The notes: generated from the letters alone by a model not told the origin. Counted from the first letter of the stretch, positions 1-64,000 are shown. The stretch: 64,000 bases of DNA from Bradyrhizobium sp. (GCF_016219575.1 NZ_JACRMG010000009.1:620001-684000); one strand, 5' to 3'. Made by a program: numbers and translations.

Positions 1-219
1 TCCAGACGCATGGTGGCGCGCGATTTCTCCGGCGCGTCGTTCACGGCAGCGCTGCGCCACAAGGATGCGGCATATGCGGTGCGGCTTGCCGAGGAGCTGC
101 TGCCCGGCGTACCCGTTAGTCGCGCCGCGCTCGTGGCCTATGAAGAGGCGAAGGCCTCCGCGCCCGACGACGACGAAGGCAAGATGATCGAGATCGTCTC
201 GCGGCCGAAGCAGAGCTAG
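1..219 (+). CDS. NAD(P)-dependent oxidoreductase, 3-hydroxyisobutyrate dehydrogenase-like, C-terminal fragment (5' end outside window)
   Basis: Frame open from base 1; MVARDFSGASFTAALRHKDAAYAVRLAEELL resembles the C-terminal NAD-binding_11 domain of the HIBADH family. Confidence 0.65.
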   Translation, partial: SRRMVARDFSGASFTAALRHKDAAYAVRLAEELLPGVPVSRAALVAYEEAKASAPDDDEGKMIEIVSRPKQS

Positions 220-403
220 TTCGGTCCATTTCCTGCGCTGCCTGCGGCGCGTGTCCGACGCCGATCCCTTTGCGATGGAGAGCATTGGATACTGATCGGT
301 CCGGACGCTTGTGCAGCGCATCATTTGCAACCGCTGTTGACGACCGCATCGCGCCGGGCGACCCTGTCATCGAGGTGTCATACAAGGCGCTGCGGTCGGA
401 GCG

Positions 404-2647
404 ATGTCAGGCCAGATTCCCGTCTACGATCTCGACCATATTCACGATTGTTCCGCGTCCGAGCTGCGCCTGCGCCTTGGCGGCAAGGGCGCCGGCCTTG
501 TCGAGATGCGCCAGAAGCTCGGGCTTCCGGTGCCCCACGCCTTCGTTCTTTCGACCGCGCTATGCCGCCAGTATCTCACATCGGGCTGGCCCGACGGCCT
601 CGACGAGGTGATCGACCGGAAGCTTGCGGCGCTCGAAAGCGCGACGTGGCAAGGCTTCGGCGACAGCGAACGGCCGCTGCTGGTCTCCGTCCGTTCGGGC
701 GCGCCGGTGTCGATGCCGGGGATGATGGATACGATCCTCAATCTCGGCGCCAACGCCGTGACGATAGCAGGCCTTGCCGCGCGAACCGGCGACGAGCGCT
801 TCGCGCTCGATACCTGGGCACGCTTCTGCCGGATGTATGCCGGAACAGTGCTCGGCGTTGGACGCGAAAAGCTCGGTGAGAACCTGCCGCGCGAGGCATC
901 TGCAGCGGTGCTGCGCGCGGATATCGACCGGGTGCGAGACATTTGCGCGCGGGAGGGGACGCCGATCCCGGACAATGCGCGCACGCAACTGCGCGGCGCG
1001 ATCGAGGCCGTATTCCGTTCGAGCCGTTCGGAGCGCGCGCGGGTGTATTGCGAGCGCGAGGGGCTTGGCGAGGAGATGCCGACCGCAGTCCTGGTGCAAG
1101 CCATGGCGTTCGGAAATCTCGGCGTGTCGTCAGGCACCGGCGTCGCTTTCTCGCGCAATCCGTCGACCGGCGGAAACGAAACCTACGGTGACTTTCTCGC
1201 CAATGCCCAAGGCGAGGATGTTGTCGCCGGCATTCGTGCGAGTCGCCCGCTTGCGGCAATGCGCGAGACCCTGCCGGAGGTTCATGACGAGCTCGGCGAG
1301 GTGTTGCGCCGAATCGAGCGGCATTATCGCGACCTCTGCGACGTCGAATTCACGGTGCAGGAGGGGCGGCTGCAGATCCTGCAGGTGCGGGCCGGCAAGC
1401 GCTCCGCAATTGCCGCAGCTCGGATCGCGATCGATCTTGCGAATGAGGGGCTGATCTCGCGCGAAGAGGCCGTGCGCCGAGTGTCCGCGGAACAGCTGCG
1501 GCAGCTCAAGTCGATGGCCAGGGTGCGCGACGGCGCAACCGCGATTGCCTCGGGCGTCGCTGCGTCTCCGGGCGTGGTGTCGGGCGTCATCTGTCTTGAC
1601 CCGGATCGTGTCGCCGATCTCGCGGCAGGCGGCAGCAACGTCATCCTGGTCCGGCCGACGACGTCGCCCGAGGATGTGCACGGGATGGCGCAGGCGGCGG
1701 GCATCGTCACCGCAACCGGGGGCATGGTGAGTCATGCGGCGCTGGTTGCGCGCGGTTGGGGCATCGCCGCGGTCTGCGGCGTCGAAGCCCTGCAGTTGGC
1801 GCCTGCCTTGAGCATCGCGGGAAAGCGGCTGGAGGTGGGCGCGCGCCTGACCATCGATGGCACAGCCGGAAAGATCTATCTCGGAGAATGCGTGGAGGCA
1901 GGACATGGGGAGCCGCCTGAACTCGAGACCCTGCGGCGTTGGGCGGCGGAAGCCGGGCTTCCGTTGGGTGGAGAAGAAGACATAGGAGCGGCGCCGGGGA
2001 CAGACGCGGCCGAGGACAGCGGGACTTGCGACATCGGCGGCTTTGCCGTCGTTCGAGCGCTGGCGCTGCTTGGCTTTGCGACGGCCGAGCGCGTTGCCAT
2101 TGCACTGGCCACGTCACCGGACGCCGTCGACGGGGTGCTGAAATCCTTGCCGCAGACTTACATCAGCAAAGCGCCGCGCGGCCTTCATGTGACCCCCGAA
2201 GGGCGCGCGTGGTTGCAGGGGCAGCTCAAGGCGGAGCGTGACAGCATCGATCGACGCGCGGCCGAACGGCTCTACGGGAATTTCATGGCGCTGGACGCAC
2301 GCTTCAAGCAGCTCGTTGCCGACTGGCAGATCAAGCTGATTGGCGGCAGGCAGGTTCCGAATGATCACACTGACGCCGCCTACGACGCCGCGATCCGCGC
2401 GCGGCTCGCCGACTTCCACCAGGCGACGCTCGCCCTCTTGCCTGACATCCTGACGCTGGTGCCTCGCCTGAGGCCATTTGCGACGCGCCTTGCGCATGCG
2501 GCAAGAGCCGTTGCCGCGGGCGACTGCACCATGATCGCAAGCCCGTTGAAGGACAGCTATCACACCGCCTGGTTCGAGCTGCATGAGGAGCTGATTCATC
2601 TGGCCGGCCGGGATCGCGCAATCGAGGAGGCGAGGTCGGGCGGGTAA
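404..2647 (+). CDS. PPDK-like protein: ATP-grasp (PPDK N-terminal) + swivelling phospho-His domain + extra C-terminal domain; no PEP/pyruvate TIM barrel
   Basis: GGKGAGLVEM, SVRSGAPVSMPGMMDTILNLG, GTGVAFSRNPSTGG and TGGMVSHAALVARGWG motifs; last ~230 aa do not look like a PEP-binding barrel. Confidence 0.85.
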   Translation: MSGQIPVYDLDHIHDCSASELRLRLGGKGAGLVEMRQKLGLPVPHAFVLSTALCRQYLTSGWPDGLDEVIDRKLAALESATWQGFGDSERPLLVSVRSGAPVSMPGMMDTILNLGANAVTIAGLAARTGDERFALDTWARFCRMYAGTVLGVGREKLGENLPREASAAVLRADIDRVRDICAREGTPIPDNARTQLRGAIEAVFRSSRSERARVYCEREGLGEEMPTAVLVQAMAFGNLGVSSGTGVAFSRNPSTGGNETYGDFLANAQGEDVVAGIRASRPLAAMRETLPEVHDELGEVLRRIERHYRDLCDVEFTVQEGRLQILQVRAGKRSAIAAARIAIDLANEGLISREEAVRRVSAEQLRQLKSMARVRDGATAIASGVAASPGVVSGVICLDPDRVADLAAGGSNVILVRPTTSPEDVHGMAQAAGIVTATGGMVSHAALVARGWGIAAVCGVEALQLAPALSIAGKRLEVGARLTIDGTAGKIYLGECVEAGHGEPPELETLRRWAAEAGLPLGGEEDIGAAPGTDAAEDSGTCDIGGFAVVRALALLGFATAERVAIALATSPDAVDGVLKSLPQTYISKAPRGLHVTPEGRAWLQGQLKAERDSIDRRAAERLYGNFMALDARFKQLVADWQIKLIGGRQVPNDHTDAAYDAAIRARLADFHQATLALLPDILTLVPRLRPFATRLAHAARAVAAGDCTMIASPLKDSYHTAWFELHEELIHLAGRDRAIEEARSGG

Positions 2648-2722
2648 GAAAGCCGGAACAGGTCACATGGCCGGCAACAACAAGAACGGGCCGGACGCAG
2701 AGCTCACAGGGGAGGACTTCAA

Positions 2723-4498
2723 ATGACAAGCACGCATTGGCTCGTCGAAGGCAGGATCGACCCGCGTTGGCCGATCAACACGCGCGGCAATATCGGCGAG
2801 GTCTTTCCGGAGGTTCTGACGCCGCTGTCCTACACTCTCGGCGTGCTCTCGGCCGAAGCCGGCTGGCGCGATGCCTACCGGCAGATGGGCGTCCTGCAGC
2901 GCAATGACTTCAAGAACGACGATCCCGTCATCATCGGGCTCTACGCCGGCTACGGTTATCTGAACGTCTCCTATCTGCGCATGATCGGCGTAAGGGCGCC
3001 GGGCTCCTCGCCCGAGGCGATCGATGCCACGCTGTTCGGTGAAGGCAACCCGCCGCCCTATGTGCCGCGCAAGGGTGACAAGAGCCTGTTGTCCACGCTG
3101 AAAATCCTGCTCACGGTGATCAAGGCGCTCGGGACCAAGTCCGAGCCGCGGGTGGTCGGGGAGAGTTACCGGCTGGTTGCCGACTGGGAAGCGAAGTGCC
3201 CGCCGCTCGATGCTCCGGACGAAGCGCTCTTGGCCTATATGGCCGCGTTTCCGCCGGTGTTCCGCCAGATCTTCCGCAACCACATCATGTCGAGCTCGGT
3301 CGCCGCTATCGTCTCGGGAATTCTTGCCGACGCCGCCAAGGCCGCGGGTGAACCTGGCCTGGCGACCCATTTGATCGGCGCGGCCGGCGACGTGCTGTCG
3401 GCCTCCTACGCGCAGGAGCTTTACGAGATCGCAAAGCTTGTCCGCGCCAGTCCGGCACTGACGACCGCTTTCGATGCCGGCACGTCGGGATTGTACGACC
3501 GGCTGAAGCCGATGCCCGAGGCTGCCGCGTTCAACAGTCAATTCGCGGCGTTCCTCGACCGCCACGGCCATCGCGGCCCGAACGACTGGGAGCTGTCGTC
3601 GCGTACCTGGGAGAACACCCCGGAACTGGCGCTGGTCGCGATCGATCGCATGCGGCTCGCAGGGCATGACCTCACGCCGGCGCTGCGGCTGAAGGACATG
3701 GAGGCCCGGCAGCTGGCAGCGATCGAAAAAGTGCTGCCGCACGTCAAGTTCATGGACAAGGGCAACGTCAGGAAAGCCGTCAAGGCGCTGCCGTACTGGT
3801 CGCGGGCCCGTGAGGCGACGCGCGATCGTGCGGTGCGTACGGGCGCCACATTGAAGCGCGTGTTCCGCGAGCTGGTGCGGCGCGCCGCGCAAAGGGGCGG
3901 CATCGAGGACCCGCGCATGGTCGCGATGCTGGGCTTCCACGACGAATTGCCGGAGTACCTCAGGGATCCGCGCAGACTCGTGCCCGTCATCAGGGAGCGC
4001 TGGGCGCTGCGCGAGCGGTTTGCCGCGGTGACGCCGCCGTTCTTCATCAACTCGCAGGACGAGGTGCCGGGGATCGAGGAGATGGAAGCTGCGCAAGGCA
4101 AGGACAGGCCAAAGGCTGTCGTGGCCGGCGACGTACTGAAGGGCGACGGCGGCTCGGCCGGCGTCGCGCGCGGCCGCGCCCGCATCGTGCTCGATCCCTC
4201 CGATGCACGCGGCCTCAATCCCGGCGACATACTGGTGGCCCCGATGACCGATCCCGCCTGGACGCCGTTGTTCCTCCCGGCGGGTGCGGTGGTCGTCAAT
4301 GTCGGCGCACTCATGAGCCACGCCGTCATCGTCTCGCGCGAGCTCGGCATTCCCTGCGTGGTAGCGGTCGCGGCCGCCACCGATCGGATCGCCGATGGCA
4401 CGATGATCGAGGTCGACGGCACCGCCGGCACGGTGCGTGTGCTCGAAACGTCTGCTGCAAGGGAGCCCGCCGATGTCCGCTCAGCCGCGGCGAAGTAA
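2723..4498 (+). CDS. PEP-utilising enzyme/rifampin-phosphotransferase-like protein: substrate-binding-like region + C-terminal phospho-His swivelling domain, lacking ATP-grasp
   Basis: C-terminal ILVAPMTDPAWTPLFLPAGAVVVNVGALMSHAVIVSRELGIPCVV motif; no ATP-grasp motifs; follows the upstream gene by 75 nt. Confidence 0.8.
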   Translation: MTSTHWLVEGRIDPRWPINTRGNIGEVFPEVLTPLSYTLGVLSAEAGWRDAYRQMGVLQRNDFKNDDPVIIGLYAGYGYLNVSYLRMIGVRAPGSSPEAIDATLFGEGNPPPYVPRKGDKSLLSTLKILLTVIKALGTKSEPRVVGESYRLVADWEAKCPPLDAPDEALLAYMAAFPPVFRQIFRNHIMSSSVAAIVSGILADAAKAAGEPGLATHLIGAAGDVLSASYAQELYEIAKLVRASPALTTAFDAGTSGLYDRLKPMPEAAAFNSQFAAFLDRHGHRGPNDWELSSRTWENTPELALVAIDRMRLAGHDLTPALRLKDMEARQLAAIEKVLPHVKFMDKGNVRKAVKALPYWSRAREATRDRAVRTGATLKRVFRELVRRAAQRGGIEDPRMVAMLGFHDELPEYLRDPRRLVPVIRERWALRERFAAVTPPFFINSQDEVPGIEEMEAAQGKDRPKAVVAGDVLKGDGGSAGVARGRARIVLDPSDARGLNPGDILVAPMTDPAWTPLFLPAGAVVVNVGALMSHAVIVSRELGIPCVVAVAAATDRIADGTMIEVDGTAGTVRVLETSAAREPADVRSAAAK

Positions 4499-4608
4499 AG
4501 CGGGTTAGACCGCGCAGTCTTGCCGCCGAAACAGCCGTCGGAAATCGGGTGGACACCGGCTGTTGCCCGGTCTAGCCGTGGGCGCGAGATCACTCGTTGG
4601 CAGGAAGA

Positions 4609-5514
4609 ATGGCAGCCCGCGACGGCCGGATTGATGCGCGCGACTGGTCGCTGCTTGCCGCACTGTCGGTGCTGTGGGGCGGCTCGTTCTTCTTCAACGG
4701 CCTCGTGCTGCGCGAGCTGCCGCCATTGACGCTGGTGCTGCTGCGCGTGGCGCTCGCCGCCATCATCCTGCTGCCGCTGCTTTGCGCGCATCGGCTGCCG
4801 TTTCCGAGGGGGTGGGTGGGCTGGCGGCCGTTCTTCCTCGTCGCCCTGTTCAACAATGTGCTGCCGTTCTCGCTGATCGTTACCGCGCAGACCTGGATCC
4901 CCAGCGGGCTGGCCTCCATCCTCAACGCCACCACGCCGCTGTTCACGGTGCTGGTGATGGCGGCGGCCGGTGAAGAGAAGCTTTTCCTCCGGCGGGTTGC
5001 CGGCGTGATCGCAGGCCTCATCGGCGTGATCATCCTGCGCGGCAGCGGATTGGACTTCGAGAGCGGGCAGGGGCTCGGCATCCTGCTTTGCCTTGCCGCG
5101 GCCCTCTGCTACGGCATTTCAGCGCTGATCGCGCGGCGCAGTCTCTCGGATTCGCCGCCGCTGGCCACCGCGACATTCCAGCTGATGGCATCGAGCCTGA
5201 TGATGGCGGTCGTTGCCGGCATTTTCGAGCAGCCGTGGCGATTGCCGATGCCTGGCGCGGTGACGTGGCTCGCCGTGTTCGGCCTGGCCGCGCTATCGAC
5301 GGCGCTGGCCTATATCGTGTTCTTCCGGATTCTGCGGCGCTCCGGCGCCACCAACGTCATGCTGGTGACGCTGCTGGTGCCGGTCACCGCCATCCTGCTC
5401 GGCTCGCTTGTGCTCGGCGAGCACATCTCACCGCGTGAAATCATCGGCGCGCTGGTGATCGGCAGCGCGCTGCTCCTGATCGACGGGCGCGTGCTGAAAT
5501 ATTTCGGGCGTTAG
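4609..5514 (+). CDS. DMT family (EamA) transporter
   Basis: Multi-TM protein with EamA repeats (LSVLWGGSFFFNGL..., AALCYGISALIARR); ORF open from 4597, ATG at 4609 starts MAARDGRIDARDW. Confidence 0.85.
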   Translation: MAARDGRIDARDWSLLAALSVLWGGSFFFNGLVLRELPPLTLVLLRVALAAIILLPLLCAHRLPFPRGWVGWRPFFLVALFNNVLPFSLIVTAQTWIPSGLASILNATTPLFTVLVMAAAGEEKLFLRRVAGVIAGLIGVIILRGSGLDFESGQGLGILLCLAAALCYGISALIARRSLSDSPPLATATFQLMASSLMMAVVAGIFEQPWRLPMPGAVTWLAVFGLAALSTALAYIVFFRILRRSGATNVMLVTLLVPVTAILLGSLVLGEHISPREIIGALVIGSALLLIDGRVLKYFGR

Positions 5515-5567
5515 AGAGCGTTTTCAGGCGACGTGGATACCGGTTCGCGTGAAGAAAACGCGTCAAA

Positions 5568-7724
5568 TCAAGAATCTGAAGCCTGCGCCTTCCGCCACTC
5601 GGCGAGCCAGCTCGTGAACCGTCCGCTGTCGCGCTCGCCGCCATGCCAGGCGGCGTGTACCGTGCCGTCATCGGCGACCATCAGCACGGCATCGAGCCCC
5701 TTGGAGCGGCGCAGCGTATCGACGGCCTGTTGCGGGGACTGCGCGATCGGCCCGGCCACGTTGAACGACGTGTTGACCGACATCTCGACGCCGACGCGGC
5801 GTCCCATGGCCTTCAGATAGGCATGGATAAGAGGATCGTCGGCCTCGCGCACGATCTGGATGCGGCCGGTGCCGTCGGCGTGGATGACGGCAGGAATTTT
5901 TTCACGCGCGCCCGGCTTCGAATGCGCCGTCAGCACCATGTAATTATAGGCGTTGTAGTCGGCATCGGACGCGCCCGGCAGCAGTTCGAAATACTTCCGG
6001 GCTGCTTCCAGTGTCGCCATCGGCGCCAGCGGCCGGATCGCCTCGCGGTACTTGACGCGCTCGTTCAGCCGTTCGCGCGCGTCGGCGTCACAGGGGTTGG
6101 CGAGGATCGAGCGGTGGCCGAGCGCACGCGGCCCGGTTTCGGCCGCGCCCTGGTAGATCGCGACGACGCCGCTCTGCGACACCATGTAAGCCATCAGATC
6201 GGCGATGGCGTTGAGGCCTTCCGCGGTCGAGATGTCGCCGACGCGTTGCGAGGCGACGTCGTCGGCCTGAAGGGCGGCTGCGATATCCGCCCCGGTCGGC
6301 GGCGCGCCGCAGTAGAAGGCGTGGGTCATCGGCGCGCCGCGCGGGCTGCCGGCCAGATGGGCGAACTGCCAGGCCGCGCCGATGACGACGCCGGGATCGC
6401 CGGGCACCGGCGGCACCCACAGATGCAGCCGCACCTTGCGGCCCTGGTTCTTCTCGAACCACGCCTCGTCGAAATGTTCGAGCAGGCGCATGTTGCCGAT
6501 GGCGTTCAGCGCGACGCCGCCGGTCAACACCAGTCGGTGTGCGCCGGTCAGGCGCAGCAGGTGATCGACGACGTGGATCATCGCGTCTTCCAGCACCAGC
6601 TGTGTTGCGGCGGCCTTGTCGAGGCGGTCCTGGGTGTCGGGGCGGTGCTTGATGTCCTCGACGCGCAGCATCGCGTCCGGATTCCACAACTGTTCGGGCT
6701 TGAGCGGCTCTCCGAGGATGTCGATCAGCGGACGCTTGTAGGGTTTGAACGAGGGATCGTAGTACCAGTTCGCCATGGCGCGATTGAGCGAGATCTCGCC
6801 ATTGGCCCCGAGATGCAGCACGTGCTTCAGCCGCGAATAGTAGGGATTGCTGCCGCGGTCCATGTCGCCCCAGGCGGCGGCGCCCATGTAGCGGCCCTCG
6901 CTGGAGAGCCAGGTCCAGCCGCCCTGGGTCGACGACACCACGCTGTAGAACATGCCCAGTGAATCGAACATGCTGTCGTTGCAGTAGAGCTGGCGCATCT
7001 CGCCGTCCTTGACGGAGTAGAGCGAGACCGAGCCCGTGTCGCCGGTACCGTCGAGCACGGCGACCGCAACCGGCTCGCCGTCATCGGCAAAAGGCGAGGC
7101 GGCATACGAGAACCAGGCGTGATTGCCATGGTGCGGCATGCAGATCAGCGGCACCGGATCGGCGAGTCCGAGCTGCTTTGCCAGAATTCTCGGCGAACGC
7201 GTCATCTGGTCGAGCCGGCGGCGGTCGAACGCGGTCGCATCGGCGACGCGGACCAGCGCGAGGCTTTGCGGCGCTTCCTCGAACATGCTGCGCGCGAGCA
7301 TTCCGCCCAGCGCAAAATAGTCCCAGCTGGTCAGCCACGCATCGATATCGGCGATGTCGCGTCCCATGCCGCGCAGGGTCGCGACCATCGCATCGATCGA
7401 TTGTGCCGGATATTCGGTGGTGTGCTTGTTGCCGGAAAAGCGTTCTTCCTCATTGTTGAGGATCAGCCGCGGGCCATGGGCCTGCGTCACCTCCACCAGT
7501 GCGACGCCGGAATTGTGCGTGCCCGGGAGCCCGAGGCCCGCGAGGTACACCGTCTCGCCGCGCGCAAGCTTGCCGCGCACATGGGCAATGCGTTCGCTCG
7601 CGAAATCGGAGCCGAGTTCGTGGAAACCGATCTTGCCCATCGTCTTGCGCGTGAGCCAGCGGGCGAGGCGAAAGCTCGCGGCGCCCAGCCGGGGATGACG
7701 CGGTCCGACACGTAGTTTCTGCAC
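5568..7724 (-). CDS. Carbamoyltransferase, NodU/CmcH/TobZ family
   Basis: GTHNSGVALVE, EERFSGNKHTTEYP, PHHGNHAWFSYAASPF, LDGTGDTGS, LTGGVALNAIGNMRL, TGPRALGHRSILANP; ORF open to 8012, GTG at 7724 proposed as start because the longer ORF overlaps the divergent gene. Confidence 0.85.
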   Translation of the reverse strand: MQKLRVGPRHPRLGAASFRLARWLTRKTMGKIGFHELGSDFASERIAHVRGKLARGETVYLAGLGLPGTHNSGVALVEVTQAHGPRLILNNEEERFSGNKHTTEYPAQSIDAMVATLRGMGRDIADIDAWLTSWDYFALGGMLARSMFEEAPQSLALVRVADATAFDRRRLDQMTRSPRILAKQLGLADPVPLICMPHHGNHAWFSYAASPFADDGEPVAVAVLDGTGDTGSVSLYSVKDGEMRQLYCNDSMFDSLGMFYSVVSSTQGGWTWLSSEGRYMGAAAWGDMDRGSNPYYSRLKHVLHLGANGEISLNRAMANWYYDPSFKPYKRPLIDILGEPLKPEQLWNPDAMLRVEDIKHRPDTQDRLDKAAATQLVLEDAMIHVVDHLLRLTGAHRLVLTGGVALNAIGNMRLLEHFDEAWFEKNQGRKVRLHLWVPPVPGDPGVVIGAAWQFAHLAGSPRGAPMTHAFYCGAPPTGADIAAALQADDVASQRVGDISTAEGLNAIADLMAYMVSQSGVVAIYQGAAETGPRALGHRSILANPCDADARERLNERVKYREAIRPLAPMATLEAARKYFELLPGASDADYNAYNYMVLTAHSKPGAREKIPAVIHADGTGRIQIVREADDPLIHAYLKAMGRRVGVEMSVNTSFNVAGPIAQSPQQAVDTLRRSKGLDAVLMVADDGTVHAAWHGGERDSGRFTSWLAEWRKAQASDS

Positions 7725-7881
7725 TTCCAAGCGACCTGCCTCAAGTCCGTCCGCCGATGTCGGCGCATACTCACCACAATTGGCTGTCCGCAACAACTCG
7801 TTTCGTTGTGCGGAATATGCCCGTCCTTGCCAGTCCGCTCCCGGCTTGTCACACTTGGCAAAAAACAAGCGGGAGGAAAAC

Positions 7882-9102
7882 ATGCTGCTGCACCGGACCG
7901 GACTCATTGCCCTCGTGTCATTGGTTTCCGTGGCGATGGCCACGTCCGCGTACGCGCAGAAGAAATACGATCCCGGCGCCAGCGATGCCGAGATCCGGAT
8001 CGGCAACATCATGCCCTACAGCGGGCCGGCATCCGCCTACGGAACCATCGGCAAGGCCCAGGCGGCCTATTTCAACAAGATCAATGCCGAGGGCGGCATC
8101 AACGGCCGCAAGATCAATTTCATCAGCTATGACGACGCCTATTCGCCGCCAAAGGCCGTCGAGCAGGCCCGCAAGCTGGTCGAGAGCGACGAGGTTCTGC
8201 TGGTGTTCCAGCCGCTCGGCACGCCGTCCAACTCGGCGATCCAGAAATACATGAACGCGAAGAAGGTGCCGCAGCTCTTCGTCGCAACCGGCGCCACCAA
8301 ATTTGGCGATCCGCAGAATTTCCCCTGGACCATGGGCTGGCAGCCCAACTACCAGAGCGAGGGGCGCATCTACGCCGCCTATATCAAGAAGAATTATCCG
8401 AACGGCAGGATCGCGGCGCTCTGGCAGAACGACGACGCCGGCAGGGACCAGATGAAGGGCCTGCGCGACGGTCTCGGCGACAAGGCGAACATGATCATCG
8501 CCGACAAGTCCTACGAGGTCTCCGACCCCACCATCGACTCCCAGATCGTGGCGCTGAAGGACTCCGGCGCGGATATTCTGATGACCTGGGCCGCACCGAA
8601 GGGCGCCGCACAGGCGATCCGCAAAGTGGCGGAACTCGGCTGGAAGCCGGTCTATTTCATCGGCAACGTCTCGACGTCGGTTGCGACCGTGCTGAAGCCC
8701 GCGGGCCTGGAAAACGCCAGGGGCATCATCTCGACCGCCTACATCAAGGATCCGACCGACCCGACCTGGAAGGACGATCCCGGCATCAAGGCGTGGTCGG
8801 CCTTCATGGAGAAGTATTATCCCGAGGGCGACAGGACCAACAACAACAACGTCTATGGCTACGCGACGGCCCAGACCATGGTGCAGGTGCTCAAGCAATG
8901 CGGCGACGATCTCACGCGCGAGAACGTCATGCGGCAGGCAGCGAGCCTGAAGGATTTCAGCAGCGACGTGCTGCTGCCCGGCATCAGGATCAACACCGGC
9001 AAGGACGATTTCTTTCCGATCGAGCAGATGCAGCTGATGCGCTTCAACGGCACGAGCTGGGAGCTGTTCGGCGAGATCATCTCCGGCGAAGTCGGGCACT
9101 AG
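7882..9102 (+). CDS. Branched-chain amino acid ABC transporter substrate-binding protein (LivK-like)
   Basis: SD gggagga before ATG; signal peptide MLLHRTGLIALVSLVSVAMATSAYAQ; IRIGNIMPYSGPASAYG and KINAEGGINGRKI typical of periplasmic_binding_6. Confidence 0.88.
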   Translation: MLLHRTGLIALVSLVSVAMATSAYAQKKYDPGASDAEIRIGNIMPYSGPASAYGTIGKAQAAYFNKINAEGGINGRKINFISYDDAYSPPKAVEQARKLVESDEVLLVFQPLGTPSNSAIQKYMNAKKVPQLFVATGATKFGDPQNFPWTMGWQPNYQSEGRIYAAYIKKNYPNGRIAALWQNDDAGRDQMKGLRDGLGDKANMIIADKSYEVSDPTIDSQIVALKDSGADILMTWAAPKGAAQAIRKVAELGWKPVYFIGNVSTSVATVLKPAGLENARGIISTAYIKDPTDPTWKDDPGIKAWSAFMEKYYPEGDRTNNNNVYGYATAQTMVQVLKQCGDDLTRENVMRQAASLKDFSSDVLLPGIRINTGKDDFFPIEQMQLMRFNGTSWELFGEIISGEVGH

Positions 9103-9159
9103 CGCGAGCAGGCTCCGATTTGCTATCAATAGTTTCCATTCATAGCCGCCGAGGAAGTC

Positions 9160-9411
9160 ATGCTCCGTATCGCCATTGCAGCCGTGACCATCATTGCGTT
9201 CGCATTGCCCGCCTCAGCAGCTACCGTGAAGAAGAAAGGCGGCAACTGCTACAAGTTCGATCAGGCAGGGCGAAAGCTATACTATCCCTGCTCTCAAAAA
9301 CCCTCGATGCAGGACGAGATCGCCGCGCAGCAGCGGATCAAGGCGAACCAGCCCTCAGGGCCGACCACGCAGCAGTGCCAGATGGTCAATGGCAACCTGG
9401 TCTGCAGGTAG
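9160..9411 (+). CDS. Small secreted hypothetical protein (83 aa)
   Basis: Signal peptide (MLRIAIAAVTIIAFALPASAA) and Cys-containing mature part; no family recognised. Confidence 0.6.
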   Translation: MLRIAIAAVTIIAFALPASAATVKKKGGNCYKFDQAGRKLYYPCSQKPSMQDEIAAQQRIKANQPSGPTTQQCQMVNGNLVCR

Positions 9412-9421
9412 CCGCCTCTGA

Positions 9422-9871
9422 TTATCCCGGGATGTCCGGCTCGACGAGCAGCGCGAGCTGGGCGAGCGACTGTTGCCAGCCGAGATAGCAGGCTTCGACC
9501 GGAATCACCTTCGGCAGGTTGGCCTGCTCGATGTTGATTTCGGTTCCGCAGGAAACCGGCCTCAGCGTTACGGTGACCTCGATGACCCCGGGCAGGTTGG
9601 GATCGTCGAAGCGATCGGTATAGCGGATGCGCTCGTTCGGCACGATCTCGAGATATTCGCCGCCGAACGAATGGCCGTTGCCCGTCGTGAAATTGCTGAA
9701 CGACATGCGGAACGTGCCGCCGACCTTGGCTTCCATGTGGTGGACCTTGCAGGTGAAGCCGTAGGGCGGCAGCCATTTGGCCATGGCGTCCGCATCGAGG
9801 AAGGCGCGAAACACCTTCTCCGGCCTGGTGGCGAGGACGCGATGCAGACGCACGGTATTGCCTTCGGACAT
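9422..9871 (-). CDS. SRPBCC / AHSA1-domain protein
   Basis: VRLHRVLATRPEKVFRAFLDADAMAKWLPPYGFTCKVHHMEAKVGGTFRMSF typical of Activator of Hsp90 ATPase homologs. Confidence 0.85.
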   Translation of the reverse strand: MSEGNTVRLHRVLATRPEKVFRAFLDADAMAKWLPPYGFTCKVHHMEAKVGGTFRMSFSNFTTGNGHSFGGEYLEIVPNERIRYTDRFDDPNLPGVIEVTVTLRPVSCGTEINIEQANLPKVIPVEACYLGWQQSLAQLALLVEPDIPG

Positions 9872-10041
9872 GACGTTGTTTCTCCCTGACTGAGCGGAGT
9901 GTATCGCAGGATTTGTAAGCTTGGCTCAGTCCCTGCCACGAGGACGCCCGGCCATCTGCCGTGCCGACACCGGTCCGGAGAAATTTACAGCAGCGGCGTG
10001 CAGCCGGGTTCCGCTTCGGAACAGGATGAACGGGGGAGGCG

Positions 10042-11391
10042 CTAGCCCGAGCTCAGCCGCACGCCCGCGCGCAGGAATTTCTGCGGGTCGACGGCGTCGC
10101 CGTCGATGCGGGTTTCGTAGTGCAGATGCGGGCCCGTCGAGCGGCCGGTGGAGCCGACCTCGCCGATGACCTGGCCGATCTTGACGATCTCGCCGACCTT
10201 GACGTTGATCGCGGAGAGATGGCCGTAGCGGGTGGAGAGCCCGTTGCCGTGATCGATCTCGACCATGCGGCCGTAACCGCCTTGCCAGCCGGACGTAACG
10301 ACCTTGCCGTTGGCGGTGGCGCGGACGGGATCGCCGGTGGCCGCGCGGAAGTCGAGGCCGGTGTGCATCGCCGGCCGCCCCAGGAAGGGATCGCTGCGCA
10401 CGCCGAAGCCGGAGGTGAATTCGACCTCGCCGATGACGGGCTTGCGGTAGGGCACCAGCGCCAGCGTGCGGTTCAATTTCTCGACCTGCACCCGGGTGAT
10501 GTTGATGCGATAGAGCTGGCGGTCGAAGGCACTGGCGTCGGCGGTGAGCTTTACGGGAACGAAGGGGCCGCCGACGGCGCTGCGCGGCGCTGCCGCTTCC
10601 AGCTGCGCCATGTCGAGGCCGAGATCGTTGATGACGCCGCGCATGCGTCGCGCCCTTGATTCCAGACTATCTTCAACGGCAGAGAGCGCCGCCATTTGCC
10701 GCCGCTCGACCTGGTCGAGCGATGTCTGCAGCTTGACCACAACATGGTCGACCCCCTGGACCTTGGCGAATTGATTGGGCTGCGGCGCCACCACCCGCGG
10801 CGCGCGCGACTCCAGCCGCGCCTCGCGATCGGGCGGGGCCACGAAGATCACGGTGTCGCTGATCGGCGACGGTTTTGGCGTGCCGGCCGGCGAATCCGTG
10901 GATGCGCCGCGGCCGGTGGGACGAACCGAGCCGGTGATCGAGGCATCCGGGATGGCGCCGAGCGCGCTGGCACGGGTTTCCAGCGCGGTCTGGCGGCGCA
11001 TGATCTGGTCGAGTTTCTGGTCGAACTGTTCCTGGTCGAGCAATTGCCGGCTCGCGGTGCGGTCGACGCGGGCGCGCAGCTCGGCGATACGGTCCTCGTA
11101 GGCGTATTGCATCTCGGCCTGGCGCGCGATCAGGCGGGTGAGGACGTCGTCACGGAACGCGAAATAGGTGGCGGTCGCCGCCGACCACATGCCCAGCAAG
11201 GTGACCGTGCCGACCCCGATCCAGAACACCACCGGTCCGAAGCGAACCTGCTTGCCGGCGTGCGTGATGGTGTAGCCGGCTTGCTTTTGCGCCGCATGTT
11301 GCGATGGCGGGCGGCGAGAGGAGGTACGGCCGTGATCCTGCGGATGGTGGTGCGGCTGGTACTCGGAATGATGACCGGAACGATGCGACAT
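10042..11391 (-). CDS. M23 family metallopeptidase (peptidoglycan hydrolase)
   Basis: TGLDFRAATGDPVRATANGKV, GNGLSTRYGHL, TGRSTGPHLHYE motifs; N-terminal TM and coiled coil. Confidence 0.9.
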   Translation of the reverse strand: MSHRSGHHSEYQPHHHPQDHGRTSSRRPPSQHAAQKQAGYTITHAGKQVRFGPVVFWIGVGTVTLLGMWSAATATYFAFRDDVLTRLIARQAEMQYAYEDRIAELRARVDRTASRQLLDQEQFDQKLDQIMRRQTALETRASALGAIPDASITGSVRPTGRGASTDSPAGTPKPSPISDTVIFVAPPDREARLESRAPRVVAPQPNQFAKVQGVDHVVVKLQTSLDQVERRQMAALSAVEDSLESRARRMRGVINDLGLDMAQLEAAAPRSAVGGPFVPVKLTADASAFDRQLYRINITRVQVEKLNRTLALVPYRKPVIGEVEFTSGFGVRSDPFLGRPAMHTGLDFRAATGDPVRATANGKVVTSGWQGGYGRMVEIDHGNGLSTRYGHLSAINVKVGEIVKIGQVIGEVGSTGRSTGPHLHYETRIDGDAVDPQKFLRAGVRLSSG

Positions 11392-11493
11392 CGGCACTCC
11401 CGCGCCGGTCGGACACAATTCCGTACGGCTCAAATGGCGGAGCCGATTTGAACCCTGTCATGGTTAATTTTCAGGAAATGGAACCCCTCGCGG

Positions 11494-12171
11494 CTAAAGC
11501 GCCCGCGCTGCCTCCAGCACTGCTTCGGCGTGCCCGTCGACCCTGACATTGCGCCAGACACGGGCGACCCGGCCGTCGGCGCCGATCAGAACCGTCGTGC
11601 GAATGATCCCCATGAACGTCCTGCCATACAGCGATTTTTCGCCCCAGGCCCCATACGCTGCCAGCATCTCATGCCGTTCATCCGAGATCAGAGGAATCCC
11701 AAGCTGATGCTTGTTTCGGAACGCCTCCTGCGCCTTCACGGGGTCGGCCGAGACACCCAGCACGGCCGTGCCGGCCGAGGCGAACTCGCCCCTCAACCGC
11801 GTAAAGTCGATCGCCTCCCTGGTGCAGCCGGGCGTGTCTGCGCGCGGGTAGAAGAAAACCGCCAGCTTTTGCCCGGCGAAGTCGGACAGCGAGACCGAAT
11901 CGCCGCCGTCGCGCGGCAGGCGGAAGGCCGGCGCCGGGGCGCCATCGGCGAGCACCGCCCCGGAGGGCGGCGCCTTTAACGGTTTCGATGCGGCTGTCTG
12001 CGATCCTCGTTTCCGGGGTGGGGCGGCGGCTTTTTTCGCCTTGGTCGCCTTGGTCCCGACCGCTTTTGCAGCCCGCGATTTCGCAGCCTTTGGTGAGCGA
12101 ACACTCGCCGGCTTTGCGGCGGCGGTCTTGCGTGAGGTGCTGGGGGATTTCTTGCGCGTTTTCTTGGACAT
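11494..12171 (-). CDS. bcp: Peroxiredoxin (Bcp/PrxQ type) with Lys/Ala-rich N-terminal extension
   Basis: FFYPRADTPGCTREAIDF catalytic motif; N-term MSKKTRKKSPSTSRKTAAAKPASVRSPKAAKSRAAKAVGTKATKAKK. Confidence 0.85.
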   Translation of the reverse strand: MSKKTRKKSPSTSRKTAAAKPASVRSPKAAKSRAAKAVGTKATKAKKAAAPPRKRGSQTAASKPLKAPPSGAVLADGAPAPAFRLPRDGGDSVSLSDFAGQKLAVFFYPRADTPGCTREAIDFTRLRGEFASAGTAVLGVSADPVKAQEAFRNKHQLGIPLISDERHEMLAAYGAWGEKSLYGRTFMGIIRTTVLIGADGRVARVWRNVRVDGHAEAVLEAARAL

Positions 12172-12267
12172 ACGCCTTCCTTTCGACGCTTTCGGCGGCT
12201 CAACCAATGAGGTATTGCGGGTCTTGCCCTGGGATTCCGGATTCGCGCCGGCTGCTGGGCAAGTCTG

Positions 12268-15200
12268 ATGACCTCGGAGTATGGTTACAAGGATTTCGAA
12301 GCACCATCCGTCCGCCCGTTAAAGGACTCGTTGGGGCCGGCAACGGCTCATAGTAAGAACCGGGGATTGGCAGCGATGCCGGCACAGGAGCGCTCGATGG
12401 GGATCGACGGGCGCGCCCTTGGCGGCGAGCCAACCCGCAATCAGCGCCAGCACCGAGAGGCAATGGCAAGGAATTCGTCGCCCCAAGGACCCCAGGCTGG
12501 AGCATCCCAGGCTGGTGGGCCCCAGACCGGATCGTATCCCCCATCGCGGCAAGGGCAGCCTCAGCAATCGCGCCGGCGTGCCGATTCGCCGGCGCAATGG
12601 GACGAGGCCGGCTGGGATCCCGAGCATGACGAGGCGGCCGGTCACCGCGCGCGCAAACTGCTGTCGGGCTCGGGCTCGGGCATCCACCGCATCGGCGACC
12701 GTGTCGGCGCGATGCGGCGCTGGATGATCGGCGAGCGCTGGGTGAAGCGGCTGGCGGTCGCGGTCGCAGCCCTCGCCGTCATCTTCGTGGTCTGCTTCGG
12801 CGGGTTGTGGTGGCGGCTTGGCGCCGGACCGATCAACCTCGATATCGCCACGCCCTGGCTCGCTTCGGCGATCGAGGAAAACATCGGTCACGGCAATGCC
12901 GTCGAGATCGGCGGCACCCAGATCGAACGCGCCGGGCGCATCCGCATCGCCGTGCGCATCCGCGACATCATCGTGCGCGACCGCGACCGTGCCATCGTCG
13001 CGACCGCGCCGAAGGCGGAAGTCAAACTGTCCGGCACCGCGCTGATGATGGGGCGGCTGCGCGCCGAGAGCCTCAATCTGGTCGATGCCGAGCTTGCGAT
13101 CCGCATCACGCCCGACGGACAGGTCTCGGTGTCGGCGGGCGATACCGCAAAACCGCTGGCGACCGGTGTCGCCTCCAAGAAGGAGGCGGGCCTGCCGGCC
13201 ACATTCCCGCGCCAGATCCCGGTGACGCCGCCCGCGGCAGGCGCGCCTGCGGCCACGGCGGACAGCACCCAGACCGGTATTCTGGCCGGCCTCGACTGGC
13301 TCGACAGCCTCAGCCTCACAGGTCTCGACGGACAGAACCTCAACGAGATCGGTCTCAAGAACGGCAATCTCCTGGTCGACGACCAGCAGCGCGGCAACAA
13401 ATGGTCGTTCGAGAACATCAGCCTGAGCCTGCGCCGGCCGAGCAGCGGCGGTGTCGCGCTCAGCCTCGGCGAAGAAGGCGCAAGGCCGTGGTCGCTGCGC
13501 GTGGTCGTGGGGCCGCCCGCCAATGGCGTGCGCGCGGTCGACATCAAGGCCGACAAGGTGCCGACCGCCAACATCTTCCTGGCGATGCGCGTCAAGGACC
13601 TCACCTACAGCGCGGACCTGCCGTTGTCGGGCGAGCTGAAGGGCGAACTCGGCCGCGACGGCGTGCCGACCTATTTCCGCGGCAAGATCACCGCCGGCGC
13701 CGGCCACATCATCGACAGCGACACGCCGGATTACCCGATGGCGATCGACTCGGCCGAGATGAATGTCGAGTGGGATTCCAACCGCCGCGTGCTGGTGGCG
13801 CCGTTCAAGATCGTCTCCGGCGCCAACCGCGTGACGCTGCTGGCGCATCTGGAGCCGCCGAACGGCAACGTCAATGACTGGCAGGCCGGGCTTTCCGGCG
13901 GCACCATCGTGCTGCCCGGCGCCGAGGGTGAGCAGCCCCTGGTCTTCAATCGCATCTCCGTCGGATTCCGATTCGATATCGACAGGAAGCGCGTGCTGCT
14001 GACGCAGGCCGACTTCAGCAATGGCGAGATCAGCATCGCCGGCACCGGCGTGGTGGACTATTCGGGCGAGCCGCGGCTGCAGCTCGGTTTTGCCGGAACG
14101 CCGATGTCGGCCTCCGCGCTGAAGCGGATGTGGCCGATCCTGATCGTGCCCGAGCTGCGCGAATGGGTGATCGAACGGATCGAGAAGGGTCAGCTGCAGC
14201 GCATCGACATCGCGCTGAATTCGCCGGTGCGCAATCTCTCGCGCAAGGGGCCGCCGATTCCGGACGAGGGGCTCTCGGTCAATATCCTCGCCTCGGGCGT
14301 CACGGTGCGCCCGGTGGACCAGATGCCGGCGGTGCGCGACGCCGACCTCAAGGCCAGGGTGACGGGCCGCACTGCGCTGGTGAACATCGCGCAGGGCATC
14401 GCCGACACTCCGGCCGGGCGCAAGATCAATTTCACCGACTTCAGCTTCGAAGTGCCGGACATGGCGCCGAAGCCGTCGCCGGCAAAGGTCAGGGTGCGTG
14501 TCGACGGCCCCATTCCCGCGGCGGCCGAAATCCTGGCTTCCGAACGGCTGAGCGATCTCGGGGGCACCCTGGTCGATCCCGGTTCGAGCAAGGGCAATTT
14601 CTCCGCCATCATCAACATGGGCCTGCCGGTCAAGAACGCGATCACCAAGGCCGACACGACCTACAGCGTGACCGCCGACCTCACCGGTTTTGCCGCCGAC
14701 AAGCTGGTGATGAACCAGAAGCTGGAGGCCAACGCGCTGAAGATATCGGCCAGCAATGCCGGCTATCAGGTGAAGGGCGACGTCAGGATCAACGGACAGC
14801 AGGCCTCGCTCGACTATCGCAAGCCGGCGGAGGGCGACGCCGACGTCAGGCTGTCGGCAACGCTCGACGATGCGAGCCGCGCCCGGCTCGGACTCGATCT
14901 CGGAACCGCGGTGTCGGGCGCGTTGCCGGTCAAGCTGATCGGCAAGATCGGCAGCGGCGATCATGACAGCCGCCTCGGCGTCGAGGCCGACCTCACCGCG
15001 CTCAGGCTCGACAACATCCTGCCCGGCTGGGTCAAGGTGCCCGGCAGGTCCGGCAAGGCCACCTTCAACGTGGTGCAGAAGCAGTCTTCGACACGCTTCG
15101 AGGACATCGTGGTGGAGGGCGGCGGCGTCTCCATCAAGGGATCGATGGAAATCGACCAGAACGGCGAACTGCTCAACGCCAACTTCCCGGTCTATTCGCC

Positions 15201-16137
15201 GACCGACGGCGACCGCACCTCGCTGCGCGCCGAGCGCGGCCAGGATGGCGTGGTGAAGGCGACGATGCGCGGCGACGTGTTCGACGGCCGCGGCTTCCTC
15301 AAGTCCGCGGTCTCGGGCCGCGAGCCGGAAGCCAAGAACAAATCCAAGAGCATCGATTTCGACGTCGATCTCAAGCTCGGCGCAGTGCAGGGCTTCAACG
15401 GCGAAGCGGTGCGCAGCATCGATTGCAAGTTCTCGCGCCGCAACGGCGCGATCCGCAATTTTGCGCTGAACGGCAAGCTCGGGCGCGATACGCCCGTCAC
15501 CGCCGACCTGCGCGGCCGCGCGCAGGGGCGCGAGGTGATCTATCTCGAGACCAACGACGCCGGCGCTTTCTTCCGCTTCACCGACACCTATTCCAAGATG
15601 GTCGGCGGCCAGCTCGCGCTCGCGCTGGAGCCGCCGACGTCGGATCCCGGTCCCCGGGAAGGCCTGATGAATGTCGTCAATTTCATGGTCAAGGGCGAGG
15701 CGGCGCTCGAGCGCGTGGCGGCGGGCGGGCCGCCGGGAACGCAGAGCGGGGTGTCGTTCTCGCGGCTGCGCGCGGAATTCACCCGCAACAGCGGCCAGCT
15801 TACCGTTCGCGAGGGCGTGGTGAAGGGGCCGGCGATCGGTGCGACCATCGAGGGCAGCATCGATTATGTCGGCAACACCGTGCGCATGAGCGGCACTTTC
15901 GTGCCGATGTACGGGCTCAACAACATGTTCGGCCAGATTCCGATCGTCGGCCTGTTCCTCGGCGGCGGCAGCAACGAAGGCCTGATCGGCGTCACCTATG
16001 AGGTCGTAGGCACCCCGGGCCAGCCGGTGCTGCGCGTCAACCCGATCTCGGCAATGGCGCCCGGTGTGCTGCGCAAGATCTTCGAGTTCAACACCGGCAA
16101 GCAGAACAACCCGGTGGAATTCCCGCCGAACAATTGA
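12268..16137 (+). CDS. Large AsmA/YhdP-like membrane-anchored protein (DUF3971 + AsmA-like C-terminal region)
   Basis: 1289 aa; single TM near N-term (LAVAVAALAVIFVVCFGGLWW), long repetitive beta-rich region, C-term GATIEGSIDYVGNTVRMSGTFVPMYGLNNMFGQIPIVGLFLGGGSNEGLIGVTYEVVGTPGQPVLRVNPISAMAPGVLRKIFEF. True start may be 12376. Confidence 0.8.
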   Translation: MTSEYGYKDFEAPSVRPLKDSLGPATAHSKNRGLAAMPAQERSMGIDGRALGGEPTRNQRQHREAMARNSSPQGPQAGASQAGGPQTGSYPPSRQGQPQQSRRRADSPAQWDEAGWDPEHDEAAGHRARKLLSGSGSGIHRIGDRVGAMRRWMIGERWVKRLAVAVAALAVIFVVCFGGLWWRLGAGPINLDIATPWLASAIEENIGHGNAVEIGGTQIERAGRIRIAVRIRDIIVRDRDRAIVATAPKAEVKLSGTALMMGRLRAESLNLVDAELAIRITPDGQVSVSAGDTAKPLATGVASKKEAGLPATFPRQIPVTPPAAGAPAATADSTQTGILAGLDWLDSLSLTGLDGQNLNEIGLKNGNLLVDDQQRGNKWSFENISLSLRRPSSGGVALSLGEEGARPWSLRVVVGPPANGVRAVDIKADKVPTANIFLAMRVKDLTYSADLPLSGELKGELGRDGVPTYFRGKITAGAGHIIDSDTPDYPMAIDSAEMNVEWDSNRRVLVAPFKIVSGANRVTLLAHLEPPNGNVNDWQAGLSGGTIVLPGAEGEQPLVFNRISVGFRFDIDRKRVLLTQADFSNGEISIAGTGVVDYSGEPRLQLGFAGTPMSASALKRMWPILIVPELREWVIERIEKGQLQRIDIALNSPVRNLSRKGPPIPDEGLSVNILASGVTVRPVDQMPAVRDADLKARVTGRTALVNIAQGIADTPAGRKINFTDFSFEVPDMAPKPSPAKVRVRVDGPIPAAAEILASERLSDLGGTLVDPGSSKGNFSAIINMGLPVKNAITKADTTYSVTADLTGFAADKLVMNQKLEANALKISASNAGYQVKGDVRINGQQASLDYRKPAEGDADVRLSATLDDASRARLGLDLGTAVSGALPVKLIGKIGSGDHDSRLGVEADLTALRLDNILPGWVKVPGRSGKATFNVVQKQSSTRFEDIVVEGGGVSIKGSMEIDQNGELLNANFPVYSPTDGDRTSLRAERGQDGVVKATMRGDVFDGRGFLKSAVSGREPEAKNKSKSIDFDVDLKLGAVQGFNGEAVRSIDCKFSRRNGAIRNFALNGKLGRDTPVTADLRGRAQGREVIYLETNDAGAFFRFTDTYSKMVGGQLALALEPPTSDPGPREGLMNVVNFMVKGEAALERVAAGGPPGTQSGVSFSRLRAEFTRNSGQLTVREGVVKGPAIGATIEGSIDYVGNTVRMSGTFVPMYGLNNMFGQIPIVGLFLGGGSNEGLIGVTYEVVGTPGQPVLRVNPISAMAPGVLRKIFEFNTGKQNNPVEFPPNN

Positions 16138-16153
16138 GCCGCGCGTCGCGCGT

Positions 16154-17677
16154 CTATGGCGCCGGCATTCGCCAGGAAAGCATCGCGCGCAAGGTGTGCA
16201 CCGTGCCGCCGGCGCTCACGTTGGTCCAGCCGGGTGCCGTCAGGTTGGTGAGCGTCTCCAGATGGGTGCCGCGATATTCTGCGCGCGCCGAGATCGTGTC
16301 GGTGAAGTAGCGCTCGAAGCCGCCGCCGAAGGTGGCGCCGTGATACTGCGGCGTCGGACCGGTGCCGGTCACACCGAACAGATCGTACGATATGGCACGC
16401 AGCGTGACGCCGCTGTAGCCGCCGAGCGCATAGACCAGCGTGTTCGGCGCAACCAGGTAGCCGACGCGCCCGCCGGCGGTCCAACTCCAGTTGACGGCGG
16501 CAAGATCGCTCGAGATGCTGCCGGTGCCGGTAGCCGTCGCGGTGAACCTGACGCCGCCATTGGTGGCGGCGTCGACCAGGCCGAAGGCGCCGATCACCCA
16601 TTGCGGGGCGACCTGGCGGTCATAGCCGATCATCAGGGTGCCGCCGACATCGGCGCCGCCGAGGCCCGAGCCGTTGAAATCCACCTGGCCTGCAGCGGTG
16701 CCGGAAAGATGCGGCGCGATAGCATCGCCGCCGATGCCGGCGCCGATGTAGAAACCGGTCCAGGAGGGCGTCGCCATCCGTGTCGTCGTTGCAGCAGGCG
16801 CTACCGTGCCGAACTGGCCGAAGCGGTAGGCGGCGCCGATCCGGACCAGGTGCTGCGAAAAATCGTTGGTCCAAACCGCGTTGTTGATGGGATCGACGGT
16901 CGTCCCGCTGCCGAGCGCGACATAGCGATACTCGCCGCGAAGCGAGACGTTGCTTGTCAGCCGATATTCGGCGCCTGCGCCGACGGTGTACCCGCGCAGG
17001 GTCTGCGCCGGCTGATCCAGGAAGACAAGTGCCGGGCCGCCGACCGGAATGATGGTCATCGACCAATTGTTCACCTTCATCTCGCTGTAGCCGGCCAGGC
17101 CATACAGCAGGATATCCGGCGCCACCAGAAAGCCGGCGCGACCGCCGACGGTCCAGCCGTGATCGAGGCTCGGCATCGTGCCGGAAGCGCTAAAGGCGTT
17201 GAGGGGCCAGTTGGCCGACAGCGTCGTCCGCTGGCGCGACCAGTCGTAGTCGGCGAAGACACCGAGCACGATCTTCTGCGACACCTGCAGATCGGCGCCG
17301 ACGAATGCGGAAAGACCGAGATCGGCTCCCTGCAATCCATCGAAGGTCAAACCCGGGCCGCCGCCGACGAGGAGGGCGGTCGACCGGCCGGCGAGGAAGT
17401 CGAAGCCGGCGCCGGCACCGACGTAGAACTGCGTCCAGCTTGCCACCGGCGTGGCCGTCGGAGCCTTCACCGGCAACCTCGGCAAGTCCGCCGCCGCTAC
17501 AGGGGTTGCAATCATCCCGGCCAGCAGCGCGCCTGCTTGCATAGTTCGCAATGGCGCGGCGGCGCGGCGTACCGCGGTCCGGCCCTCAGTCTTCTTCATT
17601 TCCCACCCCAACGCCCAGAACGGTCGGCAAATCGCAGCCAGCCGCAGAATCCACGCAAAGTTAGTACGAAACCGCAA
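16154..17677 (-). CDS. Outer membrane beta-barrel protein with two tandem barrel-like repeats
   Basis: 507 aa with two WT(Q/G)FY(V/I)GAG... starts and two GYLVAP(D/N)xLxYxLxGYS segments; likely Omp25/Omp31-like. Confidence 0.75.
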   Translation of the reverse strand: MRFRTNFAWILRLAAICRPFWALGWEMKKTEGRTAVRRAAAPLRTMQAGALLAGMIATPVAAADLPRLPVKAPTATPVASWTQFYVGAGAGFDFLAGRSTALLVGGGPGLTFDGLQGADLGLSAFVGADLQVSQKIVLGVFADYDWSRQRTTLSANWPLNAFSASGTMPSLDHGWTVGGRAGFLVAPDILLYGLAGYSEMKVNNWSMTIIPVGGPALVFLDQPAQTLRGYTVGAGAEYRLTSNVSLRGEYRYVALGSGTTVDPINNAVWTNDFSQHLVRIGAAYRFGQFGTVAPAATTTRMATPSWTGFYIGAGIGGDAIAPHLSGTAAGQVDFNGSGLGGADVGGTLMIGYDRQVAPQWVIGAFGLVDAATNGGVRFTATATGTGSISSDLAAVNWSWTAGGRVGYLVAPNTLVYALGGYSGVTLRAISYDLFGVTGTGPTPQYHGATFGGGFERYFTDTISARAEYRGTHLETLTNLTAPGWTNVSAGGTVHTLRAMLSWRMPAP

Positions 17678-17777
17678 GCAGAATGTCCTGAAGCAAGCCG
17701 CGCATATTCTGAAATTTTTCTGATATTTGGCTCGCAGCCGCGTGGAAAACCATTTGACTGTTGCTGCGTCCCCCGCG

Positions 17778-19049
17778 CTAGCGCCGCAGCGCCGGCACCA
17801 CGAGGAACGGAAGCATGCCGAGGATGACGTTTACCAGCGCGAACACGATGACCGCGTTGTAACCGTGGGTGTAGTCGTGGATCAGGCCGCCCGACCACGA
17901 ACCGAAGGCCGAGCCGAGGCCGCTGCCGATCGAGATCGTGCCGAAGATCGTTCCGACCCGCTTGCCCTGGAAGAATCTTAGCGCGGTCGCGGTGATCAGC
18001 GGGCCGCGCGAGCCGATCATGCTGCCGAAGCAGACGACGAAGGCAGTAAGCAGCCAGTAGTTCGGATGCCACTGCAGCAGCCACAGGAAGAAGATCCCGA
18101 TAATCGAGATGGCATAGCTGAACAGCACCGACGGCCGCCGGCCGATGATGCCGTCGAGGGTGGAAACACCGACCATGCCGATCGTCAGCACCACGCCGGA
18201 AAAACCCCAGGCGGTTGCCGCCTGCAGCGGATGGAAACCGGCGTCGATCAGGAAGGCGACGATCTGCGCCGAGATCGCGTACATGCCGACCGCGGTGAAG
18301 AAGAAGGTGGAGAACAGCGCCCAGAAGGCGTGGTGGCGCATGGCGCTTGCCAGCGTCCAGCCGCTGTCGACGACCTCGGCCTGCGCCTTCTGCACGACCG
18401 TCGGCGAGCCCCGCGCGAACAGCCGCCACGGCAAGAGCAGCAGCGGCACCACGAGGCAGAGCACGACGATGCCGAACCACTGATAGGAGGAGCGCCAGCC
18501 GATGTGATCGATCAGGAGCTGCGAGGCCGGCAACAGCACCAGCACGCCGCCGCCCATGGCGGAATAGACGACCGCCATCGCGGTCGGCAGTCGCGGCCCG
18601 AACCAGCGGCCGAGCAGGATCGAGTTCGGCACGTTGCCGACCAGCGCGATGCCGAGCCCGACGCAGAGACCGACGGTGAGCTGGAACTGCCACAGCGCTT
18701 GCGCATGCGATGCGGCGAGGAACGCGCCGCCGAGCAGCAGGAGCCCGAGCGCATACACGGTGCGCGGCCCGGAACGGTCGAACAGGCGGCCGACCAGCGG
18801 CGCGGTAAGCCCGCTCATCAGCCAGGACAGCGAGTAGACCGAGACGACCTGCGCGCGGTCCCAGCCGAAATTCTCCGAGATGGGTATCAGGAAGACCGTG
18901 AAGCTCTCGCCAAGGCCGCGGCCGAGCACCGACAGCGCAAAGCACAGCGCCAGCACGTTCAGCGCCACGCGCGCCGGCTTCAGCGGCCTGGCCGCCACAT
19001 CCTCCCCCGGCGCGTCCCTTTGCGCGTCCTTTGGCGTGTTCTGGTCCAT
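17778..19049 (-). CDS. MFS transporter
   Basis: 12-TM pattern, PLVGRLFDRSGPRTVYALGLLLLGGAFL. Confidence 0.88.
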   Translation of the reverse strand: MDQNTPKDAQRDAPGEDVAARPLKPARVALNVLALCFALSVLGRGLGESFTVFLIPISENFGWDRAQVVSVYSLSWLMSGLTAPLVGRLFDRSGPRTVYALGLLLLGGAFLAASHAQALWQFQLTVGLCVGLGIALVGNVPNSILLGRWFGPRLPTAMAVVYSAMGGGVLVLLPASQLLIDHIGWRSSYQWFGIVVLCLVVPLLLLPWRLFARGSPTVVQKAQAEVVDSGWTLASAMRHHAFWALFSTFFFTAVGMYAISAQIVAFLIDAGFHPLQAATAWGFSGVVLTIGMVGVSTLDGIIGRRPSVLFSYAISIIGIFFLWLLQWHPNYWLLTAFVVCFGSMIGSRGPLITATALRFFQGKRVGTIFGTISIGSGLGSAFGSWSGGLIHDYTHGYNAVIVFALVNVILGMLPFLVVPALRR

Positions 19050-19120
19050 TGCGCGTAAGGAAGCGCCTCTTCGCGCAGGAAGAGCAGGGGTCTGTTGCGA
19101 ATACGCCTATGCAGCGCGGG

Positions 19121-20371
19121 CTAGGCGCGCAGCAGCACGTGCCGCTTCTTGCCGAGCGAAAGTTTTATCACGCCTTCGCCGGTCAGGTTGGCCGGCGACA
19201 GCGTCATCTTCTCGTCGGTGACGGCGACGTCGTTGACACGGAGCCCGCCGCCCTTGATCTGCCGCCGCGCCTCGCCATTGGAGGCGACGAGCCCCGCCTT
19301 CACGAAAGCGGCGAGCACGCCGACGCCGGCGTCGAGTTCGCCGCGCGGAATTTCCACCGTCGGCAGGTTTTCCGCAATCGCGCCTTCCTCGAAGGTCTGC
19401 CGCGCGGTCTCGGCGGCCTGGTTGGCGGCGTCGCGGCCGTGGAGCAGGGCGGTCGCTTCCGTCGCCAGCACCTTCTTGGCCTCGTTGATCTCGCCGCCTT
19501 TGAGCGCCGCAAGCTTGGCGATCTCGGCCATCGGCAGGATGGTGAAGAGCTTCAGGAACTTGACGACGTCGGCATCCTCGGTGTTGCGCCAGTATTGCCA
19601 GAAATCATAGGGCGAGAACTCGTCGGCGTTCAGCCACACCGCGCCCTTGGCAGTCTTGCCCATCTTGTCGCCGGAAGCGGTGGTCAAGAGCGGCGTGGTC
19701 AGCGCGAATAGTTGCGGCGTGCCCATGCGGCGGCCGAGATCGACGCCGTTGACGATGTTGCCCCACTGGTCCGAGCCGCCCATCTGCAGCCGGCAGCCGA
19801 CCCGGCGCGACAGTTCGACGAAATCGTAGGCCTGGCAGACCATGTAGTTGAACTCGATGAAGCTCATTTCCTGCTCGCGCTCGAGGCGCAGCCGCACGGA
19901 GTCCATGGTCAGCATGCGGTTGACCGAGAAATGCCGGCCGACGTCGCGCAGCATCTCGATCCAGTTCAGTTTGGTCAGCCACTCCGCATTGTCGAGCATG
20001 ACGGCGTCGGAATGCCCGTTGCCATAGCGCAGCACCTTTGCGAACACGCCCCGGATGGAAGACTTGTTGGCCTCGATCTCCGCGACCGAGCGCAGCGCCC
20101 GCGTCTCGTCCTTGCCGGAGGGGTCGCCGACCATGGTGGTGCCGCCGCCCATCAGCGTGATCGGCTTGTTGCCGCTCTGCTGCAGCCAGTGCAGCATCAT
20201 CATGGTCAGGTAATTGCCGATGTGCAGCGAGCGCGCGGTGCAGTCATAGCCGACATAGGCGGTCGCCTCGCCTTTGGCGGCGAGCGCGTCCAGCCCCTCG
20301 AAATCGGAGCATTGATGGATGAAGCCCCGTTCCTGTAAAATGTTCAGGAAATCCGATTTAAATGCAGTCAT
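19121..20371 (-). CDS. tyrS: Tyrosine--tRNA ligase
   Basis: [60 protein letters not shown]-terminal S4 domain. Confidence 0.97.
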
Positions 20372-20543
20372 GTGTCGGCGACTCTGATCACTCTATTTTC
20401 ACGGTTTTTCTTCACGCTAATTGTAACGAAATGCGGCGCCCGTTGCGAACTTGCTGCCGATTCATCGTCCGCTGTGGCATTATAAGATGTGCTCCTTTGG
20501 CACAAGCCGTGCTTCCCGGGGTAGGGCTCGCGAGGCCAAAACA

Positions 20544-21647
20544 ATGATGTTGACCGCACTCGGTCTAATGAGCGGCACCTCGCTGGACGGGGTGGATGTC
20601 GCCTTGATCGAAACCGACGGCAAGCGGGTCCAGTCCTTCGGGCCCTGCAGCTACCGGCCCTATACCGACCGCGAGCGCAGCCTGCTGCGCCAGGCGCTGA
20701 CGGAGGCCGTCAACCTGCCGCAGCGCGACGCCCGGCCGGGCATCCTGCGCGAGGCGGAGGAGGTCGTCACCAAGGCGCATGCCGAAGCGGTTGCCGCCTT
20801 CACCGCACAGAACCGCATCAGCCGGGAGGAGATCGACATCGTCGGCTTCCACGGCCAGACCGTCCTGCACCGGCCGGAGAAGCGGATGACGGTGCAGATC
20901 GGCGATGCGGCGGCGCTGGCGAAGGCGATCCATATCCCCGTGATGCATGATTTCCGCGCCGCCGATGTCGCCGCCGGCGGGCAGGGCGCGCCCTTTGTTC
21001 CCGTCTATCACCGCGCGCTGGCGCAATCGCTGGAGCGCGAAGGGCCGATCGCGGTGGTCAATATCGGCGGCGTCTCCAACATCACTTATATCGACGGCAC
21101 CGACACGCTGATTGCATGCGACACCGGCCCCGGCAATGCGCTGCTCGACGACCACATGTTCCGCAGCATGAACCAGCGCTTCGACAAGGATGGCGAGTTC
21201 GCCGCCAAAGGCAGTGTCGACGAGGCCTGGGTGGCGCGCGCGCTGCAAATGCCGTTCTTCAGCCTGAAACCGCCGAAATCGCTCGACCGCAACGATTTCG
21301 CCTGCCTTAAGGTCGCCGACAAGGCGCCGGCCGATGGTGCCGCCACGCTGACCGCGTTCACCGCGGCCGCCATCGCCCGCATCGTGCCGCTGCTGCCGAA
21401 GCCGCCGAAGAGCTGGATTGTCTGCGGCGGCGGCGCGCGCAACCGCACCATGGTGCGGATGCTGCGCGAGCGGCTGGCGCCGGCCACCGTCGAGGTGGCC
21501 GAGACGCTCGGCTGGTCGTCGGACGCGCTGGAGGCGCAGGCCTTCGGCTTCCTGGCGGCGCGGGGCCTGAAAGGCCTGCCGCTGAGCTACCCCGCCACTA
21601 CCGGCGTACCCATGCCCATGACCGGCGGGGTGATCGCGCGACCGTGA
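20544..21647 (+). CDS. anmK: Anhydro-N-acetylmuramic acid kinase
   Basis: LGLMSGTSLDGVDVALIETDG, GFHGQTVLHRPEKRMTVQIGD, DTGPGNALLDD; longer upstream ORF from 20451 not favoured. Confidence 0.95.
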   Translation: MMLTALGLMSGTSLDGVDVALIETDGKRVQSFGPCSYRPYTDRERSLLRQALTEAVNLPQRDARPGILREAEEVVTKAHAEAVAAFTAQNRISREEIDIVGFHGQTVLHRPEKRMTVQIGDAAALAKAIHIPVMHDFRAADVAAGGQGAPFVPVYHRALAQSLEREGPIAVVNIGGVSNITYIDGTDTLIACDTGPGNALLDDHMFRSMNQRFDKDGEFAAKGSVDEAWVARALQMPFFSLKPPKSLDRNDFACLKVADKAPADGAATLTAFTAAAIARIVPLLPKPPKSWIVCGGGARNRTMVRMLRERLAPATVEVAETLGWSSDALEAQAFGFLAARGLKGLPLSYPATTGVPMPMTGGVIARP

Positions 21648-21656
21648 ACTGGATGC

Positions 21657-21714
21657 AGATGCATCTACCTTGACGGATATATGCGATTGCATGTAATTTT
21701 ACATGCGACTGCAT
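21657..21714. promoter_or_regulatory. Putative promoter/operator cluster upstream of the GST gene
   Basis: AGATGCATCT palindrome (21657-21666), TTGACG (-35-like, 21670-21675), direct repeats ATGCGATTGCAT (21681-21692) and ATGCGACTGCAT (21703-21714), palindrome GCATGTAA-TT-TTACATGC (21689-21706). Confidence 0.6.
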
Positions 21715-21733
21715 TCACCGTCGAGGAACTGCC

Positions 21734-22414
21734 ATGGCCGCGCCACTCAAGCTGATCAGCCACAAGCTTTGCCCTTATGTGCAGCGCGCGGTGATCGCGC
21801 TGACCGAGAAGGGCGTCCCGTTCGAGCGGATCGACATCGATCTCGCCAGCAAGCCGGACTGGTTCCTGAAGATTTCCCCGCTCGGCAAGACGCCGGTGCT
21901 GGTTGTCGGGGACAAGGCGATCTTCGAATCCGCCGTGATCCTGGAATATCTGGAGGAGACGCAAGGCTCTCCCCTGCACCCCGCGGATGCGCTCGAGCGC
22001 GCCGAGCATCGCGGCTGGATCGAGTTCGGCTCGGCGGTGCTCAACGACATCGCCGGCTTCTATGCCGCGAAGGACGAGGCGACGTTCAAGGCCAAAGCGG
22101 CACAGCTCGAAGAGAAATTGGCCCGGCTGGAGGCGCGCGTCGCGGCCGCGCCGTGGTTCGACGGCGAAAAATTCTCGCTGGTCGACGCCGTGTTCGGCCC
22201 GGTGTTCCGCTATTTCGACGTGTTCGACGCCATCGGCGATTTCGGCATTCTGGCCGGCAAACAGAAGCTCGCGCAGTGGCGCAGGAACCTCGCCGCGCGG
22301 CCGTCGGTACGCGGCGCCGTCAGCGCCGACTATCCGGCGCTGCTGCGTGATTTCATCGATCGCCGCCAATCCTGGCTATCGCAATTGCAGGCCGGCAAGC
22401 GCAAGGCGGCCTGA
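21734..22414 (+). CDS. Glutathione S-transferase family protein
   Basis: LISHKLCPYVQRAVIALTEKGVPFERIDIDL, GKTPVLVV, ESAVILEYLEE. Confidence 0.92.
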   Translation: MAAPLKLISHKLCPYVQRAVIALTEKGVPFERIDIDLASKPDWFLKISPLGKTPVLVVGDKAIFESAVILEYLEETQGSPLHPADALERAEHRGWIEFGSAVLNDIAGFYAAKDEATFKAKAAQLEEKLARLEARVAAAPWFDGEKFSLVDAVFGPVFRYFDVFDAIGDFGILAGKQKLAQWRRNLAARPSVRGAVSADYPALLRDFIDRRQSWLSQLQAGKRKAA

Positions 22415-22927
22415 TCAGAGTTCTGCGGCCATCTTCGCCAGCGTCGCGATCGTGTTGATGTTGCGCGCCGTGCCGGCCTTGGCGGCGGGGATCACCAGCT
22501 TCGATTGCCCCATGCCATCGCCGTAATGCACGTAGATCTCGCGGCGGCCGAGCTTGATCTCCTCGTCTTTCTGGCCGCGCACGCCGGCAAGCGTATCCGT
22601 TGGCGGCTTGCCGTCGAGGAAGATCGCGACCGTGCGGTTGGGAGCGGCCTTCGGGAAAGGATTGTCGGCCGCTACCTGCGCCATCTCCTCGGCGCTGCGC
22701 ACGAGCACGCCGACCGGCTTGCCGGCATAGGCTGCCAGCCGCTTCTCGATCGCTGCCTTGATCGCGGCTTCCGACTTGCGGCTTGTGAAGACGACATTGC
22801 CGCTGGCGATATAGGTGCGCACCGCGCCGAAGCCGAGTTCCTCGCACATCGCCTTCAATTCGCTCATCGGCAGCTTGCCGGTGCCGCCGACATTGACGGC
22901 ACGCAGCAGCGCGACAAACGCCGGCAT
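22415..22927 (-). CDS. DUF1697 domain-containing protein
   Basis: VALLRAVNVGGTGKLPMSELKAMCEELGFGAVRTYIASGNVVF signature. Confidence 0.9.
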   Translation of the reverse strand: MPAFVALLRAVNVGGTGKLPMSELKAMCEELGFGAVRTYIASGNVVFTSRKSEAAIKAAIEKRLAAYAGKPVGVLVRSAEEMAQVAADNPFPKAAPNRTVAIFLDGKPPTDTLAGVRGQKDEEIKLGRREIYVHYGDGMGQSKLVIPAAKAGTARNINTIATLAKMAAEL

Positions 22928-22929
22928 GA

Positions 22930-23577
22930 TCAGCGAACGTTGGCGAGACGCATGTCGAGATAGCCGGTGACCGCTTCCATCAGCGGCTCCAGCTTGCCGT
23001 CGAAGAAGTGGTTGGCGCCGGGGATGACCTGCTGGTCGATCACGATGCCCTTTTGCGTCTTCAGCTTCTCGACCAGCGTGTTGACGTCCTTGGGCGGCAC
23101 CACCGCGTCCTTTTCGCCATGCACGATCAGCCCGGAGGACGGGCAGGGCGCGAGGAAGGAGAAGTCATAGAGATTGGCCGGCGGCGCGATCGAGATGAAG
23201 CCTTCGACCTCGGGGCGGCGCATCAGGAGCTGCATGCCGATCCAGGCGCCGAAGGAGAAGCCCGCGACCCAGCAGGCGCGCGCCTCCGGATTGATCGCCT
23301 GTGCCCAGTCCAGCGCGGACGCCGCATCCGACAATTCGCCGGTGCCGTGGTCGAACGAGCCCTGGCTGCGGCCGACGCCGCGAAAATTGAAGCGCAGCAC
23401 CGAAAAGCCGCGATGCGCAAAGGCGTAGTAGCACTGGTAGACGATCTGGTGATTCATCGTGCCGTGAAACTGCGGATGCGGATGCAGGATCATGGCGATG
23501 GGCGCGTTCTTCTGCTTCGCCGGATGGTAGCGGCCTTCGAGGCGGCCGGCAGGACCGGTGAAAATCACTTCAGGCAT
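22930..23577 (-). CDS. Alpha/beta hydrolase
   Basis: LHPHPQFHGTMNHQIVYQ, NFRGVGRSQGSFDHG, GFSFGAWIG nucleophile elbow. Confidence 0.9.
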   Translation of the reverse strand: MPEVIFTGPAGRLEGRYHPAKQKNAPIAMILHPHPQFHGTMNHQIVYQCYYAFAHRGFSVLRFNFRGVGRSQGSFDHGTGELSDAASALDWAQAINPEARACWVAGFSFGAWIGMQLLMRRPEVEGFISIAPPANLYDFSFLAPCPSSGLIVHGEKDAVVPPKDVNTLVEKLKTQKGIVIDQQVIPGANHFFDGKLEPLMEAVTGYLDMRLANVR

Positions 23578-23831
23578 TGGGGTTCCTTGATTGATATCGA
23601 TCAATCAACCGGTTGGAGCGCACTCCGTTCGCGCTGCGCGAATGAAACGGCTCGTGAAATGATGGCGGGCGTCGCCTGGCGGCGCGGGTGGTGGGCCGCG
23701 TTCTAACATGACGCAAGGGGCAAAAAGCAAGGAAATTGTGCAGCCTGGCGGGCGGGAAACCGCTTCATGAGCTGGCCGTAAGGGGCTGGAAAACCGTTGA
23801 AATTCCATTCGGCGCGGACGCCTTCACTCCC

Positions 23832-24782
23832 TCAGGCGGAGGCGGCTGGCCGATCGAGCGAAGCAACCGTGCTGCGGTAGCGGCGGCTGCCGAAAACCGT
23901 GTGTCCGGAATCGAACGTTAGTTCGAAATCGCCCGACGGCTTCGACTGCACGGCGGTGACGCGGTCGAGGTTGGCGAGCCTCGTGCGGTGGATGCGCGCG
24001 AGGTTGAAGCGGGAAAGATCGCTTTCCGCCGCCGCGAGCGTGCCGCGGATGAGGTGACTGGAGCCGTCGGCGAGGCTGTATTCGATGTAATTGCCGGCAG
24101 AGCTGATCCAGAGAATGTCGCGCGGCTCGATGCGGATGCTGCGCGCGCCGTCGCGCAGCCAGATGGTTTGCGGCGTGGACGGCGGGCTCGCCGCTGGTGG
24201 TGCCGCCACCACCTGCAGCGCGCGGTGTGCCTCGCGCCTTGCATCCATCAGCCACATGCCGCCGCCGATCAGGAAGCAGGTTACGACGTCCTTGCGGAAC
24301 TCGTAGAGCACCGTCGCCAGCGAGAAGCGGAAGTCGTAGGCGCCATCAGCCAGGAACATGACGAGCTTGCGCAGCCACACCATCCCCGTGATGTGCACGG
24401 CCGAAAAGGCGATGATGGTGGCGGCAGCGAGCGCGACGCGGACGGCCAGCGCCGGCTCGCGGCGGATGCGCCTGACGATGGCGAGCAGGGCCGGCGTCAG
24501 CAAAATGATGACCGCGATGCTGGTCATGTCCCAGAGCAGGGGCGTCCTGGGGTCATAGACTCCGCCGCGGCGGGCGATGTCGTCGGCGGTCGACAGCGCG
24601 CCGACGATTCCGATCACGACCGCAACCGCTGCGACCGCTGCATAGATCAGGCGGTCCTCGCCGATCATCCCGCGCAGCCAACCGCTCGTCCCGGCGGGCC
24701 TCGTCTCATCCCGCGGTACCCGGTTCTGATCCCAAACCGGCTTTTCAGCAGGCCGATCGGGCGCATCCTTGACGTCGGTCAT
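23832..24782 (-). CDS. Membrane-anchored LytTR-family DNA-binding regulator
   Basis: Hydrophobic N-terminal half, C-terminal IEPRDILWISSAGNYIEYSLADGSSHLIRGTLAAAESDL...FNLARIHRTRLANLDRVTAVQSKPSGDFELTFDSGHTVFGSRRYR is LytTR. Confidence 0.88.
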   Translation of the reverse strand: MTDVKDAPDRPAEKPVWDQNRVPRDETRPAGTSGWLRGMIGEDRLIYAAVAAVAVVIGIVGALSTADDIARRGGVYDPRTPLLWDMTSIAVIILLTPALLAIVRRIRREPALAVRVALAAATIIAFSAVHITGMVWLRKLVMFLADGAYDFRFSLATVLYEFRKDVVTCFLIGGGMWLMDARREAHRALQVVAAPPAASPPSTPQTIWLRDGARSIRIEPRDILWISSAGNYIEYSLADGSSHLIRGTLAAAESDLSRFNLARIHRTRLANLDRVTAVQSKPSGDFELTFDSGHTVFGSRRYRSTVASLDRPAASA

Positions 24783-24813
24783 GAGATTTCAGCGCACTTT
24801 TTCGGAGCCGGCC

Positions 24814-26025
24814 ATGATGCAGGAAAGCATAGCACAGCCGTCGGATGTCGCGCCCGCTCGCCGCGTCGATCTCGACTGGGTACGGATCGGCGCCTTCGGG
24901 CTATTGATCCTCTATCACGTCGGCATGTTCTACGTGCCTTGGAACTGGCACATCAAGAGCGTCCACGCCGTCACCGCGCTGGAACCCTTGATGCTGGCGC
25001 TCAATCCATGGCGGCTGGCGCTGCTGTTCCTCGTCTCCGGCGTCGCCACCCGTTTCATGTTGCGAAAGACCGCTGCGGGAGCGCTGTTGCGCTCGCGCTC
25101 TTCGCGGCTACTCATTCCCCTGGTCTTCGGCATGCTCGTGATCGTGCCGCCGCAAGCGTACATCCAGATCGTCGAGGCGCTCGGATATCCCGATGGATTC
25201 CTAGACTTCTATCTGAAGCATTACTTCGCCTTCGGCAAAGAGTTCTGCCCAAAACCCTGCATCATCCTGCCGACCTGGAACCATCTGTGGTTCGTGGCCT
25301 ATCTCTGGGTCTACACCATGGCGCTGGGCCTTTTCGTCCTGGCCATTCCCGGTGCGACCGCATGGATCGAGCGTTGGCTGGCGCCGCTATTGTCAGGCGT
25401 ATGGCTGCTGGTCGTGCCGTCGCTGCTGTTTGCGGTCTTTCGCCTGACACTGCTTCCGAATTTTCCCTCGACCCATGCCCTGTTCGGCGACTGGTACAAT
25501 CACGCGCTGTTTGCCGGCGTGTTCCTGCTCGGCTTCCTGCTGGCGCATGCCGCCTCATTCTGGGAGGCGACCGAACGCCGGCGCTGGATCGCGCTCGTCC
25601 TCGCGGTCGCCTTCTACGCGCTCTGGCTGTCGCTGCGGCCGCTCAGCGGCAGCGGCATGCCGGTCCGGCTTCTGATCGGGATCGCCTACGGCTTCTATCA
25701 GTGGCTCTGTATCGTCGCGGTGCTCGGCTTTGCGCGGCGTTGGCTGACGCGAGACTCAGCGGCGCGGCGCTACCTGACCGATGCGATCTTTCCCTATTAC
25801 ATCGTGCACCAGACCGCGATCATCGTCATTGCCCATGCGCTGCGCGGCAGCGGGCTGTCGGCCGGGCTCGAGGCGGCCACTATCATCGGCGGCACCGCGG
25901 CGGCGTGCGTCGTCACTTTCGAGATCGTGCGCCGCGTGGGCTGGCTGAGGCCGCTGTTCGGATTGAGGCGTGAGGCGGCCGGACCGGCCATGCCGATGCG
26001 GGCGCGCGGACAGGCGGCGAATTAA
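24814..26025 (+). CDS. Acyltransferase 3 family membrane protein
   Basis: RRVDLDWVRIGAFGLLILYHVGMFYVPWNWH, C-term FPYYIVHQTAIIVIAHAL; ORF open from 24769, ATG 24814 avoids overlap with the divergent gene. Confidence 0.85.
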   Translation: MMQESIAQPSDVAPARRVDLDWVRIGAFGLLILYHVGMFYVPWNWHIKSVHAVTALEPLMLALNPWRLALLFLVSGVATRFMLRKTAAGALLRSRSSRLLIPLVFGMLVIVPPQAYIQIVEALGYPDGFLDFYLKHYFAFGKEFCPKPCIILPTWNHLWFVAYLWVYTMALGLFVLAIPGATAWIERWLAPLLSGVWLLVVPSLLFAVFRLTLLPNFPSTHALFGDWYNHALFAGVFLLGFLLAHAASFWEATERRRWIALVLAVAFYALWLSLRPLSGSGMPVRLLIGIAYGFYQWLCIVAVLGFARRWLTRDSAARRYLTDAIFPYYIVHQTAIIVIAHALRGSGLSAGLEAATIIGGTAAACVVTFEIVRRVGWLRPLFGLRREAAGPAMPMRARGQAAN

Positions 26026-26070
26026 CGATTTCGCCGTGCGAGGCGTACCGGCGCCGCCCGAAAGCGCTAT

Positions 26071-27231
26071 ATGGCTGGCATGGCCGAGCGCATCTATCTC
26101 GACTGGAACGCGACCACGCCGCTGCGCCCCGAGGCGAAGGCGGCGATCGCGCATGCGTGGGACACCGGCGGCAATCCCTCCTCCGTCCATGCCGAGGGCC
26201 GCCAAGCGCGCCAGCTGGTGGAGGATGCGCGCGCGGCCGTCGCAGCCGCCGTCGGTGCCGAGGCGGCGAACGTGATCTTCACCTCCGGCGGCACCGAGGC
26301 CAATTCGCTGGCGCTGACGCCGGGCCTGCGACGAAACAAGGGGCCGGCGGTGGAACGGCTGCTAATTTCCGCGATCGAGCATGCTTCCGTGTTGTCGGGC
26401 GGACGCTTTGCGGCTGAGGCGACCGCCCGCATCGGAGTCACGCGCACCGGTGTCGTCGACCTCGACCGCCTGCGCGCCTTGCTCGACGGCCCGCCGGCGC
26501 TGGTCTCCATCATGCTCGCCAACAACGAGACCGGCGCGATCCAGCCAGTGGCGGAGGCGGCCGGGATGGTTCACGCCGCGGGCGGGCTGCTGCATGTCGA
26601 CGCGATCCAGGCGCTCGGCAAGATTCCCTTCGATCTCGCCTCCATTGGAGCCGATCTGGTGTCGCTCTCCGCGCACAAGATCGGCGGTCCCAAGGGGGTG
26701 GGCGCGCTGGTGCTGGCCGAGGGCGTGGAGGGTCTGGCGCCGCTGCTGCGCGGCGGCGGTCAGGAGAAGGGCCGCCGTGCCGGCACCGAGGACGTCGCCG
26801 GGATCGCCGGTTTCGGGGCAGCCGCCAAGGCGGCGCTGGCTTGCCGCGAGCGCGATGCGGCCCGGATGGAAGGGCGCCGGGAGCGCCTTGAAGCCGGCCT
26901 CCAGGCCACGCCCGGTACTGTGGTCTTCGCCGAGGAAGTTCAGCGGTTGCCAAATACCGTTCTGTTTGCCGTTCCCGGGCTAAGAGCCGAAACGGCTGTC
27001 ATCGGCTTCGACCTCGCCGGTATCGCGGTATCGTCAGGCTCGGCTTGCTCGTCCGGCAAGGTCCAGCCCTCGCATGTCGTGGAGGCCATGGGTTTCGGCC
27101 CGGAACTGGCCTTGGGAGCGGTGCGGCTCAGTCTGGGCTGGTCTACGACCGAGGCAGACGTCGGCAGGGCCCTGGAGGCTTGGCGAAAGCTCGCCGATAG
27201 CTTACTTAGAGGACGAAGAAACACGGCTTGA
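26071..27231 (+). CDS. Cysteine desulfurase, class V aminotransferase (NifS/IscS-type)
   Basis: YLDWNATTPLRPEA, SAHKIGGPKGVGAL, SSGSACSSGKVQPSHV. Confidence 0.93.
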   Translation: MAGMAERIYLDWNATTPLRPEAKAAIAHAWDTGGNPSSVHAEGRQARQLVEDARAAVAAAVGAEAANVIFTSGGTEANSLALTPGLRRNKGPAVERLLISAIEHASVLSGGRFAAEATARIGVTRTGVVDLDRLRALLDGPPALVSIMLANNETGAIQPVAEAAGMVHAAGGLLHVDAIQALGKIPFDLASIGADLVSLSAHKIGGPKGVGALVLAEGVEGLAPLLRGGGQEKGRRAGTEDVAGIAGFGAAAKAALACRERDAARMEGRRERLEAGLQATPGTVVFAEEVQRLPNTVLFAVPGLRAETAVIGFDLAGIAVSSGSACSSGKVQPSHVVEAMGFGPELALGAVRLSLGWSTTEADVGRALEAWRKLADSLLRGRRNTA

Positions 27232-27244
27232 ACTGTTCTAAGCC
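27225..27244. promoter_or_regulatory. Putative Irr/ICE-like dyad upstream of sufB
   Basis: GGCTTGAACTGTTCTAAGCC, imperfect dyad overlapping the stop of the upstream cysteine desulfurase gene. Confidence 0.35.
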
Positions 27245-27319
27245 GGTTTCGTCGGTGCATCGCACCGGACATACGACCTTGATCCACCGCGGTCCTTGAA
27301 ACCGCGAGCGGAGGATGGA

Positions 27320-28825
27320 ATGCCAGCCGTACAAGAGACGGTCGACCGGGTACGCCGGATCGACGTCGACCAGTATCGATATGGGTTCGAGACGGTTATC
27401 GAATCCGAGAAGGCCCCGAAGGGCCTTTCCGAAGATACGGTCCGCTTCATCTCAGCCAAGAAGAACGAGCCGGCCTGGATGCTGGAATGGCGGCTCGAGG
27501 CCTATCGCCGCTGGCTGACCATGACCGAGCCGACCTGGGCCCGCGTCGATTACCCCAGGATCGACTACCAGGATCTCTACTATTACTCGGCGCCGAAGCC
27601 GAAGAAGCAGCTCTCCTCGATCGACGAGATCGATCCGGAGATCCTCAAGACCTACGAGAAGCTCGGCATTCCCCTGCGCGAGGTCGCGGTGCTGGAAGGC
27701 GTGGTAAAGCCGCAGGCCGAAGGCGAGGAGGCCGCTCCCGCGCGCTCGAAGATCGCGGTCGACGCGGTGTTCGACTCCGTTTCCGTCGCTACCACCTTCA
27801 AGGAAGAGCTGAAGAAGGCCGGCGTGATCTTCATGCCGATCTCGGAAGCGATCCGCGAGCATCCGGAACTGGTGCAGAAGTACCTGGGCTCGGTGGTGCC
27901 GACCTCCGACAACTACTTCGCCACGCTGAACTCGGCCGTGTTCTCCGACGGCTCGTTCGTCTACGTGCCGCCGGGCGTGCGCTGCCCGATGGAGCTATCC
28001 ACTTACTTCCGCATCAACGAGCGCAACACCGGCCAGTTCGAGCGTACGCTGATCATCGCCGACAAGGGTTCTTACGTCAGCTATCTCGAAGGCTGCACCG
28101 CGCCGCAGCGCGACGAGAACCAGCTGCATGCCGCGGTCGTCGAATTAGTCGCGCACGATGACGCCGAGATCAAATATTCGACGGTGCAGAACTGGTATCC
28201 CGGCAATTCGGAAGGCGTCGGCGGCATCTACAATTTCGTCACCAAGCGCGGCGACTGCCGCGGCGTCAATTCGAAGATTTCCTGGACCCAGGTCGAGACG
28301 GGATCCGCCATCACCTGGAAATATCCGAGCTGCATCCTGCGCGGCGACAACTCCCGCGGCGAGTTCTACTCGATCGCGATTTCGAACGGCTACCAGCAGG
28401 TCGATAGCGGCACCAAGATGATCCACCTCGGCAAGAACACGACCTCCAGGATCATCTCCAAGGGCATCGCCGCCGGCAAGTCGCAGAACACCTATCGCGG
28501 CCTCGTCACGGCGCACCGCAAGGCCACCGGCGCGCGCAACTACACCGCCTGCGACTCGCTCCTGATCGGCGACAAATGCGGCGCGCACACCGTTCCTTAC
28601 GTGGAAGCGAAGAATTCGTCAGCCACCTTCGAGCACGAGGCGACGACGTCGAAAATCTCCGAGGACGTGCTGTTCTACTGCATCCAGCGCGGTCTTTCGC
28701 AGGAAGAAGCCGTCGGCCTCGTCGTCAACGGCTTCGTCAAGGACGTGCTGCAACAGCTGCCGATGGAGTTCGCCGTCGAGGCGCAGAAGCTGATCTCGAT
28801 CAGCCTTGAAGGTTCAGTGGGATAG
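27320..28825 (+). CDS. sufB: Fe-S cluster assembly protein SufB
   Basis: [63 protein letters not shown]. Confidence 0.97.
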
Positions 28826-28827
28826 GC

Positions 28828-28932
28828 CCTCATCCTGAGGAGGCCGCGCAAGCGGCCGTCTCGAAGGATGGGTGGAAGGATTTCTGGCTACGTCCTTCGA
28901 GACGCGCCTTCGGCGCTCCTCAGGACGAGGGA
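28828..28932. repeat. Palindromic intergenic repeat between sufB and sufC
   Basis: catcctgaggaggccgcgcaagcggccgtctcgaaggatgg ... tccttcgagacgcgccttcggcgctcctcaggacgag: outer inverted repeat with nested palindromes. Confidence 0.75.
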
Positions 28933-28949
28933 AACAACGGAAGAAGATG

Positions 28950-29702
28950 ATGTCTCTGCTCGAAGTAAAGAACCTGCAAGTCCGTGTCGAGGATCGCGAA
29001 ATCCTCCACGGGCTGTCGCTCACTGTCAATCCGGGCGAGGTGCACGCGATCATGGGGCCGAACGGCTCCGGCAAGTCGACGCTGTCGCATGTCATCGCCG
29101 GCAAGCCCGGCTATGAGGTGACCGGCGGCGAGATCCTGTTCAAGGGCGAGAACCTGCTGGAGATGGCGCCGGACGAGCGCGCCGCCAAGGGCGTGTTCCT
29201 GGCGTTCCAGTACCCGGTCGAAATTCCCGGTGTCGCTACCATGAACTTCCTGCGCACCGCGTTGAATGCGCAACGCAAGGCGCGCGGCGAGAGCGAGTAT
29301 TCGACGCCGGACTTCCTGAAGAAGGTTCGCGAGGTCGCCAAGTCGCTGAACATCCCGCAGGACATGCTCAAGCGCGGCGTCAATGTCGGCTTCTCCGGCG
29401 GCGAGAAGAAGCGCAACGAGATTCTTCAGATGGCGCTGTTCGAGCCGAGCCTGTGCATCCTCGACGAGATGGATTCCGGCCTCGACATCGACGCGCTGCG
29501 CATTGCGGCTGACGGCGTCAACGCGCTGCGCTCGCCGGACCGTGCGATGGTCGTCATCACCCATTATCAGCGGCTGCTCAACTACATCGTCCCCGACTTC
29601 GTGCACGTGATGTCGAAGGGCAGGGTGGTGAAGAGCGGCGGCAAGGAACTGGCGCTGGAGCTGGAAGAGTCCGGCTACGCCCGGTTCGAGGACGCGGCGT
29701 AG
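28950..29702 (+). CDS. sufC: Fe-S cluster assembly ATPase SufC
   Basis: MGPNGSGKSTLSHVIAG, FSGGEKKRNEILQMALFEPSLCILDEMDSGLDIDAL; upstream extension to 28872 reads through an intergenic repeat. Confidence 0.96.
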   Translation: MSLLEVKNLQVRVEDREILHGLSLTVNPGEVHAIMGPNGSGKSTLSHVIAGKPGYEVTGGEILFKGENLLEMAPDERAAKGVFLAFQYPVEIPGVATMNFLRTALNAQRKARGESEYSTPDFLKKVREVAKSLNIPQDMLKRGVNVGFSGGEKKRNEILQMALFEPSLCILDEMDSGLDIDALRIAADGVNALRSPDRAMVVITHYQRLLNYIVPDFVHVMSKGRVVKSGGKELALELEESGYARFEDAA

Positions 29703-29720
29703 GCGCCGGGTGGATTTGCG

Positions 29721-31046
29721 ATGAACGTAGCTTTGGCAAAGACCGATACCGGAAGCGCGCTCGAGGCGGCTCTTGCGGCCGCGCGCGAACGGCTGCCGGC
29801 CGGCGGCAAGGTCGCCGACATCAGGCGGCAGGCGCTCGATGCCTATGAGCGCACCGGCCTGCCGCACCGCCGGATTGAGGATTGGAAATACACCGACCTT
29901 CGCGTGCTAATGCGCGAAGTGTTGCCGCTGGCGGCGGCACCCGATGCAGCGGTGCTGAAGCGGGCGGAGGCCGCGCTGAAGACTGCCGCGATTGAGGGCA
30001 CTCGCCGGCTGGTGCTGGTAGATGGCGCGTTCGCACCGGGGCTTTCGGAGACGAATGGTCTCGAGAAGGGCGTCAGCATCCGTTCCCTGCGCGAGGCGCT
30101 GGACGGCGGCGACGGCGCGCTGCAAGCGCAACTGTTTTCGCTCGATACGTCTAATCCCATGGTGGCGCTGAACAGCGCCATGCTCACTGACGGCGTCGTG
30201 ATCGAGATCGCCGATGGCACCGTGCTGTCGCGGCCGCTCCATGTCGTCCATATCGCCGCCGGCGCGGCCGCGTCGTCGATGTTCACCCGCTCGCTGCTGC
30301 GTCTCGGCAAGAACGCATCCGCTACGCTGGTCGAGAGCTATGTCGCGGCTGACGGCACGAGGACCTATCAGGCGCATGACTCGCTGGTGATCGCAATCGG
30401 CGACCATTCCCGGCTCGATCACGTCCGCCTGGTCGAGGATGCGGCCGACGCCGTCAACATCTCCTCCTCCGCCGTCACGCTCGGCGCGCACGCGCATTTC
30501 AATATCTTCGGCATGGCCTCGGGCGCGGCCGTCAGCCGTTACCAGGCGACTATTGCCTTTGCCGGCGAGGGCTCGCGGGTCGAGACCAACGGTGTCAACC
30601 TGCTCAGGGGCCGCCAGCACGCCGACACCACGCTGCTGATGGACCATGCGGTGCCGAATTGCGCGAGCCGCGAAGTGTTCCGCGCCGTGATCGACGACAG
30701 CGCGCATTCGGTGTTCCAGGGCCGCATCATCGTCCGTCCCGACGCCCAGAAGACCGACGCCAAGATGATGACGCGGGCGTTGCTGTTGTCCGACGACGCC
30801 GAGGCCGACAACAAGCCGGAGTTGGAGATCTTCGCCGACGACGTCACCTGCGGCCATGGCGCCACGTCCGGCGCGCTGGACGAGAGCCTGCTGTTCTATC
30901 TGCGCGCCCGCGGGCTGCCGGAGAAGGACGCGCAGGCGCTGTTGATCCAGGCCTTTGTTGGCGAAGCCATCGAATCCATCGCCAACGACGCCTTGCGCGA
31001 TCTGGCGGAGGCAACCGCGGGACGCTGGCTGAGGGCGCGCGCATGA
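29721..31046 (+). CDS. sufD: Fe-S cluster assembly protein SufD
   Basis: Position and motifs: ESYVAADGTRTYQAHDSLVIAIGDHSRLDHVR, GRIIVRPDAQKTDAKMMTRALLLSDDAEADNKPELEIFADDVTCGHGATSGALDE. Confidence 0.96.
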   Translation: MNVALAKTDTGSALEAALAAARERLPAGGKVADIRRQALDAYERTGLPHRRIEDWKYTDLRVLMREVLPLAAAPDAAVLKRAEAALKTAAIEGTRRLVLVDGAFAPGLSETNGLEKGVSIRSLREALDGGDGALQAQLFSLDTSNPMVALNSAMLTDGVVIEIADGTVLSRPLHVVHIAAGAAASSMFTRSLLRLGKNASATLVESYVAADGTRTYQAHDSLVIAIGDHSRLDHVRLVEDAADAVNISSSAVTLGAHAHFNIFGMASGAAVSRYQATIAFAGEGSRVETNGVNLLRGRQHADTTLLMDHAVPNCASREVFRAVIDDSAHSVFQGRIIVRPDAQKTDAKMMTRALLLSDDAEADNKPELEIFADDVTCGHGATSGALDESLLFYLRARGLPEKDAQALLIQAFVGEAIESIANDALRDLAEATAGRWLRARA

Positions 31047-32290
31047 CGTTGCATCCCGCGGTCGCCAACGGTTCCTACGACGTCGCCCGCGTCCGCGAGG
31101 ATTTTCCGGCGCTGGCGCTGAAGGTCTATGGCAAGCAGCTCGTCTATCTCGACAACGCGGCTTCCGCGCAGAAGCCGACCGCCGTGCTCAAGCGCATGAC
31201 GGACGCCTATGAGCGCGAATACGCCAATGTGCATCGCGGCCTGCATTACCTCGCTAATGCCGCGACCGAGGCCTATGAGGGCGGCCGCACCAAGGTGGCG
31301 AAGTTCCTCAATGCGCGGCGCAACGAGGAGATCGTCTTCACCCGCAACGCCACCGAGGCGATCAACCTGGTGGCGTCCTCCTGGGGAGAGCCCAATATCG
31401 GCGAGGGCGACGAGATCGTCATCTCGATCATGGAGCACCATTCCAACATCGTGCCCTGGCATTTCCTCAGGGAGCGCCACGGCGCCGTGATCAAATGGGC
31501 GCCGGTCGATGACGACGGCAATTTCCTGATCGAGGAGTTCGAGAAACTGCTGGGACCGCGGACAAAGCTGGTCGCGATCACGCAGATGTCGAACGCGCTC
31601 GGCACCATCGTCCCGGTCAAGGAGGTCGTGAAGCTCGCGCATGACCGCGGCATTCCGGTGCTGGTGGACGGCAGCCAGGCTGCCGTGCACCTGGCCGCCG
31701 ACGTGCAGGACATCGACTGCGACTTCTACGTCTTCACTGGCCACAAGCTGTACGGCCCGACCGGCATCGGCGTGCTCTACGCCAAGCACGAGCACCTCGT
31801 CGCCATGCGGCCCTTCAACGGCGGTGGCGAGATGATCCGCGAGGTGGCGCAGGACTGGGTCACCTATGGCGATCCCCCGCACAAGTTCGAGGCGGGCACG
31901 CCGGCGATCGTGGAATCGATCGGCCTCGGAGCGGCCATCGACTACGTCAATTCGATCGGCAAGGAACGCATCGCCGCGCATGAGCACGGCCTGCTCACTT
32001 ATGCCCAGGAGCGGTTGCGCGAGATCAACTCGCTGCGCCTGATCGGCACCGCCCGCGACAAGGGGCCGGTGATCTCGTTCGAGCTGAAGGGCGCGCATGC
32101 CCACGACGTCGCCACCGTGATCGACCGTCAGGGTGTGGCGGTGCGTGCCGGAACCCATTGCGTGATGCCGCTTTTAGAGCGGTTCAAAGTCACAGCCACC
32201 TGCCGCGCTTCCTTCGGCATGTATAATACCAAGGAAGAAGTCGACCATCTGGTGCAGGCGCTGATCAAGGCGCGGGAACTGTTCGCATGA
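31043..32290 (+). CDS. sufS: Cysteine desulfurase SufS
   Basis: ATGA overlap with sufD stop; YLDNAASAQKPTAVLKRM, VFTGHKLYGPTGIGVLY, RAGTHCVMPLLERF. Confidence 0.96.
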   Translation: MTLHPAVANGSYDVARVREDFPALALKVYGKQLVYLDNAASAQKPTAVLKRMTDAYEREYANVHRGLHYLANAATEAYEGGRTKVAKFLNARRNEEIVFTRNATEAINLVASSWGEPNIGEGDEIVISIMEHHSNIVPWHFLRERHGAVIKWAPVDDDGNFLIEEFEKLLGPRTKLVAITQMSNALGTIVPVKEVVKLAHDRGIPVLVDGSQAAVHLAADVQDIDCDFYVFTGHKLYGPTGIGVLYAKHEHLVAMRPFNGGGEMIREVAQDWVTYGDPPHKFEAGTPAIVESIGLGAAIDYVNSIGKERIAAHEHGLLTYAQERLREINSLRLIGTARDKGPVISFELKGAHAHDVATVIDRQGVAVRAGTHCVMPLLERFKVTATCRASFGMYNTKEEVDHLVQALIKARELFA

Positions 32291-32658
32291 CCGACACGGC
32301 CGAAGTCAAGACCGTCTCCATGGAAACCCAATCGGCGCTGCCGCCGGAGGAGACCGAGCAGCTCAGCGGCGAGATCGTAGCCGCGCTGAAGACGGTGTTC
32401 GACCCCGAGATTCCCGCCGACATCTACGAACTCGGCCTGATCTACAAGGTCGACCTCAAGGAAGATCGCAGCGTCGACATCATGATGACGCTGACCACGC
32501 CGAACTGCCCGGCGGCCGGCGAGCTGCCGACCATGGTCGAGAACGCGGTCGCCAGCGTCCCCGGTGTCGGGATCGTCAACGTCAACCTGGTCTGGGATCC
32601 GCCGTGGACGCCGGACCGGATGAGCGACGAGGCCCGCCTCGTGCTCAACATGTGGTGA
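32287..32658 (+). CDS. sufT: SUF system Fe-S assembly protein SufT (MIP18/DUF59)
   Basis: VFDPEIPADIYELGLIYKVDLKEDRSVDIMMTLTTPNCPAAGELP. Confidence 0.92.
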   Translation: MTDTAEVKTVSMETQSALPPEETEQLSGEIVAALKTVFDPEIPADIYELGLIYKVDLKEDRSVDIMMTLTTPNCPAAGELPTMVENAVASVPGVGIVNVNLVWDPPWTPDRMSDEARLVLNMW

Positions 32659-32711
32659 GCTTAGCGTTAGGGATCCGAGATTTTCATTGAATTGCCGCTG
32701 GAGCTGACCAA

Positions 32712-33104
32712 ATGACCGATATGCCTATTGCACCAGCCAAGCCGAAGCCGCGCCCCCGCCCGCAGGTGATGCGGCTGACGGACGCCGCGGCTGCGCGCAT
32801 CGGCGAACTGACGAAGCGCGCCGATTCCGAGATCGTCGGCCTGCGCGTCGGCGTCAAGAACGGCGGTTGCGCCGGCCAGTCCTACACCGTCGAATATGCC
32901 CACGAGATCCGTGCCACCGACGAGGTGGTCGAGGACAAGGGCGTGAAGATCCTGGTCGATCCCAAGGCCGTGCTGTTCCTGCTCGGCACCGAGATGGACT
33001 ACAAGGCTGACAAGATGCAGGCCCAGTTCGTCTTCAACAATCCGAACCAGATATCCGCCTGCGGCTGCGGCGAGTCCGTGCAGCTCAAGCCGGCCAAGGT
33101 ATAG
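32712..33104 (+). CDS. sufA: HesB/IscA family iron-sulfur assembly accessory protein
   Basis: LRVGVKNGGCAGQSYTVEYA and CGCGES Cys motifs. Confidence 0.92.
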   Translation: MTDMPIAPAKPKPRPRPQVMRLTDAAAARIGELTKRADSEIVGLRVGVKNGGCAGQSYTVEYAHEIRATDEVVEDKGVKILVDPKAVLFLLGTEMDYKADKMQAQFVFNNPNQISACGCGESVQLKPAKV

Positions 33105-33122
33105 TCTCTCATCGCTTACTGA

Positions 33123-33230
33123 CCTCATCCTGAGGAGCCGCGCGCTTGCGCGGCGTCTCGAAGGATGGACGCGGGCGATTCGGGGCCTCATGGTTCGAGA
33201 CGCGCAAGATGCGCTCCTCACCATGAGGGG
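33123..33230. repeat. Second copy of the same palindromic repeat family, between sufA and the tfoX-like gene
   Basis: cctcatcctgaggagccgcgcgcttgcgcggcgtctcgaaggatgg ... ggttcgagacgcgcaagatgcgctcctcaccatgagggg. Confidence 0.75.
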
Positions 33231-33253
33231 CCAGTATCCAGCGTGAGGCCATC

Positions 33254-33688
33254 ATGGACCGCGATTTCCTCATCGACCTCTTCGCCGATTTCGGCCCGGT
33301 GACGATCCGCCCGATGTTTTCCGGCTACGGCATTTCCGCCGACGGCACCAACTTTGCGCTGGCGCTGCGCGCTGGCCTCTATTTCCGTGCCGATGAGGCG
33401 ACCATTCCGCAATACGAGGCGGAAGGCTCAACGCCGTTCCAGTACCAGACGCGCGCCAAAACGGTGACGGTGAATTCCTACTGGCAATTGCCGGCGCGGC
33501 TGTTCGACGACACCGAGGAGCTCGGCGAATGGGCGAGGGCAGCGCTGGCCGCCGCCCGGCGCGCCGCGGTGAAGAAGCGCCCGAAGGCGCGGAAGGGCGC
33601 GAAGAAGGTCGCCACGACGAAAAAGGCCGCACCCAGGAAGGCTGCGGCCAAGAAGACGACTTCAAAGAAGACGAAGCGGAATCGTTAG
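33254..33688 (+). CDS. TfoX/Sxy-like N-terminal domain protein with Lys/Ala-rich C-terminal tail
   Basis: LFADFGPVTIRPMFSGYGISADGTNFALALRAGLYFRAD; tail KKRPKARKGAKKVATTKKAAPRKAAAKKTTSKKTKRNR. Confidence 0.88.
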   Translation: MDRDFLIDLFADFGPVTIRPMFSGYGISADGTNFALALRAGLYFRADEATIPQYEAEGSTPFQYQTRAKTVTVNSYWQLPARLFDDTEELGEWARAALAAARRAAVKKRPKARKGAKKVATTKKAAPRKAAAKKTTSKKTKRNR

Positions 33689-34761
33689 GCCACCTGGGTG
33701 TGGCTGCCTTGCGTCTCGGCGCTGTATTCCGGATCGACTTCGCAGATCACGCGGTTGCGGCCGTTGCGCTTGGCGGCGTAGAGGCAGGCGTCGGCGCGTT
33801 CGATCAGCGAGTCCGTGTCGTCGCCTTCCTTCAGCATGGAGACGCCGACGGAGATCGTGACGCGGCCGAGAATCTCGCCGGTCGACTTCTTCTTCAGTTC
33901 CTTGGCCATCACGGCGCGGCGGATGTGGTCGGCCACCGTGAGCGCCTGGCGCAGGCCGGTATTGGGCAGCACGACCGCGAATTCCTCGCCGCCGTAGCGG
34001 GCGGTGATGTCCTGGCCCTTGATGGTCTGCTTCAGCGACATGCCGACCAGGCGCAGCACCTGGTCGCCGGTGAGATGGCCGTAGGAATCGTTGAACGACT
34101 TGAAATGGTCGATGTCGAACATCAGCAGCGACAGCGGCTCGCCGCTTTCCAGCGCAGCCGCAACGGCGGCCTCGATCGAGCGGTCGAAATATTTGCGATT
34201 TCCCAGCCCGGTGAGCGGATCGGTCAGGCTCTCGGCGCGGATCGCTTCCAGGCTGTGCTGGAGGTTGCTGATCTCGCTCTTCGACAGCGACAGCCGGTCT
34301 TCCAGCGCCCGGTTGGTCTCGCGCATGTCGCGCGTCGACTTCACCAGCGATTCGACGATCGACTTGAGCTGCTCGCGATTCTGTACCGACAAAAGCTTCT
34401 GGTTGGCGCCGTCGAGGCTGGCGCCGTAGCTCGCCGACATGCCCAGCGCTTCCGTGATCAGCCTCATCACGTCGTCGATCTCGCCGATCACGCGCGCGCC
34501 GACCTTGTCGATGCGGTCGCTTGTCTTGAGCTGGGAGAGATAGGTTTCGTAGATTTGTTCGAGATCGCTCTCGGTGAGCTTGCCGTTGCGCGACAACGTC
34601 TCGTTGATGATCTTGTTGAGGGCGGCGTTATAGCCGGTCGCGTAGACGTACCAGATTTCGTAGTTGCGAGGGATCGCGGTCTGGCGGAGCGACTTGATCT
34701 GGCCGAGCGCAATTTCGGCGAAGGCAAGTGTGCGTTCGTGTTCGTCGAGCGGCTTGACCAC
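33685..34761 (-). CDS. GGDEF-domain diguanylate cyclase
   Basis: DPLTGLGNRKYFD, DIDHFKSFNDSYGHLTGDQVL, RYGGEEFAVVLP. Confidence 0.93.
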   Translation of the reverse strand: MVKPLDEHERTLAFAEIALGQIKSLRQTAIPRNYEIWYVYATGYNAALNKIINETLSRNGKLTESDLEQIYETYLSQLKTSDRIDKVGARVIGEIDDVMRLITEALGMSASYGASLDGANQKLLSVQNREQLKSIVESLVKSTRDMRETNRALEDRLSLSKSEISNLQHSLEAIRAESLTDPLTGLGNRKYFDRSIEAAVAAALESGEPLSLLMFDIDHFKSFNDSYGHLTGDQVLRLVGMSLKQTIKGQDITARYGGEEFAVVLPNTGLRQALTVADHIRRAVMAKELKKKSTGEILGRVTISVGVSMLKEGDDTDSLIERADACLYAAKRNGRNRVICEVDPEYSAETQGSHTQVA

Positions 34762-34887
34762 CGTTCCGTCCCCAATAGCGCGCGGTGCCGCCCAAGAGCC
34801 AGCAGCAATTACTAAATTATCGACGCTACGCTAACGGAGGAGAATGAACGGCCGGTTAAAGGGGGAACCGGCCGTTGTGCGTTGCGA

Positions 34888-36408
34888 TCAGACGCGCGCG
34901 CGCACGGGGCGCAGCAGGAAGGCGGGAAGATGCGAATGATCCGCAGGCTCGATTTCCTCGCGCGGACCGCGTTGCGGCTCGGGCCGGCCGATCGAAGGTA
35001 CGCGTGAGGGGGAAGCAGCCGCCGGAGTTTGCGGCTCCTGCGCGGGATGACGTCCGCCCTTGCCGGCATGGCGCTCGCCGCGGGCGTGTCGCTCACCGCT
35101 CTTGCGTTCGCCGCCAGCACGTTCGCCGCCGCCAGCGCGCTCGCTGCCATGCTTCTCGCTGCCGGAACGTTCGCCGCGCTCGCGGCGCGGCTTGCGGCCG
35201 CCGCGCGCACCGTCGCGGCCATGCTCGCGCTTGCGGTGCTCGCGCGGATGATCGCCATCTTCGGCTGCGTCGGCGTGGACTTCGTAGTCGCCGTCGGCAC
35301 GCGGAATGCTCTGGCCGATCAGCTTCTCGATCGCGGCCATCGACTTGGTATCGAGCGAGGTGACGATCGAGATTGCGGTGCCGGGGCGCCCGGCGCGGCC
35401 GGTGCGGCCGACACGGTGCACGTAGTCGTCGGGATGATGGGGGACGTCGAAATTGAAGACGTGGCTGACCATGGGAATGTCGAGGCCGCGGGCGGCGACG
35501 TCGGAGGCAACCAGCAGGGGAATCTCGCCCTTGCGGAATTGCTCGAGCGCTGCGGTGCGCGCCGACTGATCCATGTCGCCGTGCAGGGCGCCGACGGCGA
35601 AGCCGTGCTTCTGCAGCGACTTGTAGACGACGGCGACTTCGCGCTTGCGGTTGCAGAAGATGATCGCGTTCTGGAGGTCCTTGGCGTCGCGCAGCAGGCG
35701 GCGCAGGATGTCGCGCTTCTGGTGCGCTTCGCGACCGGCCGGCACCTGGGACTGTGTCACGGTGACCGCGGTGGTCGCGGGCTTGGAAACCTCGATCCGC
35801 GCCGGATTGTGCAGGAAGGTCTCGGTGATGCGGGAAATTTCCGGCGGCATCGTCGCGGTGAAGAACAGCGTCTGCCGCGTGAAAGGCACCAGCTTGCAGA
35901 TGCGTTCGATGTCGGGAATGAAGCCCATGTCCAGCATGCGGTCGGCTTCGTCGATCACCAGCAGCTCGACGCCGGTGAGAAGCAGGCCGCCGCGCTCGGT
36001 GTGGTCGAGCAGCCGGCCGGGTGTTGCGATCAGCACGTCGACGCCGCGCGTCAGCTTGGAGTCCTGGTCGCCGAAGGAGACGCCGCCGATCAGGAGCGCG
36101 ACGTTGAGCTTCTGCCCGGCGCCGTATTTGTCGAACTGTTCCTTGACCTGGGCTGCGAGCTCGCGGGTCGGCTCCACGATCAGGGTGCGCGGCATGCGCG
36201 CCCGGGCGCGGCCCTTTTCGAGGATGGTGAGCATCGGCAGGACGAAGGCAGCGGTCTTGCCGGTGCCGGTCTGGGCGATGCCGAGCACGTCACGCCGCGC
36301 GAGGACGTGGGGGATCGCCTGTTCCTGGATGGGGGTAGGGGTGGTGTAACCGGTGGCCGCAACAGCGGCGAGAACCTTGTCGGACAAACCGAGATTGGAA
36401 AAAGACAT
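34888..36408 (-). CDS. rhlE: DEAD/DEAH-box RNA helicase (RhlE-like) with charged low-complexity C-terminal tail
   Basis: AQTGTGKTAAFVLP, PTRELA, DEADRMLDMGF, HRVGRTGRAGRPG; ATG at 36408 gives MSFSNLGLSDKVLAAV. Confidence 0.92.
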   Translation of the reverse strand: MSFSNLGLSDKVLAAVAATGYTTPTPIQEQAIPHVLARRDVLGIAQTGTGKTAAFVLPMLTILEKGRARARMPRTLIVEPTRELAAQVKEQFDKYGAGQKLNVALLIGGVSFGDQDSKLTRGVDVLIATPGRLLDHTERGGLLLTGVELLVIDEADRMLDMGFIPDIERICKLVPFTRQTLFFTATMPPEISRITETFLHNPARIEVSKPATTAVTVTQSQVPAGREAHQKRDILRRLLRDAKDLQNAIIFCNRKREVAVVYKSLQKHGFAVGALHGDMDQSARTAALEQFRKGEIPLLVASDVAARGLDIPMVSHVFNFDVPHHPDDYVHRVGRTGRAGRPGTAISIVTSLDTKSMAAIEKLIGQSIPRADGDYEVHADAAEDGDHPREHRKREHGRDGARGGRKPRRERGERSGSEKHGSERAGGGERAGGERKSGERHARGERHAGKGGRHPAQEPQTPAAASPSRVPSIGRPEPQRGPREEIEPADHSHLPAFLLRPVRARV

Positions 36409-36757
36409 TGAGCCTCTGATCGACACCGCCGTTCGGAATCGAAAGTAAAAAGGCTGTCGCGTTCGACCCCGAAACGGCGTGCTTTTAAGGAAGCTCAGGG
36501 GCTCTGACTTACGCAGACGAGCGGCTAACCCAGGGAATCGTATTTCGACCGAGGGCCGCGTTGAGCCGGAACATAGGGTCCAAATGGCCAAAGTCAATCT
36601 GGGAACCGTCCCAATAGCGGAAAAACCTTAATGTTTTCGCACAAATAACCGGCTTTTCGTCATTTTGCCTTCAAACAACGGGAGGATCGGATGCCTGCTG
36701 GGGGTTGCCTGAACCTCGCATGGGCGTTCCGCGACTATCAGGCGTGAAGCCGATACG

Positions 36758-38299
36758 GTGGCGAAGGCGCAGGCCGCAGGCGGGGATTTTGCGATGAGAT
36801 GGATGAACTGGAAGATCGCGGCTGCGCTGTGCATGGCGGCCTTGTGCATGATGCTGGCCGTGCCTGCGCAGGCGGCCAAGCGTGTCGCGCTCGTCATCGG
36901 CAACAACGATTACAGGAACGTGCCCAAGCTGCAGAAGGCGGTCAACGACGCCCGCACCATGGGCGATACGCTCAAGCAGCTCGGCTTTTCCGTGATGGTG
37001 GCGGAGAACCAGACGCGCCAGGCCTTCAGCCAGACGCTGCTGGCCTTCGACAAGGCGGTCGAGCCCGGCGACACCGCCTTCTTCTTCTATGCCGGCCACG
37101 GTTTCGAGATCGCCGGTCAGAATTTCCTGCTGCCGACCGACGTGCCCGCGGCGACCGAGGGGCAGGAAGAGCTGGTGCGCGATTCCTCCGTCCTCGCCGA
37201 CCGCATCATCGAGCGGCTGCAGAACAAGAAGGCGCGCACCGCGATCCTGGTGTTCGACGCCTGCCGCAACAACCCGTTCGAACGCGCCGGCACCCGCGCT
37301 GTCGCCGGCGGCGGCGGGCTGGCGCCGATGACGCAATTGCCGGAAGGCGTGTTCTCGGTGTTTTCCGCAGGTCCCCGCCAGACCGCGCTCGACCGGCTGT
37401 CCAACGACGACGCCAATCCCAATTCGGTGTTCACCCGCATCTTCGCCAGGGAGCTGACGCAGCCCGGCGTCAACCTCGTGCAGGTGGCCCAGCGCACGCG
37501 CCGGCTGGTCAGCGAGTCCGCCGAGACCGTCCGCCACAAGCAGGTGCCGGTCTATTTCGACCAGATGGTCGACGACGTCTTCCTCAACGGTGCGGCGAAA
37601 TCCGACCCGCCGCCGGCGGTCGCGGCAAAGCCCGCCGAGCCGGCCCAGCAGGTGGCGGCGCTGACCCAGGTGCAGCGCATTGCCCCGCAGAACGACTCCG
37701 TCAACGCGCCGATCGCCGCCTTCTCGCGCCACAATGGCGGCTGGACCGTGGTGTTCTCGATCGCCGATCCCACGCTCGGGATTTCCTGGCGGCTGGGCGA
37801 TGCCGGCCAGTTCCGCGAAACCGGCTTCATCGACACGCTCGATCCGCGCACCCGCAAGCGCATGCCCAATCCCTCGATCGAGCTCACCGCCGACCAGCCG
37901 GCCGCCACGATCCAGGTGCGCTACGTCGACGCCTCCGGCGAGACGCAGGGCCCGTTCCCGATCCGCTTCGACCCTGAGGCTGCGCTGTTGCGCGACCAGC
38001 GCAAGATCCTCGACATGACCGCGACCAGCTGGCTGTCGTTCCGCGACTTCAACGGGCTGCTGGTCTACTACACGCATTTGATGTCGTACCGCTGCGCGAT
38101 CCGCGAGGCCCGCATCGGCATCGACAGTGCGATGCCGGACAAGGTGCTGAAAATGCCGCCCTGCGATCCCAGGGACCCGAGCGCCATTCCGCACGACGCC
38201 AATCCGTATTTGAAGCTTGCGCCCACTACGAGGTCGGTCTCGGTGGAGTTGACCTACCGCGACGGCAGCGTGTCGGAGATCAAGACCTTCCGGCGCTGA
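36758..38299 (+). CDS. Secreted caspase-family (peptidase C14) protein
   Basis: Signal peptide, RVALVIGNNDYRNVPKL, FFYAGHGFEI (His) and LVFDACRNNPF (Cys) motifs; start could be ATG 36794. Confidence 0.9.
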   Translation: MAKAQAAGGDFAMRWMNWKIAAALCMAALCMMLAVPAQAAKRVALVIGNNDYRNVPKLQKAVNDARTMGDTLKQLGFSVMVAENQTRQAFSQTLLAFDKAVEPGDTAFFFYAGHGFEIAGQNFLLPTDVPAATEGQEELVRDSSVLADRIIERLQNKKARTAILVFDACRNNPFERAGTRAVAGGGGLAPMTQLPEGVFSVFSAGPRQTALDRLSNDDANPNSVFTRIFARELTQPGVNLVQVAQRTRRLVSESAETVRHKQVPVYFDQMVDDVFLNGAAKSDPPPAVAAKPAEPAQQVAALTQVQRIAPQNDSVNAPIAAFSRHNGGWTVVFSIADPTLGISWRLGDAGQFRETGFIDTLDPRTRKRMPNPSIELTADQPAATIQVRYVDASGETQGPFPIRFDPEAALLRDQRKILDMTATSWLSFRDFNGLLVYYTHLMSYRCAIREARIGIDSAMPDKVLKMPPCDPRDPSAIPHDANPYLKLAPTTRSVSVELTYRDGSVSEIKTFRR

Positions 38300-38330
38300 C
38301 GCATTTCCCGTCATTGCGAGCCACTGATGT

Positions 38331-38408
38331 CATTCCGGGGCGATGCGAAGCATCGAACCCGGAATCTCGAGATTCCGGGTCTGGTCCTTCGGACCATCCC
38401 GGAATGAC
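38331..38408. repeat. Palindromic repeat, family 2 (CATTCCGGGGCGATGCGAAGCATCGAACCCGGAAT...)
   Basis: Nested inverted repeats read directly; related copy at 56723. Confidence 0.65.
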
Positions 38409-38538
38409 GACGGATGGAATGTTCGTTTGCGCTCGCAAATGACGAATTTGCCATTCCGGCCTATGCTCCATGCCGGAGGTCGCCATGTCGCAATCGACGA
38501 AAGTCCGCTGTTGCGTCGTCGTCGGCGGCGCGTGACCG

Positions 38539-39309
38539 TCACGACATCACCGAGAACCCGCCATCGACGGGGATCGCGGTGCCCGTGACGAAATCGGAGG
38601 CGGGCGAGGCGAGGAACACGGCGATCCCGGCGAAGTCGTCGATGTGCCCCCAGCGTCCGGCCGGCGTTCGGCCGAGGACCCGTTCATGCAGCCCCGCCAC
38701 CTGCTGACGAGCGCCTTTCGTCAGATCCGTATCGATCCAGCCGGGCAGGATGGCGTTGACCTGGATGTTGTCGGGCGCCCACGCGCAGGCGCAGGAGCGC
38801 GAGAACTGCACGATGCCGCCCTTGCTGGCGGCATAGGCCGGCGCATAGCTGCCGGCAAAGATCGACATCATCGATCCGATGTTGATGACCTTGCCGCGGC
38901 CCGATGCCTTCAGCGCCGGGTAGGCCGCCTTCGAGCACAGGAAGGCGCTGGTCAGGTTGGTGTTCATCACGGTGTGCCATTCCTCGAGCTCCAGCAAATG
39001 CGTCGGCTTGCGGATGCTGGTGCCGGCGTTGTTGACGAGGATGTCGATCCGGCCGAGCTCGTTGCCGACCCGCTCGATCATCGCGGCCACCGCCGCCTTG
39101 TCGGTGACGTCGGTTGCGACCGCAATCGTCCTGACGCCGCGCTTGCGCAATTCCTCGACGGCGCTCGTGGACTTCGCCTCGTTGCGTCCGACCACCGCGA
39201 TATCGGCGCCGGCGTCCGCCAGCCCGCGCGCCATGCCCAGACCAATGCCGCCATTGCCGCCGGTCACGATCGCGACGCGGCCGGTGAGATCGAAGAGTTT
39301 GGTTGTCAT
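38539..39309 (-). CDS. SDR family oxidoreductase
   Basis: VAIVTGGNGGIGLGMARGLADAGADIAV, NNAGTS, YAASKGG. Confidence 0.92.
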   Translation of the reverse strand: MTTKLFDLTGRVAIVTGGNGGIGLGMARGLADAGADIAVVGRNEAKSTSAVEELRKRGVRTIAVATDVTDKAAVAAMIERVGNELGRIDILVNNAGTSIRKPTHLLELEEWHTVMNTNLTSAFLCSKAAYPALKASGRGKVINIGSMMSIFAGSYAPAYAASKGGIVQFSRSCACAWAPDNIQVNAILPGWIDTDLTKGARQQVAGLHERVLGRTPAGRWGHIDDFAGIAVFLASPASDFVTGTAIPVDGGFSVMS

Positions 39310-39328
39310 GTGGTGCGTTCCCTTGCTT

Positions 39329-39420
39329 CGTCATGCCCGGGCTTGTCCCGGGCATCCACGTTCCTTGCCGCCAGTGAAGAAGAAAGACGTGGATGGCCGG
39401 GTCAAGCCCGGCCATGACGC
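39329..39420. repeat. Palindromic repeat, family 3 (CGTCATGCCCGGGCTTGTCCCGGGCATCCACG ... CGTGGATGGCCGGGTCAAGCCCGGCCATGACG)
   Basis: Long imperfect inverted repeat read directly. Confidence 0.7.
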
Positions 39421-39433
39421 GTGGAGGGAGAAA

Positions 39434-39619
39434 TCACTTCTTGCCCTGCCAGATCAGGATCAGCCCGACCGCGGAGAGCAGGGCGCCGTATTCCGCCCAT
39501 TGCAGGCTGCCGATCATGAAACTCGATGCCGGCCAGGCGATCGCACCGGTGCCCTGGCCGATCCAGAGCAGGCCGATGGCCAGTGCGAGAAGGCCGACGA
39601 TCAGCAGCGCCTTGCGCAT
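39434..39619 (-). CDS. Small two-TM hypothetical membrane protein (61 aa)
   Basis: MRKALLIVGLLALAIGLLWIGQGTGAIAWPASSFMIGSLQWAEYGALLSAVGLILIWQGKK. Confidence 0.6.
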   Translation of the reverse strand: MRKALLIVGLLALAIGLLWIGQGTGAIAWPASSFMIGSLQWAEYGALLSAVGLILIWQGKK

Positions 39620-39734
39620 GGGTTTGCTCCCCTTGTCGGCCGTACGCCGCTCCCAAGTGCATTACGCCTTCGATCCGGCCGGCGTGCAATCGGTTTCCGG
39701 ACTCCGCCTTGAAGGGCGCCGGCAGCGAATCATG

Positions 39735-39763
39735 AAAAAAGCCCCGGCGCGATGCCGGGGCTT
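39735..39763 (-). terminator. Rho-independent terminator downstream of the 39788-40579 OMP gene
   Basis: GCCCCGGC-gcgat-GCCGGGGC stem; A-run on + strand (T-run on transcript strand). Confidence 0.85.
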
Positions 39764-39787
39764 TCAGGACTGCAAGTCCGGGAGAGA

Positions 39788-40579
39788 TCAGTACTTCGCG
39801 ACCACGGCCGCGCCGGGCCAGCCGAACTTGTAGGTCAGGCGCGCCCGCACGATGTCGAGCTTGCCCTTCATGTCCCGCGTTTCGGGGGTGACGATGCAGC
39901 AGCCGCCGAAGTAATCGTCGAAGTGGCGGCGCGTGTCGAGTTCGACGTGGCGGTATTCGAAGCCGAGGATCCAGTTCGATGTCAGGGCGTAGTCGACGCC
40001 GGCTCCCGCATACCAGCCGTCGTGGCGGAGGCCGGAGCGGCCAATCTCGAGACCGGTCCCGCGGTTGAATACCGACGTGTCGAGCTTCGCCGAAGCATAT
40101 CCGCCGGTGCCATAGAGCAGCCACTGGCTGGCCGGTGTGAAGCCGATCCTGGCGCCGACGGTCCAGAGCTCGTCGATTCGGCCGCGGCACGAGATCGCAA
40201 GGGGGGCGAGTTGTTGCACGCAGCTGGCATTCGCTCCGGCGTTGACGGCGGGCCATTTGTTGTCGAGCGTGAGGCCGCTGTAGTCGCCCTCGATGCCCAG
40301 CACCAGCTGGTTCCACTGATACTGGAACCCGGCGATGCCGCTGACGATCAGGCTGTCGCCCGTGGCGTTATGGTGGTTGAGGTTGGGCGTCGTCACATAG
40401 TCGCCGGTCACCTCGGTGCGGGCCCAGCCGGCAGCCCCGCCGACATAGAAGCCGCTCCAGTTTGCGACCGCGACGGCAGGCGGCGGCGCCTTTGTGTAGG
40501 GGCGGGCGGGCAAGTCAGCTGCGAGCGCCGATCCAGTAACCGCAACGAGCGCCGAAATGGCGGCGACGATTTTCTTCAC
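39788..40579 (-). CDS. Outer membrane beta-barrel protein (Omp31/Omp25-like)
   Basis: Signal peptide to AADLPARPYTK; WSGFYVGGAAGWA; terminal LTYKFGWPGAAVVAKY. Start GTG at 40579 proposed. Confidence 0.85.
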   Translation of the reverse strand: MKKIVAAISALVAVTGSALAADLPARPYTKAPPPAVAVANWSGFYVGGAAGWARTEVTGDYVTTPNLNHHNATGDSLIVSGIAGFQYQWNQLVLGIEGDYSGLTLDNKWPAVNAGANASCVQQLAPLAISCRGRIDELWTVGARIGFTPASQWLLYGTGGYASAKLDTSVFNRGTGLEIGRSGLRHDGWYAGAGVDYALTSNWILGFEYRHVELDTRRHFDDYFGGCCIVTPETRDMKGKLDIVRARLTYKFGWPGAAVVAKY

Positions 40580-40723
40580 TTTCGATATTCCCAAACAGGA
40601 GGCCAATGAATCTCAACTACCATGATCGATCGGAACAAGCTGTTGCGCCGGCATCACACCCGACGACTGAAGCATTGGCGGTCCCCAACGCGTCGCGGCG
40701 AAGGCACGCATGAAACACGCATG

Positions 40724-40751
40724 AAAAAAGCCCCGGCCGAGGCCGGGGCTT
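40724..40751 (-). terminator. Rho-independent terminator downstream of the 40775-41569 OMP gene
   Basis: aaaaaaGCCCCGGCCGAGGCCGGGGCttt. Confidence 0.85.
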
Positions 40752-40774
40752 TCAGAACTCAAGTCCGGGTGAGA

Positions 40775-41569
40775 TCAGTACTTCGCGACGACCGGTCCGC
40801 CCCAGTTGAAGCGCCAGACCAATTCGCTGCGGACCGTGTGGACCCACTTCTCGGAATCATAGGACACGTTGGGCGCGGGAAAGCCGCCTATTACCAACCG
40901 GAGCGGCTGAGATTGTCGATCAAAGTGGGAAGCGCGGTACTCAGTTTTCCAATACAGACCTGGCAAGAATCCCAGCGCGTATTCGTAACCAGAACCGAGG
41001 AACCAACCTTTGTGCGTGGCGGCTTCGGTATAGACACCGTTCGGGGCGAACGGGGGCCCAAAGACGTTGGTGTAGTTGGTTCGATCAAAGTGAGCTTCGG
41101 TGTAGCCGCCGCTGAAATAGGTCAGCAACTGCGGGGTCACGAGCACGCCGATCCGGCCTCCGACCGCCCATTGTGAACTCAGCTTTTCGTTGCCGACGGC
41201 GACGAACCAGAGGTCGTTGCGCCGTCCGTTGATATCGGAAAAGTCATAGTCGGCGAATGCGCCCACGACCACGCCCCATGCACCGGTGCTGAATTGGTAA
41301 TCGCAGCCGCCCTGCACGGTACCGAACCAGCCTTTGCCGCTGTTGCTGAAGGTGTCGGTGACCTGGACGCGCGGTGGGCCATCGATATAGCCGGTGTTCT
41401 CCTGGTACCAGAGACCATAACCGCCGCCGCCGCCGACATAGCAGCCAGTCCAATTGGCAACTGCAACAGGGACCGGAGCAGCCGGTCGAGCCTTGACGGG
41501 CATGTCAGCGGCAATTGCCTGGCCAGCGAGTGCACCGGTCAAGGTCAGTGCGAGCACAAATTGCTTCAT
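40775..41569 (-). CDS. Outer membrane beta-barrel protein
   Basis: MKQFVLALTLTGALAGQAIAADMPVKARPAAP...WTGCYVGGGGGYGLWYQENTGYIDG; ends VWRFNWGGPVVAKY. Confidence 0.88.
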   Translation of the reverse strand: MKQFVLALTLTGALAGQAIAADMPVKARPAAPVPVAVANWTGCYVGGGGGYGLWYQENTGYIDGPPRVQVTDTFSNSGKGWFGTVQGGCDYQFSTGAWGVVVGAFADYDFSDINGRRNDLWFVAVGNEKLSSQWAVGGRIGVLVTPQLLTYFSGGYTEAHFDRTNYTNVFGPPFAPNGVYTEAATHKGWFLGSGYEYALGFLPGLYWKTEYRASHFDRQSQPLRLVIGGFPAPNVSYDSEKWVHTVRSELVWRFNWGGPVVAKY

Positions 41570-41700
41570 GTTCAATCCTCGATGCCTTCCGCGCTTGACG
41601 GCGCACGAAGGGCGTTCCTGATTCCCAAGTTCCGATCGGGGAACTATACAGCGTACCATCTAAGATTGCTGTTGCGGTGAGGGCACATCTTCCTGAAATG

Positions 41701-41730
41701 AAAAAGCCCCGGCGCGAGGCCGGGGCTTTC
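41701..41730 (-). terminator. Rho-independent terminator downstream of the interrupted OMP gene
   Basis: aaaaaGCCCCGGCgcgagGCCGGGGCtttc. Confidence 0.85.
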
Positions 41731-41762
41731 AGGACTTCAAGTCCGGGAGAGGTCAGTTCAGC

Positions 41763-42563
41763 TCAGTACTTGGCGACAACCGCGCCACCGCCGAAGTTGA
41801 AGCGGTAGACCAGCTCGCTGCGGACCGTGTGCACCTACTTCTCGGAGTCGTAGGACTCACCGATGCGGAGGCCGTTAGCCACGATGAGGGTCGGCTGGGT
41901 CTGGCGGTCGAAGTGAGCAGCGCGGTATTCCGTCTTCCAGTACAGGCCGGGCAGGAAGCTCAGCGCGTACTCGTAGCCGGATCCGATGAACCAGCCCTTG
42001 AAGGTGGCGCCGTCGGTGTAGAGGCCGTTGGCGACGTTGAAGGGCGGGCCGAACGCGTTGGTCCAGTTGGTGCGGTCGAACTTGGCTTCAGCGTAACCGC
42101 CGGAGAGGTAGCTCAGCAGGTTCGGGGTGATCAGCACGCCGACGCGGCCGCCGACGGCCCACTGCGAGCTCAGCTTCTCGTTACCGACGGCACCTCGAAT
42201 GATGTCGTTGCGCCTGCCGTTGATGTCGGCGAAGTCATAGTCGGCGAAGGCGCCAACCACGACGCCCCACGGGCCGGTCGAGAACTGATAGTCGCAGCCG
42301 CCCTGCACGGTGCCGAACCAGCCCTTGCCACCGTTGGAATAGGTGTCGGTGAACTGGGTGCGCGGCGGACCGTCGATGTAGCCGGTGTTCTCCTGGTACC
42401 AGAGGCCGTAGCCGCCGCCGCCGCCGACGTAGCAGCCGGTCCAGCTGGCAACCGCCACGGGGGCGACCACCGGAGCCTTGGTGATACGAGCAGGCATATC
42501 GGCAGCAATTGCCTGCCCTGCGAATGCCGCGGTCGCGGCCAGTGCGAGCGCCAATTTCTTCAT
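41763..42563 (-). pseudogene. Outer membrane beta-barrel paralog interrupted by a nonsense codon (TAG at 41835-41837); ORF 41835-42563 is truncated by 23 residues
   Basis: Near-identical to 42739-43542; SEK-stop-VHTVRSELVYRFNFGGGAVVAKY continues in frame to the paralogous stop at 41763-41765. Confidence 0.75.
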
Positions 42564-42674
42564 GTTCAATCCCCCAAAGTTCAGCGTCGAATTCGAACGC
42601 CCGGAATCCAGTATCTCGACTATACGCAAGTCCACCCGAAATGCTGTTGCCGCCAGGACACATCTTCCAGAAAT

Positions 42675-42706
42675 GAAAAAAGCCCCGGCGCGAGGCCGGG
42701 GCTTTC
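42675..42706 (-). terminator. Rho-independent terminator downstream of the 42739-43542 OMP gene
   Basis: gaaaaaaGCCCCGGCgcgagGCCGGGGCtttc, near-identical to the copy at 41701. Confidence 0.85.
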
Positions 42707-42738
42707 AGGACTTCAAGTCCGGGAGAGGTCAGTTCAGC

Positions 42739-43542
42739 TCAGTACTTGGCGACAACCGCGCCACCGCCGAAGTTGAAGCGGTAGACCAGCTCGCTGCGGA
42801 CCGTGTGGACCCACTTCTCGGAGTCGTAGGACTCACCGAAGCGGAGACCGTTAGCCACGATGAGGGTCGGCTGGGTCTGGCGGTCGAAGTGAGCAGCGCG
42901 GTATTCCGTCTTCCAGTACAGGCCGGGCATGAAGCCCAGCGCATACTCGTAGCCCGAGCCGATGAACCAGCCCTTGAAGGTGGCGCCGTCGGTGTAGAGG
43001 CCGTTCGCGGCGCCCGGGAAGGGCGGTCCGAACGCGTTGGTCCAGTTGGTCCGGTCGAACTTGGCTTCGGCATAACCGCCGGACAGGTAGCTCAGCAGGT
43101 TCGGGGTGATCAGCACGCCGACGCGGCCGCCGACAGCCCACTGCGAGCTCAGCTTCTCGGTACCAACAGCAGCCCGCATGATGTCGTTGCGGCGGCCGTT
43201 GATGTCGGCGAAGTCATAGTCGGCGAAGGCGCCAACCACGATGCCCCATGCGCCGGTCGAGAACTGATAGTCGCAGCCGCCCTGCACGGTGCCGAACCAG
43301 CCCTTGCCACCGTTGGAATAGGTGTCGGTGACCTGGACGCGCGGCGGTCCGTCGAAGTAGCCGGTGTTCTCCTGGTACCAGAGGCCGTAGCCGCCGCCGC
43401 CGCCGACGTAGCAGCCGGTCCAGCTGGCAACCGCCACGGGGGCGACCACCGGAGCCTTGGTGATACGAGCAGGCATATCAGCAGCAATTGCCTGCCCTGC
43501 GAATGCCGCGGTCGCGGCCAGTGCGAGCGCCAATTTCTTCAT
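42739..43542 (-). CDS. Outer membrane beta-barrel protein (intact tandem paralog)
   Basis: MKKLALALAATAAFAGQAIAADMPARITKAPVVAPVAVASWTGCYVGGGGGYG... ends YRFNFGGGAVVAKY. Confidence 0.9.
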   Translation of the reverse strand: MKKLALALAATAAFAGQAIAADMPARITKAPVVAPVAVASWTGCYVGGGGGYGLWYQENTGYFDGPPRVQVTDTYSNGGKGWFGTVQGGCDYQFSTGAWGIVVGAFADYDFADINGRRNDIMRAAVGTEKLSSQWAVGGRVGVLITPNLLSYLSGGYAEAKFDRTNWTNAFGPPFPGAANGLYTDGATFKGWFIGSGYEYALGFMPGLYWKTEYRAAHFDRQTQPTLIVANGLRFGESYDSEKWVHTVRSELVYRFNFGGGAVVAKY

Positions 43543-44103
43543 GTTCAATCCCTCAATATATGCGTCGGACTCGACGACCAGGTGGAGTGCGTTTCGCACT
43601 GATTCCCCAAACTCAGTAGGGCGACTATACGCAGTTCGTTCCGAAAAGCTGTTGCGAGCGAGGCACAGTTGTCCGGAAACGAACCAACGCGCGGGGCCCC
43701 AAAGTCACAGCCTTTTTCGCGTCAAAAACGGCCTAAACGGCTCTTTTTGTTGTGGTTTCGAGGCGCTGGTGCCCCGGCGGTGCACCTTGGTGCCGCGCGG
43801 TCTTCGGTGCGCCCGGCCGGATATGTGTCTTCCAGACCGCGAATCCCCAGCGGCCTGCAGGCGGTTCTATCCGGGACGGATGTCGGTGCAGACAATGGGA
43901 TTGGCTGTCGTTCGGTCGTCCTGCTGCAATTCGCTTTTGACGAATTCGTCAAATCGTAAACTCTTCCTTGCCGCGCAGGGCAAATCACTGGCGCTTGTCT
44001 GCCTGGCCCGCGCCGCCGTGAGGGACGTTTGCGCGATCGTCACGGAACGTCGCGTCGTGAGAATGGGAGTGCATGTGCCGTAGTGGAGCCGCAAACACCG
44101 CTG

Positions 44104-44226
44104 TCGTCCTGGCGCAGGCCGGGACCCACACGCCGCGGCGGAAATTGTTTAGCGCTATGGTTGTCGGCTTTTCCCTCAACAACATCGCCTTGTGGTTATG
44201 GGCCCCGGCCTGCGCCGGGGCGACAG
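44104..44226. repeat. Imperfect long inverted repeat in the OMP-parE intergenic region
   Basis: gtcctggcgcaggccgggacccac ... gtggttatgggccccggcctgcgccggggcgac. Confidence 0.55.
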
Positions 44227-44286
44227 CGAGATTGTTGCTCCGCCGTTGAATACTTCGCTCGCAAAGACGGCGGATTGAGCGCCGCC

Positions 44287-46353
44287 TCAGACGTCCAGCA
44301 GATCCTCGCTGGCAAACTCGGCCTTGTCGGAGATGAAGGCGAAGCGTGCCTCGGCCTTGGTGCCCATCAGCCGCTCCACCGAATCGGCGGTGCCCTCGCG
44401 GTCGTCGGCGAGCAGCACCACGCGCAGCAGCGTGCGCTTGGCCGGGTCCATGGTGGTTTCCTTCAATTGCGCAGGCATCATTTCGCCCAGGCCCTTGAAG
44501 CGGCTGACCTCGACCTTAGCGTTGGCGTTGAACTCGCTCTTCATCAGCGCATCCCTGTGCGCGTCGTTGCGGGCATAGACCGACTTGCTGCCATGGGTCA
44601 GCTTGTAGAGCGGCGGCACCGCCAGATAGAGATGGCCCTCGTCGATCAGCCGCGGCATCTGCCGGTAGAAGAAGGTGATCAGCAGCGAAGCGATGTGGGC
44701 GCCGTCGACGTCGGCGTCGGTCATGATGATGATGCGCGAGTAGCGCAGATCCTCCTCGCGATACTGCGCGAGCGTGCCGCAGCCGATCGCCTGCATGAGG
44801 TCGGCGAGCTGCGCGTTGGCGGTGAACTTGTCCTTGCTCGCGGAGGCGACGTTGAGGATTTTCCCCTTCAGCGGCAGGATCGCCTGGGTCTTGCGGTCCC
44901 GCGCCTGCTTGGCGCTGCCGCCGGCCGAGTCGCCTTCGACGATGAAGAGTTCGGAGCCTTCCTGGGCGCTGTTGGTGCAGTCGGAAAGTTTTCCCGGCAG
45001 GCGCAGCTTCTTCACCGCGGTCTTGCGCGAGATTTCCTTTTCGGCGCGGCGGCGCAGCCGCTCCTCGGCGCGCTCGACCACGAAATCTAGCAGCCTGTTG
45101 GCCTGCAGGGGATTGCCCGACAGCCAGTGGTCGAAGGGATCCTTGATCGCCTGTTCGACGATGCGCTGCGCCTCCGCCGTGGCAAGCCGGTCCTTGGTCT
45201 GGCCCTGGAATTCCGGCTCGCGCACGAACACGGACAGCATGACGGCTGCACCCACCATCACGTCTTCGGAGGTGATGGAGGCGGCGCGCTTGCCCTGGCC
45301 GACGCGCTCGGCATGGTCCTTCAGGCCGCGCAGCAGCGCGCTGCGCATGCCGGATTCATGGGTGCCGCCGTCGGGCGTCGGCACCGTGTTGCAGTAGGAG
45401 GAGAGGAAACCGTCGGCATCCGCAGTCCAGGCCACCGCCCATTCGCAGGCGCCATGTGCGCCGTTGCGGCCGGACTTGCCGGAGAAGATATCCGGATGGA
45501 CCAGCGTGTCGGCGTGGATTGCGGCGGCGAGATAGTCCTTCAGGCCGCCGGGGAAATGGAAGGTGTCCTCGGCGGGAACGTCCTCGACGCCCTTCAAGAA
45601 CTCGGCCGCGCATTTCCAGCGGATTTCGACGCCGCCGAACAGATAGGCCTTCGAGCGCGTCATCTTGAACAGGCGCTGCGGCTTGAAGGTCGCCTTCGCG
45701 CCGAAGATATCGGCGTCCGGCTTGAAGCGGATGCGGGTGCCGCGGCGGTTGTTGATCTTGCCGAGGTCTTCCAGCTTGCCCTTGGGATGGCCGCGCTCGA
45801 AGCTCATGCGATAGAGTTTCTGGCTGCGCGCGACTTCCACCTCGAGGCGGGAGGACAGCGCATTCACCACGGACACGCCGACGCCGTGCAGGCCGCCGGA
45901 GGTCTCGTAGACCTTGGAGTCGAATTTGCCGCCCGAATGCAGCGTGCACATGATGACTTCGAGCGCCGACTTCTTCGGGAATTTCGGATGGGGGTCGACG
46001 GGAATGCCGCGGCCGTTGTCGGTTACGCTCAGGAAGCCGTCGGCGGAGAGCTCCACCTCGATGAAGGTGGCGTGTCCTGCCAGCGCCTCGTCCATGGAAT
46101 TGTCGATGACCTCAGCGAACAAATGATGCAGCGCCTTTTCGTCGGTGCCGCCGATATACATGCCGGGCCGGCGCCGGACCGGCTCCAGGCCCTCCAGCAC
46201 CTCGATATCGCGCGCGGTGTAGCCGGCTTCGGCGCCGCCGCCGCGCGCGGCCACCTTGAGGTCGGCCTTGCCCTTTGGACTGCCCTTGGGCTCGGGGCCA
46301 CCAAAAAGATCGTTTTCCTTGGCTTTCGCCGCTGATTTCAATGATTTAGGCAT
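44287..46353 (-). CDS. parE: DNA topoisomerase IV subunit B
   Basis: EVLEGLEPVRRRPGMYIGGTDEKALHHL, DNGRGIPVD, EGDSAGGSAKQARDRKTQAILPLKGKILNV, IMTDADVDGAHIASLL. Confidence 0.96.
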   Translation of the reverse strand: MPKSLKSAAKAKENDLFGGPEPKGSPKGKADLKVAARGGGAEAGYTARDIEVLEGLEPVRRRPGMYIGGTDEKALHHLFAEVIDNSMDEALAGHATFIEVELSADGFLSVTDNGRGIPVDPHPKFPKKSALEVIMCTLHSGGKFDSKVYETSGGLHGVGVSVVNALSSRLEVEVARSQKLYRMSFERGHPKGKLEDLGKINNRRGTRIRFKPDADIFGAKATFKPQRLFKMTRSKAYLFGGVEIRWKCAAEFLKGVEDVPAEDTFHFPGGLKDYLAAAIHADTLVHPDIFSGKSGRNGAHGACEWAVAWTADADGFLSSYCNTVPTPDGGTHESGMRSALLRGLKDHAERVGQGKRAASITSEDVMVGAAVMLSVFVREPEFQGQTKDRLATAEAQRIVEQAIKDPFDHWLSGNPLQANRLLDFVVERAEERLRRRAEKEISRKTAVKKLRLPGKLSDCTNSAQEGSELFIVEGDSAGGSAKQARDRKTQAILPLKGKILNVASASKDKFTANAQLADLMQAIGCGTLAQYREEDLRYSRIIIMTDADVDGAHIASLLITFFYRQMPRLIDEGHLYLAVPPLYKLTHGSKSVYARNDAHRDALMKSEFNANAKVEVSRFKGLGEMMPAQLKETTMDPAKRTLLRVVLLADDREGTADSVERLMGTKAEARFAFISDKAEFASEDLLDV

Positions 46354-46543
46354 GATTCTTCATATTTTGCGCGCGGATGCGGCTCGCGAATCGGTTGCTC
46401 TGACTATGCCACGCTTGGGCTTAAAAAGTGACGGCTGGGGACGACGGGGCCGCTCACGGCCAGAGCCGGGCTTTGTGACTTGAAGTTGGGCAAGCCGCTG
46501 GCTTACCAAGGGAACCAGCGGGGCCTGAGGGCAATTTGAGAAC

Positions 46544-47074
46544 ATGGAAGATTTCGCGCACTCGGTGGCAAGTTTCGTGCGCGAGCATCAGCATTGGGCC
46601 GCCCCGATCGTGCTGGTGCTGGCCTTCGGCGAGTCGCTGGCCTTCATCTCGCTGCTGGTGCCCGCCTGGGGCGCGCTGGTGGCAATCGGCGCGCTGATCG
46701 GGGTTTCCGGCATCAACTTCTGGCCGATCTGGCTTGCGGGTGGCATCGGCGCGGCACTGGGCGACTGGCTCTCCTACTGGTTCGGTTACAAGTACAAGGA
46801 GCACGTCGCACAGATGTGGCCCTTGTCGAAATTTCCCGAGATCCTGCCGCGCGGCGAGGCCTTTGTGCGGGACTGGGGCGTGCCCAGCATCTTCATCGGC
46901 CGTTTCTTCGGACCGCTGCGCGCCTCGGTGCCGCTCGCGGCCGGCATTTTCGAGATGCCGTACTGGCCGTTCCAGATCGCCAATTTCGTTTCGGCGCTGC
47001 TGTGGTCGGCGGTGCTGCTACTGTTCGGCGACGTGATCGCCATCGTCATGCAGCTGATCTGGCGCAGCGTCTGA
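46544..47074 (+). CDS. DedA family membrane protein
   Basis: FGESLAFISLLVPAWG, GAALGDWLSYWFGYKYKE, FIGRFFGPLRASVPLAAG. Confidence 0.88.
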   Translation: MEDFAHSVASFVREHQHWAAPIVLVLAFGESLAFISLLVPAWGALVAIGALIGVSGINFWPIWLAGGIGAALGDWLSYWFGYKYKEHVAQMWPLSKFPEILPRGEAFVRDWGVPSIFIGRFFGPLRASVPLAAGIFEMPYWPFQIANFVSALLWSAVLLLFGDVIAIVMQLIWRSV

Positions 47075-47339
47075 GGTGTCAATCCGGGTTCGATGCCGCG
47101 CATCGCCCCGAATGACGGCATTGTGAACTTGACCGCCGGGGAAACCGGCCTTATGACCCGCGCCCATGACCAACGGTCCGACCATCGCCATCGCTCGCCG
47201 CCGCCGCGCCATCGCGGTATGGGCGGACGTTCGCGTCTGAGATCGTCGCCCCTGCCGCCGGATCCTTCCCGCGGCTTTTCTCCTTGCAAAAAACGCGGTC
47301 TGATCTGGCGGCTCCTTCGTCCAAAGCAGGAGTTTTGAG

Positions 47340-48014
47340 ATGTATACGCCGCCCATGTTCAAGCCCGATCGCGCCGCGAGCCTTGCATTCGCGGAAGCGC
47401 GTGGATTCGGCACGGCCTGTGCGTGGGACGGCAAGCGCCCGATCGCTTCAAGCCTGCCGTTCTATCTGAGCTACGCCGGTGACGACACGCCGACCGCGTT
47501 GTTCCATGTCGCCCGTAACAATCCGCTGATAAGAGCCGCGGATGGTATGACACCCTGGGTGCTCGCGATCATCGGCGCGGATGCCTATGTCACGCCGGAC
47601 TGGTATGTCTCAGTGGACCAGGTGCCGACCTGGCTCTATCAGGCGGTGCACCTGACCGGGCCGGTGCGGACGTTGAGCGAGGCGGAACTGGCGGTGCAGA
47701 TCGACACGCTCAGCGCCAAGTTCGAGAATCGGCTGCTTCCAAAGAAGCCGTGGACGTCAGCGAAGATGACGGCGGCACGGCTGGAAGCGTTGAAGAAGGG
47801 CATTGTTGGGCTTTCCATGCAGGTGGAGGATGTCGAGGGCAGCTTCAAGCTGAACCAGCAGAAGTCCGAGGCCGATTACGCCGCGGTCGCGAGCGGCCTT
47901 GCGGCGATGCCCGACCATGATTCGCAGACCATCGCGCAGCTGATGCGCGAGACGCGGCCGCAGGCCTTTGCAGCAACAACCAACGAAACCGCTTCGCTCG
48001 AAGGGAGCATGTGA
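47340..48014 (+). CDS. FMN-binding negative transcriptional regulator (PaiB-like)
   Basis: MYTPPMFKPDRAASLAFAEARGFGTACAW, VSVDQVPTWLYQAVHLTG, KKGIVGLSMQVEDVEGSFKLNQQKS. Confidence 0.88.
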   Translation: MYTPPMFKPDRAASLAFAEARGFGTACAWDGKRPIASSLPFYLSYAGDDTPTALFHVARNNPLIRAADGMTPWVLAIIGADAYVTPDWYVSVDQVPTWLYQAVHLTGPVRTLSEAELAVQIDTLSAKFENRLLPKKPWTSAKMTAARLEALKKGIVGLSMQVEDVEGSFKLNQQKSEADYAAVASGLAAMPDHDSQTIAQLMRETRPQAFAATTNETASLEGSM

Positions 48015-48991
48015 TGAGCCTCTCCGAAGTCAACCAGAAGACCGCAGGCGCGGTCAGGAAGCCCACCGTGTTCGTCGATGGCGGCTCCGGCACCACCGGT
48101 CTCGGCATCGCCGAACGGCTGAAGCTGCAGAACGACATCGCGGTGAAGAATATCGCCGATGACAAGCGCAAGGATCCGGCCGCCAAGCGGGCGTTGATGG
48201 GGGAGGTCGACCTCGTCATCCTCTGCCTGCCCGACGATGCCGCCAAGGAGACGGTTGCGCTGATCGACAGCATGGGCGCCAAGGGTCCGCGGGTGCTCGA
48301 CGCCTCGACGGCGCACCGCGTCGCGCCCGACTGGGCTTACGGCTTTCCGGAGCTGACGCCCGACCAGGCCGACAAGATCCGCACCGCGAAAAAGGTCTCC
48401 AACCCCGGCTGCTATCCGACCGGGGCGGTGGCGTTGCTGCGGCCGCTGGTCGATGCCGGCCTGCTGCCGGCTGACTATCCCGTCACCATCAATGCGGTGA
48501 GCGGTTATTCCGGCGGCGGCAAGTCCATGATCGAGAGCTTCGAGAGCGGTGCCGCGCCATCCTTCGAGCTCTACGGCCTCGGCTTCGAGCACAAGCATCT
48601 GCCGGAGACGCAGCTCTACTCGAAACTGACGCGGCGGCCGATTTTCGTGCCGTCGGTCGGCAACTACCGACAGGGCATGCTGGTCTCGGTGCCGCTGCAT
48701 CTCGATACGCTGCCGGGCAAGCCCAGCGCGGCCGACCTGCACGCGGCGCTGGAGAAACGCTACGCCGGCAGCGCCTATGTCTCGGTCATGCCGCTGCAAA
48801 GCGAGGCCACCAAGAGCGGACGGCTGGAGCCCGAAGCACTCAACGAGACCAACCGGCTCGAGCTCTATGTCTTCGCCAGCGAGAAGCACCGGCAGGCGGT
48901 GCTGGTCGCCCGGCTCGACAATCTCGGCAAGGGCGCCTCGGGCGCGGCTGTCCAGAACATGCGGCTGATGCTGGGCCTGCCGGACAAGTAG
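48014..48991 (+). CDS. argC: N-acetyl-gamma-glutamyl-phosphate reductase
   Basis: FVDGGSGTTGLGIAERL, SNPGCYPTGAVALLRPLVDAGLLP, NAVSGYSGGGKSMI. Confidence 0.94.
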   Translation: MSLSEVNQKTAGAVRKPTVFVDGGSGTTGLGIAERLKLQNDIAVKNIADDKRKDPAAKRALMGEVDLVILCLPDDAAKETVALIDSMGAKGPRVLDASTAHRVAPDWAYGFPELTPDQADKIRTAKKVSNPGCYPTGAVALLRPLVDAGLLPADYPVTINAVSGYSGGGKSMIESFESGAAPSFELYGLGFEHKHLPETQLYSKLTRRPIFVPSVGNYRQGMLVSVPLHLDTLPGKPSAADLHAALEKRYAGSAYVSVMPLQSEATKSGRLEPEALNETNRLELYVFASEKHRQAVLVARLDNLGKGASGAAVQNMRLMLGLPDK

Positions 48992-49004
48992 CGGAGTCGC
49001 GCCG

Positions 49005-49598
49005 GTGGACGACGACACACTGCAATTCTACCGGCAGAATGCCGAGGCCTACGCGAAGCGCGAGATCACCTCGCGCCACGCGCGGCTGACGAAGTTTCTG
49101 GCGCTGCTGCCGCCGGGCGCCGCCATCCTCGAACTCGGATGCGGCGCCGGCGGCGATTCCGCCGAAATGCTTGCGAGGGGATTCGACGTCACGCCGACGG
49201 ACGGCTCGCCCGAGATGGCCGAGGTCGCCTCGCGTCGCCTTGGCCGGCCGGTCAAGACGCTGCTGTTCCACGACATCGACGCGAACGAGGCCTATCACGG
49301 CGTCTGGGCCAATGCGTGCCTGCTGCATGTGCCGCGGGATCAACTGGCGAACGTGCTTTCGTTGATTCACCGTGCGCTAAAGCCGGGCGGCGCCTTTTAC
49401 GCCAGCTACAAATCCGGCGATGGCGACGGCCGCGATACGCTCAATCGCTACTACAATTATCCGACCGCGGACTGGCTGCGCGCCACTTACGCGCAGGCCG
49501 GCGATTGGACCGATCTGTCGATCGAGACCGGCGAGGTCAGGGGCTTTGATGATGCGATGGCCGAAATGCTGTTCGTCCTCGCCCGCAAGAGCCCCTGA
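49005..49598 (+). CDS. Class I SAM-dependent methyltransferase
   Basis: AAILELGCGAGGDSAEMLARGFDVTPTDGSPEMAEVA. Confidence 0.92.
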   Translation: MDDDTLQFYRQNAEAYAKREITSRHARLTKFLALLPPGAAILELGCGAGGDSAEMLARGFDVTPTDGSPEMAEVASRRLGRPVKTLLFHDIDANEAYHGVWANACLLHVPRDQLANVLSLIHRALKPGGAFYASYKSGDGDGRDTLNRYYNYPTADWLRATYAQAGDWTDLSIETGEVRGFDDAMAEMLFVLARKSP

Positions 49599-49602
49599 GT
49601 GG

Positions 49603-50001
49603 TCACAGCACCTTGAAAATCGCCAACGCCAGCACGGCTTGCGCAAGGAAGCCGACGGTGAAGGCCAGCGTGCGGAACACCGGCAGGCCGAGCGCATAGA
49701 CGATTAGGTGCGCGACGCGCGACCAGAAATAGACGGCGCAGGCCAGCGCCGTCCATTTGGTGGAATAGTCGAGCTGGGAGAGGATCAGCACCAGCGGCGC
49801 GAAGATGACGAGGTTCTCCACCGCATTGTCGTGCGCGAACATCAGCCGGTTCGCCCATTCGGATTGCGGCTTGTCGTTGCGCGAGGGATTGGCCATCGCG
49901 CCGGCGAGGCCGCGCACCTGACAGCGGTTGATGATGTAGGGGACCCACAGGATTCCGGTCAGGATCACCGTGCACGTCAGCCAGAACAATTCGCGCGTCA
50001 T
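49603..50001 (-). CDS. MAPEG family protein
   Basis: Four-TM pattern; NRLMFAHDNAVENLVIFAPLVLI, ARAxYFWSRVAHLIVYALGLPVFRTLAFTVGF-type core. Confidence 0.85.
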   Translation of the reverse strand: MTRELFWLTCTVILTGILWVPYIINRCQVRGLAGAMANPSRNDKPQSEWANRLMFAHDNAVENLVIFAPLVLILSQLDYSTKWTALACAVYFWSRVAHLIVYALGLPVFRTLAFTVGFLAQAVLALAIFKVL

Positions 50002-50075
50002 CGCTTCCCCCTCATTTCAATTTCGAGTCCCGACCCGGCGGGATGATCGCTTATAGCGGAGCGGATCGTGATGCG

Positions 50076-51881
50076 CTACGCGCGGACGCGGACATAGCTG
50101 CCGGGTGCGTCCTCGATCGGCGGCAGGACGTTGCCGACGGGCCGCGCCGGAACTCGCTCGGCGTCGATGCTCTCGAGCCATTGCAGCCAGTCCGGCCACC
50201 ACGAGCCCTTGTGCTCCACGGCGCCCTTCATCCATTCGGCGACGGAAGCGGCCTTGATGTTGTCGTTGGTCCAGTACTGGTACTTGCCGCCCGCCGGCGG
50301 ATTGACGACGCCGGCGATGTGGCCGGAGCCGGACAGCACGTACTTCACGGGACCGCCGAAGAATTGCGAGCCGTAGAGCACGGATTCCGCGGGCGCGATG
50401 TGGTCCTCGCGCGTGGCCAGATTGTAGACCGGCACCTTCACCTTGGAGAGGTCCAGAAGAGTGTCTTCGAGCACCATGCTGCCGGTCGACAGGCGGTTGT
50501 CGAGATAGCAGTTGCGCAAGTAGTAGGAATGGTTCGCCGCCGGCATCCGCGTTGCATCCGAATTCCAGTGCAGGAGGTCGAAGGCGGAGGGCGGCTGGCC
50601 CTTGAGGTAGTTGTTGACGACATAGGACCAGATCAGGTCATTCGAGCGCAGCATGTTGAAGGCCATCGCCATCCTGCTGCCTTCGAGCACGCCCGATTCC
50701 TCCATGTCGCGTTCCAGCGCGGAAATCTGGTCCTCGTCGACGAAGACGAGGAGATCGCCGGCATGGGTGAAGTCGACCTGCGCGGCAAAGAACGTCGCCG
50801 ACGCGATACGCTGCTGCCGGTTTGCCGCCAGATAGGCCAGCGTCGAGGCCAGCATGGTGCCGCCGACACAGTAGCCGGCCGTGTGCACCTTCATCTCGCC
50901 CGTCACCTTCTCGATGACGTCGATCGCGGCGAGGGGACCCTCCTTCATGTAGTCGGCCCACGTCTTCTTCCCGAGTTCCTTGTCGGGATTGACCCAGGAG
51001 ATCACGAACACGGTGATGCCCTGGTCGACGCACCACTTGATGTAGGATTTTTCCGGGCGCAGATCGAGTATGTAGAACTTGTTGATCCAGGGCGGCACGA
51101 TCAGGAGCGGCGTGCGCAGCACCGTCTCGGTGGACGGTGAATACTGGATCAGCTGCATCAGGTCGTTCTGGTAGATCACCTTGCCCGGCGTCGTCGCCAT
51201 GTTGACGCCGACCTCGAGATTGGCGGGATCGGACTGGCGGATGCGCAGCGTGCCGCGCCCGGTCTCGATGTCCTCGGCCAGCATCTTCATGCCGCGCACG
51301 AGATTGTCGCCCTTGGAAGCCAGGGTCTCGCGCAGCACTTCCGGGTTGGTCAGCACGAAATTGCTCGGCGACAGCGCATTGGTGATCTGCTGGACGTAGA
51401 ATTCCGCCTTCTTGCGGGTATGCGGGTCGAGGCCTTCGGCGTCGCGCACGAGATCGTGCGCCCATTGCGTCGTGAGCAGGTAGAGTTGCATGACGAAGTC
51501 GAAGAACTGGTTCGACTTCCATTCCGGATCCTGGAAACGCTTGTCGCGCGGCGACGGCTCGGCCGCGGGCTTGACCTCTGCCTCGCCGGCCATGCGGCGC
51601 GCCGCCGAGCCCCAGAGATCGAGATAGGCCTTGCCCATCTTGTGCTGGAGGTCGCTCGCGCGGTCCTTGTCCGCCATCCAGTATTCGGCGACGGACGAGA
51701 ACGTCTTGATCACCTCGGTAAGTTCGCTCGGCGGCTTGTCCTTCACCTCGCCGGTCTCGCGCGGCTTCAAATACGCCGCCAGTGCCTGGCCAGAACTCTC
51801 CATCGCGCGCGCGATGTTCATCGCGAACGCCTGAGCGTCGAATTTGGGCTCAGTCTTGTCTTGGGTACCGACATCATTCAT
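50076..51881 (-). CDS. phaC: Class I poly(3-hydroxyalkanoate) synthase
   Basis: TPLLIVPPWINKFYILDL, AGYCVGGTMLASTLAYLAA lipase-like box, FVDEDQISALE, LSGSGHIAGVVNPPAGGKYQYW. Confidence 0.95.
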   Translation of the reverse strand: MNDVGTQDKTEPKFDAQAFAMNIARAMESSGQALAAYLKPRETGEVKDKPPSELTEVIKTFSSVAEYWMADKDRASDLQHKMGKAYLDLWGSAARRMAGEAEVKPAAEPSPRDKRFQDPEWKSNQFFDFVMQLYLLTTQWAHDLVRDAEGLDPHTRKKAEFYVQQITNALSPSNFVLTNPEVLRETLASKGDNLVRGMKMLAEDIETGRGTLRIRQSDPANLEVGVNMATTPGKVIYQNDLMQLIQYSPSTETVLRTPLLIVPPWINKFYILDLRPEKSYIKWCVDQGITVFVISWVNPDKELGKKTWADYMKEGPLAAIDVIEKVTGEMKVHTAGYCVGGTMLASTLAYLAANRQQRIASATFFAAQVDFTHAGDLLVFVDEDQISALERDMEESGVLEGSRMAMAFNMLRSNDLIWSYVVNNYLKGQPPSAFDLLHWNSDATRMPAANHSYYLRNCYLDNRLSTGSMVLEDTLLDLSKVKVPVYNLATREDHIAPAESVLYGSQFFGGPVKYVLSGSGHIAGVVNPPAGGKYQYWTNDNIKAASVAEWMKGAVEHKGSWWPDWLQWLESIDAERVPARPVGNVLPPIEDAPGSYVRVRA

Positions 51882-52137
51882 TGCGCCAACTTACCGATTT
51901 CATTTCGCTTCGTCACCGCAGGGAACGACAATCGCATCTCATTGGATTAATTCTGCGATCACTGTTGTTGCGCTGCGTCAAAGTTTCCCGATTCCGACAT
52001 AATGAAGCCTCACCCATAGCCTCTGTTGTCCCTGCCTTAATCGTTTCGGGCGACATTGGTTTGACCCGATGTGCTAGAAGTCGCTGCAAGGCTCGGGCCA
52101 GCGGGACGAGAAACGCGCGTGACTTGGGATTCCGCGG

Positions 52138-52431
52138 ATGCCGGTGGGTAGGACGACCAGGCTGCTGACGATGGGGGCGCTGCTTGCGGCAACGCTCGCG
52201 GCGGGCGGCTGTTCGACGCAAATCGCCGACTTGCCGGCGGTTGGGCTGCCAGCCGATGCGCCGGCGCGCCCGAAGGAGGTTGGTGCTTACCTTCCGGTGC
52301 ACGATCTGCCGCCGGACCGCGCGGAGGCCGCGATGAAGCCCGACGAGCAGAAGAAGATCCAGGCTGAGTTGCTCGCCGCCCGCGACCGCCAGGCCTCCTC
52401 GGGGGCGCCCCAGAGCCCGCCCGCCCGATAG
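52138..52431 (+). CDS. Small lipoprotein, hypothetical
   Basis: Signal peptide with lipobox LAAGGC (ATLAAGGCSTQIADLPAVG). Confidence 0.7.
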   Translation: MPVGRTTRLLTMGALLAATLAAGGCSTQIADLPAVGLPADAPARPKEVGAYLPVHDLPPDRAEAAMKPDEQKKIQAELLAARDRQASSGAPQSPPAR

Positions 52432-52619
52432 GGCTGAAATTGCGCGATTTGCGCTGGCATCGCGGGACTTGCGTGCTAAAACGTTCCCATTCAACGGTTC
52501 GGTGGTTTAACCCGGCCTAAATCCTTGATTGGGCGCGCTTTTGCGCGGAATCGGGTTCCGCCATGCCGTCAGCCGTGCCGGCCGCCCCAGAGGGCGCTGG
52601 CACCCGGAGCTTGAGACCA

Positions 52620-53840
52620 ATGGAAGAATTTTACCGCATCCGACGCCTGCCGCCTTACGTGTTCGAGAAGGTCAACCAGGCCAAGGCGGCTGCGCGCAAT
52701 GCGGGGGCCGATATCATCGACATGGGCATGGGCAATCCGGACCTGCCGGCGCCGCCCCATGTGCTGGAGAAGCTGAAGGAGACCCTGGGCAAGCCGCGGA
52801 CCGACCGCTATTCGGCCTCGCGCGGCATCAACGGGCTGCGCAAGGCGCAAGCGGCATACTATGCGCGTCGGTTTGGCGTGAAGCTCAACCCGGATACCCA
52901 GATCGTCGCCACGCTCGGCTCCAAGGAAGGTTTTGCCAACGTCGCGCAGGCGATCACCGCGCCGGGCGACGTCGTGCTGTGCCCGAACCCGAGCTATCCC
53001 ATCCACATGTTCGGCTTCCTGATGGCGGGTGGCGTGATCCGCTCGGTGCCGTCGGAGCCGACGCCGCAATTCTTCGAGATGGTGGAGCGTGCGATCATCC
53101 ACTCGATCCCGAAGCCGATCGCGCTGATCGTCTGCTATCCCTCGAATCCGACCGCCTATGTCGCCGATCTCGATTTCTATCGCGATCTCGTCGCCTTCGC
53201 GAAGAAGCACGACATCTTCATCCTGTCCGATCTCGCCTATGCGGAAGTATATTTCGACGAGAAGAACCCGCCGCCGTCGGTGCTGCAGGTTCCCGGCGCG
53301 ATCGACGTCACCGTCGAATTCACCTCGATGTCGAAGACTTTCTCGATGGCGGGCTGGCGCATGGGCTTTGCCGTGGGCAACGAGCGCATCATCGCTGCAC
53401 TGGCGCGGGTGAAATCCTATCTCGATTACGGTGCGTTCACGCCGGTCCAGGTGGCGGCGACCGCCGCGCTGAACGGGCCGGAGGATTGCATCCGCGAAAT
53501 GCGCGAAACCTATCGCAAGCGCAGGGATGCGCTGGTCGAATCGTTCGGCCGGGCCGGCTGGGACATCCCGCCGCCGCAGGCCTCGATGTTCGCCTGGGCG
53601 CCGCTGCCCAAGGCGTTCCAGGGCGTCGGCAGCATGGAATTCGCGACCCTGATGGTGGAAAAGTCCGGCGTCGTGGTCTCGCCCGGCGTCGCCTTCGGCG
53701 AGCATGGCGAGGGCTATGTCCGCATCGCCATGGTGGAAAACGAGCAGCGAATCCGCCAGGCCGCGCGCGGTGTGCGCCGCTTCCTTGAAAGCGGCATTGA
53801 AACGTTGCACAACGTGGTTCCTCTCGCCAACCGGCGCTAA
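52620..53840 (+). CDS. Class I/II PLP aminotransferase (LL-DAP aminotransferase / alanine aminotransferase AlaC-like)
   Basis: MEEFYRIRRLPPYVFEKVNQAKAAARNAGADIIDMGMGNPDLP, SMSKTFSMAGWRMGFAVG. Confidence 0.92.
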   Translation: MEEFYRIRRLPPYVFEKVNQAKAAARNAGADIIDMGMGNPDLPAPPHVLEKLKETLGKPRTDRYSASRGINGLRKAQAAYYARRFGVKLNPDTQIVATLGSKEGFANVAQAITAPGDVVLCPNPSYPIHMFGFLMAGGVIRSVPSEPTPQFFEMVERAIIHSIPKPIALIVCYPSNPTAYVADLDFYRDLVAFAKKHDIFILSDLAYAEVYFDEKNPPPSVLQVPGAIDVTVEFTSMSKTFSMAGWRMGFAVGNERIIAALARVKSYLDYGAFTPVQVAATAALNGPEDCIREMRETYRKRRDALVESFGRAGWDIPPPQASMFAWAPLPKAFQGVGSMEFATLMVEKSGVVVSPGVAFGEHGEGYVRIAMVENEQRIRQAARGVRRFLESGIETLHNVVPLANRR

Positions 53841-53865
53841 TCCTACCGGCAGGTTTACACAGGTC

Positions 53866-55182
53866 ATGGTCGCACCCCTGAAAGTGGGTATTGCGGGGCT
53901 CGGCACCGTTGGCGCCGAAGTCGTCCGCCTCATCGAAGAGCAGGGCCGGATGCTGTCGGCGCGCAGCGGTCGCAGCATCCGCGTCGTCGCGGTGACGGCG
54001 CGCTCGAAGGTCAAGAAGCGCGGCGTCGACCTGCGCGGCATCGACTGGGCGAAGAGCCCGCTGGCGCTCGCCACCGATCCCAGGATCGACTGCTTCGTCG
54101 AACTGATGGGCGGTTCCGGCGATCCCGCATTCGCCGCGGTCGAGGCGGCGCTGAAGGCCGGTAAATCCGTGGTGACGGCCAACAAGGCGCTGATCGCCAG
54201 GCACGGCGTCCGGCTGGCCAGGGCCGCCGAGAAGCACGGCGGCGCCCTGAACTACGAGGCGGCCGTCGCCGGCGGCATTCCGATCATCAAGACGTTGCGC
54301 GAAGGCCTTGCCGGAACCAGCGTCAACCGCGTCTACGGCATCCTCAACGGCACCTGCAATTACATCCTGAGCCGGATGGAGCAGGAGGGCCTGACCTTTG
54401 CCGAATGTCTGAAGGACGCCCAGCGGCTCGGCTATGCCGAAGCCAATCCGTCGTTCGACGTCGACGGCCACGACACCGCGCAGAAGCTCGCGATCCTGGC
54501 GAGTCTTGCCTTCGGCACCAAGGTGTCGCAGAGCGCGATCTATGTCGAAGGCATATCGTCGATCAAGCCGGAAGATTTGCGCGCGGCCGAGGAGCTTGGC
54601 TACCGCGTGAAACTGCTCGGCGTGGCCGTGCGTACCGCCAAGGGCATCGAGCAGCGCGTGCACCCGACCATGGTGCCGAAGACCTCGTCGATCGCCCAGG
54701 TGATGGGCGTCACCAATGCCGTGACCATCGACGGCGAGGGCGTCCCGCCGATCACGCTGGTGGGGCCCGGCGCCGGCGGTGCTGCGACGGCAGCGTCCGT
54801 GATCGCCGACATTGCCGACGTGGCGCGCGGCGTCCGCGCGACGCCGTTCGGCCGGCCGGTGGAAAAGCTGCGGGACACCAAGAAGGCGCCGATGGAGCGC
54901 CATGAAGGCGGCTACTACATCCGCCTGATGGCGCGCGACGTGGCAGGCACCGCGGCCAGGATCGCGACGCATCTCGCCAAGGAGAAGATTTCGCTGGAAT
55001 CGATCGTGCAGCGGCATCCGGATGGCGTCGATCCCACGGGAGAAGCGAAGCCCGGGCCGATGCCGATCATCCTGATTACCTACGCCACCCATGAAGACGC
55101 CGTGCACCGTGCGCTCGCCGCCGTGCAGAAGGACAAGATCATCAGCGGCCGGCCGCAGGTGATCCGGATCGAGAAGAACTAG
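53866..55182 (+). CDS. hom: Homoserine dehydrogenase
   Basis: KVGIAGLGTVGAEVVRLI, VVTANKALIA, NGTCNYILSRMEQEGLTF, GPGAGGAATAASV; C-terminal ACT. Confidence 0.96.
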   Translation: MVAPLKVGIAGLGTVGAEVVRLIEEQGRMLSARSGRSIRVVAVTARSKVKKRGVDLRGIDWAKSPLALATDPRIDCFVELMGGSGDPAFAAVEAALKAGKSVVTANKALIARHGVRLARAAEKHGGALNYEAAVAGGIPIIKTLREGLAGTSVNRVYGILNGTCNYILSRMEQEGLTFAECLKDAQRLGYAEANPSFDVDGHDTAQKLAILASLAFGTKVSQSAIYVEGISSIKPEDLRAAEELGYRVKLLGVAVRTAKGIEQRVHPTMVPKTSSIAQVMGVTNAVTIDGEGVPPITLVGPGAGGAATAASVIADIADVARGVRATPFGRPVEKLRDTKKAPMERHEGGYYIRLMARDVAGTAARIATHLAKEKISLESIVQRHPDGVDPTGEAKPGPMPIILITYATHEDAVHRALAAVQKDKIISGRPQVIRIEKN

Positions 55183-55259
55183 CGCCGCGAAACCTTTTCG
55201 CGCGCGGGGATTGTTGGCGCGGACCGGGTGGTCCGCCGGGGACTTTGAGGAGTAATGAG

Positions 55260-56261
55260 ATGTCGACGCATATTTCCGTTCCGCCGCAGTTGCTGCTCGA
55301 GCGCATCCTGACGCTCGAGATCGTGCGCGTGACGGAGCGGGCGGCAGTGTCGGCCGCGCGGCTGCGCGGCCACGGCCAGGAAAAGGCGGCTGATCAGGCC
55401 GCCGTCGATGCAATGCGGCGCGAGCTCAACAAGCTGCCGATCGAAGGCACTGTGGTGATCGGCGAGGGCGAGCGCGACGAGGCGCCGATGCTGTTCATCG
55501 GCGAGAAGGTCGGTCTCAACGCCGGCCCGCAGGTCGATATTGCCGTCGATCCGCTCGAAGGCACCACGCTGTGCGCCAAGAACATGCCGGGTGCGATCGC
55601 CACCATGGCGATGGCCGACGGCGGCACGCTGCTGCACGCGCCCGACGTCTACATGGAAAAGATCGCGATCGGCCCCGGCTACGCCAGGAACACGATCGAT
55701 CTGGACGCGCCGCCGGCCGAGAACATCCAGCGCCTTGCCAAGGCCAAGGGCGTGCCGGCTTCCGCCATCACCGCGCTGGTGCTCGACCGTCCGCGTCACG
55801 CCGAGATCATTTCCGCGGTCCGTTCCACAGGTGCCGCGGTGCGCCTGATCACCGACGGCGACGTCGCCGGCGTGATCCATACCGCCTCGCCCGACGAGAC
55901 CGGTGTCGACATCTACATGGGTACCGGCGGTGCGCCCGAGGGCGTTTTGGCAGCCGCTGCGTTGCGCTGCATCGGCGGACAGATGCAGTGCCGGCTCATC
56001 CTCGATACGGGCGAGAAGCGCGAGCGCGCCGCCAAGATGGGCGTGACGGATCCCCGCATGGTCTACGGCATCGAGGACATGGTGAAGGGCGATTGCCTGT
56101 TTGCGGCGACCGGCGTCACCACGGGCTCGCTGCTGACGGGCGTCAAGTTCCGGAAGGACAACGTGATCGAGACCGAGACGGTGGTGATGCGCTCGGTCAC
56201 CGGCACGGTGCGCTACATCAAGGCCGAGCACCGCGAGCTGGCAAAATTCCACCTCGACTGA
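55260..56261 (+). CDS. glpX: Class II fructose-1,6-bisphosphatase
   Basis: GEGERDEAPMLFIGEKVG, DPLEGTTLCAKNMPGAIATMAMAD, YMGTGGAPEGVLAAAAL. Confidence 0.95.
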   Translation: MSTHISVPPQLLLERILTLEIVRVTERAAVSAARLRGHGQEKAADQAAVDAMRRELNKLPIEGTVVIGEGERDEAPMLFIGEKVGLNAGPQVDIAVDPLEGTTLCAKNMPGAIATMAMADGGTLLHAPDVYMEKIAIGPGYARNTIDLDAPPAENIQRLAKAKGVPASAITALVLDRPRHAEIISAVRSTGAAVRLITDGDVAGVIHTASPDETGVDIYMGTGGAPEGVLAAAALRCIGGQMQCRLILDTGEKRERAAKMGVTDPRMVYGIEDMVKGDCLFAATGVTTGSLLTGVKFRKDNVIETETVVMRSVTGTVRYIKAEHRELAKFHLD

Positions 56262-56272
56262 CGGAGGCGGCG

Positions 56273-56722
56273 ATGACGGGCGAGATCATCGTCCGGCCGG
56301 TGCGAGCGGATGATCGCGCCGCCTGGGAGCCGCTCTGGCAGGGCTATCTCACCTTCTACAAATCCTCGCTCGCGCCCGAAGTGACGGACGCGACCTGGCG
56401 GCGCTTCTTCGACCCGATCGAGCCGCTCCATGCGCTGGTCGCAGAACGCGACGGCAAGCTCGTCGGCCTCACGCATTATCTGCTGCACCGTTCGACCTGG
56501 GCGCCGGTCTGCTATTGCTACCTCGAAGATCTCTTCGTCGAGCCGTCGCTGCGCGGCGGCGGCACGGGCCGCAAGTTGATTGCGGCGGTGGAGGCTGCCG
56601 CGCGCGCAGCCGGCGCAAGCCGCCTGTACTGGATGACGCACGAGAGCAACGAAACCGCGCAAATGCTCTATAACAAGGTCGCCGACCGGCCGGGCTTTGT
56701 GCAGTATCGGAAGAAGCTCTAA
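56273..56722 (+). CDS. GNAT family N-acetyltransferase
   Basis: IIVRPVRADDRAAWEPLWQGYLTFY, LEDLFVEPSLRGGGTGRKLIAAVE. Confidence 0.92.
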   Translation: MTGEIIVRPVRADDRAAWEPLWQGYLTFYKSSLAPEVTDATWRRFFDPIEPLHALVAERDGKLVGLTHYLLHRSTWAPVCYCYLEDLFVEPSLRGGGTGRKLIAAVEAAARAAGASRLYWMTHESNETAQMLYNKVADRPGFVQYRKKL

Positions 56723-56825
56723 CGTCGTTCCGGGGCGCGCGAAGCGCGAACCACAGATGCGCAATTGCGCATCGGGGAACCCCGAGATTCCCGGTTCGAT
56801 GCTGCGCATCGCCCCGGAATGACAA
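56723..56825. repeat. Palindromic repeat, family 2
   Basis: cgttccggggcgcgcgaagcgcgaacc...cccgagattcccggttcgatgctgcgcatcgccccggaatgac. Confidence 0.65.
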
Positions 56826-56843
56826 CAAGAAAAGGGAGCGCGA

Positions 56844-57563
56844 ATGTCAGACATCTCCGGTGTGAAGGCCCTCGTCTTCGACGTGTTCGGCACTTGCGTC
56901 GACTGGCGCACCAGCCTGATCGACGACTTCACGAAATGGTCGGCGAAGCGCGGCATCAAGGCGGACTGGACCGCCTTGGTCGACGGCTGGCGTGCGGTCT
57001 ATGCGGCCTCGATGGACGAGGTGCGCAAGAACCCGCAGAACGGCTACGTCATCCTCGACGTGCTGCACCGCCGCTCGCTGGAAAAGCTGGTCGCGCAATT
57101 CGACATCAAGGGTCTCACCGAGGCCGACCTGCATTACCTCACGCTGGGCTGGCACCGCCTGCATTCATGGCCCGACACCAATGCCGGACTGGCGCGGCTG
57201 AAGACGAAATACATCATCTCGCCGCTCTCCAACGGCAATGTCGCACTGCTCACCAACATGGCGAAGTTCGCCGGCATGCCGTGGGACCTGATCATGTCGG
57301 CCGAGCTGTTCGAACACTACAAGCCCGATCCCGAGACTTATCTCGGCGCGGCAAGACTGCTTTGCCTGAAGCCGGAAGAGGTAATGATGGTCGCGGCCCA
57401 CAACAACGACCTCAAGGCTGCGCAGAAGCAGGGATTGAAGACTGCCTTCGTCGCGCGCCCGACCGAATACGGCCCGCTCCAGAAATACGATTTCGAGGCC
57501 ACGGGCGACTGGGACATCGTGGCCAGGGATTTCGGTGGGATAGCCGACCAGATGGGCTGCTAG
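56844..57563 (+). CDS. Haloacid dehalogenase type II (HAD family)
   Basis: ALVFDVFGTCVDWRTSLI, SPLSNGNVALLTNMAKFAGMPWD, MMVAAHNNDLKAAQKQGLKTAFV. Confidence 0.9.
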   Translation: MSDISGVKALVFDVFGTCVDWRTSLIDDFTKWSAKRGIKADWTALVDGWRAVYAASMDEVRKNPQNGYVILDVLHRRSLEKLVAQFDIKGLTEADLHYLTLGWHRLHSWPDTNAGLARLKTKYIISPLSNGNVALLTNMAKFAGMPWDLIMSAELFEHYKPDPETYLGAARLLCLKPEEVMMVAAHNNDLKAAQKQGLKTAFVARPTEYGPLQKYDFEATGDWDIVARDFGGIADQMGC

Positions 57564-57593
57564 CGCTGAGGCGTGCACTCATAGACGCGCGAC

Positions 57594-57619
57594 GTCCGCT
57601 TTATTGGAGCAAAGCGGAC
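57594..57619. repeat. Inverted repeat GTCCGCTTT-N8-AAAGCGGAC upstream of the ABC_sub_bind gene
   Basis: Perfect 9-bp arms read directly. Confidence 0.8.
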
Positions 57620-57732
57620 ATGTTTTGGAACCTGCGGCGACCTCTGCAAATGACCCAAAGCCGACATGTGACTGCTTGGACCCATGCCGAAAAACGCCTA
57701 CTCTGACTGAGGGCTTCGGGAACGGAGCAATA

Positions 57733-58704
57733 ATGAAGCGGCGAGACTTCATTGCGGCCAGTGCGGCGCTGCTCGTTTCGCCACGGCGTTCGCTGGCGCA
57801 GGGGCCACGTCGTCGGGTTGGCTTCCTCTCCACTGATGTGGGGGAGCCGACTGTTCAAAAAGCGTGGCGTGACGGGCTGCGAAATAACGGCTGGATCGAT
57901 GGAACAAACCTGACCATCGAGTATCGTTTTGCCCCCTCTCAGGATCGTCTGCCAGCTTTCGCCGCCGAGCTGGTAGCTCTCAACCCCGATGTGCTTGTCG
58001 CTGCCGGCCCACAAGCAGCCGCAGCCCTGAAATCGGCAACCGCCAACATTCCAATTGTATTCGTGGCTTTTCCCTTTCCCGACAGGCTCGGCCTCGTCAA
58101 AAGCATGTCACATCCGGGCAGCAACTTGACGGGCCTTGCGGCCATCGTGCCCGGGTTCCCCGGCAAAGTCATAGAAACGCTGCGGGAAATGGTTCCTGCC
58201 GCCTCGAAGATTGCGGTCCTGGTCAATCCGGGAAGTCCAACTCACAGGCTGGTCGTAGCCGATGAACTACCCCCAACGGCCCAGAAACTAGGTATCGTTC
58301 TCCCGGTGGTAGAGGCGACAACGGCGGAGGAGCTCGACGTCGCCTTTGCCTCGGCCGCAGCCCAGCACGCCGACGCACTAAGTGTTTTTGGCGATGCCTT
58401 GACCATTACCAACGCCGCACGAGTTACCGCGCTGGCGGCGAAGCATCGCCTGCCCACGATTTATCTATTCCGACTATTCGCAACTCATGGCGGACTGATT
58501 TCATACGGCCCGGATTTTGCCGATTTGTTTATTCGTGCAGGCGGCTATGTCGATAAGATCCTCAAAGGCACCAAGCCTTCCGATCTTCCGGTTGAGCTGC
58601 CGACCAAATTCGAGTTGGTGATCAACATGAAGACAGCCAAGACGCTCGGCCTCACCGTGCCTCTCACGCTGCTCGCGCAGGCCGTCGAGGTGATCGACGA
58701 TTAG
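57733..58704 (+). CDS. Solitary ABC transporter substrate-binding protein (ABC_sub_bind type)
   Basis: RR-containing signal MKRRDFIAASAALLVSPRRSLAQ; RRVGFLSTDVGEP, GLRNNGWIDGTNLTIEYRFA, PIVFVAFPFPDRLGLVKSMSHPGSNLTGLA. Confidence 0.88.
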   Translation: MKRRDFIAASAALLVSPRRSLAQGPRRRVGFLSTDVGEPTVQKAWRDGLRNNGWIDGTNLTIEYRFAPSQDRLPAFAAELVALNPDVLVAAGPQAAAALKSATANIPIVFVAFPFPDRLGLVKSMSHPGSNLTGLAAIVPGFPGKVIETLREMVPAASKIAVLVNPGSPTHRLVVADELPPTAQKLGIVLPVVEATTAEELDVAFASAAAQHADALSVFGDALTITNAARVTALAAKHRLPTIYLFRLFATHGGLISYGPDFADLFIRAGGYVDKILKGTKPSDLPVELPTKFELVINMKTAKTLGLTVPLTLLAQAVEVIDD

Positions 58705-58879
58705 TTTTGCTGCGGTGAATGAGTCCGTTGTTGGCCCTTAGCTGACGTGCGGCCGGCTCCGACCGAAGTCCGCTTATGGCCCTCAACGGGTTGCTCCCGC
58801 GCCTCCAGAAGGTACAGTTCTGGTGGTGAGGCGGACATCGCGTAGACGAAAATTGTACGGCGGTTTACGATTGCTCGCC

Positions 58880-59977
58880 CTAGCTCCCTGCAGCGAGGAT
58901 CACGCCATACCAGCCGAGGCCCTTGTAGGTCTCGTAGCCCGGCGTGGCGTGGAACCCCACCAGCCTGCCGGAGCGGTCCTGATAGGAGCCGCAGCGTTTT
59001 CCGCCGAGCGAGAGCTGGATGCGTTCGGTGAGCAGGCCCTTGCCATCGGAGGCCGCGATCACGCGAAAATTCGAATCGACCAGCAGTACGCGGGCCTTGT
59101 CGGCGGCGCCGACGCGCACGCCCTGCACGATGGCGCGGGCCTGCGGCTCCCAGTCGAAATGGATTGCGAGCACGCCGGTCGGCTTGCCATTGGCCTTGCC
59201 GCCCTCCCGGACGCTGGCGCAATAGGTCGCGACCTGCGCATTGCCGAGCAAGGGCTGGCACTCGACGTCGCCGGCGACATAGTCGTCGCCGGAACGCAAA
59301 GCCCGCGCCTCGCGAAACCATTTTGTGCCGGCAACATTCTGGCCAGCGACGCGGAAGCGGTCGGAACGCCCGTTGGCAATGACGTTGCCTTCGAGATCGC
59401 AGAGCCAGAGATCGAGGTAGACGGTGTAGGCGCCGAGGATCACCGCCAGCCGCTCCGAGACATGCGCGACCGCGGCTGCACTCGGCACCGCCGCACAATC
59501 GACCACTGCCGAATCGGTCGCCCACCAGCGAACGTCGCAGGTTCGCTCATAGAGATTGCGGTCGATCAGCTCGATCGCATTGAGCGACAAGTCCACCATG
59601 CGTTCGCCGCGCGACCGGTCGGTCATGCGCGAGATCGAGTTCATCAGATCGCCGGTGCGGTTGGTGAGCTGCGTCTCCAGCTCGCGGGCTATCGCCTCGA
59701 CCTGCTGGCCCACATTGCGCACTTCCTGCGCAACGACGGCAAAGCCTGCGCCCTGCGCGCCGGCGCGCGAACTCTCGATCAGCGCGTTCAGCGCCAGCAT
59801 CTTCATCTGGTTGGTGATCTTCTGGATCGCCCTGGTCTTCTCGCAGGCAACCTCGTTCACCTCGGCCGTGAGCCGCTCGATCAGGGCGGAGATGTCGGCT
59901 TCATCCTCTGTGCTTGCGGAACCGGCGGGCTTTCTGGCGATCGATGTGGCGCGATGAAGGTCAAGCGCGACGGACAT
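58880..59977 (-). CDS. Soluble methyl-accepting chemotaxis-type protein: short N-terminal MCP signalling segment + C-terminal Cache-like sensor domain
   Basis: KITNQMKMLALNALIESSRAGAQGAGFAVVAQEVRNVGQQV at N-term; Cache-like VSERLAVILGAYTVYLDLWLCDLEGNVIANG...; no convincing TM segments. Confidence 0.75.
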   Translation of the reverse strand: MSVALDLHRATSIARKPAGSASTEDEADISALIERLTAEVNEVACEKTRAIQKITNQMKMLALNALIESSRAGAQGAGFAVVAQEVRNVGQQVEAIARELETQLTNRTGDLMNSISRMTDRSRGERMVDLSLNAIELIDRNLYERTCDVRWWATDSAVVDCAAVPSAAAVAHVSERLAVILGAYTVYLDLWLCDLEGNVIANGRSDRFRVAGQNVAGTKWFREARALRSGDDYVAGDVECQPLLGNAQVATYCASVREGGKANGKPTGVLAIHFDWEPQARAIVQGVRVGAADKARVLLVDSNFRVIAASDGKGLLTERIQLSLGGKRCGSYQDRSGRLVGFHATPGYETYKGLGWYGVILAAGS

Positions 59978-60219
59978 TGCAGGTACTTCCCCAGTCTTCT
60001 GTGCGCTTTGCCGTTTTCCTGTGGACCGACAGGGACTCGCGAGCGCGTATTTGGTGTCTTTGTCGCCAATCTTGCCTAACGACCGGTATAATTCCCGGCG
60101 CGCAGCAGGTAGTACTACGGAAGGCGGTTGCACGTTGTTTGTGCACGTCGCTTTTTTCGGCGACCGGTCGGGTGCGGCCGGTGGTCGCGCGCCTTGTCAA
60201 AATTTCCCTCGAAGGAGCC

Positions 60220-62061
60220 ATGACGCTTCCTGCATCCGCATTGCCCGTCGAGGCGCCGCAGGCGTTCCTCGGCGTCGCCAGGTCCGCGACCGGCAAGCTG
60301 TGGCGCGACCGGCTCGACGCGCGCGGGCAGGCGCGGGCGCTTGCGATCGTGCAGCGCTACCAGCTGCCGGAAATGCTGGCGCGGGTGCTGGCGGGCCGCG
60401 ATGTCGCAATCGATGCGGTCGAGGATTTTCTCGACCCGACCATCCGCAAATTGATGCCGGACCCCTTCACGGTCACGCAGATGGAGGGTGCGGCCAGGCG
60501 CATTGCGGATGCGGCAATGCGCGGCGAGAAGGTCGCGATCTTCGGCGACTACGACGTCGATGGTGCAACGTCTGCGGCGCTGCTCGCCTGGCATTTGCGC
60601 CATTGCGGCCTCGATCCGCTGATCCACATCCCGGACCGCCTGTTCGAGGGCTACGGCCCCAACACCGAAGCCGTGCGCATGCTGGCCGGCAAGGGCGCCA
60701 CGCTGCTGGTGACGGTCGATTGCGGCACCACCAGCATCGAGCCGCTGGCGGAAGCGAAAAAGCTCGGCATGTCGGTCGTCGTCATCGACCACCACCAGTG
60801 CGGCGAGCAATTGCCCGAGGTCGACGCGCTGGTGAACCCCAACCGGCCGGACGATCTGTCCGGCCTCGGCTATCTTGCCGCGGTTGGGCTGGTGCTGGTC
60901 GCGCTGGTCGCCGTCAACCGCGAGCTGCGCCGGCGCGGCTTCTGGAGCGCCGAGATGCCGGAGCCGGATCTTCTCGGCATGCTGCATCACGTGGCGCTCG
61001 GCACCGTCGCCGACGTCGCGCCGCTGACGGGGCTCAATCGCGCCTTCGTCGCCAAGGGATTGATCGCGATGCGCCGGCGCGACCATGTCGGCCATACCGC
61101 GCTGATGGACGTGTCGCGGCTGAACGGCCCGCCGGAGGCCTGGCACCTCGGCTTCATGCTGGGCCCGCGCATCAATGCCGGCGGCCGCATCGGCCGGGCC
61201 GATCTCGGCGTGCGCCTCCTGCTGGAGGGCGACGTGTCGGAGGCCGCGCGCATCGCCGCCGAGCTCGACCGCCTCAACAGCGAGCGCCGCCTGATCGAGC
61301 AGGCCGCGGAAGCGCAGGCCGAAGCGGAGGCGCTGGCCTCGCTCGGCCTGGAGGACAAGGGCGCTGTCATCGTCACCGCATCCGAAGGCTGGCATCCCGG
61401 CGTGGTCGGCCTCGTTGCCGCGCGGCTGAAGGAGAAATTCGCGCGTCCCGCCTTCGCGATCGCGCTGGAGCCCGGCGGCATCGGTACCGGCTCGGGCCGC
61501 TCGATCCCGGGCGTCGATCTCGGCAAGGCGGTACGGCAGGCGGTGGAGGACGGGCTCCTGATGAAGGGCGGCGGCCACGCAATGGCCGCGGGCGTGACGC
61601 TGCGCAAGGAGCGGCTCGCCGAGTTCCGCGCCTACCTGGAAAGCGCGCTCGCCGCCGACGTCGCCAATTCCCGCCGCGAGCACGAGCTCTTCATCGACGG
61701 GGCGGTGAGTGCGCGAGCCATCACGCCGGAATTCGTGGGCACGCTCAATCGCGCCGGCCCCTTCGGCGCCGGCAATCCGGAGCCCGTGATCGCGCTGCCG
61801 GCCCACCAGCTCATCTTCGCCGACGAGGTGGGGCAATCGCATTTGCGGCTGCGCTTCAAGTCAGGCGACGGCGCCATCGTCAACGCCATGGCGTTCCGCG
61901 CGGTCGGGCAAAGGCTCGGCAACGCACTGGTGCAGAATCGCGGCCAGCAATTGCATGTCGCGGGTTCGCTCGCGGTAGACCGTTGGCAGGGAGCCGAACG
62001 TGTGCAAATGCGTGTGGTCGACGTCGCCGTGCCCGACGAAGGGCCGGCAATGATCAGGTAA
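60220..62061 (+). CDS. recJ: Single-stranded-DNA-specific exonuclease RecJ
   Basis: AIFGDYDVDGATSAALLAWHLR, VVVIDHHQCGEQLPEVDALVNPNRPDD, GPRINAGGRIGRADLGVRLLLE, MKGGGHAMAAG. Confidence 0.95.
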   Translation: MTLPASALPVEAPQAFLGVARSATGKLWRDRLDARGQARALAIVQRYQLPEMLARVLAGRDVAIDAVEDFLDPTIRKLMPDPFTVTQMEGAARRIADAAMRGEKVAIFGDYDVDGATSAALLAWHLRHCGLDPLIHIPDRLFEGYGPNTEAVRMLAGKGATLLVTVDCGTTSIEPLAEAKKLGMSVVVIDHHQCGEQLPEVDALVNPNRPDDLSGLGYLAAVGLVLVALVAVNRELRRRGFWSAEMPEPDLLGMLHHVALGTVADVAPLTGLNRAFVAKGLIAMRRRDHVGHTALMDVSRLNGPPEAWHLGFMLGPRINAGGRIGRADLGVRLLLEGDVSEAARIAAELDRLNSERRLIEQAAEAQAEAEALASLGLEDKGAVIVTASEGWHPGVVGLVAARLKEKFARPAFAIALEPGGIGTGSGRSIPGVDLGKAVRQAVEDGLLMKGGGHAMAAGVTLRKERLAEFRAYLESALAADVANSRREHELFIDGAVSARAITPEFVGTLNRAGPFGAGNPEPVIALPAHQLIFADEVGQSHLRLRFKSGDGAIVNAMAFRAVGQRLGNALVQNRGQQLHVAGSLAVDRWQGAERVQMRVVDVAVPDEGPAMIR

Positions 62062-62094
62062 CAAGCAAGAAAAACATCGAGTTTGGGAGTGAAA

Positions 62095-62943
62095 ATGGCA
62101 GGGCAGGTTGCAGGCAAGGTCGCGCTGGTCACGGGCGGGGCATCGGGAATTGGCGCGGCGGTTTGCGAGTTGCTGGCGCGCGAAGGCGCCTCGATCGCGG
62201 TGACCGATGTCGACGAGCTCAGGGGTCCGGAGCTGGTTGCCCGCATCAAGAAAGCCGGCGGCGAGGCGACGTTCTGGCATCAGGACGTCACCAGCGAAGC
62301 GCGATGGAGCGAAGTCGTGACCGAGGTGGTCGCCCGTTATGGCCGGCTCGACATACTCGTCTCCAATGCCGGCATCGGAATTGGCGTGCCCTCGATCACG
62401 CAGATGACGCTGGAGGACTGGCGGCGACAGACCGCGATCAATCTTGACGGTGTGTTCCTTTCGGTGAAGCACTGCCTGCCGGCAATGCGCAAGGGCGGCC
62501 GTGGCGGCTCGATCGTGCTGATGTCGTCGCTGGCTGGCTTGCAGGGCGCACAGACGCTCGCCGGCTACTGTGCGACCAAGGGTGGCGTGCGGTTGTTTGC
62601 CAAGGCGATCGCGTTGGAATGCGCCTCGTTCGGCGACGGCGTGCGCGTCAATTCCGTGCATCCCGGCATCATCGACACGCCGATCTGGGGCAAGATCCCG
62701 ACCGAAGCCGCGGGGCGGGGACAGAACGCACCGATCGACCCCGACGAGCGCGCCAGACTTGCGACCCCGTTCGGCCGCGCCGGCCATGCCATGGAGATCG
62801 CCCAGGGCGTCCTGTATCTGGCGTCGGACGCGTCGAGCTATGTGACCGGAATGGAACTCGTCATCGACGGCGGCATGAATGCGGGTCGGTCGCTGCGGCT
62901 GCCCGACGCGCCTGCGCATCCGATCCCGGGACTTGCGCAGTAA
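62095..62943 (+). CDS. SDR family oxidoreductase
   Basis: KVALVTGGASGIGAAVCELLAREGASIAVTDV, SNAGIG, YCATKGGVRL. Confidence 0.92.
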   Translation: MAGQVAGKVALVTGGASGIGAAVCELLAREGASIAVTDVDELRGPELVARIKKAGGEATFWHQDVTSEARWSEVVTEVVARYGRLDILVSNAGIGIGVPSITQMTLEDWRRQTAINLDGVFLSVKHCLPAMRKGGRGGSIVLMSSLAGLQGAQTLAGYCATKGGVRLFAKAIALECASFGDGVRVNSVHPGIIDTPIWGKIPTEAAGRGQNAPIDPDERARLATPFGRAGHAMEIAQGVLYLASDASSYVTGMELVIDGGMNAGRSLRLPDAPAHPIPGLAQ

Positions 62944-62971
62944 CTAGCCCGTCGCCTCTGTCATGGGGGGC

Positions 62972-64000
62972 CTATGCTTGACGATTAATTTCGCGGGCCA
63001 ACGAATAGCTTGTGCTGCGCCCACCGCCTTCGTCTTTTTTGAGAATGCCCGCTTCCAGCAATTCAGTGATGTCGCGAAGAGCGCTATCGGGTGAGCATTT
63101 CTCTATCGTCGCGTATTTCGAAGAGGTGAGCTTGCCGGTGAAACCATCTAGCAGGCGGTTGATGATGTCGCGCTGGCGATTGTTTAATTTCGCCTGCGAA
63201 TGCTCACGCCAGAAGGCGGCCTTAGCAAGAACGTTGGCGAGAATGGTCTCAGCGCCGTCAAAGGCGCGGTTAAGACATGCCAAAAACCACGAAAGCCATG
63301 GCGTGATATCGAGGCCACCTTTCTGTGTGCTCTCTAGAATGTTGTAGTAGTCATTGCGCTCCAGCCTGATCTGCGCGGACATGCTGTAGAAGCGTTGCTG
63401 GCTGTTCTCCGAACGGGCGAGCGCCATGTCAGCTATTGCGCGCGCGATGCGTCCATTGCCGTCTTCGAAAGGGTGGATGGTCACAAACCACAAATGAGCG
63501 AGCGCGGCACGAATGATGAGGTCCGTGTTATCCCTGGTTTCGAACCATTTCAGGAACGCTTTCATTTCAATGTCGAGGCGACTGGCCGCAGGCGCTTGGT
63601 AGTGAACCCTGGGATTGTTGGTGGAGACCTTTGAAACAACCTGCATGGGTCCTAGCTTGTCGTCGCGCCATGCGCCGACAGTAATTTTGCTAATGCCGCT
63701 GCGTCCTGTGGGGAACAGCGCGGCATGCCAACCAAACAAGCGTTCTTCGGTGAGGGGCTCGTCATATTTTTGGGTGGCGTCGAGCGTCATTTCGACGACG
63801 CCTTCAACATTGCGGTCGGGCGGGGCTAAAGCACCGATATCCATGCCGAGCCGTGATGCGATAGACGAGCGAACTTGATCCTTGTCGAGAACCTCGCCTT
63901 CAATCTCGCTGGATTTCAAAACGTCTGCGGTCAGGGTCTCAAGAATGGCTTCGCTTCGGAGCTGAAATCCAAGCCCCTGCATTTGACCAATGAGCCTGCC
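62972..64000 (-). CDS. Fic/DUF4172-type Fic domain protein (N-terminus probably outside window)
   Basis: FVTIHPFEDGNGRIARAIADMAL Fic motif; LRSEAILETLTADVLKSSEIEGEVLD; frame likely continues past 64000. Confidence 0.88.
   Translation of the reverse strand, partial: GRLIGQMQGLGFQLRSEAILETLTADVLKSSEIEGEVLDKDQVRSSIASRLGMDIGALAPPDRNVEGVVEMTLDATQKYDEPLTEERLFGWHAALFPTGRSGISKITVGAWRDDKLGPMQVVSKVSTNNPRVHYQAPAASRLDIEMKAFLKWFETRDNTDLIIRAALAHLWFVTIHPFEDGNGRIARAIADMALARSENSQQRFYSMSAQIRLERNDYYNILESTQKGGLDITPWLSWFLACLNRAFDGAETILANVLAKAAFWREHSQAKLNNRQRDIINRLLDGFTGKLTSSKYATIEKCSPDSALRDITELLEAGILKKDEGGGRSTSYSLAREINRQA

Follow-up and report, generated by a model that had tools for sequence, protein, structure and literature searches.

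A putative split ATP-dependent phosphotransferase with a phosphohistidine swivel domain in each subunit

Two adjacent genes inserted into a Bradyrhizobium locus encode complementary parts of a divided phosphotransferase. We hold with moderate confidence that their products, A and B, act as one ATP-driven enzyme that phosphorylates a small molecule, most likely with a relay from a histidine of A to a histidine of B. The genes lie in a 64,000-nucleotide stretch of Bradyrhizobium sp. DNA (the window; GCF_016219575.1 NZ_JACRMG010000009.1:620001-684000). ORF calling combined with Pfam and NCBIfam searches placed both reading frames exactly where an initial annotation of this DNA had put them, with the domains that it had described, and the observation is confirmed as real and far beyond chance. 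The system would bring together three subjects that stay unconnected in the literature cited here: dikinases that act on small molecules in aromatic catabolism, the virulence kinase VadK, which derives from PPDK, and Rv2047c, an unexplained protein of the PEP-utilizer type.

Domain organization of A and B

The product of gene A (positions 404 to 2647, plus strand; 747 aa) consists of a PPDK-type ATP-grasp half (about residues 1–370; 404 to 1513), a swivel domain of the PEP-utilizers family (about residues 381–496; 1544 to 1891), and a fused third domain, C. Pfam matches were obtained to PPDK_N (E = 9.6e-40) and PEP-utilizers (PF00391; E = 1.9e-20), and the NCBIfam PPDK model TIGR01828 covers residues 18 to 516 (E = 9e-158; 526.8 bits), far above the mere 77.5 bits reached by the PEP synthase model TIGR01418. 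A also scores 475.3 bits against NF004531 (cut-off 456), which represents the short PPDK family PRK05878. Residues 20 to 513 align with PPDK crystal structures (E of about 1e-113), and all tested catalytic residues are kept: K28, R97, D313, and E315 correspond to PPDK K22, R92, D321, and E323, whereas Q327, R329, and the phospho-His H444 (codon at 1733 to 1735) correspond to Q335, R337, and H455. Val442 occupies the place of the regulatory Thr453 of PPDK. The resemblance to PPDK ends after about 513 residues, and A lacks the C-terminal PEP/pyruvate barrel, with residues 540 to 747 given over to C. Indeed, a Pfam search that reported matches up to E = 1 returned no PF02896 barrel in A, as the initial annotation had proposed when it described a PPDK-type ATP-grasp and phospho-His motif without the barrel. 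The same genome encodes a separate full PPDK on contig C29.

Gene B (2723 to 4498; 591 aa) follows on the same strand after a 75-nt gap and is preceded by a good ribosome-binding site (GGGGAGGA). It encodes an RPH-like substrate body and a second swivel domain (residues 471–576; 4133 to 4450) with its phospho-His at H533 (codon at 4319 to 4321). PEP-utilizers (E = 4.3e-22) is its sole Pfam match, and no ATP-grasp was found in the Pfam search. The AlphaFold prediction for B (pLDDT 92) aligns with RPH along its full length (5fbt; E = 1.4e-20; TM 0.70), corresponding to the substrate and swivel domains of that enzyme, and resembles PPDK in the swivel only. The earlier description of this gene as an RPH-like body with a second phospho-His motif and no ATP-grasp is therefore borne out by Pfam, H533, and the fold match. 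Unlike B, RPH is a single chain with its own ATP-grasp; the identity between the two is about 18%, and rifampin is not implied as the substrate.

At the sequence level, RedH, PRK06241, and RPH resemble B in their C-terminal parts. The best NCBIfam score of B is to RedH (159.8 bits), followed by RPH (138.6 bits, against a cut-off of 999 for model NF041857), both far below the family cut-offs. The order of these scores is consistent with a ligase-like reading, wherein the phosphorylated product of the pair would be an intermediate consumed in a condensation, as with the prodigiosin ligases PigC and RedH, rather than a stable phosphate ester. We regard this as very improbable, given how far B falls below the cut-offs and that no biosynthetic partner genes were seen at the locus. 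Domains and catalytic residues together instead support the original proposal of an ATP-dependent phosphotransferase divided over two subunits, each with its own swivel. The three outcomes that the initial annotation had named as refuting it (a PEP barrel in A, lost catalytic ATP-grasp residues, or genes that are not co-conserved) were all checked, and none was observed.

The likeness to PpsAB and CreHI that had been noted initially stands only in part. These systems and HpeHI do comprise two polypeptides, one with the ATP-grasp and one with an RPH-like body and a swivel with an essential histidine. However, their ATP-grasp subunit, of about 40 kDa, belongs to the PEP-synthase type and has neither a swivel nor C (PMC12167813), whereas A is PPDK-type and carries both its own swivel and the fused third domain. 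The body subunits HpeH, CreH, and PpsA share about 45% identity among themselves (PMC12167813). Three loci in our genome set with the HpeHI/PpsAB architecture (L174, L175, and L179) match B in part only, at 27 to 30%, and their ATP-grasp genes (288–302 aa) lack both swivel and C. As judged from sequence, then, the A–B system is a variant that departs from CreHI, PpsAB, and HpeHI in three respects: its ATP-grasp is of the PPDK type, both subunits carry a swivel, and C is present.

The C domain and the co-occurrence of A, B, and C

The initial account of gene A was correct as far as it went, but it missed domain C, the last ~205 residues of the protein (residues 540–747; 2021 to 2644), which comprises a winged helix and a helical part and is homologous to free-standing genes of about 200 aa. 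No Pfam or NCBIfam family was found for it. Matches to C were found on a Diaphorobacter plasmid, where a 206-aa gene immediately precedes a short PPDK gene, and in a Rhodococcus pyridinivorans cluster, as a 210-aa “MarR” gene. On another Rhodococcus plasmid, the match is to the C-terminal end of an AMP-binding protein encoded beside a short PPDK; separate C genes adjoin short-PPDK genes in many actinobacteria. An alignment of 33 sequences reveals invariant residues W102, Q103, S179, H181, W184, E186, and H188 (numbered within the domain). The structure model of C is confident (pLDDT 95), and a fold search with it gave no whole-fold PDB match at E < 0.001, only winged-helix fragments in the N-terminal part, where a C profile also gave weak MarR/MntR matches among PDB sequences. 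Alignments for the structure models drew their rows from the window and genome loci only, leaving out the plasmid records. Paralogues of C also occur away from A, in a dapB-dapA region, and C therefore has some other role as well.

The three modules co-occur and co-cluster in other genomes. C is present in 37 of 42 genomes with a stand-alone or epimerase-fused B and in one of eight with single-chain RPH-like enzymes, where the 42 were chosen for that B type and the counts include related, nonindependent genomes and several MAGs that are incomplete. Among 247 actinobacteria sampled without selection, 26 carry C. All seven genomes of that sample with a stand-alone B of at least 370 bits also have C (chance about 6e-8, ignoring phylogeny), a threshold that was set after the scores were seen and that sets aside one 564-aa B at 315 bits without C. 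Similarly, C accompanies the short A in 6/6 genomes of the sample, adjoining it in five (chance about 8e-7, again ignoring phylogeny).

Gene order varies. C-A-B is found at two loci (L069 and L141) and A-C-B at another (L142), where C and B overlap by 4 nt, and arrangements with B divergent from C also occur. A fused A-C accompanied by B is seen in the window and in L036, one of the Acidimicrobiales/Actinomycetota MAGs with the nearest B relatives, where the A-C fusion and a P450 gene come 2 kb after B; further A-C fusions were found at L115, L117, L118, L133, and L134. In many genomes B lies far from A, and the pairing there therefore rests on co-occurrence. Genes that neighbor the relatives encode P450, alcohol dehydrogenase, FMO, Rieske, PrpF together with amidohydrolase, SurE, and acyl-CoA proteins, which suggests that at least some of these relatives participate in the catabolism of hydrophobic or aromatic compounds.

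C is also present in 8 of 384 other alphaproteobacteria. The A gene there adjoins a free-standing swivel-His protein (PF00391) of 136–138 or 248–260 aa, and a 470–520 aa protein without a Pfam family is found beside it as well, for which similarity to the body of B is not detectable. In some of these clusters, genes for biotin-dependent carboxylases or for DUF7065/7064 proteins are also present. A free-standing phosphocarrier beside A and C is what a histidine-to-histidine relay predicts.

Predicted phosphoryl route and the relation to VadK

In the mechanism that we favor, the ATP-grasp of A would cleave ATP and phosphorylate A’s own swivel at H444, from which the phosphoryl group would pass to H533 of B, most likely by a relay between the two histidines. 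The swivel of B would then carry it to the RPH-like body, where the hydroxyl of a small molecule, probably hydrophobic, would be phosphorylated. An analogy for successive histidine carriers is the PTS, wherein histidine-phosphorylated enzyme I passes its phosphate to a second histidine carrier, HPr; ATP rather than PEP would be the donor for A. C would be a dedicated partner of A that stabilizes it and/or docks it to the acceptor, replacing the missing PEP barrel. This putative role is suggested by the fusion, by gene adjacency, and by the purification behavior of VadK described below; C is joined to A in this protein, and mycobacteria and Nocardia encode it as a gene of its own.

The group could alternatively travel from the ATP-grasp of A directly to the swivel of B. 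The pair would then work exactly like HpeHI or PpsAB, and the swivel of A would be a leftover of PPDK ancestry or serve regulation only. B does have an RPH-like body with its own swivel, and because HpeHI works with one swivel, as do CreHI and PpsAB, the second swivel is chemically dispensable (PMC12167813). We nonetheless give direct transfer perhaps a minority chance, because the histidine of A is never lost. H444 is invariant in 30/30 A-type or PPDK sequences and H533 in 42/42 B sequences, which argues that the swivel of A is not decaying. Moreover, at the three HpeHI/PpsAB-type loci examined the ATP-grasp gene lacks swivel and C, and the equivalent protein VadK autophosphorylates and has a phenotype of its own.

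VadK (Rv1127c) of Mycobacterium tuberculosis autophosphorylates on His422, and growth on propionate requires it (PMC13400623). Its operonic partner Rv1126c raises VadK solubility and is so tightly retained with it in purification that a 2 M NaCl wash is used to separate them (PMC13400623). Like VadK, A pairs a PPDK ATP-grasp with a swivel and no PEP barrel, exceeding the PRK05878/NF004531 cut-off, and the mycobacterial counterpart of C is the gene that directly adjoins A. The best NF004531 match in Mycobacterium asiaticum has C immediately after it, as it does in two genomes whose gene order is almost the same; this is the arrangement described for Rv1127c-Rv1126c. From this gene order and the published operon (PMC13400623), we infer that the mycobacterial C gene is Rv1126c. 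A of the window would thus be a fused relative of VadK plus Rv1126c. It differs in that A and C form one protein, followed by an RPH-like B in the same insertion, and in its phylogenetic position: the A-C fusions, A of the window among them, make up a clade of their own (support 95/92) nearer canonical PPDK, and the mycobacterial A is placed in the other main branch of the tree.

VadK has been described as a regulatory kinase without a B-type partner; it influences methylcitrate flux, and the methylcitrate-cycle enzymes PrpC and PrpD co-immunoprecipitate with it (PMC13400623). By analogy, A could be a regulatory protein-histidine kinase acting on central-metabolism enzymes, its adjacency to B being secondary. 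That reading seems improbable for the window, given that A and B form one insertion, that A-C-B and C-A-B operons recur, and that inspection of the locus showed no methylcitrate genes in its vicinity.

The relay instead points to a possible destination for the phosphate of VadK. According to the VadK study, M. tuberculosis encodes no pyruvate-binding domain that could complete the protein, and Rv2047c goes unmentioned there (PMC13400623). Rv2047c is of the B type, carries a swivel, and is fused to an epimerase. In M. asiaticum and the same two genomes, the epimerase-B gene is the next one downstream of a large PKS gene (compare Rv2047c beside pks12), and M. asiaticum also has a cluster in which a further A and a further epimerase-B lie together. 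In TnSeq experiments, rv1127c and rv2047c are both required when mycobactin is present, but neither is listed as required when carboxymycobactin, hemin, or hemoglobin is supplied alone (PMC7058343). This shared requirement fits a common pathway. By the logic of the A–B pairing, Rv2047c-type proteins are candidate VadK acceptors, although the filtered co-immunoprecipitation hits of VadK include neither Rv1126c nor Rv2047c (PMC13400623). More broadly, and quite tentatively, A plus C may be a general, reusable ATP-driven histidine phosphoryl donor that serves interchangeable acceptors from histidine to histidine, among them RPH-like B, Rv2047c-type epimerase-B, and the free-standing swivel proteins of alphaproteobacteria, with VadK as one such donor for Rv2047c or a similar protein.

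An acquired module at the prfB locus

The insertion spans about 4.3 kb, from approximately 204 to 4534. Its left edge, GCCGAAGCAG (204 to 213), coincides with the end of the HIBADH gene, and its right edge, GCCGAAACAG (4525 to 4534), is identical to the left at nine of ten positions and marks where the sequence of the genus resumes; three of four congeners compared have GCCGAAATAG at the flank site. The upstream genes, named by eye from the sequence, are rne, amiC, mrcA, prfB, and HIBADH. HIBADH follows prfB in 29 inspected congener loci, with EamA next in most, and the A–B pair is absent from all 29. The contiguity of prfB, HIBADH, and EamA in congeners that lack the pair makes HIBADH an old member of the locus, and neither HIBADH, once suggested as a partner, nor EamA is retained as a pathway partner.

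No P450 or phosphohydrolase gene, for which the initial annotation had advised inspecting the upstream region, was seen in the 14 kb upstream or at the locus itself, nor does the locus contain a catabolic cluster like those of the relatives (P450, FMO, Rieske, PrpF/amidohydrolase, or acyl-CoA genes). P450s elsewhere in the genome share no more than 45% identity with the one beside the A-C fusion of L036 and therefore show no specific link to it. The phenolic substrate initially suggested for the pair is hypothetical.

No other B and no other C were found in the genome, and no full-length B was found among the other genomes of the order sample. The module was acquired horizontally from outside the genus, with its closest relatives in Acidimicrobiales. 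Scanning species genomes with the B alignment identified six Acidimicrobiales/Actinomycetota MAGs as the closest sources of B relatives (60–64% identity), and the B of the window nests inside the Acidimicrobiales clade with support of 100/100.

C-domain genes away from the short PPDK

Among Acidimicrobiia (L121, L122, L124 and L127, and also L119 and L126), a stand-alone C-domain protein is encoded directly ahead of the dapA and ribonuclease J genes; in many cases dapB and a SURF1-like gene lie upstream of it (gene names assigned by eye). Because these C genes adjoin dapA and ribonuclease J and are distant from any short PPDK gene (A), C has a second role besides partnering A.

Clusters containing A and C

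The alphaproteobacterial clusters L189–L193 carry genes for A, C (in the complete clusters), a free-standing swivel-His protein, an AMP-ligase and a biotin carboxylase. Such a gene set resembles a pathway of phosphorylation plus carboxylation, broadly similar in layout to that of HpeHI, the two-component phenolic dikinase.

In L194, L195 and L196, A and C are accompanied by a swivel-only protein of 136–138 aa (SGAPESHLGI) and a ~470-aa protein without a Pfam family; a methane-monooxygenase-gamma/EthD protein is also present downstream in L195. DUF7065/DUF7064 proteins are found repeatedly (L031:7890–8804; L141:5127–6011; L195:440–1444) next to A-C genes or to B, the RPH-like gene, and may be members of the same pathways as these neighbors.

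Further B and short PPDK genes

A stretch of Mycobacterium avium plasmid pP7a (L032, 206175–225740), from which A is absent, holds three B genes in a span of 18 kb, each adjoining a hypothetical protein of ~300–350 aa; aminoglycoside/ecdysteroid-kinase-like genes are also present. In genome G000, a second short PPDK of 542 aa, with ATP-grasp and swivel and without the barrel, is encoded on contig C28 (L016:8410–10038). It lacks C, has no B close by and is directly preceded by a 647-aa gene that appears DUF47-like as judged by eye.
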